A DNA stretch of 42,143 nucleotides, taken from contig CANBVO010000004.1 of assembly GCA_947372915.1 (NCBI GenBank), forward strand, positions 1-42,143, given 5' to 3'. Under the pieces are notes generated by a model, which searched no databases, was not told the origin of the DNA, and saw only the letters and a program-made list of their open reading frames with translations. Numbering within the stretch: position 1 is the first letter of the stretch; each line of letters opens with the position of its first letter. Made by a program: the position numbers and the translations under genes. Positions 1 to 42,143 of this stretch are shown piece by piece. Source of the stretch: Actinomycetota bacterium (GTDB lineage: Bacteria; Actinomycetota; Actinomycetes; Nanopelagicales; Nanopelagicaceae).

Positions 1-156
1 GACTACGCCAAGAACGCGCTTTGAGTTCTTGTTCATGTAGACCTTCCTGTTACTTATCCCGGGACAGGGAAGTGCTAAGAATAGAGGTGAACGAGAGGTG
101 AACTCAATCCAAATGGGGCAAAAACGAGGTTCTTTACATGATTGTTACACGGAGAA

Positions 157-171
157 TGCGAATGATTCGCA
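157..171 (-). terminator. Small hairpin downstream of the response regulator
   Basis: A perfect inverted repeat (TGCGAA, 3-nt loop, TTCGCA) lies 14 bases past the stop codon of the response-regulator gene. It has no run of U after it, so it is at best a U-less terminator or an mRNA 3'-end stabiliser. The rest of the stretch from 1 to 185 shows no convincing gene. A second imperfect stem at about 43-72 (CCTGT against ACAGG, with flanking pairs and a bulge) is also present. Confidence 0.3.
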
Positions 172-185
172 GGGTTTAACGCTCT

Positions 186-773
186 CTATCGCTCGGGAAC
201 TGAATCTGGCGAGATCACAGCCTGAGCCACTTCCTTCATGGAAATCCGGCGGTCCATCGCTGCTCGCTGGATCCAGCTAAAGGCCTCGGGCTCGGAGAGT
301 GCGAGCGCCTGCATCAATATCCCCTTGGCTCGATCGATGATCTTGCGAGTCTCGAGTCGCTCGTGCAGGTCGGTAACCTCAGTCTGTAGCGCTTTGAGCT
401 GGGTATGGCGCGAGATAGCGATTTCGATGGCAGGAACTAAATCAGAGATAGAAAAAGGTTTAACCACGTAAGCCATAGCGCCGGCATCTCGCGCACGCTC
501 CACTAATTCGCGTTGGCTAAAGGCGGTCAACATAAGAACTGGTGCGATTTCAATGATTGATGCGGCTGCGGTAATGCCATCCATCTCCGGCATCTTTACA
601 TCCAAGATAGCCAAATCTGGCTTGTGCTCCCCCGCGAGTGCAATTGCTTCGACGCCATTTGTAGCTTGGGCGACAACTTCGTATCCGGCTTCGGTCAGCA
701 TTTCTACAAGATCGAGTCGAATGATTGCTTCGTCCTCGGCGACGAGGATTCTCGGCTTCTTGTCGGTGCTCAT
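186..773 (-). CDS. pdtaR: ANTAR-domain response regulator, PdtaR-like
   Basis: Two-domain response regulator of 195 residues. Residues 7-120 form a CheY-like receiver with the acidic cluster E13-D14-E15, phospho-acceptor D58 (in ILDVKMPEMDG), T83 and K105. Residues about 130-186 form an ANTAR RNA-binding domain (ETRKIIDRAKGILMQ, then a helix with W167). Family members act as RNA-binding antiterminators; mycobacterial PdtaR is phosphorylated by the sensor kinase PdtaS. No kinase gene lies in the window. The start is the only sensible one, because the receiver begins at residue 7, yet it sits one base after the 3' end of a tRNA gene. Its message must therefore either carry the tRNA as leader or begin at the processed tRNA end. 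The position next to pyk is shared with other actinobacteria, which supports the PdtaR name. Confidence 0.9.
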   Translation of the reverse strand: MSTDKKPRILVAEDEAIIRLDLVEMLTEAGYEVVAQATNGVEAIALAGEHKPDLAILDVKMPEMDGITAAASIIEIAPVLMLTAFSQRELVERARDAGAMAYVVKPFSISDLVPAIEIAISRHTQLKALQTEVTDLHERLETRKIIDRAKGILMQALALSEPEAFSWIQRAAMDRRISMKEVAQAVISPDSVPER

Positions 774-774
774 G

Positions 775-847
775 TGCCTCGAGTCGGATTTGAACCGACA
801 CTGTGCGGATTTTGAGTCCGCCCTCTCTACCGTTGGAGTACCGAGGC
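775..847 (-). tRNA. tRNA with anticodon CAA (Leu), short variable loop
   Basis: A 73-nt cloverleaf folds without gaps. The acceptor stem has 7 pairs (GCCTCGG with TCGAGGC, the last a G-T), then U8-A9 and a 3-bp D stem. The anticodon stem is perfect (GCGGA/TCCGC) with loop CTCAAAA, giving anticodon CAA. A 5-nt variable loop (ACAGT) precedes a perfect T stem (GTCGG/CCGAC) with loop TTCAAAT, and the discriminator is A73. CCA is not encoded. CAA decodes UUG leucine, but leucine tRNAs normally have a long variable arm, so this is a type I molecule with a leucine anticodon. A73 agrees with leucine identity. It lies between pyk and the response-regulator gene, on the same strand as both. Confidence 0.9.
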
Positions 848-848
848 G

Positions 849-885
849 TGCGCCAAATTATAGGCGCATATCTAGATACTGACTA
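849..885 (-). promoter_or_regulatory. Putative tRNA promoter with -10 box inside an inverted repeat
   Basis: On the minus strand TATAAT (857-862) lies 9 bases before the tRNA 5' end. A weak -35 candidate TAGTCA (880-885, 4 of 6 matches to TTGACA) is 17 bases further upstream and overlaps the pyk stop codon. The -10 box forms the loop of a perfect 6-bp inverted repeat, TGCGCC at 849-854 and GGCGCA at 863-868. That repeat could be an operator, an RNA hairpin ending the pyk message, or chance. Confidence 0.5.
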
Positions 886-2325
886 TTTGCGGTAAGCGGC
901 TGCTACGCCATCGATAGCATCGCCAACAACGTGTACGCGTAGAGCGTTAGTGGAACCTGGGATTCCTGGAGGTGCACCGGCCACGATCACCACTGAATCG
1001 CCCTTTTGGACGCGTCCGGATTCAATCAAAATAGTATCGACTTGCTTCACCATCTCATCAGTGTGTTCCACTGACGGAGTAATCATGGATTCCACTCCCC
1101 AGGAAAGGGCGAGCTGGTTATAGACCGAAGTCTCTGGTGTCAGCGCCCAAATAGGAATGGGAGAACGCAAGCGTGACATGCGGCGAGCAGAGTCACCGGT
1201 CTGAGTGAAGGCGACCAGAATCTTTGCACCAAGAATTGCGCCGACTTCGGTAGCTGCCTTAGTAATGGTTCCGCCCTTAGTGTGTGGTTCGTGTCCAAGT
1301 GGGGCAATTCGGCTGAGCATCGCTTCTTCAGTACGTTCAATAATGCGCGCCATCGTCTTGACTGCTTCGATGGCAAACTCGCCAACACTGGTCTCCCCTG
1401 ACAACATCAGAGCATCTGCGCCGTCGAGAACTGCGTTGGCACAATCTGTCGCTTCAGCGCGAGTTGGGGTGGAGTTAGAGATCATTGAATCCAACATCTG
1501 CGTTGCAACGATGACCGGCTTGGCCATAGCACGAGCGAGTTCGATACAGCGCTTTTGGACGAGTGGCACTTCTTCAATCGGCATTTCCACACCTAAGTCG
1601 CCACGCGCGACCATGATGCCGTCGAAAGCGGCAACGATTTCTTCAAGGTTATCGACTGCTTGCGGCTTCTCAATCTTGGCGATAACCGGACGGCGAATAC
1701 CTTCTTCATCCATGATGCGATGAACATCCTTCACATCTGCGGCATTGCGGACGAAAGAGAGTGCGATGAAATCTGCGCCGGCACGCAAACCCCAGCGAAG
1801 ATCTTCTTTATCTTTATCCGAAAGCGCTGGTACTGATACTGCAACACCAGGAAGGTTAATTCCCTTGTTGTTGCTGACCGCGCCGGGCTCTACACATTTG
1901 GTAATGACATCGTTGCCTTTTACTTCAATAACTTCGACTGCAACTTTGCCATCGTCAATGAGAATTCGATCGCCAGCTTTGCAATCGCCAGGAAGTCCTT
2001 TGTAGGTTGTTCCGACGCGATCTTTCGTTCCTTCCACCTCATCGGTGGTGATGGTGAAAATATCGCCACGCTTGAGATCGTGCGGTCCGGCGGCAAAGCG
2101 CGCAAGGCGAATCTTAGGGCCTTGGAGGTCTACCAAAATTGCAACTGGCTTACCGGCAGCAAGTGCGGCAGCGCGTACTCGATCCAGGCGAGCTTGATGC
2201 TCGTCATAACCACCATGTGAAAGATTAAGGCGTGCCATATTCATGCCAGCAGCGATGAGTTCGGTGACTTTCTCGGGCGCCTCTACGGCTGGCCCCATTG
2301 TGCAAACAATCTTGGCTCTACGCAT
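883..2325 (-). CDS. pyk: Pyruvate kinase
   Basis: Converts phosphoenolpyruvate and ADP to pyruvate and ATP, the last step of glycolysis, in the cytoplasm. The 480-residue length is normal. Visible landmarks are the N-terminal RAKIVCTMGPA strand, the substrate/K+ site NLSHGG (34-39), VDLQGPKIR (65-73), the pyruvate kinase signature IAKIEKPQAV with K217 and E219, ARGDLG with metal ligand D243, and ATQMLDSM followed by PTRAE. The C-terminal domain (about 345-480) has the usual alpha/beta fold. The ATG start is preceded by GAGGG with 6-nt spacing. It lies 28 bases downstream of gltD on the same strand and is probably co-transcribed with gltBD. Its stop codon overlaps the -35 candidate of the downstream tRNA. 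Confidence 0.97.
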   Translation of the reverse strand: MRRAKIVCTMGPAVEAPEKVTELIAAGMNMARLNLSHGGYDEHQARLDRVRAAALAAGKPVAILVDLQGPKIRLARFAAGPHDLKRGDIFTITTDEVEGTKDRVGTTYKGLPGDCKAGDRILIDDGKVAVEVIEVKGNDVITKCVEPGAVSNNKGINLPGVAVSVPALSDKDKEDLRWGLRAGADFIALSFVRNAADVKDVHRIMDEEGIRRPVIAKIEKPQAVDNLEEIVAAFDGIMVARGDLGVEMPIEEVPLVQKRCIELARAMAKPVIVATQMLDSMISNSTPTRAEATDCANAVLDGADALMLSGETSVGEFAIEAVKTMARIIERTEEAMLSRIAPLGHEPHTKGGTITKAATEVGAILGAKILVAFTQTGDSARRMSRLRSPIPIWALTPETSVYNQLALSWGVESMITPSVEHTDEMVKQVDTILIESGRVQKGDSVVIVAGAPPGIPGSTNALRVHVVGDAIDGVAAAYRK

Positions 2326-2353
2326 TTATATCCCTCACTAAATAATTAAAAAA

Positions 2354-3811
2354 TTAGACCATTAATGGTCGTGTAGTTGGTGCAATGGGAGCAGGCAATT
2401 GAGTCTGGCCTACTAAGAAATTATCCACTGCTGCCGCAACACTGCGACCTTCAGCAATAGCCCACACAATAAGGGATTGTCCGCGGCCAGCATCGCCCGC
2501 CACGAAGACTCCCTCGATATTTGTTTGGTACTCATCATCGCGCTTGATATTTCCACGCTCATCGAACTCCACTGCTAATTGCTTGAGGAATTCAGATTTT
2601 TCAGGTCCAACAAATCCCATCGCGAGAAAGACGAGATCGGCAGGAAGTTCCTTGTGCGAGTTCTCTACCTTTTCAAACTTTCCATCGACAAATTTGGTCT
2701 CAACAAGTTTGATTGCCTTGAGATTGCCTTCGCTATCTCCCACAAACTCTTCAGTTGAGACTGCATAGAGGCGCTCTCCGCCTTCTTCATGCGCGCTGCT
2801 GACACGATAAATCATCGGATAAGTCGGCCACGGTTGTGCACCCGGACGCTCTTCGGTGGGGCGAGGCAAAATTTCGAGTTGAGTAACGCTTGCTGCTTTT
2901 TGGCGAAGTGCGGTACCTAAACAGTCCGCGCCAGTATCTCCGCCACCGAGAATGACAACGTGCTTGCCGGCAGCATTAATAGGTGATTCGCCAGGAAGTT
3001 CGCCAAGGCCTTGCTTGTTTCCCCAAGGCAAATATTCCATCGCTTGATGAATACCTTTGAGATTGCGACCAGGTACATCAAGGTCGCGCCAGTTAGTAGA
3101 ACCAACTGCAACCACAATCGCGTCGTACTTCGCGCGAAGTTGAGCACCCGTGACTTCGACGCCAACATTTACACCATTGCGAAAACGTGTTCCTTCTTGT
3201 TCCATCTGATGAAGTCTGCGATCAAGAATTGCCTTCTCCATTTTGAATTCTGGAATTCCGTAACGAAGTAGTCCGCCTGCCTTTTCAGCACGCTCATACA
3301 CCGCAACGGTATGGCCAGCGCGAGTGAGCTGTTGGGCGGCCGCCAAACCAGCAGGTCCCGAGCCAATAACAGCGACGGTCTTACCCGTCAGCCGATCAGG
3401 GGCAAGTGGCACAACAGAGCCATTAGAAAATGCCTCTTCGATGGTACGAAGCTCTACCTGCTTGATAGTGACGGCATCGCGGTTGATTCCGACTACACAT
3501 GCAGTTTCGCATGGAGCTGGACAGAGCCGGCCAGTAAATTCTGGAAAATTGTTAGTGGCATGTAAGCGATCAATTGCTTCGCGCTTCTCGCCGCGCCAGA
3601 TCAAATCGTTCCATTCGGGAATTAGATTTCCGAGTGGACAACCTGAGTGACAGAACGGAATTCCACAATCCATGCAACGACCCGCTTGCTTTTGTAGGTC
3701 AGCCATATCTTGCTCGACATAGACCTCTTTCCAGTCCAAGATGCGAACATCAACCGGGCGACGCTTTGGTGTTTCGCGCGGTGTGGTGAGAAATCCCTTT
3801 GGATCAGCCAT
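2354..3811 (-). CDS. gltD: Glutamate synthase small subunit
   Basis: NADPH-oxidising beta subunit of glutamate synthase, which passes electrons from NADPH through FAD to the large subunit. The protein has 485 residues from the chosen start. The N-terminal region holds the 4Fe-4S cysteines ([17 protein letters not shown] and CPAPCETAC). An FAD-binding [11 protein letters not shown] motif follows, then the NAD(P)H-binding [13 protein letters not shown], and a C-terminal [17 protein letters not shown] motif. The reading frame stays open upstream to 3877, but the ATG at 3809-3811 gives the family N-terminus MADPKGFL and has an ideal GGAGG 6 bases before it. It overlaps the end of gltB by 8 bases, so translation is probably coupled. 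pyk follows. Confidence 0.97.
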
Positions 3812-6800
3812 TGATTGCCTCCATGATTGCTTGATCTGCTGGACGTCCATCACGCTCTGCCGCTGCAATAACAGCAAGCACTCGTGCGTAATCGCGTGGC
3901 ATAACTAAGGAAATACGCGCCTTCGCCGATGCCCAATCTCCAAGAAGGAGCTTGGCTATTTCAGAACCGGTTTCAGTATGGAAAGTAGAGAGAAGTTTTT
4001 GCACAAACTCTTCTTGATCTGATGGCAGCGCCAAAATATCGACCATCTCAGCATTGACCAGGCGAGGATCGAGATCCAAAACAAAGGCTCGTCCACCCGA
4101 CATTCCTGCCGCAAAGTTGCGACCGGTCTTGCCGAGGATGAGAACATTTCCGCCCGTCATGTATTCACAACCATGATCGCCAACGCCTTCAACAACTGCG
4201 GTCGCGCCAGAGTTGCGAACACAGAAGCGTTCTCCGACTACGCCGCGAATCAGAATTTCTCCTGATGTCGAGCCATATCCGATGACGTTTCCGGCAATGA
4301 CGTTATCTTGCGATGGGAAGGTTGCCTGCTCGTCCGGACGAACAATGACGCGACCACCAGATAGCCCTTTAGCAACATAATCATTGGCGTCGCCATACAA
4401 ACGAATGGTGAGACCGCGTGGAATAAAGGCACCGAGTGATTGACCGGAAGAACCGTGCAACGACACATCGATAGTGCCTTCAGGTAGCCCTGCTCCCCCA
4501 TGGCGACGAGTAATTTCAGAACCCAACATGGTGCCGACGGTGCGGTTGATATTGCGAACTGGTTGTTCGATTCGAACTGGAACCTTCTTCTCGAGCGCTT
4601 CAGTAGCAAGTGCAATAAGAGTGTTATCGAGTGCTGCTGCAAGACCGTGATCTTGAATGGTTAAGTTGCGACGAGCAGAAGGTGTCGAAGCAGCAGGTGC
4701 CTGTAAGAGAGGTGAGAGATCCAGTCCGCTTGCCTTCCAGTGATCGACTGCAACCTTAGTATCAAGAACTTCTACCTGGCCGATAGCTTCTTCCAAAGTG
4801 CGGAAACCAAGTTCAGCTAGATGTTCGCGAACTTCTTCAGCAATATATTCAAAGAAAGTCTCGACGAATTCTGGCTTACCAGAGAAGCGTGCACGGAGCT
4901 CAGGATTCTGAGTAGCAACGCCCACTGGGCAAGTATCAAGATGGCAGACGCGCATCATGACGCAACCCGAAACGACGAGTGGAGCGGTCGCAAAACCAAA
5001 TTCTTCGCCACCGAGTAACGCTGCAATAACGACATCGCGGCCGGTCTTCATCTGACCATCAACCTGAACCACAATGCGATCGCGCAGACCGTTGAGCATC
5101 AAGGTTTGCTGAGTTTCAGCTAAACCGAGTTCCCAAGGAGCGCCAGCATGCTTAAGTGAAGTCAAAGGTGAGGCGCCAGTTCCACCATCATGGCCAGAGA
5201 TGAGAACAACATCGGCATGCGCCTTCGAGACACCCGCAGCAACTGTTCCCACACCAACTTCAGCTACGAGCTTGACGTGAATGCGTGCACTCTTATTTGC
5301 ATTCTTTAAGTCGTGGATGAGTTGGGCAAGATCTTCAATGGAGTAAATATCGTGATGTGGTGGTGGCGAGATAAGTCCGACGCCAGGAGTGGAGTAGCGA
5401 ACTTTGGCAATCCATGGATAAACCTTGCCGCCCGGTAACTGTCCGCCTTCGCCAGGTTTTGCACCTTGCGCCATTTTGATCTGAATATCATCAGCGTTTA
5501 CCAAATATTCGCTTGTGACACCGAAGCGACCACTGGCAACTTGCTTGATGGATGAACGTTTGGAATCGCCGTTAGCTTCAGCGGTGTAGCGAGATGGATC
5601 TTCGCCGCCTTCACCAGTGTTGGACTTGCCGCCAATGCGGTTCATGGCAATCGCAAGTGTCTCGTGCGCTTCAGCAGAAATCGATCCATATGACATTGCA
5701 CCTGTTGCAAAACGCTTGATGATTGCTGAGGCTGGTTCGACTTCATCAATCGAAATAGCTGGACGAAGGCCGGTCTTAAAGGCGAAGAGTCCACGAAGGG
5801 TCATCAATGATTTAGATTGATCATCCACTTTTTGGGTGTAGCGCTTAAAGATGTCATATCGCTTAGAGCGAGTGGAGTGTTGCAAAGTAAAGACCGTCTC
5901 TGGATCAAAGAGGTGTGGTTCGCCTTCGCGACGCCATTGATATTCCCCACCGATAGGAAGTCGCTTAGTGCCGGGAATTTCTCCGCCTGGTGGGTAGGCA
6001 ATGTGGTGACGCTTGATGGTCTCGTCCGCCAAAGTTTCGAGCGAAACTCCACCTAAGCGTGATGTGACACCAGTGAAATATTCATCGACGACTTCACGAG
6101 ATAAACCAATTGCTTCAAAAACTTGGGCGCCGGTATATGAGGCGATAGTGGAGATACCCATCTTGGACATGACCTTGAGTACGCCTTTGCCCAGTGACTT
6201 AATTAAGTTGGCCACTGCTTTTTCAGGAGTGATACCGGTGATGACACCTTGGCGAACTAAATCTTCGGCAGATTCCATCGCAAGGTAAGGATTGATTGCA
6301 GCCGCGCCAAAGCCCACAAGAAGTGCAACGTGGTGAACTTCGCGAACTTCACCAGTCTCAACTACGAGACCAACTTTGGTGCGGCTCTTCTCGCGGATGA
6401 GATGGTGGTGAACTGCAGAAGTAAGGAGCAACGACGGAATCGGTGCATGCTCGGCATCGCCATCGCGATCGGAGAGAACGATGATGTGTGCGCCATCTTC
6501 AATAGCTGCGGATACTTCGTGACGAATTTCTTCGATGCGCTCGGCTAGTGCTTCTCCCCCACCAAGAACCGGGAAGAGTCCGCGAACCACATGCGCTTTA
6601 AATCCTGGATGATCACCATCAGCATTGACGTGAATTAATTTCGCTAATTCATCATTATCAATAACTGGGAAATCTAATGCGATTTGGCGACAGGAAGCCG
6701 GGCTTGGGTCCAACAAGTTGTGCTCAGGTCCAAGAGATCCACCCAAACTCGTCACGAGCTCTTCGCGAATTGCATCTAACGGTGGATTAGTAACTTGGGC

Positions 6801-8324
6801 AAAGAGCTGAGCAAAATAATCAAAGAGTGAACGCGGTTTGTCGGAGAGCGCGGCAATCGGTGTATCTGTTCCCATAGAACCGAGTGGCTCCATACCGTTC
6901 TTCGCCATAGGAGTAACGATGATGCGAAGTTCTTCTTCAGTGTAGCCAAATGCGCGTTGACGGCGCACCACGGATGAGTGCGGATAAACAATATGCTCGC
7001 GAGCTGGCAGATCAGAAAGTTTGACGAGACCAGCATGTAACCATTCTCCGTATGGAGCAGCATCAGCTAACTGATCTTTGATTTCGCCATCTTCAATGAT
7101 CCGGCCCTCTTCGATATCAACCAAGAACATACGCCCTGGCTGCAAGCGACCCTTGCGCTCAATATCTTCTGGTGCAAATTCAAGAACGCCTGCTTCTGAT
7201 GCGAGAACTACTGTTCCGCTCTTCGTGACCCAATACCGCGAAGGGCGAAGACCGTTGCGATCGAGAACAGCGCCAACTTGGTTGCCATCAGTGAAAGTGA
7301 CGCAAGCTGGACCATCCCACGGCTCCATCATGGTGGAGTGGAAGGCATAAAAGTCACGACGCTTCTGACTCATAGTCGCGTGGTTCTCCCACGCTTCCGG
7401 AATCATCATGAGAACGGCATGAGGAAGTGAACGGCCACCTAAGTAGAGAAGTTCGAGAACTTCATCAAAAGAAGCCGAGTCTGAACCGGAGTTTTCAACG
7501 ATTGGAAAGAGTCGAGATAGATCTCCAGGAATGAGATCGCTCTGTAGCAAAGATTCGCGAGCACGCATCCAGTTACGGTTTCCGCGAACGGTATTAATTT
7601 CACCGTTGTGTGCAATAAAACGATAAGGGTGCGCAAGTGGCCACGAAGGAAAAGTATTTGTAGAGAAGCGCGAGTGGACAAGTGCGAGTGGAGAAGCAAC
7701 CCGGGCATCGCTGAGATCAGGGAAGAATTCTTCCAATTGTCCGGTAGTGAGCATTCCTTTGTACACAATGGTGCGCGATGAAAGAGATGGGAAGTAAATC
7801 GGGAATTGGTGCTCGGCCCGCTTACGAAGTGCAAAGACTTTACGGTCGAGATCGAGATCTTCCTCTCCCCCATTGCTAGCTACGAAAATTTGTTCAAACT
7901 TTGGCATAACCGAAAGTGCAGTCTGACCTAATGAAGAAGAATTGATTGGAAGTTCGCGCCAACCAAGAATGTTGAGGCCTTCTTCCGCTGCAAGCTTTGC
8001 AAGTTCGCCGCGATGTGAAAATGACGGATCAATAAATGCGATACCGGTTGCATAGGCAGATGCAGGTGGGAGTGAGAAATCTACGACTTCACGATAGAAC
8101 TCATCAGGAATACGGATGAGAATTCCTGCGCCGTCACCGCTATCTGGTTCGGCACCGGTGGCACCACGATGTTCCATGTTGCGAAGTGCGAGAAGTGCTT
8201 GGGAAACGATTTCGTGAGTTGCCTTTTTATTTAGTGTTGCCACCATCGCAACGCCGCAGGCATCGCGTTCATGCATAGGATCATAAAGACCCTGCGCAGC
8301 AGGCAAACTAGAGAAAAGTGTCAC
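3804..8324 (-). CDS. gltB: Glutamate synthase large subunit
   Basis: Large alpha subunit of glutamate synthase: glutamine plus 2-oxoglutarate gives two glutamates, in the cytoplasm. From the chosen start it has 1506 residues, the usual size. It begins with a class II glutaminase domain whose nucleophile is C23 (in [10 protein letters not shown]). The central and FMN-binding synthase domains follow, with [18 protein letters not shown] and [14 protein letters not shown]. Next come the 3Fe-4S cysteines ([15 protein letters not shown]) and a C-terminal GXGXG beta-helix with repeated glycine-rich strands. I chose GTG at 8322-8324 because AGGAG stands 5 bases before it; an upstream in-frame ATG at 8366 has no ribosome binding site and adds non-family sequence. 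The lead peptide before the cysteine is expected to be removed. It heads the gltB-gltD-pyk unit. Confidence 0.96.
3818..3822 (-). promoter_or_regulatory. Ribosome binding site fixing the gltD start
   Basis: GGAGG on the minus strand lies inside the last codons of gltB, 6 bases before the gltD ATG. It selects that start over the upstream in-frame codons that would overlap gltB by 74 bases. Confidence 0.8.
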
Positions 8325-8329
8325 GAGCG

Positions 8330-8334
8330 CTCCT
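8330..8334 (-). promoter_or_regulatory. Ribosome binding site supporting the GTG start of gltB
   Basis: AGGAG on the minus strand, 5 bases before GTG at 8324. No comparable site precedes the longer in-frame ATG at 8366. Confidence 0.75.
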
Positions 8335-8443
8335 GAATGAGAACGGTCGGGACGGCGATGGCCCAACGCTGAAGTATGAAATGCCCAACCCTTGGTTAGC
8401 TCTCGCTAGCAAGTGAGAAATCGTAGCAAGGCAGGGCTCGGGA

Positions 8444-8472
8444 AGCGAACAATTTCTTCGCTGGCGACGAAG
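8444..8472 (-). repeat. Two overlapping, mutually exclusive hairpins between vit and gltB
   Basis: The 150-base gap between the vit stop and the gltB GTG holds two inverted repeats that share bases 8457-8460. One is CTTCG (8456-8460) with CGAAG (8468-8472). The other is AGCGAA (8444-8449) with TTCGCT (8457-8462). Only one can form at a time. They could end the vit message, or form a switch in the gltB leader if transcription starts upstream. No uridine tract follows either. I could not identify a clear gltB promoter in the rest of the gap. Confidence 0.35.
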
Positions 8473-8474
8473 GG

Positions 8475-9182
8475 TTAAATGCCGGTTAGATGAACCAGCG
8501 AACCAATTCCAGCAGTAATGGCCATGCCGAGTGAGCCGCCGATGAGGACTCGAAGTGTGGTCTTCACCATAGGTGAGCCAGCAGATCGAGCGCTAATCAA
8601 ACCTGCTCCGATGAGTCCGACCAAAGTGATACCGATGATGGCTGGGCTCTTACCGCCATGAATCGGAAGGATGGCGCCAATCAAAGGAATGATCCCGCCT
8701 AATGTGAAACTGATGGCCGAGGCGGCAGATGCCTGAACCGGACGCGCCTTGGTGTGCTCGAATTGGCCAAGCTCATCGCGCAAATGGGTTCCAAGCGCAT
8801 CAAACTCAGTCATCTTAATTGCAACTTCTTCTGCCAATTTTTTATCTAAACCACGTTCAATATAAATTTGTGTGAGTTCTGCGAGCTCGCCCTCGGGATC
8901 AGCTTCGAGGTGCTTTATCTCCATCTGGCGATCAACTTCTTCAATATCAGTCTGTGAGCGAACAGAAATATATTCGCCGACTGCCATCGACATTGCACCC
9001 GCGGCAATTCCCGCAAGTCCAACTGTGACGAGAGAGCTTCCGGTATTTGCAGCAGCTACGCCCACCATCAATGATGAGGTGGAAACAAGTCCATCATTCG
9101 CACCAAGTACTGCGGCGCGTAACCAGCCTGATTTATGAACCTTGTGATGCAGGTTGCGTGTGTAGACATCCTCTAAACCCAT
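8475..9182 (-). CDS. VIT1/CCC1-family membrane transporter (iron/manganese type)
   Basis: Integral membrane protein of 235 residues in the VIT1/CCC1 family, whose members move Fe2+ or Mn2+ out of the cytosol. Family signatures are present: WLRAAVLGANDGLVSTSSL near residues 20-38, a glycine-rich second helix ending in GEYISVRSQ (69-77), and a charged Glu/Asp-rich cytoplasmic segment (about 80-140) of the kind that binds metal in plant VIT1. Three more hydrophobic helices follow, giving about five in all. The gene has no ribosome binding site at its ATG but has TAAGGT followed by 6 bases and then ATG, so it may be translated from a leaderless message. The exact metal cannot be told from the sequence. 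Neighbours do not suggest a pathway partner. Confidence 0.88.
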   Translation of the reverse strand: MGLEDVYTRNLHHKVHKSGWLRAAVLGANDGLVSTSSLMVGVAAANTGSSLVTVGLAGIAAGAMSMAVGEYISVRSQTDIEEVDRQMEIKHLEADPEGELAELTQIYIERGLDKKLAEEVAIKMTEFDALGTHLRDELGQFEHTKARPVQASAASAISFTLGGIIPLIGAILPIHGGKSPAIIGITLVGLIGAGLISARSAGSPMVKTTLRVLIGGSLGMAITAGIGSLVHLTGI

Positions 9183-9188
9183 GGCGCT

Positions 9189-9194
9189 ACCTTA
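9189..9194 (-). promoter_or_regulatory. Putative -10 box for a leaderless vit transcript
   Basis: TAAGGT fits the actinobacterial TANNNT pattern and is separated from the vit ATG by exactly 6 bases. A transcript starting about 7 bases past the box would begin at the start codon. There is no other Shine-Dalgarno sequence. Confidence 0.45.
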
Positions 9195-9221
9195 TCGAGA
9201 AGTTATCGCTCGGTGCATTTC

Positions 9222-10037
9222 CTAAAGCGGAGTTTCCTCAGGTGACCTTCGACGCTTTGCAACAAGTGTGGCCGAGATTATGAGAAGTACGAGGGCGACC
9301 CAGACATTGAGGCGGATACCCCACACATGATGAGCCTGATCGATGCGTAACATCTCAATCCATAATCTGCCTAAGCAATAGATGGAGATATAGGCCAGAA
9401 ATACTTGTCCGGACTTTTCACCCAACCATTTTTGGAGCGAGGCGAAACGAAGGAGGAGAAGAGCACCGGCAATCGACCAGAGCGCTTCATAGAGAAAGGT
9501 CGGATGGAAAGTGGCGAAACTTTCAAATCCTGCTGGCCGAAAATCAACCGGGACTTCGAGTCCCCACGGCAACGTGGTTGGGCGACCGAAGAGCTCGATA
9601 TTGAACCAGTTGCCAAATCGACCAATGGCCTGCGCAATTAATAAACCAGGCGCGACCACGTCGGCAATTTCAAGAAAGGTAAGTGAATATTTCTTTGTTC
9701 TAGTCAGTAGCCAGATGAGAAGGGTTCCGAGTGCCACTGCACCCCAAATTCCCATTCCACCTTCCCAAATTTTAAAGGCATCACCGATTCGTCCATCTGT
9801 ACCGAAGTAAGCCTCGGGAGATGTAATGACGTGGTAAAGCCGACCACCAATGATTCCGGCGGGAATTGCATATGCAGCGAGTTCATTAATCTCATCTGGA
9901 TTACCACCTCGAGCTTTATATCGAGATCGACTGAGAAGAACTGCAGCGGTGATGCCCAACAAAATACAGAGTGCGTAATAGTGAATTGTTAAAGGGCCTA
10001 CCTCAAATGCTGATGAGGTAGGCGATGGGATTGACAT
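9222..10037 (-). CDS. lgt: Prolipoprotein diacylglyceryl transferase
   Basis: Transfers diacylglycerol from phosphatidylglycerol to the lipobox cysteine of prolipoproteins, at the outer face of the cytoplasmic membrane. The protein has 271 residues and about seven hydrophobic helices. It carries the HYY motif (19-21), GGRLYHV (64-70), the Lgt signature QAIGRFGNWFNIELFG (136-151), FHPTFLYE (177-184), and a C-terminal RLWIEMLRID stretch. The C-terminus is short and basic; many actinobacterial Lgt proteins have a much longer tail. It lies 19 bases after the DsbA-like gene with no clear ribosome binding site, so it may rely on read-through. The lipoprotein signal peptidase gene lspA lies 11 kb away in the same window. 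Confidence 0.96.
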   Translation of the reverse strand: MSIPSPTSSAFEVGPLTIHYYALCILLGITAAVLLSRSRYKARGGNPDEINELAAYAIPAGIIGGRLYHVITSPEAYFGTDGRIGDAFKIWEGGMGIWGAVALGTLLIWLLTRTKKYSLTFLEIADVVAPGLLIAQAIGRFGNWFNIELFGRPTTLPWGLEVPVDFRPAGFESFATFHPTFLYEALWSIAGALLLLRFASLQKWLGEKSGQVFLAYISIYCLGRLWIEMLRIDQAHHVWGIRLNVWVALVLLIISATLVAKRRRSPEETPL

Positions 10038-10056
10038 GAAGGTTAGCGAGCGAAAG

Positions 10057-10725
10057 TTATGCGCCGGCTGAGGTAACTGCCTTCTTAAATGCTGCAGAAT
10101 CCATATATTGAGTAGCGCGATCTAACTCTTTGCCGTTGATCTTGACGGTGGGAGTTGAATTAATCTTCTGGGTTACGCCATCAGCTGCAATATTTTTGAC
10201 CCAGTCGTAATAACTTCCCTTGGTCACGCAATTAATATATTTATTGGATTTAATCCCCGCCGCTGCGCCAAGGAGTTGCAACCAAGTACTTGTGATTGCG
10301 CCACTATTTTCGGCAGGTTGATTGATGTAAACGCTGCGGTGAAATTCAAGGAACTTTCCTGCCTCAGAAGAGCATCCCGCTGCATTGGCCGCCAGGATTG
10401 ACTCAGGTCCAATAAAGGAGAGTGGGTGGAAGACAACTTTGACCTTGTTGTCACGAGCGAGAGACTCGATATATGAGCCGTTGATGGATTCGAAGCGAGC
10501 ACAGATGGGGCATTGGAAGTCTTCCCAAATATCAACTGTTGGCGAACCTTGTGGATTGAAAACAATTCCATAACCATCAGCTTTGGAGACCGCGCTTGGA
10601 GTTGCAGCGTGAGTGTTGGTCTTCTTGGAGAGAAGTGAAGCACCAACGCCAGCGAGAAGCACGAAGACCACCATGCCAATGACTAGTCCGCGCATTCCGC
10701 CTTTTTTATCTTTATCTTGTGCCAC
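10057..10725 (-). CDS. Membrane-anchored DsbA-like thiol oxidoreductase
   Basis: Predicted extracytoplasmic disulfide oxidoreductase of 222 residues. A short Lys-rich N-terminus and one hydrophobic segment (about 12-32) form a signal anchor. A DsbA/thioredoxin_4 fold follows with active site CPIC (C72, C75) in DFQCPICARF and the cis-proline at STPTV (P192). Two further cysteines (C118, C166) could form a structural disulfide in the helical insert. The start is GTG, chosen because AAGGAG stands 7 bases upstream. It lies between the hisI-side small ORF and lgt, which suggests envelope protein folding, though its partner and substrates are unknown. In Streptomyces-type gene order this interval holds trp genes; here it does not. 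Confidence 0.85.
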   Translation of the reverse strand: MAQDKDKKGGMRGLVIGMVVFVLLAGVGASLLSKKTNTHAATPSAVSKADGYGIVFNPQGSPTVDIWEDFQCPICARFESINGSYIESLARDNKVKVVFHPLSFIGPESILAANAAGCSSEAGKFLEFHRSVYINQPAENSGAITSTWLQLLGAAAGIKSNKYINCVTKGSYYDWVKNIAADGVTQKINSTPTVKINGKELDRATQYMDSAAFKKAVTSAGA

Positions 10726-10831
10726 TGAACTACTCCTTATGCTGAAGGGTGAATCTTCGAAATCTCATCTCGACCAAGGGAGAATTTACCGCGTTGTTAG
10801 GGAAATTGAGAAGCCGAGCACTCTTATGCCG

Positions 10832-11023
10832 CTATTTTGTTCTATCGATGGTGGGATCTTCACCCTGTGAGAGCGCGCTCCACGGATTTGAAGTGGCCTT
10901 CTTCGCGGGTCGCTGATACTTCTGGGAGATACCTCGCTTGATCAATCGATAAATCAGATAACCCACCACGAGCGCCGAAAGTGCAAGAAGTGCGAGATCA
11001 AAAAATATGTGAGGTGAATTCAT
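10832..11023 (-). CDS. Small single-pass membrane protein, unknown function
   Basis: A 63-residue ORF that starts 11 bases after the hisI stop codon on the same strand. Residues about 7-26 form one strongly hydrophobic helix (FFDLALLALSALVVGYLIY). A basic region (RLIKRGISQKYQRPAKK) and a polar tail follow, which predicts a cytoplasmic C-terminus. No other gene competes for this stretch, and the spacing fits the compact operon. I do not recognise the family. The ribosome binding site is weak. It could be a spurious ORF, but the hydrophobic/basic design suggests a real small membrane protein. Confidence 0.6.
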   Translation of the reverse strand: MNSPHIFFDLALLALSALVVGYLIYRLIKRGISQKYQRPAKKATSNPWSALSQGEDPTIDRTK

Positions 11024-11034
11024 GAACTCAGCGG

Positions 11035-11376
11035 TTAGCTCTGAAGTGCAATGGAATTATGGAAGCAGGAGCGATCGCCAGTGTGGCATGCACCTCCGCT
11101 TTGATGAACCTTGAGCAAGATAGCGTCACCATCACAATCAAAGGAAATATCCACAACTTCTTGAGTGTTGCCCGATGTCTCGCCCTTAACCCAGATGCTT
11201 TGTCGGCTGCGACTCCAATATGTGCCCATACCGGTTGCAATGGTTTGAGTTAACGCTTCTCGGTCCATCCACGCCAACATCAAAACCTCGTGTGTCTGCG
11301 CATCTTGTGCAATCGCAGCAACCAAAGTGCCGGAGGCAAATTGTTCTTCAATGAGTGCCGGGATTTCTATGGTCAT
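11035..11376 (-). CDS. hisI: Phosphoribosyl-AMP cyclohydrolase
   Basis: Third step of histidine synthesis: opens the adenine ring of phosphoribosyl-AMP. The 113-residue protein is a stand-alone HisI with no fused HisE pyrophosphohydrolase domain. Motifs are WMDREAL (36-42), [20 protein letters not shown] (53-72), and the metal sites: zinc ligands C81, C97 and C104 with the usual spacing, and Asp residues D80, D82 and D84. It lies 14 bases downstream of hisF as the last biosynthetic gene of the his run. The matching hisE and hisG are not in the window. Confidence 0.96.
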
Positions 11377-11390
11377 ATGTGAATTCTTCC

Positions 11391-12161
11391 TTATTGGCGT
11401 GTGATTCGCACGGGATATCCGCGCTGAACAAGGAAGCCTTTTACATCAGGAATACTCATCTGACCAAAGTGGAAGACACTTGCTGCTAAAAGCGCATCTG
11501 CGCCGGATTCCAAAGCCTCGGCAAAATCCTCCAGCTTTCCGGCGCCACCGCTGGCGATAATCGGGACTGAACAAATAGCGCGAACATCTTCGAGCATAGG
11601 AAGGTCATAACCCTCCTTCGTGCCGTCGGCATCCATAGAGTTGAGCAGGATCTCGCCCACTCCGCGAGCTACCGCATCTTCAATCCATTTAAGGGCATCA
11701 ATTTCTGTCCCGGTTCGACCACCATGAGTTGTCACTTCGTAACCTGATGAAGTACCCGCGCGCCTCGCATCCACGGAAAGAACAAGAACTTGGTTTCCAA
11801 ACCGATCTGAAATTTCATTGATTAATTGCGGGCGCAAGATAGCCGCGGTGTTAATGGAGACCTTATCGGCGCCAGCTCGAAGCAGGGTGTTGACATCATC
11901 GGCAGTGCGAATTCCGCCGCCGACAGTAAGTGGGATAAAAACTTGCTCTGCGGTCTTGCGCACAATATCTAGCGTTGTATTTCGCTCTTCCACGCTGGCT
12001 GAAATATCTAAGAAGGTTAATTCATCTGCGCCTTCACGTCCGTACTTTGCAGCGAGTTCTACTGGGTCCCCAGCATCTTTTAAATCAAGGAAGTTAATGC
12101 CTTTGACGACTCGACCACCTGCAACGTCGAGGCAGGGAATGATTCGTTTGGCCAGGGTCAT
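11391..12161 (-). CDS. hisF: Imidazole glycerol phosphate synthase, cyclase subunit
   Basis: Cyclase subunit that uses ammonia delivered by HisH to convert PRFAR into imidazole glycerol phosphate and AICAR. It is a 256-residue TIM barrel. Catalytic aspartates are D12 ([15 protein letters not shown]) and D131 (LSVDARR). Phosphate-binding loops are visible at GGGIRT (81-86) and [12 protein letters not shown]. The ATG overlaps the priA stop codon as ATGA, so translation is coupled. The partner HisH is encoded two genes upstream. Confidence 0.97.
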
Positions 12162-12883
12162 CGCGAGCTCACTTCAAGCGCCTCGGGAAGTGTGAACGCT
12201 CCGGCATAAAGTGCCTTGCCCATAATTGCGCCTTCGATTCCCATCTCTGTGAGTTCACGCAAGTCGGCGAGATCCCTCAGCGTCGAAATACCACCGCTAG
12301 CAATTACTGGCTTATCGGTTGCCGCGCATACTTCGCGAAGAAGTTCTAAGTTTGGCCCCTTTAATGTGCCATCTTTCGCAACGTCAGTAACGATGTAGCG
12401 CGAGCAGCCGTCACGATCTAACCGTGCCAAAGTTTCGAAGAGATCGCCGCCTTCACTTGTCCAACCACGCCCAGCCAGAGTATGTCCGCGGACATCGAGC
12501 CCCACAGCAATTCGATCACCAAATTCGGAAATCACCTTCGCGGTCCATTCGGGATTTTCTAGTGCTGCAGTACCGAGATTGATTCGCCGGCAACCAGTTG
12601 CGAGAGCGGCTCGAAGCGATTCGTCATCTCGAATACCGCCAGAGAGTTCTACATTGATATCAACTGAGGCAATGACTTCGGCGAGTAAAGCGGCATTACT
12701 CCCCCGGCCAAATGCGGCATCAAGATCTACCAGGTGAATCCACTGCGCTCCTGCCGCAGCAAATTCCGCCGCTACTTGCATCGGAGTTCCGTAGGAAGTT
12801 TCTTGGCTGAGTTCACCTTGGACTAGGCGAACTGCGCGACCTTCAATCACATCGATTGCGGGTAGAAGGATTAAAGGTTTCAT
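12158..12883 (-). CDS. priA: Phosphoribosyl isomerase, bifunctional PriA type (HisA/TrpF)
   Basis: Isomerises ProFAR in histidine synthesis. In actinobacteria the same enzyme (PriA) also acts on phosphoribosyl anthranilate for tryptophan synthesis. It is a 241-residue TIM barrel with D11 (LLPAIDV), R19, D130 (GLDVRG), and the PriA-type loop [13 protein letters not shown] with R139 and W141, plus D171 ([10 protein letters not shown]). That loop and the near-identity to Streptomyces-type PriA around GDLFETL support dual function. The ATG at 12881-12883 makes an ATGA junction with hisH; an in-frame codon 24 bases upstream would add sequence foreign to the family. No trpF is seen in the window. 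Confidence 0.93.
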
Positions 12884-13485
12884 GCGCGCACCCAATGGGT
12901 AACCCAATTTTCAATTAGCTTGAGCCCGGCAGCTCCGCTTTTCTCTGGGTGAAATTGAGTGGTCACAACGTAAGGAGTCTCTACTGCAGCCAAAAAATTC
13001 TCGTTGTAATTGGCCGTGCTATTAACGGCATCTGGAACTTCACTCTTAGCTGCGTAACTATGAACAAAATAGAAACGTTCTTCCTCGACACCGGTAAAGA
13101 GTTGGCTTCCTTCTCCGACTGAAACAGTGTTCCAGCCAATATGAGGGAGGATGGGCGCATCGAGCTGCGATACATCTCCCGGCCAGATACCCAAACCTTT
13201 GTGCGCGCTCTTCTCTCTGCCATCTGAGAACATCACCTGCATGCCGACACAAATACCTAAAGTAGGAAGCTCGTGGGCAATTCGAGCATCAATAATTTCA
13301 GCGCCGCCAGCTTCGATGAGTTGATCCATACAAGCGGCAAAAGCTCCAACGCCGGGTACAACTAAACCATCGGCTTCAGCGCAGATTGCTGGATCAGAGG
13401 AGACAATTACATCGGAGTACGCGCGAGCAAATGCTCTCTCTGCGGAACGAAGATTTCCGGAACCGTAATCCAGAATTGCTATCAA
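12880..13485 (-). CDS. hisH: Imidazole glycerol phosphate synthase, glutamine amidotransferase subunit
   Basis: Class I glutamine amidotransferase that releases ammonia for HisF. The 201-residue protein starts [11 protein letters not shown]. Its oxyanion strand is VVPGVGAF (42-49), nucleophile C79 lies in LGICVGMQ, and catalytic H179 and E181 lie in TQFHPEKSG. The start codon is TTG, overlapping the hisB stop as TTGA, with GGTG a few bases upstream. Family alignment leaves no alternative because the first strand begins at residue 2. Its own stop overlaps the priA start. Confidence 0.96.
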
Positions 13486-14066
13486 AGAACACCTTTGGTG
13501 GAAGGAATTCCACTGACGCGACCATCGATTGCTACGGCATCACGAAGTGCACGCGCCACAGCTTTGAATTGAGCTTCAAATACATGGTGAGCGTTGCGAC
13601 CCTCGAGGACGCGAATATGAAGTGCAATATGAGCTTCGGCAACTATGGATTCCCAAATATGACGACCAAGAGTTGTATCGAATGTTCCGATGAGTTCAAC
13701 GATTTCAGGTTGGCGATGGACCAAGTATGGACGGCCCGAAAGATCCACAGCAGCCTGAACCAATACTTCATCGAGCGGCACCATGGCATCGCCGAAGCGA
13801 CGAATTCCTGCTTTGTCGCCAAGTGCAGTGCGAAGCGCTTCTCCGAAAGCGAGTGAGGTATCTTCGACGGTGTGGTGTGAATCGACATCCACATCCCCAA
13901 CTGTCTTGACCGTTAAATCAAAGCCAGAGTGCTTACCCAGTTGAGAGAGCATGTGATCAAAGAATGGAACGCCGGTATCTACTGAAATTTGACCGGTGCC
14001 ATCCAAGTTGAGTTCGACGTGAACATGAGACTCTTTGGTCTTTCGATCAATAGTTGCAGTTCTCAT
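13482..14066 (-). CDS. hisB: Imidazoleglycerol-phosphate dehydratase
   Basis: Dehydrates imidazole glycerol phosphate to imidazole acetol phosphate. The 194-residue protein is the monofunctional type, with no HisB phosphatase domain. The metal-binding signatures are duplicated as expected: FFDHML (35-40) and DSHHTVEDT in the first half, and [15 protein letters not shown] in the second. AGGAG stands a few bases before the ATG. It lies 25 bases after hisC. The separate histidinol-phosphate phosphatase this pathway needs is not in the window. Confidence 0.97.
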
Positions 14067-14091
14067 GGCTCTCCTTGGTTGGTTAGGTGGT

Positions 14092-15183
14092 TTATTTTAA
14101 CAAGTTCAGAGCGGCTAAGAATCGATCATTTTCGGTGGGCGTACCAATAGTCACGCGCAAATAGCCTGCAATTCCAACATCTCGAATCAAAATGCCAGCA
14201 TCCACGAGCTCGCGCCAGATTTCGGAGGCGGGTTTAGTGAAGCCGGTGAAGAGCAAGAAATTTGCCGCGCTGGGTACGACCGAAAGTCCCATGACCGTTA
14301 ATTGATCTTCGACTCGAGTGCGCTCAGCTTTGAGAAGATTTACTTCCGCCATTAACACATCGCTATGCGCAAGGGCGATTTCGGCAATTGCCTGCGTGGG
14401 CGAACTTAAGTGGTATGGCAAACGGGTGATCAGGCAGGCATCAATAATTTCTGGACGAGCAATGAGATAACCGAGTCTGGCGCCAGCGAACGCAAATGCC
14501 TTACTCATGGTGCGAACAACGACGACGTTATTCAATTCTTCGATCAACGTAACAGCCGAGAGTTCATCCGAAAATTCGGCATATGCCTCATCAACAATGA
14601 GCAAGCCATGTACTTCTGCAGTGGCAATCGAAAGCTTCTTAATATCGCCAATTGTCAGCTTAGTCCCGGTTGGATTATTGGGAGTGGTTATGAATACCAG
14701 TCCAGGTTTTGCGCTTCCGATTAAGGCAACGGCCTTGGCTACATCCAGAGTGAAATCTGGGTTGCGCTCCCCCGCAAACCACTGCACACCGGTTACTTGT
14801 GCAATTAATGGGTGCACAGAATAAGAAGGAAGAAATCCCAATGCTGGTCGCTCGCCGAGTGCGAGCATAAGTGTCTGCAGAATCTCATTACTCCCATTTG
14901 CAGCCCAAATATTGGCTGAGGTAAAACTAGTTTTCGAAGAATGGTTGATGTAATCAGAAAGAAGGCTGCGGAGACGAAGTGCATCACGATCTGGATAGCG
15001 ATTGAGGTGGGTCAGCACCTCCGGCAATTTCGCAAGCATGGCATCGACAACCGAGGCAGGAAGATCAAATGGATTTTCATTTGTATTGAGACTTAATACA
15101 TTTGGAATTTGTGGAGCGCCGTACGGCGAGAGTGAGCGCAATGAAGTTCGAAGTGGTAGCCACTTTGGCCACGAAGTACTCAT
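14092..15183 (-). CDS. hisC: Histidinol-phosphate aminotransferase
   Basis: PLP-dependent transaminase (fold type I) that converts imidazole acetol phosphate and glutamate to histidinol phosphate. It has 363 residues. The N-terminal SPYGAPQIP and SLNTNENPF motifs, NRYPDRDA (61-68), TTPNNPTGT (167-174), VDEAYAEF (198-205) and PLP-lysine K228 in [16 protein letters not shown] are all visible. The ATG shares one base with the hisD stop (TAATG), so the two are coupled. Related aminotransferases for phenylalanine look similar, but the his context decides the call. Confidence 0.96.
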
Positions 15184-16505
15184 TACTTTTCGCCTTCTAG
15201 GCGAGCACTCATCGCTTCACCGTGCGCCGGCAAATCTTCCGAGTTGGCGAGAGTAATTACATTATTTGCGATATCGCGGAAGGCAGCTTCGTCATATTTA
15301 ATAAAGGAAACTCCCTTAAGGAAACTCTGGACGGAGAGACCGCTGGAGTGACAGGCGCAGCCACCAGTAGGAAGAACGTGGTTGGAACCAGCCGAATAGT
15401 CACCGAGTGAAACAGGCGTAAAACGTCCAAGAAAAACCGCGCCAGCATTGCGAATAGACGCTGCCGTGCGTTCAGGGTTTTGGGTAACTAGTTCAAGGTG
15501 CTCTGCTGCATATGCATTAACAACATCAATGCCTTGTGCTTCATCGTCAACAAGAACAATGGCGGATTGAATTCCAGTGAGTGCTTCGCGAATTCGTTCG
15601 TGGTGCTTGGTCCCGGCGACTCGAATATTTACTTCTCGCACAACGTCTTCGGCCAACTTCTGTGATGGGGTAACAAGAACAGCCGCAGCGATGACATCGT
15701 GTTCGGCCTGACTAATGAGGTCTGCTGCAACTTCTCGAGCAACGGCCGAGTCATCAGCTAAGACAGCGATCTCGGTAGGGCCGGCTTCGGAATCAATTCC
15801 AATCAGACCACGCAATGCGCGCTTTGCAGCTGCGACATAAATATTTCCTGGGCCGGTGACCATATCTGCGCGTTCGCACACTCCTGGTACGCCGTAGGCA
15901 AACATCGCCACCGCTTGAGCACCACCGATTGCATACACCTCAGTTATTCCGAGAAGTGCACATGTCGCAAGAATTGTCTTATTGGGCAATCCATTGTTAT
16001 CAATCTGCGGCGGTGACGCCACGGCGATGCTGGGCACTTGTGCAATCTGCGCCGGGACAACGTTCATGATGACCGAGCTTGGATAGACCGCACGACCACC
16101 TGGCACATACAGCCCAACGCGATCTACCGGTATCCAACGGTGGGTTACTTCTCCCCCGTCAACCACCAGCGTCTTCTTTTCCGTACGTGATTGATCAGAG
16201 TGCACTCGCTTAATGCGAACAATTGCTTCTTCTAGCGCATCGCGCACTGCTGAATCGAGTGATGCGAGTGCCTTAGTAATTTCTTCTGCGGGAACTCGAA
16301 TGGATTGAGGTCTAACGCCATCAAATTTTTCGCCTAAATCTAAGAGATCACTTTCGCTTGCCGTGGCAACTGTCGCCAGAATTGGCTCAATTGCCTTCAT
16401 CGCGGTATCGATATCTAAGGATGCGCGTGGCAGCTCGTTGCGATATTGGGATTTTGTGAGAGCGCGACCGCGTAGATCTACGAGGCGGATCTCAATCGGT
16501 TTCAC
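15183..16505 (-). CDS. hisD: Histidinol dehydrogenase
   Basis: Zinc-dependent NAD enzyme that oxidises histidinol to histidine in two steps. It has 440 residues, the family norm. The dinucleotide/structural motifs [18 protein letters not shown] (131-148), [12 protein letters not shown] (194-205) and VTGPGNIYV (216-224) are present, with zinc ligands Q266 and H269 in LISQAEHD. The late [12 protein letters not shown] motif is also visible. The start is GTG with no Shine-Dalgarno sequence but with TAGAAT followed by 6 bases and then GTG. hisD is the first gene of the his run. Confidence 0.97.
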
Positions 16506-16511
16506 TCGCTA

Positions 16512-16517
16512 ATTCTA
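16512..16517 (-). promoter_or_regulatory. Putative -10 box for a leaderless his operon transcript
   Basis: TAGAAT is separated from the hisD GTG by exactly 6 bases. A transcript starting 7 bases after the box would begin at the G of GTG. This fits leaderless starts, which are common in actinobacteria. No convincing -35 box or ribosome binding site is visible. Confidence 0.55.
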
Positions 16518-16561
16518 GAGCAATGGGAAGCTGGCAGGCGCCTGATTAATGGCACTGCTGG

Positions 16562-19500
16562 TTAAGAGACAAGGCAGTCCGGGCCAAGAACAGACTTGAG
16601 ATCTGCACTCAAACTTGGTGATGAAGTGACTTTGAGCGCTTCATCAATCTTGAGGACTAATACTTTTTCGCCATCGGCAATTCGCAGATTTACTTCTCGC
16701 TTACCAGGATGTGAGCGAAGGATTTCCTTGATTCGCTCGACGACAGGCGGCGTACAGCGAGACTGATCAAGATGAATCATCAGGGGTCCAGTAGGTCCCA
16801 TGCTGATATCGGGCAGCGATACATCGAGAGCCGAAATCTTCACTTGCTCTTCCCGCTTATCGACTCGGCCTCTGACCACAACGACGCGATCATCAATCAA
16901 GCTCATCGCATGTTTGGCATAAGAGTTGGCATAGAACATCACATCTACTGCGCCTTCCAAATCTTCGACGGTCACAATCGCCCACGAAGAACCAGTCTTA
17001 GAGACCTTGCGCTGAATCTGGGTAATTAATCCACCAATAGAAACTATTTGATCATGTCCGACCGAGTCATCGGAAATCTGACTAATCGGCATATCCACTG
17101 CGGCACGCAAAACATGTTCTACGCCCAGCAATGGATGGTCAGAGACATAGAGGCCAAGCATCTCTCGCTCGTAACTCAGCAACAGTGCTTTCTCCCACTC
17201 TTGCGCAGGAATACTTAGCTCGACGCCGCCGATAGAACTAGTGGCTTCACCGGTTTCTGATCCAAAGAGATCGAATTGGCCAATCGCTTCGGCTCGCTTG
17301 CTTTCGGCAACTGCTTCAATCGCTTCAAGATAAATGAGGGTGAGGCCTTTTCGTGGGTGGCCGAGTGAATCAAATGCTCCGCCCTTAATTAAAGATTCGA
17401 TGGTCTTCTTATTGCAGACGATCGGGTCAACCTTTGCTAAGAAATCGCCAAAGGAGGCATACCTTCCCTTATCTGCTCTGCGCGCGACAATCGAGGCAAC
17501 AACATTCTCGCCAACATTTCGAATTGCAGTTAAACCGAAGCGAATATCGACTCCGAGCGGGGTGTAATCCGAACCAGATTCATTGACATCAGGTGAGAGC
17601 ACCTTGATGCCCATGCGACGACATTCATTGAGATAGAGCGCACTCTTATCTTTATCATCGCGAACACTAGTTAAAAGCGCTGCCATATATTCGGTTGGAT
17701 AATTAGCTTTGAGATAAGCAGTCCAGTAGCTCACCAATCCATAACCAGCACTGTGTGCGCGGTTAAAGGCGTAGTCAGAGAATGGAATCAATGTTTCCCA
17801 GAGCTTGGCAATGGCAGCCGTAGAAAAGCCGTTATCCTGCATACCCTTTTCGAAATTTACATATTCCTTATCGAGAATATCTTTATTCTTCTTTCCCATC
17901 GCTTTACGTAAGAGATCTGCGCGGCCGAGACTAAATCCAGCTAGTTTCTGTGCGATAGCCATTACTTGTTCTTGATAAACAATGAGGCCGTAGGTATCTC
18001 CCAAAATATCGGAGAGCGCCTCGGTTAATTCAGGATGAATAGATTCCACTGGCTTACGCATATTTTTACGATCGGCGTAATCAGTGTGCGCGTTCACACC
18101 CATGGGACCGGGGCGATAGAGCGCAATCACTGCAGAGATATCCTCAAAGGAATCTGGAATCATCTGCCGCAATAGCCCGCGCATTGGCCCGCCATCAAGT
18201 TGGAAGACGCCCAAGGTATCTCCGCGGCCAAGAAGTTCGTATGTCTTTGGATCGTCGAGAGTCAGTGTTGCTAGATCAACATCGACGCCCTTATTCGCCT
18301 TGATATTAAGTAGCGCATCATCCAAGACGGAGAGATTTCGCAGACCCAAAAAGTCCATCTTGAGTAGGCCAATGGATTCACATGCGCCCATATCAAACTG
18401 GGTAATAATTGCGCCATCAGCTTCTCGGCGATGAATCGGAATTACTTCAAGCAATGGGAAGCGAGACAAGATAACTCCCGCTGCATGTACGCCCCATTGA
18501 CGCTTTAGGCCCTCAAGTCCTAATGCGGTATCAACAATTTTTTTACAATCAGTATCGGTATCGTAGAGAGTGCGGAATTCACCGGCCTCGCCATAGCGAT
18601 CATTCTTACTATCAAAAACTCCTGCCAAGGTAATGTCCTTGCCCATGACTGAAGGCGGAAGCGCTTTCGTGAGCTTGTCGCCGATTACATATGGGTAGCC
18701 AAGTACGCGTGTGGAATCTTTAAGTGCTTGCTTGGACTTAATGGTTCCGTAAGTAATGATTTGCGCAACTCGATCTTCGCCGTACTTCTCGGTTGCGTAT
18801 GCAATCATTTCGGAGCGACGACGTTCATCGAAATCCAAATCGATATCTGGCATCGAGATACGTTCTGGATTGAGGAAGCGCTCGAACAAGAGACCATGCT
18901 TGATGGGATCGAGTTGGGTAATTCCCAGTACATAGGAAACCAATGAACCAGCCGCTGAACCACGTCCTGGGCCGACTCGAATTCCCACTTCGCGCGCATG
19001 CTCGCAGAGATCAGCGACAACGAGGAAGTAGCCAGGGAAACCCATTTTGATCATGACATCTAATTCAAAATCTAACCGCTCTTGATACTCGGTGGGGATA
19101 TTTCCGCCCATGCGCGAGGCAAGGCCTTTATTGGAAAGTGCACGTAGCCACGAATCTTCAGTCTCGCCCTTGGGGACAGTGAACTCGGGCATTAAGTTTT
19201 CATTTTCGCGCATTGTGACATTGCAGCGTTCCGCAATAAGAAGGGTGTTATTGCAACTTTCTGGAATCTCTCCAAAGAGGGTGCGCATTTGCGCAGCGCT
19301 CTTTAAATAAAACTCATCGTTATCAAATTTAAAGCGCTTGGGATCAGCCATGGTCGAGCCGGATTGCACGCAGAGAAGGGCTTCGTGCGCGCCAGCATCT
19401 TCATGCTTGGTGTAGTGAAGATCGTTGGTGGCCAGAAGTGGCAGCTTGAGATCTTTGCCGAGTTTGAGCAGATCGGCTTTCACTCGAGTTTCAATCTCGA

Positions 19501-20101
19501 TGCCATGATCCATAATTTCAAGGAAGAAATTCTCGGCTCCGAAAATATCTCGAAGATCGCTAGCAGCCGCCTTCGCTTCTCGATAGGCGCCCATCCGCAG
19601 TCGAGTCTGCACTTCTCCACCTGGGCAACCAGTGGTGGCGATAATTCCCTTGGCATATTTGGAAAGTAGTTCACGATCCATACGAGGCTTGTAGTAATAA
19701 CCTTCTAGCGATGCGAGCGAAGCGAGTTTAAAAAGATTCGCCAGACCATCATTATTTTCAGCGAGCAATGTCATATGCGTATAGGCGCCACCGCCCGAGA
19801 CATCATCTTCGCCACCATCGGCCCATTTCACGCGCCGCTTCTCGAAGCGAGATTCGGGAGCTACGTAAGCTTCGATACCAATGATGGGCTTGACGCCAGC
19901 CTTCTTCGCTTTCTTGTAAAAATCATATGCACCAAAGACGTTGCCGTGATCGGTCATTGCGATAGCCGGCATTCCTTGCGCTGCTACTTCATCAACGAGT
20001 TCCTGAACTCGCGCTGCACCATCGAGCATTGAATATTCCGTATGCACATGCAAGTGCACGAAATTTTCAGCTGCGTTGGTGGCGAGGGCTTCGGCGGACA
20101 T
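16562..20101 (-). CDS. dnaE: DNA polymerase III alpha subunit, DnaE1 type
   Basis: Replicative DNA polymerase of 1179 residues. The N-terminal PHP domain keeps the full set of metal-binding positions expected for a proofreading PHP: H16 and H18 (HLHVH), D27, H52 (TDHG), E77, H109, C159, D227 and H229. The polymerase core has GPGRGSAAGSLVSY (377-390), the paired catalytic aspartates D421 and D423 in PDIDLDFDERRR, and the third in KMDFLGL. A helix-hairpin-helix region and an OB fold (around VSIGGLITQIQRK) lie near the C-terminus. The intact PHP site argues for the essential DnaE1 rather than the error-prone DnaE2. The ATG has no Shine-Dalgarno but has TAATCT 7 bases upstream. Confidence 0.97.
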   Translation of the reverse strand: MSAEALATNAAENFVHLHVHTEYSMLDGAARVQELVDEVAAQGMPAIAMTDHGNVFGAYDFYKKAKKAGVKPIIGIEAYVAPESRFEKRRVKWADGGEDDVSGGGAYTHMTLLAENNDGLANLFKLASLASLEGYYYKPRMDRELLSKYAKGIIATTGCPGGEVQTRLRMGAYREAKAAASDLRDIFGAENFFLEIMDHGIEIETRVKADLLKLGKDLKLPLLATNDLHYTKHEDAGAHEALLCVQSGSTMADPKRFKFDNDEFYLKSAAQMRTLFGEIPESCNNTLLIAERCNVTMRENENLMPEFTVPKGETEDSWLRALSNKGLASRMGGNIPTEYQERLDFELDVMIKMGFPGYFLVVADLCEHAREVGIRVGPGRGSAAGSLVSYVLGITQLDPIKHGLLFERFLNPERISMPDIDLDFDERRRSEMIAYATEKYGEDRVAQIITYGTIKSKQALKDSTRVLGYPYVIGDKLTKALPPSVMGKDITLAGVFDSKNDRYGEAGEFRTLYDTDTDCKKIVDTALGLEGLKRQWGVHAAGVILSRFPLLEVIPIHRREADGAIITQFDMGACESIGLLKMDFLGLRNLSVLDDALLNIKANKGVDVDLATLTLDDPKTYELLGRGDTLGVFQLDGGPMRGLLRQMIPDSFEDISAVIALYRPGPMGVNAHTDYADRKNMRKPVESIHPELTEALSDILGDTYGLIVYQEQVMAIAQKLAGFSLGRADLLRKAMGKKNKDILDKEYVNFEKGMQDNGFSTAAIAKLWETLIPFSDYAFNRAHSAGYGLVSYWTAYLKANYPTEYMAALLTSVRDDKDKSALYLNECRRMGIKVLSPDVNESGSDYTPLGVDIRFGLTAIRNVGENVVASIVARRADKGRYASFGDFLAKVDPIVCNKKTIESLIKGGAFDSLGHPRKGLTLIYLEAIEAVAESKRAEAIGQFDLFGSETGEATSSIGGVELSIPAQEWEKALLLSYEREMLGLYVSDHPLLGVEHVLRAAVDMPISQISDDSVGHDQIVSIGGLITQIQRKVSKTGSSWAIVTVEDLEGAVDVMFYANSYAKHAMSLIDDRVVVVRGRVDKREEQVKISALDVSLPDISMGPTGPLMIHLDQSRCTPPVVERIKEILRSHPGKREVNLRIADGEKVLVLKIDEALKVTSSPSLSADLKSVLGPDCLVS

Positions 20102-20108
20102 CTATGGG

Positions 20109-20114
20109 AGATTA
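20109..20114 (-). promoter_or_regulatory. Putative -10 box for a leaderless dnaE transcript
   Basis: TAATCT fits TANNNT and lies 7 bases before the dnaE ATG, in the 24-base gap after rluD. No ribosome binding site is visible. Confidence 0.4.
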
Positions 20115-20125
20115 CTACTGCGGAA

Positions 20126-21073
20126 CTATTGCTGCGGAGTGTCGTTCAAAATTTCGAGAGAGCGTGTCAGGTCTGCTGGATACTCCGTCTCAAAACTCAC
20201 CTCTTTACCCGTGGCTGGGTGAAGGAAAGAGAGCTTGCGCGCATGCAGCCATGGGCGCCGGATTTCTAGCCGGTCTGAAATGGTGTGGTCAGCGCCATAT
20301 GTCACATCGCCAACGAGCGGGTGGCGCAGCGCCGAGAAGTGGACGCGAATTTGATGAGTGCGGCCAGTCTCCAATTCAATCTCTAGAAGTGAGACCGCCG
20401 GGAAATATTCCAATGCTTTGTAGTGAGTGATGCTCGGTTTGCCATCTGCTACCACTGCAAATCGATAATCCTCACGGGGATGGCGATCAATCGGCGCATC
20501 AATAGTTCCTTCAGAAGGATCCATATGTCCTTGGACGAGTGCGTGGTAAATCTTGTGAACTGTGCGATCCCGAAATTGTTGTTTGAGATTGCTATACGAA
20601 TTTTCATTCTTAGCGACAACCATGAGGCCAGTGGTTCCAACGTCCAAGCGATGAACTACGCCTTGGCGCTCTGCTGCCCCGCTAGTCGAGACTTGATAAC
20701 CCGCGGCGACAATTGCGCCAATGACGGTTGGTCCAGTCCAGCCGGGACTGGGATGTGCTGCAATGCCTGCAGGCTTATCGATCACAATGACATCTTCGTC
20801 ATCATAAATAACTTTTAAGCCATCAATGGGTGTTGGTTGAAGTGATGGTGGCGCTTTCGGTGCCGGCATCAGAATTTCAATATATTGATTACTAGAAACT
20901 TTCTCGGATTTGGCAAGTGGTTTTCCATAAGCAGTTACTTCGCCAGCTTCAATCAGTGCAACAACTGCCGAGCGAGATAACCCCAACAAGCGGGCAAGCG
21001 CGGCATCTAACCGTTCATCATTGAGTCCCTCAGGGATGAGTACGACTTTGCTTTCGCGACCTTCGGTACTCAT
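20126..21073 (-). CDS. rluD: RluA/RluD-family 23S rRNA pseudouridine synthase
   Basis: Converts uridines to pseudouridine in RNA, by family position most likely 23S rRNA. The 315-residue protein has an N-terminal S4 RNA-binding domain (about 16-70, with RLDAALARLLGLSRSAVVALIEAG). The synthase domain has catalytic D144 in VVHRLDVGTTGLMVV, the K-Y pair in VHKIYHALV, and the ETGRTHQIRVHF motif. The ATG overlaps the lspA stop as ATGA. The lspA-rluD order is widely conserved in actinobacteria. The precise target uridines are inferred, not visible. Confidence 0.94.
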   Translation of the reverse strand: MSTEGRESKVVLIPEGLNDERLDAALARLLGLSRSAVVALIEAGEVTAYGKPLAKSEKVSSNQYIEILMPAPKAPPSLQPTPIDGLKVIYDDEDVIVIDKPAGIAAHPSPGWTGPTVIGAIVAAGYQVSTSGAAERQGVVHRLDVGTTGLMVVAKNENSYSNLKQQFRDRTVHKIYHALVQGHMDPSEGTIDAPIDRHPREDYRFAVVADGKPSITHYKALEYFPAVSLLEIELETGRTHQIRVHFSALRHPLVGDVTYGADHTISDRLEIRRPWLHARKLSFLHPATGKEVSFETEYPADLTRSLEILNDTPQQ

Positions 21074-21648
21074 AGCGTCCTATCGTTGGGCCCAGATATG
21101 GGTTTAATATTTCGAGAACTCAAGATAATGATGAGCCCTGCACCGAGAACAATAGAGGTATCGGCGAGATTAAATGTGGGCCAGTGCGGCAACTTGATCC
21201 AATCAACGACCTCACCTTGAAGCGCGCTGGGCGCGCGAAAGATTCGATCGGCCAAGTTTCCAAAAATTCCACCGAGGACCAAACCCAATGCAAAGGCCCA
21301 TCCGGGCGAACTGAGTTTCTTGCCGATATAAAGAATGAATCCCGCGATAACGACGGCAAAGAGGGTAAGAAAAATGGTCCGTGAATTAGCCACACTAAAA
21401 GCTGCGCCTGAGTTGAAGGTCAGATCAAATTGAAGAAAGGTGCCAAAAATTTGCTTGGGCTCATTGCCCAGATAAGCAATCGCCAATGTTTTGGAGATGA
21501 GATCGAGCGCGAAGGCCGAGAGCGCAGTCAGCGCTAGCCGACGACGAATCGCTAGATTCAGCGACGCTCTTCTTTCTGCTTGCAGACCATACAGAGAGTT
21601 GCGCGAGGAAATACTTGGAGGCGGGCCTTGCCGACCGAGTTTCCGCAT
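21070..21648 (-). CDS. lspA: Lipoprotein signal peptidase II (start uncertain)
   Basis: Aspartyl protease in the cytoplasmic membrane that cleaves the signal peptide of lipidated prolipoproteins after Lgt has acted. Four hydrophobic helices, the FNSGAAFS motif, and the two catalytic aspartates are present: D134 in GGIFGNLADRI and D163 in PTFNLADTSIVLGAG, counted from the longest form. The only ATG in frame (21648) gives 192 residues, but its first 29 residues overlap the conserved zinc-finger end of the upstream gene and look unlike LspA. The family-like N-terminus begins near residue 30, where a CTG overlaps the upstream stop as CTGA (21558-21561). A rare CTG or ATT start giving about 160 residues is a real possibility. 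The stop overlaps the rluD start. Confidence 0.93.
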   Translation of the reverse strand: MRKLGRQGPPPSISSRNSLYGLQAERRASLNLAIRRRLALTALSAFALDLISKTLAIAYLGNEPKQIFGTFLQFDLTFNSGAAFSVANSRTIFLTLFAVVIAGFILYIGKKLSSPGWAFALGLVLGGIFGNLADRIFRAPSALQGEVVDWIKLPHWPTFNLADTSIVLGAGLIIILSSRNIKPISGPNDRTL

Positions 21649-22400
21649 TCTTCGCAGCGACCGTAAATCTTGTTATCGATTCGCTCTAGCGCACGTTCAG
21701 TTTGAAGAACCATATCGCGGGCGTTGTAGACCAATGACATCTCATGTTCGCGTTCAAAAGTCTTAGTACCGGCATCTGCTTGATCATCGCCCGCACCCAC
21801 ACCAGCAGAACTAATGAGATCTTCCATCTCGCTTTCGGCTTCGGCGAGTTCGGCGCGAAGGCGAATCAAATCCTTGGAGAGTTCAGCGCGAACTGCTTTT
21901 AATTCTGCAGCAGTCCATGGATCTTCGCCATCTGTAACAACAAGTGGTGCTGGAGCTGCCTTAATTGGCTTGAGACCAGCGCCCTTCTTTGTTGTCTTAG
22001 TAGGGCGTGGCGGTGGGGTCATGACTAAGCGACGCTCTTCAACAACGACCTCTGGGCCATTATTTACTTCGCGGGGCGTAACGGTAATAGTGGTTGAATC
22101 ACCAGTGGTTGTCTGCTGCAACTTAGCTGGAAATGGTTTTCCGGGCGCGCGCTTCTTCGCCAATTGTGGCTTCACAATATTTGGAGAGCGAGTCTTGGCA
22201 GGTGCCGCCTTCTTGGCCGGGGCCTTCTTTACTGCTGCTTTCTTCGCTGGTGCTTTTTTGGCAACTTTTTTAGCAGGTGCTTTCTTCGCTGGCGCCTTCT
22301 TAGCTACCTTTTTTGCGGGGCTCTTGGCCGGGGCTTTTTTGGCAGGCTTAGCTGCGCTCTTCACCTTAGTAATTTTCTTTACCAGTTTCTTAATGGCCAC
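21558..22400 (-). CDS. TraR/DksA-family zinc-finger protein with Lys/Ala/Pro-rich N-terminal tail
   Basis: Likely RNA-polymerase-associated regulator of the DksA/TraR family. From the chosen start it has 280 residues. Residues about 15-70 are a low-complexity tail of PAKKA-type repeats, resembling the tails of histone H1 and actinobacterial HU. A linker follows, then a coiled coil (about 160-200, ELKAVRAELSKDLIRLRAELAEAESEME). The C-terminal four-cysteine zinc finger has C249, C252, C270 and C273 (CEECGNSVGKARL and CMVCKQK). GTG at 22398-22400 is preceded by GAGGG with only 4-nt spacing. A TTG at 22445 is the alternative and would add 15 residues. It lies directly upstream of lspA and is divergent from ileS, an arrangement also known in Streptomyces. 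Confidence 0.88.
   Translation of the reverse strand: MAIKKLVKKITKVKSAAKPAKKAPAKSPAKKVAKKAPAKKAPAKKVAKKAPAKKAAVKKAPAKKAAPAKTRSPNIVKPQLAKKRAPGKPFPAKLQQTTTGDSTTITVTPREVNNGPEVVVEERRLVMTPPPRPTKTTKKGAGLKPIKAAPAPLVVTDGEDPWTAAELKAVRAELSKDLIRLRAELAEAESEMEDLISSAGVGAGDDQADAGTKTFEREHEMSLVYNARDMVLQTERALERIDNKIYGRCEECGNSVGKARLQVFPRATLCMVCKQKEERR
22194..22349 (-). repeat. Low-complexity coding repeat, PAKKA-type
   Basis: Tandem imperfect repeats coding for Lys-Lys-Ala-Pro-Ala and variants (KKAPAKKAPAKKVA and similar) in the tail of the TraR/DksA-family gene. DNA repeats of this sort are prone to length change by slippage. The opposite strand has an open frame that is only a shadow of this repeat. Confidence 0.85.
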
Positions 22401-22445
22401 GGGACCCTCATATTCATGATGTACAGCAATTACCCTGCGGCGCAA

Positions 22446-22457
22446 AGGTTAGAACCT
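22446..22457. promoter_or_regulatory. Palindrome in the traR-ileS divergent region
   Basis: AGGTT and AACCT arms separated by 2 bases lie midway between the divergent starts of the TraR/DksA-family gene and ileS. It could be an operator for either. No protein is suggested by the sequence. I looked for a T-box leader for ileS in 22401-22542 and saw no AGGGTGG-type motif. Confidence 0.25.
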
Positions 22458-22486
22458 GGCGAAGCTAAACACCAACTTTGCCGCGC

Positions 22487-22492
22487 TAGACT
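22487..22492 (+). promoter_or_regulatory. Putative ileS -10 box
   Basis: TAGACT on the plus strand, 50 bases before the ileS ATG, would give a leader of about 44 bases. No good -35 box is seen. The ribosome binding site AGGAG (22533-22537) stands 5 bases before the ATG and fixes the start. Confidence 0.35.
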
Positions 22493-22542
22493 GACGCCTC
22501 AATTGTTCGCAAGAGAGTCACCCGAGAGAGGCAGGAGCGTAA

Positions 22543-25500
22543 ATGAGCAAAAATTCAGCCTCCATCGCAAACCTCTCCCCACAGATTGACCTCCCTGGCG
22601 TCGAACATCAGATTCTGACCTTCTGGGAGACGCAAGAGATTTTCGCAAAATCTGTATCGGCTCGAGATGGCGCCCCTAACTGGACCTTCTACGAAGGCCC
22701 ACCTACTGCCAATGGCATGCCGGGAACACACCATATTGAAGCCCGCGTTTTTAAAGATCTCTTCCCTCGTTATCAAACGATGAAGGGCAATCAAGTTATT
22801 CGTAAGGCCGGCTGGGATTGCCATGGCCTTCCCGTTGAAATCGCAGTAGAGAAAGAACTTGGCTTTAGTGGCAAGGGCGATATCGAAAAATTTGGAATCG
22901 CAGCATTTAACGATAAATGTCGCGAATCAGTACAACGTCACGTTGATGCATTTACTGGCATGACTCGTCGCATGGGTTTCTGGGTTGATTTTGATGAGGC
23001 CTACTGGACGATGTCGAGCGAATATGTGGAGAGCGTCTGGTGGTCGCTGCAGCAAATTTGGAAGAAGGGTTTGCTCGCGCAAGATCATCGCGTTGCACCA
23101 TATTGCCCTCGCTGCGGCACCGGTCTTTCCGACCACGAACTCGCGCAAGGCTACGAAACCGTTACCGATCCATCTGTTTATGTCCGCTTCCCCGCAACTT
23201 CCGGAAAGCTAGCCGAACTCGGCGCCACGCTCCTTGTCTGGACCACAACTCCATGGACCCTGGTCTCAAACACCGCAGTTGCCGTAAACCCCAAGGTGAC
23301 GTATCAAGTTATTGAAGCGACCATCGATGAGAAGACTGAGCGATTTGTTGTAGCCGAAAATCTTGCTCATATTCTGGGTGAAGAGCGCACCGTCATAGCA
23401 TCATTTTCTGGCGCCGAACTTGAGCGCACTACATATTCACGTCCCTTTGATTTAATCGAAATTCCAGATGCCCACTTCATCGTTCTCGCTGATTACGTCA
23501 CAGTGGAAGATGGAACTGGACTCGTTCATCAAGCTCCTGCCTTTGGCGCCGATGACTTACAAGTCTGTCGCTCGTACAACCTCCCGGTCGTCAATCCAGT
23601 TGCGCCAGATGGAACCTTCCTTTCAGATGTCGCGATGGTGGGCGGCATGTTCTTCAAGGATGCCGATAAGCCGTTGATTAAGGATCTCAAAGCGCGCGGA
23701 TTAATGTTTAAGCACACGCAATACGAGCACTCCTATCCGCACTGCTGGCGTTGCCACACCGTACTTATCTATTACGCGCAACCTTCTTGGTATATCAAGA
23801 CCACTCAGATTAAAGATGCACTCCTTCGCGAAAATCAGAAGACTAATTGGCATCCAGAAACAATTAAGACCGGCCGCTATGGCGACTGGCTCACCAACAA
23901 TATTGACTGGGCTGTCTCACGCAACCGATATTGGGGTACTCCCCTTCCGATTTGGCGCTGCGAGAATAAGCACGAAATCTGTATCGGCTCATTGGCCGAA
24001 CTCGGCTCACTCTCTGGCCAAGTACTTGCTGGTACTGATCCGCACCGACCATTTGTCGATGACATTACTTTTGCCTGCAGCGAATGCGCCTCCACCATGG
24101 TGCGCGTTCCAGAAGTGATTGATTGCTGGTACGACTCCGGCTCCATGCCATTTGCGCAATGGGGATACCCACATAAAGCAGGTTCGGTCGAGAAATTTAA
24201 GAACGCCTACCCGGCTGATTTCATTGCCGAAGCCATTGATCAAACTCGTGGTTGGTTCTATACGCTCATGACTATTGGAACTCTGGTCTTCGACCAAAGC
24301 TCCTACGAAACCGTCCTCTGCCTCGGACATATCTTGGATAAAGATGGTCGCAAGATGTCTAAGCATTTAGGCAACGTGCTCGAGCCAGTTGCCCTCATGG
24401 ATCAACATGGCGCTGATGCCGTTCGTTGGTACATGCTCGCTGCTGGTTCACCATGGAGCGCACGCCGGGTTGGCCACGATGCCATCTCTGATGTTGTTCG
24501 CAAGACACTTTTAACCTATTGGAACACAGTCTCCTTCTTTACTCTTTACGCCAACGCCTCAGATTTCACAGTAGGTGCGGCCACGGCAGAACTTACAACT
24601 TTGGACCGCTGGATTATCTCCGAGCTCAATACTCTTACCGCCGGAGTCGATGCCGCATATGCATCGTATGACTCACAAGATGCGGGGCGCCTGATTGCGA
24701 AATTTATCGATGATCTTTCTAATTGGTATGTACGCCGCTCTCGCCGCCGCTTCTGGGATGGCGATGTTGCCGCGCTGAATACGCTTTACCGCGCACTCAA
24801 GCAACTCACTCTATTAATGGCGCCGATGGTTCCCTTCATCACCGAACATGTCTGGCAAGAATTGGTTCGTGTTGCAGAGCCCAACGAAAAGCTTTCGGTT
24901 CACCTAGCTGATTTCCCAATCAGCATTGCTGCGGAAGTTGATCTTCCACTCTCTCATTCCGTACAACTCTCACGCCGCCTGGTTGAACTCGGTCGATCTG
25001 CGCGAGCTGAATCAAAGATTAAAATTCGCCAACCACTTAGTCGTGCACTTGTTGCAGCACAAGGCTGGGCAACTATGGATACTGAAATTCGTTCTCATAT
25101 TGCCGACGAGCTCAATGTGCTCTCGCTCGATGACATTTCGGTGGCAGGCGCAGATTTAGTAAGCGTCTCCATCAAGGCCAACTTCAAGAGCATCGGCGCT
25201 CGTTATGGTGGAGATGTTCAACCTATCTCCCAGGCCATCGCCGCCGCAGATGCCGCCACACTCGTTACCAGCGTTCGCGCTAATACCAGCACCGCCCTCT
25301 CGTACGGCGAGGGAAAGAGCGCTGAGATCACTCTCGAAGATTTAGTCATCACCGAAACCCCGAAAGCCGGTTGGACTGTTGCTTCTCATGCTGGCGAGAG
25401 TCTTGCGCTCGATTTAGCGCTCACGCCAGATCTCATTGAGGCCGGTCTAGTACGCGAAGTTATTCGCTGTATCCAAGAAGAGCGCAAGCAAGCTGGCTTT

Positions 25501-25686
25501 GAGATTAGCGATCGCATTCATGTCACCTGGTCTGCTCCAGAAAATATTGCAAACGCACTTAGTAAGAATGAAGCAGACATTGCTGAAGAAGTTCTTGCCC
25601 TTGGCTTCACTTTTATTGCCGACAGGAGCGATGAGAAATCTGAGGCTCGAGAAGTTGCGCTCTGGTTAGAGCTTTCCAAAGCTTAA
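22543..25686 (+). CDS. ileS: Isoleucyl-tRNA synthetase, IleRS2 type with GTHH motif
   Basis: Charges tRNA-Ile. This 1047-residue class I synthetase is the only plus-strand gene here. The HIGH signature is altered to GTHH (61-64, in GMPGTHHIEAR), and GWDCHGLPVE follows. The large CP1 editing domain spans about 190-400, with TTPWTLVSNTAV and the editing Asp in HQAPAFGADD. KMSKH stands at 604-608. Zinc-like cysteine pairs are seen in YCPRCGTG and CSECAST. The anticodon domain and a long C-terminal region of the eukaryote-like IleRS2 class follow. AGGAG lies 5 bases before the ATG. Its stop codon overlaps the yggT stop, so the two genes converge with no spacer. wag31/divIVA, usual in this interval, is absent. 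Confidence 0.97.
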   Translation: MSKNSASIANLSPQIDLPGVEHQILTFWETQEIFAKSVSARDGAPNWTFYEGPPTANGMPGTHHIEARVFKDLFPRYQTMKGNQVIRKAGWDCHGLPVEIAVEKELGFSGKGDIEKFGIAAFNDKCRESVQRHVDAFTGMTRRMGFWVDFDEAYWTMSSEYVESVWWSLQQIWKKGLLAQDHRVAPYCPRCGTGLSDHELAQGYETVTDPSVYVRFPATSGKLAELGATLLVWTTTPWTLVSNTAVAVNPKVTYQVIEATIDEKTERFVVAENLAHILGEERTVIASFSGAELERTTYSRPFDLIEIPDAHFIVLADYVTVEDGTGLVHQAPAFGADDLQVCRSYNLPVVNPVAPDGTFLSDVAMVGGMFFKDADKPLIKDLKARGLMFKHTQYEHSYPHCWRCHTVLIYYAQPSWYIKTTQIKDALLRENQKTNWHPETIKTGRYGDWLTNNIDWAVSRNRYWGTPLPIWRCENKHEICIGSLAELGSLSGQVLAGTDPHRPFVDDITFACSECASTMVRVPEVIDCWYDSGSMPFAQWGYPHKAGSVEKFKNAYPADFIAEAIDQTRGWFYTLMTIGTLVFDQSSYETVLCLGHILDKDGRKMSKHLGNVLEPVALMDQHGADAVRWYMLAAGSPWSARRVGHDAISDVVRKTLLTYWNTVSFFTLYANASDFTVGAATAELTTLDRWIISELNTLTAGVDAAYASYDSQDAGRLIAKFIDDLSNWYVRRSRRRFWDGDVAALNTLYRALKQLTLLMAPMVPFITEHVWQELVRVAEPNEKLSVHLADFPISIAAEVDLPLSHSVQLSRRLVELGRSARAESKIKIRQPLSRALVAAQGWATMDTEIRSHIADELNVLSLDDISVAGADLVSVSIKANFKSIGARYGGDVQPISQAIAAADAATLVTSVRANTSTALSYGEGKSAEITLEDLVITETPKAGWTVASHAGESLALDLALTPDLIEAGLVREVIRCIQEERKQAGFEISDRIHVTWSAPENIANALSKNEADIAEEVLALGFTFIADRSDEKSEAREVALWLELSKA

Positions 25687-25967
25687 AGAAGCAGGACTAG
25701 TCTTCCTAAAAATTGAGCGGCAACCAAAATAACGATAAAGCTCAAATCTAAACTCACTGGACCAATTCGAAGCGGTGGAATATAGCGACGGGCAAATCTC
25801 ATGATGGGATCAGTCATTGCATAGATAAATTCAGCAAGTGCGAGCACGATTCCTCGAGGGCGCCATTGCGGTGCAAACATTCGAGCGTAATCAAGAATAA
25901 CGCGAGCAAAGAGAACAAGAAGGAAGAGTTGGATTACTGAATACAGTAAGCCACCTATTGCAGCCAT
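25683..25967 (-). CDS. YggT-family membrane protein
   Basis: Small membrane protein of 94 residues in the YggT family, found next to sepF in actinobacteria, cyanobacteria and Firmicutes and often linked to cell division or chloroplast-like membrane organisation. Two hydrophobic hairpin segments are visible, about residues 1-25 and 65-93, with an amphipathic middle containing DPIMRFARRYIPPLRIGP, the family hallmark. It starts 7 bases after the sepF stop and is the last gene of the dcw run. Its stop codon overlaps the convergent ileS stop. The molecular role is not settled. Confidence 0.88.
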   Translation of the reverse strand: MAAIGGLLYSVIQLFLLVLFARVILDYARMFAPQWRPRGIVLALAEFIYAMTDPIMRFARRYIPPLRIGPVSLDLSFIVILVAAQFLGRLVLLL

Positions 25968-25973
25968 GACTTA

Positions 25974-26495
25974 TCAGCTCTGGTTGAAGAAGCTTGCTTG
26001 CGCAGCAGCTGATTTATCTTCGTTGCTTACTGCGACATTTTGTGGAGTAAGCAAGAAAACCTTTGAAGTCACTCGCTCGATACTTCCGTAGTGACCAAAA
26101 ACTAGTCCAGATGCGAAATCTACTAAGCGCTTGCATTCACTCTCGTCTACATCGCTGAGGTTCATAATGACCGGTTGGCCATTGCGATATGCCTCGCCAA
26201 TGCTACGAACATCGCTATAGATACGTGGGTGGATAGTGATGATGCGATCCATGGTTGCGGCAACTGGCACAACAGCTGGACGAGAAATAGAAGAAGAGAC
26301 AGGAGTGACCCCTGCTGATGTTGGGTTTGCTGGACGCATGTAGGAAGGAAGTGATTCAGAAGATGCAGTGTTAGAGGAGAGTGCGCGGAAGCCGCGGCGT
26401 GGCTCTTGCTCTACTACTTCTTGAATTTCGTTCTCTAGATCCTCGTCATCAACCAGGCCTAGATACTTGGTCATCTTCTTAAATGCGTTAGTCAT
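25974..26495 (-). CDS. sepF: Cell division protein SepF
   Basis: Membrane-binding partner of FtsZ that anchors the Z-ring in bacteria lacking FtsA, as here. It has 173 residues. The N-terminus (MTNAFKKMTKYLGLVDDEDLE) fits the amphipathic membrane helix, and a Ser/Pro-rich linker covers about 35-85. The C-terminal SepF fold (about 86-160) has IITIHPRIYSDVRSIGEAYRNGQPVIMNLS and RLVDFASGLVFGHYGSIERV. It has no Shine-Dalgarno; the bases upstream are pyrimidine-rich (CCCTCCTTT). TAAGAT lies 6 bases before the ATG, suggesting its own leaderless transcript inside the cluster. Confidence 0.96.
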   Translation of the reverse strand: MTNAFKKMTKYLGLVDDEDLENEIQEVVEQEPRRGFRALSSNTASSESLPSYMRPANPTSAGVTPVSSSISRPAVVPVAATMDRIITIHPRIYSDVRSIGEAYRNGQPVIMNLSDVDESECKRLVDFASGLVFGHYGSIERVTSKVFLLTPQNVAVSNEDKSAAAQASFFNQS

Positions 26496-26501
26496 GGTTA
26501 A

Positions 26502-26507
26502 ATCTTA
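26502..26507 (-). promoter_or_regulatory. Putative -10 box for a leaderless sepF transcript
   Basis: TAAGAT is separated from the sepF ATG by exactly 6 bases, within the 21-base gap after yggS. The upstream bases resemble the anti-Shine-Dalgarno itself rather than a ribosome binding site. Confidence 0.5.
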
Positions 26508-26516
26508 AAGGAGGGG

Positions 26517-27200
26517 TTAGCGCGAGCCGAGGATTGAGCTACCTACTCGGATATGTGTCGCTCCTGCAGAAATAGCCGCCTCAAAGTCGCCACTCATGCC
26601 CGCCGAAATTGCGGAAAGTTGCGGCCATTTCTTGCGCACTTCCTGAAAAATCGAGGTTAATTGCTGGAAGGCAGGAAGTGCCTCTACTCCCAGTGGCGCC
26701 ACTGCCATTACACCCACCACATTTAATTTCATGCGACCGATAACTTCCTCAAGGAATTCTGAGAGAAGATCCGGGTCGACTCCCCCTCGGTCTTCCCGCA
26801 ATTTATCTTCCAGTGCCACTTGAATCAGAACTCGCGCATTCGTTCCCAGCTCGGAGAGCTTTTGCGCATGCTTTCTATCATCGAGTGAGTGAATGACATC
26901 GGCCCAGGTTGAGATTGATTTCAACTTGTTGCTTTGAATCTGACCCTGAAAATGCCAGATGGAATCACTGGGCAACTGCGGTGCTTTCACGCTGCCTTCT
27001 TGGTCACGGTTCTCGCCGAAATTGCGAACACCTAATGAATAGAGCGCCTGAATATCTTCGACCGGAAAAGTCTTGGTTACCACCACCAACGTAATTTCAT
27101 CTTCACTCCGACCGGCTGAAAGCGCGGCTGCTCTTACTCGCTCTTGCACAGAGCGGAGATTGGCGGAGAGTTCTGGCAGGCGATTGTCGGAGGTGGTCAT
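26517..27200 (-). CDS. YggS-family PLP homeostasis protein
   Basis: PLP-binding protein of the YggS/PROSC (PLPBP) family, which buffers pyridoxal phosphate and affects amino-acid pools rather than catalysing a known reaction. The 227-residue protein is a single TIM barrel. The PLP lysine is K43 in LVVVTKTFPVEDI. Other signatures are NFGENRDQE, WHFQGQIQSNK and the C-terminal SAGMSGDFEAAISAGATHIRVGSSILG. It overlaps the pgeF stop codon as ATGA. Its place between ftsZ and sepF is conserved in actinobacteria. Confidence 0.95.
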   Translation of the reverse strand: MTTSDNRLPELSANLRSVQERVRAAALSAGRSEDEITLVVVTKTFPVEDIQALYSLGVRNFGENRDQEGSVKAPQLPSDSIWHFQGQIQSNKLKSISTWADVIHSLDDRKHAQKLSELGTNARVLIQVALEDKLREDRGGVDPDLLSEFLEEVIGRMKLNVVGVMAVAPLGVEALPAFQQLTSIFQEVRKKWPQLSAISAGMSGDFEAAISAGATHIRVGSSILGSR

Positions 27201-27862
27201 AATGAAATTATCCCTGCCATGCGTCCGGTAGTTGGCGATTGACGATACGAATAATGATGTGGGCTTTCCACGCTGCAGATCTCAAAATTTTCAACGGCAA
27301 CCCCCAATGACTCCAACTGACTCTGCGCAGCTCGAGGCAGGTTGAGCGAGTGTTGAACATCGGTGGTGGCAGCCTGGGGATGTATCGCAATAACTTCGCG
27401 GTACATCTCTATTGATACTTCGTAGCAATCGCCACAAATTGCTGGACCAATCCATGAGCGCAGTCGTGCTTCTCCGCGATTTTTTAACTCCGAAATCACC
27501 TTGGGAATAATTCCTGAAACCAAGCCTTTACGTCCCACGTGAACTGCTGCGATGTAACGCTCCCCTTCGATAAGTAACGGGATGCAATCTGCGGTGAGAA
27601 CAGCTAAGCCAATTGATTTGCTCTGGGTGATGATGGCATCTGCAGTAATAATCCCAGAACTCTCGCTATCGACTTCCACGAGCTCATTTCCATGAACTTG
27701 ATTCATAAAGATGATTTTTTTGAGCGATAAGTACTTGGTGATAGCCGCTCGATTATGTGCAACCGAAGCAAGATCATCGCCAACATGATCGCCCAAGTTA
27801 AGCGATGAGTATGGTGGCGTAGAAACTCCGCCGTCGATCGAGGTAAATAGATAGCGGGCCAT
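27197..27862 (-). CDS. pgeF: YfiH/PgeF family (multicopper-oxidase-like fold) protein
   Basis: Member of the YfiH family (DUF152, laccase-like fold). E. coli PgeF (YfiH) is reported to edit misincorporated serine out of peptidoglycan precursors; other members act as purine nucleoside phosphorylases or adenosine deaminases. The 221-residue protein has the zinc ligands H57 (NQVHG), C93 (TADCIPLL) and H108 (AAVHVGRKG). The last motif usually reads HAGWRG; the tryptophan is replaced here. The start is coupled to ftsZ at 6 bases. The cell-wall context favours the peptidoglycan role, but that is inference. Confidence 0.88.
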   Translation of the reverse strand: MARYLFTSIDGGVSTPPYSSLNLGDHVGDDLASVAHNRAAITKYLSLKKIIFMNQVHGNELVEVDSESSGIITADAIITQSKSIGLAVLTADCIPLLIEGERYIAAVHVGRKGLVSGIIPKVISELKNRGEARLRSWIGPAICGDCYEVSIEMYREVIAIHPQAATTDVQHSLNLPRAAQSQLESLGVAVENFEICSVESPHHYSYRQSPTTGRMAGIISL

Positions 27863-27868
27863 GAAGAT

Positions 27869-29014
27869 TTACTTCATGAAGTCAGGAATATCTATCTCAT
27901 CCTCTACGACAAGTTCCTCAAAGGTGATCCGCTTGCGACCAGGAGCTGCCGGCGCATCGCCAGTTGGAATATCGAGTGCAACTGAAAGCGGATCTCCAGC
28001 CGCAACTGGATCTGCATTTCCGTGAAGAGTCGACGCATCAATGACTGGAACTGAGATGCGCTTTGGCGCTCCGCCATCAAAACCAGCAGCGATAACGGTT
28101 ACACGTACCTCATCGCCTAGCGCATCATCAATAACAGTTCCGACGATGATATTTGCATCTGGGTGAACTGATTGGTGAACCAATTCTGCTGCTTCGCTAA
28201 TTTCAAAGAGTCCAATATCTGAACCACCAGCGATAGAGAGAAGCACGCCATGTGCGCCGTCGATCGATGCCTCAAGAAGAGGACTGGAGATAGCAAGTTC
28301 AGCCGCGCGAGTTGCACGAGCTTCGCCGCGAGCAGAACCAATTCCCATGAGCGCCGAACCCGCACCAGCCATCACGCTTTTCACATCTGCAAAGTCAAGG
28401 TTGATCAGACCTGGTGTTGTAATCAAATCAGTTATGCCTTGCACGCCAGAGAGGAGGACTGCATCAGCGCTCTTGAATGCTTCAATCTGACTGATGGAGC
28501 GATCGGAGATGGCAAGGAGACGATCATTAGGAATAACAATGAGGGTATCGACAACTTCACGAAGCGCATCGATTCCAACTTCTGCTTGCGATGAACGACG
28601 CTTACCTTCGAAAGAGAAAGGACGAGTTACAACACCAACAGTGAGTGCGCCGAGATCCATTGCAATTTTCGCAACGATAGGAGCGCCACCCGTTCCGGTT
28701 CCGCCGCCTTCACCTGCGGTAACAAAAACCATATCTGCACCGCGAAGTAGTTCTTCAATTTCATCTGCAGAATCTTCTGCTGCTTGACGACCAATATCTG
28801 GAGCGGCACCTGCACCAAGTCCACGAGTAACTTTCTTTCCAATATCTAATTTCACATCAGCATCACTCATGATGAGTTGTTGTGAATCGGTATTAATCGC
28901 GATGAACTCAACACCTTTAAGACCCGCTTCAATCATTCGATTGATTGCATTTACTCCGCCGCCGCCGACGCCGACAACTTTGATAACTGCTAAGTAGTTC
29001 TGTGGTGTTGCCAC
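27869..29014 (-). CDS. ftsZ: Cell division GTPase FtsZ
   Basis: Tubulin-like GTPase that forms the cytokinetic Z-ring. It has 381 residues. N-terminal [14 protein letters not shown], the tubulin signature GGGTGTG (103-109), T7-loop [11 protein letters not shown], and the C-terminal partner-binding peptide [10 protein letters not shown] are all intact. The last motif is the site that SepF and other partners bind. The start is GTG with AGAGG 6 bases upstream. The 171-base gap before it, after ftsQ, is the longest in the division cluster and contains inverted repeats, so ftsZ probably has its own regulation. The linker between globular core and tail is short. Confidence 0.98.
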
Positions 29015-29039
29015 GATCTGCCTCTTCCTTGTACCTAAA

Positions 29040-29052
29040 TCTCAACTTGAGA
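29040..29052. promoter_or_regulatory. 13-base palindrome upstream of ftsZ
   Basis: Arms TCTCAA and TTGAGA flank one central base, 26 bases upstream of the ftsZ GTG. The size and position fit an operator for a dimeric regulator or a feature of the ftsZ leader. No regulator is identified. A direct repeat ACTATGC (29083-29089 and 29095-29101, 12-base period) lies slightly further upstream. Confidence 0.35.
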
Positions 29053-29126
29053 GTTAAGGTTTCTCACTCTGTGGTTGGCAAAACTATGCGCTGCACTATG
29101 CACAAGCAACAACCGACACGATTAAC

Positions 29127-29167
29127 TCATTTTTTCTTCACGGTGCATTCCGTTGATGAAAAAATGA
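29127..29167. repeat. Long stem-loop in the ftsQ-ftsZ gap
   Basis: A perfect 10-bp inverted repeat, TCATTTTTTC at 29127-29136 and GAAAAAATGA at 29158-29167. A second 4-bp stem (ACGG/CCGT, 29140-29143 and 29150-29153) sits inside the loop. In the direction of ftsZ transcription it lies about 19 bases past the ftsQ stop. It is AT-rich in its outer stem and is not followed by a T run, so it is not a classical terminator. An mRNA processing or stability element is plausible. Confidence 0.45.
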
Positions 29168-29185
29168 AAGAAGTGCGAGGAAGAT

Positions 29186-29899
29186 TTAGCGAGTTATTGG
29201 CGCAAGTGGTTCTGAGAGATCAAAGTTATTGTGCTGAGCATTTTCTGGGCGAAGCAGAAGCGCCCGTAATACTTTGACTTTCAGGGGCAGATCGCGCACC
29301 CCGCCCCAATTGATAGTAATGATTTTCGCAGACGGTACCGAGATAGCTGCCTTCATCACAATTCGGTCTTGACTATTCACCCAGAGATTTTGCATCTGCG
29401 CCAGAAGGTCAGCTGGCATTTCAGCCACCCAACTTGCGGCAACGATGCGCAGCTCTGGCGTGGAGTGTGTAAAGGCGATGGTGGGTAGGTTGGTAAAAGC
29501 GCTTGGAGTGGTGAATATATTTCCGAGTGCGTCGAAGTATTTGATACTCCCATCGCCATCGAGGTATGAGGCAACAGGGATTCGCTCAATCACGCGAATA
29601 CTGACTGAACCCTTTAACCAATTTCGGGAAATTTCACTCGATTTAATCCAGCCAGATTGCAGAGCAATTCGATCAATAGCGCGCACATCTACTCGAGCCA
29701 GGGGCATCCCGGTGCGCAACTCTATGTGAGCGCTCTGGAGGGTGTTCGTGAGCACGCTGCTTTGTTGAGTGCCACTAATGGCGATTGTTTTGACTGAAAA
29801 TATCTTTGACCAACCAAGTCCATACACTGCGCCAACAATTAGCAGCAGAATCGCAAAGCTGCGAATCAGCCGTGCAACTCTTTTTTTATGGAGCGCCAT
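29186..29899 (-). CDS. ftsQ: Cell division protein FtsQ
   Basis: Bitopic membrane protein of the divisome that scaffolds FtsL and the septal synthase. It has 237 residues: a short basic cytoplasmic N-terminus (KKRVARLIR), one transmembrane helix (about 13-30), a POTRA domain (about 34-103, from VKTIAISGTQQSS) and a beta domain to about residue 225. Low sequence conservation is normal for FtsQ; the call rests on topology, POTRA features and the murC-ftsQ-ftsZ order. The ATG shares one base with the murC stop (TAATG). Confidence 0.92.
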   Translation of the reverse strand: MALHKKRVARLIRSFAILLLIVGAVYGLGWSKIFSVKTIAISGTQQSSVLTNTLQSAHIELRTGMPLARVDVRAIDRIALQSGWIKSSEISRNWLKGSVSIRVIERIPVASYLDGDGSIKYFDALGNIFTTPSAFTNLPTIAFTHSTPELRIVAASWVAEMPADLLAQMQNLWVNSQDRIVMKAAISVPSAKIITINWGGVRDLPLKVKVLRALLLRPENAQHNNFDLSEPLAPITR

Positions 29900-31296
29900 T
29901 AACTATCTGAATATTTCTCAACAAGCGAGGTGAGAATTACTGGCGCTAGCGAGTTAACGTCGCCCGCCCCTAACGTGAGAACTACATCGCCGGGTTGCGC
30001 GATTTCTAAAATGTTCTCGACGATTTGAATCATGGATGGCTCGAAGGTGGACTGAGCTGGGTTCATCAAGGAGGCGATGTTGAGTGCACTTACTCCCGGG
30101 ATGGGAGCCTCGCTCGCTGGATAAATTTCAAGGAGAAATATTCGGTCAGCGACGGAGAGCGCTTCAGCAAACTCTTTTGTAAAAGCCTTTGTGCGTGAAT
30201 AACGATGTGGCTGGAAGATGGCAATTACTTTTCCGCTCCCGGCAAAGCGACGTGCGGTAGCGAGCGTGACCGCAACCTCCGTGGGGTGATGTCCGTAATC
30301 ATCAATGACTCGAATGCCATGTGCGGTGCCCTTAATTTCAAATCTCCGTCGCGCACCCGTAAACGTAGCCAGTCCAGAAAGCAATGGCGCAAGCTCTCCG
30401 CCGAGTTCCAGCCCTGCGGCAAGTGCTGCCATCGCATTCATCACGTTGTGCTCGCCGGGAATGGCAAGTGTGAGTTCGCCTAATGTGCGGCCATTGTGGC
30501 TGATTCGGGCGCTACTTTGATTGGCGCCCAAGGTGAGATGAGAGAAGCTGTACTCCCCCTCTAGACCGTAACTAATAATTTTCAGATCGCTTCGAGTGAC
30601 TCCAGCGAGGAGTTCGCGCACCCCTGGACTATCGGTGCAGGCAACCAGGAAGCCATCAGCGGCGATGGATTGCACAAACTCGTGAAAGACCGCCAGCACG
30701 GAGGCGTAATCCGGGAAATGATCGACGTGATCCCATTCCAGATTAGTAATGATTGCGCCAAAAGGTTTATAGGCCAGGAAGGATCCATCTGATTCATCTG
30801 CTTCTGCGATGAAACTCTTACCCGTACCTAAATGTGCATTTGTTCCAGCGCTATTAATCATGCCGCCGATGGCAAAGGAAGGGTCCATACCAGCGCTTTG
30901 CAGCGCAACTGTCAGCATTGATGTAGTTGTTGTCTTGCCGTGTGTTCCGGCAACTGCAACTGAGATTGATTCGCTCATTAAGAGCGCGAGGGCCTCGGCT
31001 CGGCCAAGAATAGTGATGCCTTGATTTTTCGCTGCTACTAGCTCTGGATTTTTTTCGTCGATTGCACTGGAGACAACAAGTAGATCGGCGTCGCCTAAAT
31101 TGGCAGCAGCGTGGCCAACATAAATGTGAGCACCGAGCGCTTCAAGGCTGGTAAGCACCGAAGATTGTTTTGCATCTGATCCGGCAACGCGAACGCCTTG
31201 TGAGAGCATGATGCGAGCGATTCCACTCATGCCAGCGCCGCCCATGCCCACAAAGTGAACGGATTTTGTTCGTAAAACTGCGAGCGTCAACATCAT
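29899..31296 (-). CDS. murC: UDP-N-acetylmuramate-L-alanine ligase
   Basis: Adds L-alanine to UDP-MurNAc with ATP, the first amino acid of the peptidoglycan stem. It has 465 residues and three Mur-ligase domains. The N-terminal Rossmann fold reads VHFVGMGGAGMSGIARIM, the ATP loop is AGTHGKTTTTSM, and the central EADESDGSF and NLEWDHVDHF motifs are present. The C-terminal domain begins around RRRFEIKG and has DDYGHHPTEV and FQPHRYSRT. The ATG overlaps the murG stop as ATGA. A second ATG follows immediately and is an equally possible start. Confidence 0.97.
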   Translation of the reverse strand: MMLTLAVLRTKSVHFVGMGGAGMSGIARIMLSQGVRVAGSDAKQSSVLTSLEALGAHIYVGHAAANLGDADLLVVSSAIDEKNPELVAAKNQGITILGRAEALALLMSESISVAVAGTHGKTTTTSMLTVALQSAGMDPSFAIGGMINSAGTNAHLGTGKSFIAEADESDGSFLAYKPFGAIITNLEWDHVDHFPDYASVLAVFHEFVQSIAADGFLVACTDSPGVRELLAGVTRSDLKIISYGLEGEYSFSHLTLGANQSSARISHNGRTLGELTLAIPGEHNVMNAMAALAAGLELGGELAPLLSGLATFTGARRRFEIKGTAHGIRVIDDYGHHPTEVAVTLATARRFAGSGKVIAIFQPHRYSRTKAFTKEFAEALSVADRIFLLEIYPASEAPIPGVSALNIASLMNPAQSTFEPSMIQIVENILEIAQPGDVVLTLGAGDVNSLAPVILTSLVEKYSDS

Positions 31297-32414
31297 GGGC
31301 GACTTCCACGGATGAGATCGAGCGCCATCTGACCAATTCGACTATCCGCATTTTCAATCTGATGCGAGCGAGGTGAATTGTTAAAGGCATGAGCGCTGGT
31401 GAGTGCCGCTTCGCAGTTCTTCTTTAACCAATCTAAAGTGAACTCCGAGTTCTTGCACATTGTCGCTGCACCATCATTGAGCAGATTCTCGGCATTTGCT
31501 TCTTGCTCACCATTTCCAATGGGAAGTGGGACGAGAATTGCGTACTTGTGGACCGCCTCAAGCTCGGCACACGTAACAGCGCCAGAACGGGCAACGACCA
31601 AATCCGCTGCTAAATACATATCGGCCATCTCGTAAATATAAGAGAGTGGACGATAATTTGTGGTTGCGACCGGGAGCGAGTTCTTCATCCCCACGGCATG
31701 AATAAATTGAATGCGATTAGCCTCAACCGAACGAGCGAATTCCTGCACTGCGGTATTCATGGAGGCCGATCCTTGTGATCCGCCAAAGACCAGCACTACT
31801 GGTAAATCTGGTGTGAAGCCGAGGGAGCGCAGAACCTCGGTTCTATGTGCTTTCAGTGAAGCAGAATCTTTATCCGCTAAGGCGTAAATGCTCTCTCGGA
31901 TTGGCATGCCGGTTACGACTGCTGATTTCCAAGATGGATATTTCTGCGGAACTAGAGGGAAAGCCACTGCTACCGCTGAAGCGAAGCGAGCTCCGAGTTT
32001 GTTGCTCCACCCGGGAAGCGCATTCGCTTCGTGAATGATGATGGGGACGCGAGCCAGCTTGGCGGCCACGTATGCAGAGGCGCTGACATATCCGCCAAAA
32101 CCGATGACCAGACATGCGCCTCTAACAATCCGGAGCGCCTGAAATAAACTGAAGAGGAACTTAAATGGAAATGCAAGAAGTGCAAACCCCACCGAACGAG
32201 GAAGTGGAACTTTCGTTATGCATCGAAGCGGAAACCCCGCTGCCGGAACTAATTCTTTTTCGATGCCGTGTTGAGTTCCAATAAATTCAATCGTGAGAGT
32301 TTCATCTTTTCGGGTGAGCCACTTCCCCACGGCCAGCGCTGGTTCTACATGTCCAGCAGTGCCACCGCCCACTAAAAGGACTTTCTTGATCGACTGCGGT
32401 TTAGCTCTGCTCAC
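31293..32414 (-). CDS. murG: UDP-GlcNAc: lipid I N-acetylglucosaminyltransferase
   Basis: Glycosyltransferase on the inner face of the membrane that turns lipid I into lipid II. From the chosen start it has 373 residues. The N-terminal motif VLLVGGGTAGHVEPALAV and the C-terminal nucleotide-sugar motif VFGGSQGSASMN are visible, as are MADMYLAADLVVARSGAVTCAEL and the terminal basic tail. The frame stays open to 32486, but that ATG would overlap ftsW by 86 bases. GTG at 32412-32414 overlaps it by 14 and leaves a typical N-terminus. The upstream base context (GAAGG, 9 bases before) is only a modest ribosome binding site. Confidence 0.96.
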   Translation of the reverse strand: MSRAKPQSIKKVLLVGGGTAGHVEPALAVGKWLTRKDETLTIEFIGTQHGIEKELVPAAGFPLRCITKVPLPRSVGFALLAFPFKFLFSLFQALRIVRGACLVIGFGGYVSASAYVAAKLARVPIIIHEANALPGWSNKLGARFASAVAVAFPLVPQKYPSWKSAVVTGMPIRESIYALADKDSASLKAHRTEVLRSLGFTPDLPVVLVFGGSQGSASMNTAVQEFARSVEANRIQFIHAVGMKNSLPVATTNYRPLSYIYEMADMYLAADLVVARSGAVTCAELEAVHKYAILVPLPIGNGEQEANAENLLNDGAATMCKNSEFTLDWLKKNCEAALTSAHAFNNSPRSHQIENADSRIGQMALDLIRGSRP

Positions 32415-33624
32415 TTGCTCGCGCCTTCTTGTTGCGGGAGATGGCCGCTTTGACCGCTGGTTCTCGCCGTGCAACGTTGAGGACAAATGCTATTCCCAAA
32501 TATGAGGCCCAGAGCGAGGAACCGCCGTAGGAGATGAAGGGAAGAGTGACGCCAATGACCGGCGCGATGCCAACATTAGTAAAGAGATTAATCAGAACTT
32601 GCAAGAGCAGCCAGACACCGATTCCAGTGACAGCGAATTTTTCAAAGAGATCCTTGGTATTAATTGCCACTCGAAAGATGGCATAGAGCAGAACGCCATA
32701 GGTCAAAACAACGAGCACAGTTCCCAGCAAGCCCATCTCTTCACCAATAACTGAGAAGATGAAGTCAGTATGTGCCTCAGCGAGGTTTGCCCACTTCTGA
32801 CGGCTTGCACCAATTCCGACTCCAAAGAGACCGCCACTGGCCAGCCCCATTAAACCGTGGGCTGGTTGCCAGCCAGCAAACTTATAAATCGCTGGATCGA
32901 ATGGATTACCAATTGCTTTAAAGCGAGCTAATCGATTTGAATTCGAGAGCGTTAACGCCGCTCCACCAATTGAGGCAAGTCCTAAGCCAATCCCAATATG
33001 TAGGTAGCGCATCCCGGAAACGAAGAGCATTCCCAGAATGATTCCCGCAACAACAGTTGCTGTGCCCAAATCCTTTTCTGCCAAAATCAGAGCCAAGATC
33101 ACCGCAGATCCACCGCCAATAACAAAGGCGGGATTTCCAGCAAATCCAGCGGGGCGTTCTGTCGCCAAGAAGTACTTCTTTAATTGCAACGCACACCAGA
33201 GAATCAATGCCAACTTTGCAAATTCACTGGGTTGAATTGTGATGGGACCAATTCCAATCCAGTTGGAATTTCCATTGACTGAACGCTTCAGGCCAGGAAC
33301 GAGTGCGAGCATGAGCGCGACTGCCCCAAGCGGGATTCCCTTCTTCGCAATTTTCAACCACAGGGCAGGGCGCATTTTCATACCAACATAGGCAAGGACT
33401 AACCCCGTCGCCATGAATCCCAATTGTTTAATAAAGATGGAATAGGTGGATCCATTTTGAGCAAAGGAACGAACTGCGGATGCAGAGAGAACCATCATGA
33501 TGCCCAACCCCGAGAGCAGGCCTACCGTGGTCATAATGAGGAAGTAGCTCGCCTCGGGTTTTGAAAGAAAGTGAACATACTTAGCGGAAGCGTTCTTGGT
33601 CGCGCTAAATCGATTTCGCATCAT
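32401..33624 (-). CDS. ftsW: Septal peptidoglycan polymerase FtsW (SEDS family)
   Basis: SEDS-family glycosyltransferase that polymerises lipid II at the septum together with FtsI. From the chosen ATG it has 407 residues and about ten hydrophobic helices. Signatures include NGNSNWIGIGPITIQPSEFAKL, LAEKDLGTATV, AEAHTDFIFSVIGEEMG and PFISYGGSSLW. An upstream in-frame ATG at 33702 would overlap murD by 82 bases. The ATG at 33622-33624 makes an ATGA junction with the murD stop, and a second ATG follows it. The ftsW-murG pair is the canonical order. Confidence 0.96.
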   Translation of the reverse strand: MMRNRFSATKNASAKYVHFLSKPEASYFLIMTTVGLLSGLGIMMVLSASAVRSFAQNGSTYSIFIKQLGFMATGLVLAYVGMKMRPALWLKIAKKGIPLGAVALMLALVPGLKRSVNGNSNWIGIGPITIQPSEFAKLALILWCALQLKKYFLATERPAGFAGNPAFVIGGGSAVILALILAEKDLGTATVVAGIILGMLFVSGMRYLHIGIGLGLASIGGAALTLSNSNRLARFKAIGNPFDPAIYKFAGWQPAHGLMGLASGGLFGVGIGASRQKWANLAEAHTDFIFSVIGEEMGLLGTVLVVLTYGVLLYAIFRVAINTKDLFEKFAVTGIGVWLLLQVLINLFTNVGIAPVIGVTLPFISYGGSSLWASYLGIAFVLNVARREPAVKAAISRNKKARASEQS

Positions 33625-34991
33625 GAATGTGCCCGCTTCACACTCGCCGCGAAGAAATCTCCCCGTTGCGCATAAGAAGTGAATTGATCCATCGAGGCAC
33701 ATGCTGGCGCTAATAAGACGGTGTCGCCAGGTTGCGCGACTTCCTTCGCCTTGGCTACGACGTCATCCATTAATTCTTGTGCAGTGCCAGTCTTATCGAC
33801 GAGATGAACAGTGATATCTGGCGCGAACTCAGCAATTGCTTCCGCAATTAGTTCCCGATCTTCGCCAATCAAAATTGCCGATTGAACACGTGATGCCGCT
33901 CGCTTGATTAAGGAATCCATACGCGCGCCCTTGGCCAATCCCCCAGCAATCCATACAACTGATAGGTACGAACCTAACGCTGCAAGCGCCGCATGTGGAT
34001 TAGTTGCTTTGGAATCATCAACCCAGGAAATTTCGTTCGCCTCAAGGACCAGTTCTAACCGATGGTGATCCGGTTTAAATTGCGCGAGCCCCTTTTTGAT
34101 ATCGGCATGCGAAATTCCCGTCGAGAGTGCCAGACCTGCAGCTGCCATTGCGTTCATAACGTTGTGTGGTACCGAAGGATTGATATCGACTAATTCTGCA
34201 ATAATTTCGGCACTTTGAGCATCTGCACTAAAAGCTCGGTCAATCAAGAGGTTTTCAACAAGACCAATCTCGTTTTCGGCTGGCGTATCCAATCCAAAGA
34301 AAACTTTCTTTCCGTTCCAGGCTGAAGCTCGTAGCGCAACCTCGGGATCATTGAGATTGAGGATTCCTACTTGGGTGCGATGAAGCAGCGAGAGCTTGGT
34401 AGCTGCATAATTTTCAAATGAACCGTGCCAGTCAATGTGATCATCAGCAATATTGAGAATAGCTACAGATTCAAATTGGGCGGTTGTGCTCCATTCAATT
34501 TGAAACGAGGAAAGTTCGAGCGCAAGGAGATCAAATGGTTTCTCGTTCATCAGGGCTTCAATAACCGTAGTGCCCACATTTCCGCAGGCAATTCCATGAA
34601 TATCAGCGGCGTGCAGAATGCTCTCCACCATTTGAACGGTGGTGGTCTTGCCATTGGTACCGGTCAGTGCAATCCACTTTTGGGCAGGCGCTATCTCTTC
34701 CTTAATTTTCCAAGCGAAATCAATTTCACCGAGAATCGAAACTCCGGCGGTTTTTAACGCTTCAATCGCAGGATGAGAGAGCTTCCATCCTGGCGAGACA
34801 ATCGCAAGATCAAAATTAGTTTCATTCAAACTAGAGATTACTTGTGCGCCAGCAGCGCTCTTTGCCTTTTCATCCAGAATCGTAATATCTGAGACACCGA
34901 TGTGATTGAGATACTTGAGCAGCCCTTCACCGGTTACGCCCGCGCCAACAACAAGTACGCGTTGGGAGGGAAGTTCGGTAAGAAATGACAT
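33621..34991 (-). CDS. murD: UDP-N-acetylmuramoyl-L-alanine-D-glutamate ligase
   Basis: Adds D-glutamate to UDP-MurNAc-L-Ala. It has 456 residues from the chosen start. The N-terminal UMP-binding domain reads RVLVVGAGVTGEGLLKYL. The ATP loop is TGTNGKTTTVQM, and NIADDHIDWHGSFENYAATK is the central motif. The C-terminal domain holds HRLELVLEANEISWVDDSKATNPHAA and LLAPACASMDQFTSYAQRG. ATG at 34989-34991 stands 2 bases after the mraY stop; a GTG at 35009 in frame would overlap mraY. Neither has a strong ribosome binding site, so coupling to mraY is likely. Confidence 0.96.
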   Translation of the reverse strand: MSFLTELPSQRVLVVGAGVTGEGLLKYLNHIGVSDITILDEKAKSAAGAQVISSLNETNFDLAIVSPGWKLSHPAIEALKTAGVSILGEIDFAWKIKEEIAPAQKWIALTGTNGKTTTVQMVESILHAADIHGIACGNVGTTVIEALMNEKPFDLLALELSSFQIEWSTTAQFESVAILNIADDHIDWHGSFENYAATKLSLLHRTQVGILNLNDPEVALRASAWNGKKVFFGLDTPAENEIGLVENLLIDRAFSADAQSAEIIAELVDINPSVPHNVMNAMAAAGLALSTGISHADIKKGLAQFKPDHHRLELVLEANEISWVDDSKATNPHAALAALGSYLSVVWIAGGLAKGARMDSLIKRAASRVQSAILIGEDRELIAEAIAEFAPDITVHLVDKTGTAQELMDDVVAKAKEVAQPGDTVLLAPACASMDQFTSYAQRGDFFAASVKRAHS

Positions 34992-34993
34992 GG

Positions 34994-36061
34994 TTAGGAA
35001 ACGACCCACTGCCCATAGAAGATTCCGAGTCCTGCAGCAACACTTAACCCAGCAATAATCCAGAAGCGAATCACAATGGTAACCTCACCCCAACCCAAGA
35101 GTTCAAAGTGATGTTGCAGCGGCGCCATGCGAAAGACGCGTTTGCCACCACTTGCTTTGAAATAAAGAGTTTGAATAATCACGGACAAGGTGATGATGAC
35201 AAACAATCCGCCAAGAAGTGCGAGAAGAAGTTCAGTGCGAAGGGTGATGGCAAGCCCCGCAATGGCTCCACCAAGAGCGAGCGAACCAACATCTCCCATG
35301 AAGATTTTGGCAGGTGATGCATTCCACCAGAGGAATCCGGCACATGCACCCGCGAACGCTGCCGCTAAGAGCGCAATATCTAATGGATCGCGTACGACAT
35401 AACAATTTCCTGATCCGGCATTGATATCTAAGCCACAGCTCTGCTTGAACTCCCACACCCCAATCATGATGAAGGCTAAGAATGTTGCGATTGATGCGCC
35501 GGAAGCTAAGCCATCTAGGCCATCAGTTAAATTAACGCCGTTGCTTGTGCCCAAAATAAGGAAGACGACCCATAGAACTACGAGCACTGCGCCCAATTTA
35601 ATTGACGTTTCGCGCACGGTCGATAGGTGAAGTGAAATAGGAGTCAATCCATATCCATCGCGGAATTTCAACCCCGCAACTCCGAATGCAATTGCTACCG
35701 CTGCCTGACCTAGGAGCTTCTGCTTCGCGCGCAAACCGAGCGATTGTTTTCTTGAAACTTTCAGCCAATCATCCAACAGGCCAACGGTGCCAAGCCCCAG
35801 CACTAAGCCAAGTACGAGCAGACCAGATGCCGTCATTTTTTCACCAGTCAGAAGGTGAGCTAGGAGGTAAGCCAAGGTGGATGAAGCAATAAGGACAATG
35901 CCGCCCATGGTTGGGGTTCCGCGCTTTGTGTGATGAGTCTGTGGGCCGTCATCACGAATCATCTGGCCATAACCACGGCGAGCTAAGAGACGAATCAGGA
36001 TGGGAGTAAAGAGGAAGCTGCTCAGAGTTGCGATAACTCCTGCAATTAATATTCCTTTCAT
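34994..36061 (-). CDS. mraY: Phospho-N-acetylmuramoyl-pentapeptide transferase
   Basis: Integral membrane enzyme that transfers phospho-MurNAc-pentapeptide to undecaprenyl phosphate, making lipid I. It has 355 residues and about ten helices. Active-site motifs are present: the Asp pair D97-D98 in [44 protein letters not shown], and the C-terminal [13 protein letters not shown] histidine cluster. The N-terminal KRGTPTMGG substrate motif is intact. The ATG directly follows the murF stop (TAAATG) without a spacer. Confidence 0.97.
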
Positions 36062-37441
36062 TTACTCTCTCGCCTTCCATGCGCTCATAATCTGCTCCGC
36101 TAACTTCTCAAAACCTTCTGCGCGTGATGCCTTCACGAGGACTATGTCACCTGGGGCAAAGTGCTGAACAATGTCGAGAGTTTGCTCGATGTCAGAGAAA
36201 TAATGTTCAACCATTTCTGACTGATCATCAATCTCTTGCAGATAATCTTTAGTCCCCACCGCGACTAAATGATCTACTCCGATATCAGAGGCCAGTCTGC
36301 CAATTGCGCTATGTTCGGCGACGGTGGACTCGCCGAGTTCGTGCATCTTGCCGAGAATCGCCCACGCCTCTCCCCCTCGCTCTTGTGCGAGCAAGACCAA
36401 GGTACGAAGTGCCGCTGCCACGCTCTCTGGATTGGCGTTATATGAATCATTAATCAGAAGTAGGTCGCCCTCTTCAATCAGAGCCATTCGCCACTTACTC
36501 GAAACTTCCGCCGTAGACAGCGCAGCGGCGATGGTCTCGAGCGAAATATTAAGTGCAGTTGCGGCAGCTGCTGCGCCAAGTGCATTCGCCACCTGATGCA
36601 TTCCCAATAGTTGCAGCCCCACTGCTTGCCGACCTGCAGGTGTGACTAAATCAAAATGGGCTCGACCTTCGCGAATTTCGATATCGCCTGCGCGCACATC
36701 GCACTCGCTCTTTTCGCCAAAGTTAATAACCTGCAGTTTTAAGCCGTCGGCCATATGCGGCGTAAAAGGATCGTAACTGCCGAGCACTGCAACACTGTCA
36801 TCAGAGAGGCCAGCGATTAATTCGGCTTTCGCTTCTGCAATATCAGCCTGGCTGCCGAATTCACCCAGGTGCGCTTTGCCCACTACAAGTACCAACCCCA
36901 CATTGGGATTAGCAATCTCCATTAGATGTGCGATGTCGCCACGGTGACGTGCGCCCATTTCAACAACGCAATATCTGGTCTCTGGAGTGCAACGAAGAAG
37001 CGTGAGCGGTACACCGAGTTCGTTATTTAAGGAGCCCCGGTTAGCTACACACTGCCCATCGGCGCTCAGAATATGTTCAAGTAAATCTTTGGTCGTTGTC
37101 TTACCTTGCGAACCAGTAATAGCAACTACTTTGAGATCAGGTAGACGTTCGCGGAGGTGATGGGCAAGCATGGCAAGCGCCTTCGTAACATCAGGAACAA
37201 TAATTGAAGGCACTCCTACATCACGAGTCACGAGCGCAAAATCTGCACCGCTCTCGATAGAGCTTTGTGCAAAGTCATGACCGTCTACATGCTCCCCAGG
37301 GAGAGCTGCAAAGAAAGTTCCAGGTTTTGCTTCGCGTGAATCAATGACAGCTTCGGATTGAATTTCCTGTTGCAGATTGGTGACATGCGAGAGAGTTCCA
37401 TGAACAATTTCAGCAATTTGGGTGATTGTCATCGGAATCAT
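36062..37441 (-). CDS. murF: UDP-MurNAc-tripeptide-D-alanyl-D-alanine ligase
   Basis: Adds D-Ala-D-Ala to the UDP-MurNAc-tripeptide, the last cytoplasmic step. It has 459 residues. The N-terminal domain has SREAKPGTFFAALPGEHVDGHDF. The ATP loop is TGSQGKTTTKDL, and VVEMGARHRGDIAHL, LGEFGSQADIAEAK and LINDSYNANPESV are conserved MurF motifs. The ATG overlaps the murE stop as ATGA; an ATG three codons later is a close alternative. The D-Ala-D-Ala ligase gene is not in the window. Confidence 0.96.
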   Translation of the reverse strand: MIPMTITQIAEIVHGTLSHVTNLQQEIQSEAVIDSREAKPGTFFAALPGEHVDGHDFAQSSIESGADFALVTRDVGVPSIIVPDVTKALAMLAHHLRERLPDLKVVAITGSQGKTTTKDLLEHILSADGQCVANRGSLNNELGVPLTLLRCTPETRYCVVEMGARHRGDIAHLMEIANPNVGLVLVVGKAHLGEFGSQADIAEAKAELIAGLSDDSVAVLGSYDPFTPHMADGLKLQVINFGEKSECDVRAGDIEIREGRAHFDLVTPAGRQAVGLQLLGMHQVANALGAAAAATALNISLETIAAALSTAEVSSKWRMALIEEGDLLLINDSYNANPESVAAALRTLVLLAQERGGEAWAILGKMHELGESTVAEHSAIGRLASDIGVDHLVAVGTKDYLQEIDDQSEMVEHYFSDIEQTLDIVQHFAPGDIVLVKASRAEGFEKLAEQIMSAWKARE

Positions 37442-38925
37442 TGGACACCACCAATGGCCTGGGCCAGTTCTAACCGATCGTCAAAGGGGGTTTTTACGCC
37501 GTTAACTTCTTGGCCACTTTCATGACCTTTGCCGAGAATGGCAACACAATCCCCTGGACCGGCTAGCGCAACTGCTTGCGCGATTGCGTTTCGACGGTCT
37601 AATTCAATGTGAGCGCTCTCCGGCAAATTCAGAGATGAAGTCATATCTTTCAAAATTTCAGCAGGGTCTTCGCTGCGCGGGTTATCGCTGGTAAAAATTG
37701 CGATATCACTTCCCGCAACCAAGGCACTTCCCATAAGCGGACGCTTAGTTTTATCGCGATCGCCGCCGCATCCCAGTACTGCAATTAACTTTCCAGATGT
37801 TGATGCGCGCAGTGTTTCTAGCACTCGAGCAACAGAATCAGGTGAATGTGCGAAATCCACTACCGCTGAAAATTCTTGGCCGAGTTCAATCTTCTCTAGC
37901 CGGCCAGCAATGCCACGAATTTCGGGCAGTCGAGCCGCGATAAGCAAGGGATCGACTCCACTCTCCACCGCCATGGCAATCGCCATGAGCGCATTATCCA
38001 GATTGTGGGCGCCGATAAGTGGCAGAAATCCTTCAATCAGAATTCCACCTGTGCCTCGAATCGCAATCTCAAAGCCAGCGGAGCCAAGATCGGCCCGAAC
38101 ATAATGCCAGGTCGCAGCAGTATTTAATCGAGAGAGCGTGACTACTGGAATCTCAGAGATATCGAGAAGTTTTTGACCGTGCAGATCATCAATATTGATA
38201 AATCCCAGGTCGGCAAATTCAAGCGTAAATAACTTTGCCTTTGCGGCGAAATAATCTGCCATTGTTTGATGAAAATCTAAGTGATCTTGGGAGAGATTGG
38301 TAAACCCGACAAGGGAAAAGCGAGTTCCCGATACCCGTCGTTGAACTAGCGAATGAGAGCTAACTTCCATCACGGTGTGAGTGACATGACGTTCCGCCAT
38401 GACTGCAAGCGCACTTTGAAGATTGGTGGCTTCCGGCGTGGTGTGCGTTCCAGCGAAATGTTCGGAACCAACTTCAATTCCTAAGGTGCCGATACAACCG
38501 CTTTCGCGTCCAGCAAAACGCCACAGTTGAGAGAGAAGAGCCGCGGTCGTGGTTTTGCCATTGGTGCCAGTAATTCCGACAGTGACCATCGAGCGAGATG
38601 GATGAGAGTAAAACCACGACGCTAAATCACCGATAACCGATGAGAGGTGCGGCAGTTCAATGATGGGAAGAGCAATTTTGGAAAACTGAAATTTACCGTC
38701 GCTCAGAATTGCGACTGCGCCATTTTCTATCGCTTGCGCCGCAAATTCACCACCGTGGCGAGAACTACTTCCTACTCCCTGCACCGCGATAAATAAATCG
38801 CCAGCAAGAACTTCTCGGGAATTACTGGTTAATCCAGAAATATCGAGATTTGTATGCGTGCTTTCCAAGCCAAGAAATTTTTCAATCTCGGGTAACGATT
38901 TCTGGATCGGATTAAGTAGGCGCAT
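37438..38925 (-). CDS. murE: UDP-MurNAc-tripeptide synthetase, diaminopimelate type
   Basis: Adds the third stem residue to UDP-MurNAc-L-Ala-D-Glu. It has 495 residues. N-terminal SNSREVLAGDLFIAVQG, ATP loop TGTNGKTTTAALL, HTTPEATNLQ, and the C-terminal substrate motif DNPRSEDP are visible. In characterised MurE enzymes, DNPR marks selection of meso-diaminopimelate rather than lysine, so this organism should have a DAP-type wall. The ATG lies one base after the ftsI stop. An A1-gamma type wall is inferred, not shown. Confidence 0.96.
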   Translation of the reverse strand: MRLLNPIQKSLPEIEKFLGLESTHTNLDISGLTSNSREVLAGDLFIAVQGVGSSSRHGGEFAAQAIENGAVAILSDGKFQFSKIALPIIELPHLSSVIGDLASWFYSHPSRSMVTVGITGTNGKTTTAALLSQLWRFAGRESGCIGTLGIEVGSEHFAGTHTTPEATNLQSALAVMAERHVTHTVMEVSSHSLVQRRVSGTRFSLVGFTNLSQDHLDFHQTMADYFAAKAKLFTLEFADLGFINIDDLHGQKLLDISEIPVVTLSRLNTAATWHYVRADLGSAGFEIAIRGTGGILIEGFLPLIGAHNLDNALMAIAMAVESGVDPLLIAARLPEIRGIAGRLEKIELGQEFSAVVDFAHSPDSVARVLETLRASTSGKLIAVLGCGGDRDKTKRPLMGSALVAGSDIAIFTSDNPRSEDPAEILKDMTSSLNLPESAHIELDRRNAIAQAVALAGPGDCVAILGKGHESGQEVNGVKTPFDDRLELAQAIGGVQ

Positions 38926-38926
38926 T

Positions 38927-40723
38927 TTAGTTCTTTACACTCACGCTCTTTTTAAGTTCAGCTTCTGTCAATGCAAGTGGAGTTGGCTTTCCGCCAGTAG
39001 GTGCAACATGCTGTGATTGCAAAACAAAACTCATTACCTTTTTAAAGACAGGTCCGGCTATGACGCCGCCAAAGTGTTGCCCTTGCGGATTTTGGATAAC
39101 CACACTGACAACATAGCGAGGAGCATCCGCTGGCGCATAGCCAATAAATGATGAGGTGTAACCGCGATAGCATCCGCAACTGGAATCTACGCGTTGAGCG
39201 GTTCCGGTTTTACCGGCAACGCGATAGCCGGGTATTGCAGCAGCTGGCGCAGTTCCTTGTTCGGAGACCACGCTTTCGAGCATCGTGCGAACGTTCGCAG
39301 CCGTTTCAGAACTAACAACTCGAGTCGTTGTTTGATTTTTGCTGGGTGAATAGTGACCACTGGGATCGATAGTTCCGGCAACAACGGTTGGAGTGACGCG
39401 GACTCCCCCATTTGCAATCGTTGCCATCACACTTGTCGCTTGCAGCGCAGTTACTGAATAACCTTGACCGAAGGCAATGGTGGGCGCGGATGAGTTTGAC
39501 CAAGTATCGACGGGATGCAAAATTCCAGCGGATTCACCGGGTAAACCTGAGCCAGTATTACTTCCAATTCCAAATTTTTGGAGGTACTCGTAAAACTTTT
39601 GATTCTCCATCTTGGCGCCAATTTGAATAACGCCGATATTGCTCGAACGTGCAAGAATTCCAGCTGTAGTTAGATGTTCAGTGCCATGTCGTTCTGCATC
39701 ATGAAAGACTCGCCCACCAGCTTTATAGGTGCCAGGGATGGTGTACACAGTCAGCGGGGTTGTTACTTTCTCATCTAATCCAGCAGCAATCGTGATCACT
39801 TTTCCGGTTGAGCCTGGTTCGTACACATCTTGAACTGCCGGATTGCGAATACTGTCGAGCGTAATTGTTTTGCGATTAGCGGGGTCAAAGGTGGGTGCCG
39901 AAGCCTGGGCCAGAATTTGGCCAGTCTTCGGATCCATCACAATGACAGTTCCTGATTTTGCATTTGCGCTCTTTACCGCCTGCGATATTGCATCTTGTGC
40001 CACCCATTGAATATCGCGGTCGATAGTGAGTTGAACTCCCGTGCCTGATTGCGCTGCAACTCGTACATTTGCGGAGCCAGGAATAATTGTTCCGGCACCA
40101 TTTGCATATTCATAAACTCCATTAACACCGGACAATTTCTTGTTCATGCTGCTCTCAATGCCTGCCGCGCCAACACCAGCATCATTGATAAAGCCAATGA
40201 GAGAGGAGGCTAATTTTCCAGTGGGATACTCACGAACATAGCTGCGTTCGGAGAAGAAACCGACGACGCGTTTTGCTAACCCACCCTTCTCTTTCATGAC
40301 CGCTGTGTTGTAATCAGTGAGAGTGGTCTGCAATTGTCGCCAGACCGCAGGAGCGGCATTCTTCTGGATGATTTGATATCGCTTACTTCCGGTATAGAGC
40401 GGGATTAACTCCGCCACCGTCATGCCGAGCACAGGAGAAGTGAGCTCGGCCGCTTTTTCTGGATCAACAATCATGGTCTGGTCAATAACAATCGTGAAAG
40501 CGGCGACACTTCGAGCCAGCTGAACTCCGTGTGCGTCAGTAATGATTCCGCGAGGTGCAAGGAGAACTGAGGTGTTTAATAGCTCATTCGTTGCGCGCGC
40601 TGATATCGAGGATGCATTGACGGCCTGCACATCGACTAGGCGAAGAATCAAAATGGAGAGTAGCGAGAATGTGATCGCCACAAGGAAGCGAATACGCTTA
40701 TGAAACATTGAATGGTCAGTCAT
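38927..40723 (-). CDS. ftsI: Septal transpeptidase FtsI (class B PBP, PBP3)
   Basis: Penicillin-binding transpeptidase that cross-links septal peptidoglycan with FtsW. It has about 598 residues: a short cytoplasmic N-terminus, one transmembrane helix (about 12-30), a pedestal domain (about 55-220) and the transpeptidase domain. In numbering from the TTG start one residue upstream, the catalytic triad motifs are S306-T-G-K309, S361-S-N363 and K506-T-G508. Two cysteines (C517, C519, in SSCGCYRGY) stand next to KTG on the outer face. ATG at 40723 shares one base with the ftsL stop (TGATG); TTG at 40726 is the alternative. Confidence 0.96.
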   Translation of the reverse strand: MTDHSMFHKRIRFLVAITFSLLSILILRLVDVQAVNASSISARATNELLNTSVLLAPRGIITDAHGVQLARSVAAFTIVIDQTMIVDPEKAAELTSPVLGMTVAELIPLYTGSKRYQIIQKNAAPAVWRQLQTTLTDYNTAVMKEKGGLAKRVVGFFSERSYVREYPTGKLASSLIGFINDAGVGAAGIESSMNKKLSGVNGVYEYANGAGTIIPGSANVRVAAQSGTGVQLTIDRDIQWVAQDAISQAVKSANAKSGTVIVMDPKTGQILAQASAPTFDPANRKTITLDSIRNPAVQDVYEPGSTGKVITIAAGLDEKVTTPLTVYTIPGTYKAGGRVFHDAERHGTEHLTTAGILARSSNIGVIQIGAKMENQKFYEYLQKFGIGSNTGSGLPGESAGILHPVDTWSNSSAPTIAFGQGYSVTALQATSVMATIANGGVRVTPTVVAGTIDPSGHYSPSKNQTTTRVVSSETAANVRTMLESVVSEQGTAPAAAIPGYRVAGKTGTAQRVDSSCGCYRGYTSSFIGYAPADAPRYVVSVVIQNPQGQHFGGVIAGPVFKKVMSFVLQSQHVAPTGGKPTPLALTEAELKKSVSVKN

Positions 40724-41181
40724 CAACGGGCTGCCTTAGAAATACTCTCACGAGAAAGCTGTGTCGCATCGATATATTGAATGCTCTTTGCCGGAATCAT
40801 TCCTAGTCCGGTTGCTGCAGCGGCAAGGTTGCCTGGTGAAGCCTTACTCTCGGCAATCTTCAGTACCGCATCGCGCTGATCGTTAGTGATATTGGTCTGC
40901 AGCTTCAGTCTTTCTAATACAAAGGCATCAGAAGTCATCAGAGTATTGATGGCGAGAAGTGCGAGAACGTTAAACATAACAATTGCACCGAGAATAAGAA
41001 TAAATCCACGTGAACTCGTACGCTTACCGGGAGCAACCTTAAGGTCAGGCAGGATGCGAAGGAATACTTTGCTGCCGCGAGCAATAACCGGATTAAGTAC
41101 CGGCGTCTTTGGTTTACGAGTTTCAGGTACTAGGGCGAGCGGAGCGCGAGTATCTGTTGGTGGAAGAGTTGTAATTGCCAT
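40723..41181 (-). CDS. ftsL: FtsL-like divisome membrane protein
   Basis: Bitopic division protein between rsmH and ftsI, the standard position of ftsL. The 152 residues begin with a proline-rich cytoplasmic tail (about 1-58). One transmembrane helix follows (about 59-81, FILILGAIVMFNVLALLAINTL). After it comes a coiled-coil-like extracytoplasmic segment (about 85-115). Sequence conservation in FtsL is low, so identity rests on topology and position. The long N-terminal cytoplasmic tail is typical of actinobacterial FtsL. The ATG shares a base with the rsmH stop (TAATG). Confidence 0.82.
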   Translation of the reverse strand: MAITTLPPTDTRAPLALVPETRKPKTPVLNPVIARGSKVFLRILPDLKVAPGKRTSSRGFILILGAIVMFNVLALLAINTLMTSDAFVLERLKLQTNITNDQRDAVLKIAESKASPGNLAAAATGLGMIPAKSIQYIDATQLSRESISKAAR

Positions 41182-42125
41182 TATGCAGCCACTCTTTCGA
41201 TGGCGCGCAGGCGCATGGAGGTGGCTCGAGGATTTTCAATTATTTCTGCATCGCTCGCGCTCTCGCTTCCGCGAATGACAAATGTATAACTTGCTGCTGA
41301 GTTAGGGAGATCTACCGGCAGACCTAACGGTGTGCCAGAAGTCGTAACTTCAGTAAAGGCCTTCTTCACAATTTTGTCTTCTAAAGATTGGTATGCCATA
41401 ACGACCAGACGTCCGCCTATTGCAAGAGCGGAAATAGCCTGTGGCATCGCGCGAGTAAGTACTTCGAGTTCTTGATTTACTTCAATGCGCAGCGCCTGAA
41501 AAGTGCGCTTTGCGGGGTTGCCGCCAGTGCGTCTGGCGGGAGCCGGAATGCTCTCCTTCACAATTTCTGCTAAATCTTTAGTGGTATTCAACGCTCCTGC
41601 TTCGCGAGCCTTAATGATGTTATCTGCAATGCGAGGAGCAAATTTCTCTTCGCCATACATACGAATAATATGAATGAGATCTGAGCGGCTGTAAGACATC
41701 AATATTTCGTGAGCGCTCAGTCCGCTGCTTTGATCCATTCTCATATCCAGCGGAGCATCTTGCGAATATGCGAATCCACGATCAGCCTCATCGAGCTGGA
41801 GCGAGGAGACGCCGAGGTCGAATAGAATTCCATCGACTGCTTGAATTCCTAGGTTTTCTAGCGTCAAAGAAATCTCATCGTAGACTGCATGCACGATAGT
41901 GATGCGATCTCCAAATTCCTTTAGATTTTCGCTTGCAATTGCGATCGCTTGTTTATCGCGATCGAAGCCAATCACTCGTAACGAAGGGAAGGCCGCTAGG
42001 AGTGCTTTTGTATGTCCGCCCATGCCAAGAGTTGCATCAATAACAATGGGTGAATTACTTTTTTCAATTGCCGGAGCGAGAAGCGCAACGCAACGATTGA
42101 GTGCTACAGGTATATGTAATTGCAT
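41181..42125 (-). CDS. rsmH: 16S rRNA m4C1402 methyltransferase
   Basis: S-adenosylmethionine-dependent methyltransferase (MraW/RsmH) that N4-methylates C1402 in the decoding region of 16S rRNA. It has 314 residues. Motifs are PVALNRCVALLAPAI, the SAM loop DATLGMGGHTKALL, GFDRDKQAI, FDLGVSSLQLDEADRGFAYSQDAPLDMRMD and the RTFQALRIEVNQEL region. The ATG is preceded by GGGGGAG (about 5 bases away). It is the first dcw gene visible; mraZ, usually next, would lie beyond the window edge. Confidence 0.97.
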   Translation of the reverse strand: MQLHIPVALNRCVALLAPAIEKSNSPIVIDATLGMGGHTKALLAAFPSLRVIGFDRDKQAIAIASENLKEFGDRITIVHAVYDEISLTLENLGIQAVDGILFDLGVSSLQLDEADRGFAYSQDAPLDMRMDQSSGLSAHEILMSYSRSDLIHIIRMYGEEKFAPRIADNIIKAREAGALNTTKDLAEIVKESIPAPARRTGGNPAKRTFQALRIEVNQELEVLTRAMPQAISALAIGGRLVVMAYQSLEDKIVKKAFTEVTTSGTPLGLPVDLPNSAASYTFVIRGSESASDAEIIENPRATSMRLRAIERVAA

Positions 42126-42143
42126 CTTCTCCCCCTTCTTTTA
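42126..42143 (-). promoter_or_regulatory. Ribosome binding site of rsmH at window edge
   Basis: The last 18 bases hold a purine-rich stretch (AAGGGGGAG on the minus strand) immediately upstream of the rsmH ATG. The promoter lies beyond the window. Confidence 0.7.

Follow-up and report, generated by a model that had tools for sequence, protein, structure and literature searches.

This locus raises the question of whether a tRNA gene with a leucine anticodon, but with a body of the short-armed type, can be a genuine leucine tRNA. The gene lies at 775-847 (-) of the window, the whole stretch of 42,143 nucleotides that was analysed, which is contig C4 of an assembly of 1.31 Mb in 118 contigs with a completeness of 91%. 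It is very probably a working leucine tRNA without the usual long side arm, and its form recurs in many Actinobacteria and in phages.

ARAGORN identifies a tRNA-Leu(CAA) at 774-847 (-), and the Rfam family RF00005 matches 775-847 (-) from end to end, scoring 55.7 bits where the cut-off is 29 (E 5.2e-10). The type I body measures 73 nt up to A73, with C774 as the sole base of the CCA end in the DNA. The anticodon CAA (positions 34-36; ARAGORN) is found at 812-814 (-) and the variable region ACAGU (positions 44-48; Rfam match and drawing) at 800-804 (-). At 5 nt, this region has the class I length of 4-5 nt and falls below the minimum of 10 nt for a class II variable arm. The arms contain 7/3/5/5 pairs with one wobble, G7.U66, and the acceptor and T stems of 7/5 differ from the 8/4 or 9/3 of allo-tRNAs. 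U48 is able to pair with A15. Shuffled sequences fold at least as well in 4 of 200 cases (z -2.5). The earlier note had described a CAA anticodon on a type I body with a 5-base variable region, which both programs bear out. Its ‘perfect’ stems stand as an intact cloverleaf, the acceptor excepted on account of the wobble. The short D stem does have 3 pairs by ARAGORN, but this is a minimum, since C13 might form a further pair with the G that precedes a bulged A. C13 is invariant among the short sequences, so the D-stem pair 13-22 offers no covariation to read. The tRNA-Leu(CAA) at 775-847 (-) of the window is intact, and its variable region is 5 nt long.

The tRNA sits between the pyruvate kinase gene pyk, upstream at 883-2325 (-), and an ANTAR response regulator gene at 186-773 (-) (PF00072 and PF03861), which we take to be PdtaR-like; all three are on one strand. 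A weak promoter-like candidate from a motif scan, TAGTCA-17-TATAAT, is located at 857-885 (-) with 10 of 12 consensus bases and a spacing of 9 bases to the tRNA, the region containing 1 such site against a mean of 2.0 in shuffles. The regulator ATG begins one base (C774) past A73, so that cleavage at the 3′ terminus of the tRNA would yield an mRNA with almost no leader. In the genus, exactly one base separates A73 from the regulator start at 21 of 21 loci, the window among them (junction at 771-775 (-) in the window; loci L041-L061), with ATG in 15 and GTG in 6; a second CAA copy in congener G016 (L067) is without this spacing. Elsewhere in the window, bases 1-463 have a second copy, 95% identical, at one end of contig C94 (3656-4118; L002), which runs on into other sequence. 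The two copies may reflect variation between strains or a repeat that the assembly has broken.

RF00005 gives 37 tRNA matches in the genome of the window, every one of which was identified. The leucine tRNAs with UAG and GAG are long-armed, and those with UAA (contig C82, L003) and CAA (the window) are short-armed. No long-armed UUR-reading tRNA-Leu is found among the 37 matches of this 91% complete assembly; the second, type II tRNA-Leu(CAA) for which a search had been proposed as a check is thus not among them. As the assembly is incomplete and its 37 tRNAs contain no Ile or Asn tRNA, though these are expected, a hidden long-armed gene is possible there. It is less so in congener G010 (99% complete), which has a short UAA gene (L269) and a short CAA gene (L046). 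The three congeners examined, G010, G001 and G009 (98-99% complete), have 39, 32 and 33 RF00005 matches, respectively. Those of at least 80 nt number 7, 4 and 6; all are Leu UAG, Leu GAG, Ser or Tyr, and none is a long-armed UUR tRNA-Leu. A UAA gene was not identified in G001 and G009.

Besides the copy in the window, a match to its tRNA at 99-100% identity over 77-81 of 81 query bases is present in 20 of 24 genomes of the genus. No such match occurs in congeners G006, G011, G018 and G019 (60-87% complete), and G016 carries its additional copy at 89% identity. With this near-identity across congeners, the intact fold is more than chance. That the gene is decaying or unexpressed, as its departure from the family norm might imply, is barely credible for a sequence nearly identical throughout the genus, on which ground a pseudogene was set aside, and for the sole UUG-matching tRNA seen in its own genome.

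The meaning of the UUR codons was read from alignments of the window genes dnaE and ileS with their orthologs in other families (23 of 26 dnaE and 17 of 26 ileS loci kept; matches below 42% identity or 300 columns were dropped). Leucine is the majority residue in 25 of 27 TTG columns (67.8% of cells Leu), 17 of 22 TTA columns (62.8%) and 133 of 164 CTN columns (67.1%). For comparison, Phe is the majority in 60 of 76 TTY columns, Trp in 35 of 37 TGG columns and Met in 34 of 51 ATG columns. In these two genes, UUG codons coincide with leucine columns at the same rate as CUN codons, and the CAA anticodon is complementary to codons used as leucine; the columns reveal what UUR means and not which molecule reads it. 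TTG and TTA account for 14.0% and 13.4% of the leucine codons in 25 ORFs of the window.

For E. coli, a 2023 review gives A73, A15-U48, G18G19 and A20a as crucial for LeuRS (PMC9976931). The window tRNA contains A73, A14, A15-U48 and G18G19. The remark that A73 fits leucine is upheld, as base 73 is indeed A73 and belongs to the E. coli LeuRS determinants in that source. The premise that the long arm is used for identity is contradicted for E. coli in the available passages of the same review, where the arm has no correlation with leucylation and is not a determinant. The leuS gene has one locus in each of 22 genomes among the matches listed, 20 of them above the curated cut-off, and it is incomplete in G000 and G056. 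A second LeuRS was set aside, no second leuS being present in any of the 22 genomes among the matches listed.

The short form extends well beyond the genus. A covariance model of it, whose 7 training sequences score 83-100 bits with the next tRNA in the test set at 56, recognizes 100 of 396 Actinomycetota genomes at E <= 1e-15, a cut set by the authors, with part of the matches read as sequence. These comprise 48 of 60 genomes of the same class and 52 of 336 elsewhere. The genus g18 is not uniform, as 12 of its 19 genomes score as short at this cut and 7 do not. The earlier note's idea of a lineage-wide oddity holds in that short CAA and UAA genes are spread through Actinomycetota, but the form is not universal.

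A pattern survey of 70 genomes, with chance matches sorted by eye, found a short CAA match in 7 genomes and a short UAA match in 17. A long gene of the same anticodon was found in 0 of the 7 and 0 of the 17, an absence that is weak evidence because the patterns miss genes with U32 (e.g., the CAA gene of G109, L291) and gave chance matches. In the genomes surveyed, an anticodon has either the short or the long gene rather than the two together. The CAA/UAA states of the 43 assignable genomes are long/long in 20, long/short in 12, short/long in 6 and short/short in 5. ARAGORN also identifies a short tRNA-Leu in Lentzea (Lentzea flava; UAA) and in Bifidobacterium (Bifidobacterium pullorum gallinarum; CAA, beside pyk and the regulator). 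Both genes have C73 because the search pattern required Y73-A74, and the three records of this pattern say nothing on abundance; the third, a Rhodococcus stretch, contains no short tRNA-Leu by ARAGORN. On a Tsukamurella plasmid, a short tRNA-Leu(CAA) (L347, 601-677) adjoins a site-specific integrase gene and is perhaps an attachment site. A BLAST match on a Thermomicrobium plasmid turned out to be a tRNA-Lys.

The loss of the arm is accompanied by changes in the core. The parsed set consists of 95 distinct chromosomal UUR tRNA-Leu sequences, 51 short and 44 long, with phage and plasmid genes excluded and one long gene that misfit the parser (L144/L306) left out. A9, C12-G23 and C13 occur in 51 of 51 short sequences. 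The long sequences have G9 in 42 of 44, G12-C23 in 42 and G13 in 36. Genes found via similarity to the window tRNA or via model R1 could favour its D arm, but the 24 short genes from D-arm-blind patterns agree in every case on A9, C13 and C12-G23. The short variable region is 5 nt in 49 of the 51 and 6 nt in 2, and ends with AGU in 48. A15 and U48 are each present in 50, the exception (L091) having a compensated pair of G15 with C48. A73 is found in 49, both exceptions originating from the Y73-A74 pattern. T8, A14 and the GG were requirements of the parser, which every short sequence fitted. Two long genes, L109 and L149, contain A9 and C12-G23 but G13; they are possible intermediates, and they indicate that the exchange in the core does not always go together with loss of the arm. 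From these comparisons, it is likely that class I-like contacts formed in the core when the arm was lost, and the switch to the short form appears to be coordinated across arm and core.

The genomic location does not explain the shape, since the neighbours of the CAA gene are the same in several short-armed and several long-armed genomes. The regulator, sometimes with pyk, is found near short CAA genes (e.g., L091, L114, L287-L291) and near long ones (e.g., L108, L109, L273-L275, L282). Other long CAA genes are not near the regulator (L276-L281, L285, L286). The proposed link to the pyk locus is correct to the extent that in several genomes the CAA gene keeps the regulator, often together with pyk, but this applies to both forms alike. 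Within one genus, G048 (short) and G110 (long) have eight common reading frames around the CAA gene, four per side. In another genus, G111 (short) and G089 (long) have three common frames upstream of the UAA gene and none downstream. G109 (short) and G087 (long), of one family, have three beside the CAA gene. These belong to 20 pairs compared for neighbours, of which several others share one frame or none. The same-genus pairs with common neighbours indicate a switch in place. A DnaE tree of 53 genomes requires at least 7 changes of form for CAA and 7 for UAA; the tree, built quickly, contains 8 open forks as well as two long branches and gives no direction.

The acceptor and T stems of short and long genes that belong to one family and have the same anticodon agree at 91.7% (22 pairs; families f33, f35 and f4), compared with 69.2% in the remaining 143 pairs, all genes being taken from 8-kb loci and L087 only. 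The two f4 pairs show lower agreement. For f33 and f35, the agreement argues for remodelling over replacement of the whole gene. It also bears on whether the gene might derive from a tRNA of a different isotype, with a CAA anticodon gained later, and insert another amino acid or work outside translation. The class I-like body would suit such an origin, and a human short-armed tRNA-Leu-CAA that scores as tRNA-Met (PMC8450103) provides a parallel. This origin is very improbable, as the UUG columns are leucine, the f33 and f35 stems match those of long-armed tRNA-Leu with the same anticodon, short and long genes have common neighbourhoods, and the sequence is nearly identical in 20 of 24 congeners. 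An isotype-switched tRNA was set aside on the codon columns, the stem identity and the conservation in congeners. The suggestion of another charging or a non-translational role finds no support, given the leucine columns of the UUR codons, the lack of any long UUR tRNA seen in the own genome and in G010, and the LeuRS determinants that are kept.

Short tRNA-Leu genes are also carried by phages, including phages of other phyla. The short CAA gene of G109 as a BLAST query matched 258 phage records, 106 of them over at least 80% of its length; matches left unread were not counted as short tRNA-Leu. The 14 phage stretches that were read contain 16 short tRNA-Leu genes with CAA, UAA, UAG or CAG, from phages of Escherichia, Salmonella, Shigella, Erwinia, Pseudomonas, Lactobacillus, Enterococcus, Synechococcus, Streptomyces and Mycobacterium. 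Thirteen were parsed, representing 12 sequences as L358 equals L365; the UAA genes of L343 and L348 and a cut CAA gene in L362 were left unparsed. C13, A15, U48 and A73 are present in 13 of 13, A9 in 11 and C12-G23 in 12. Streptomyces phage Alone3 has a short tRNA-Leu(UAG) with G9 (L342, 510-584) beside a short tRNA-Leu(CAA). The short tRNA-Leu(UAA) of the genome of the window (L003, 1502-1574 (-)) resembles DNA of Synechococcus phage S-SRM01, with 87.7% identity across 73 nt. The G109 gene and the genes of phages Tribble and phiEa21-4 have no match in 5,426 E. coli genomes at E <= 1e-3, so in E. coli it would presumably fall to the host enzyme to charge a phage tRNA whose form the host itself lacks. 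Cluster J phages integrate in the tRNA-Leu-CAA of M. smegmatis (PMC10865867), and DNA next to the integrase gene of the Omegavirus Baka matches the 3′ part of the short G109 CAA gene. In the same paper, phage Gaia does not rebuild this tRNA-Leu-CAA and brings its own copy. The own copy fits a tRNA that is needed, and these observations suggest that the M. smegmatis CAA gene is short.

These observations bear on a further alternative, in which the short form had one or a few origins and was then spread by recombination, for example from phage tRNA-Leu, converting resident genes in place of stepwise arm loss in each lineage. Phages of many hosts with the same architecture, the likeness of the own UAA gene to S-SRM01, the cluster J integration (PMC10865867) and the Baka match beside the integrase are consistent with it, as are the same D-arm letters in distant lineages. 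The acceptor and T stems of f33 and f35 remain those of the local lineage, which argues against a swap of the whole gene; only a short tract could be foreign. Spread of this kind is less likely than not.

The best explanation, held with high confidence, is a leucine-charged elongator that reads UUG on a type I body, remodelled from a long-armed tRNA-Leu(CAA) and charged by LeuRS. The ancestor was most likely an ordinary long-armed tRNA-Leu(CAA). Its long arm would have shrunk to about 5 bases ending with AGU while the core became A9, C12-G23 and C13. The determinants of LeuRS (A73, A14, A15-U48, G18G19 and the GG-Y-A-G-A D loop) would have been retained. The ordinary cellular LeuRS would then charge the short tRNA, since the bacterial enzyme reads the discriminator and the corner of the D and T loops, not the long arm.

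The short form resembles class II tRNA-Leu (e.g., the long CAA gene of G110, L275) in anticodon, A73, A15-U48 and D-loop motif, mostly in the acceptor and T stems within a family, and in some genera in its neighbourhood. It differs in a variable region of 5 nt, which is 13-17 nt in class II, and in A9, C12-G23 and C13 where class II has mostly G9, G12-C23 and G13. The animal mitochondrial tRNA-Leu(UUR) is also a leucine tRNA without the long arm, and A73 and A14 are identity elements of the human molecule (PMC9976931). It is, however, organellar, with a partly unfolded anticodon branch and its own mitochondrial LeuRS, whereas the window tRNA has a full cloverleaf and presumably a cellular LeuRS. 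The phage genes (Felixounavirus, Kolesnikvirus, Harbinvirus, cyanophages, Streptomyces and Mycobacterium phages) have the same 5-nt loop, C13, A15, U48 and A73, but include UAG and CAG anticodons as well.

In the literature, Leu-2, -3 and -5 are named as long-loop tRNA-Leu of M. tuberculosis (PMC11541572), which suggests that the remaining ones are short. One tRNA-Leu(TAG), located in an extra cluster, has a short loop (PMC6582537). The available passages of these two papers do not discuss a recurrent switch or recognition by LeuRS. A Streptomyces CAA gene is in a table of PMC4932002, from the main text of which the word ‘variable’ is absent. By titles and the start of abstracts among the papers listed, no account was found of chromosomal short-armed bacterial tRNA-Leu or of the switch, and one may be in print. 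The available part of the 2023 review regards the long arm as universal outside animal mitochondria (PMC9976931). Short-armed tRNA-Leu on bacterial chromosomes contradicts this, and given that view the short form is an under-described second architecture of tRNA-Leu.

A broader proposal, tentative and somewhat short of an even prospect, is that bacterial tRNA-Leu has two interchangeable architectures. The short one, defined by a loop with AGU at its end, A9, C12-G23, C13 and the leucine D loop, would be charged by ordinary LeuRS in several phyla and circulate in phages (CAA, UAA, UAG and CAG). In Actinomycetota, it would on many occasions have supplanted long UUR genes at their own loci, partly via exchange with phage tRNAs. 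If this is true, the benefit of the short form may be escape from SerRS or from enzymes that select long arms, and the latter may spare short tRNAs. Annotation by shape only could misjudge genuine tRNA-Leu genes. The natural, near-isogenic pairs of long and short genes would allow a test of what LeuRS reads and of how the core tolerates loss of the arm.
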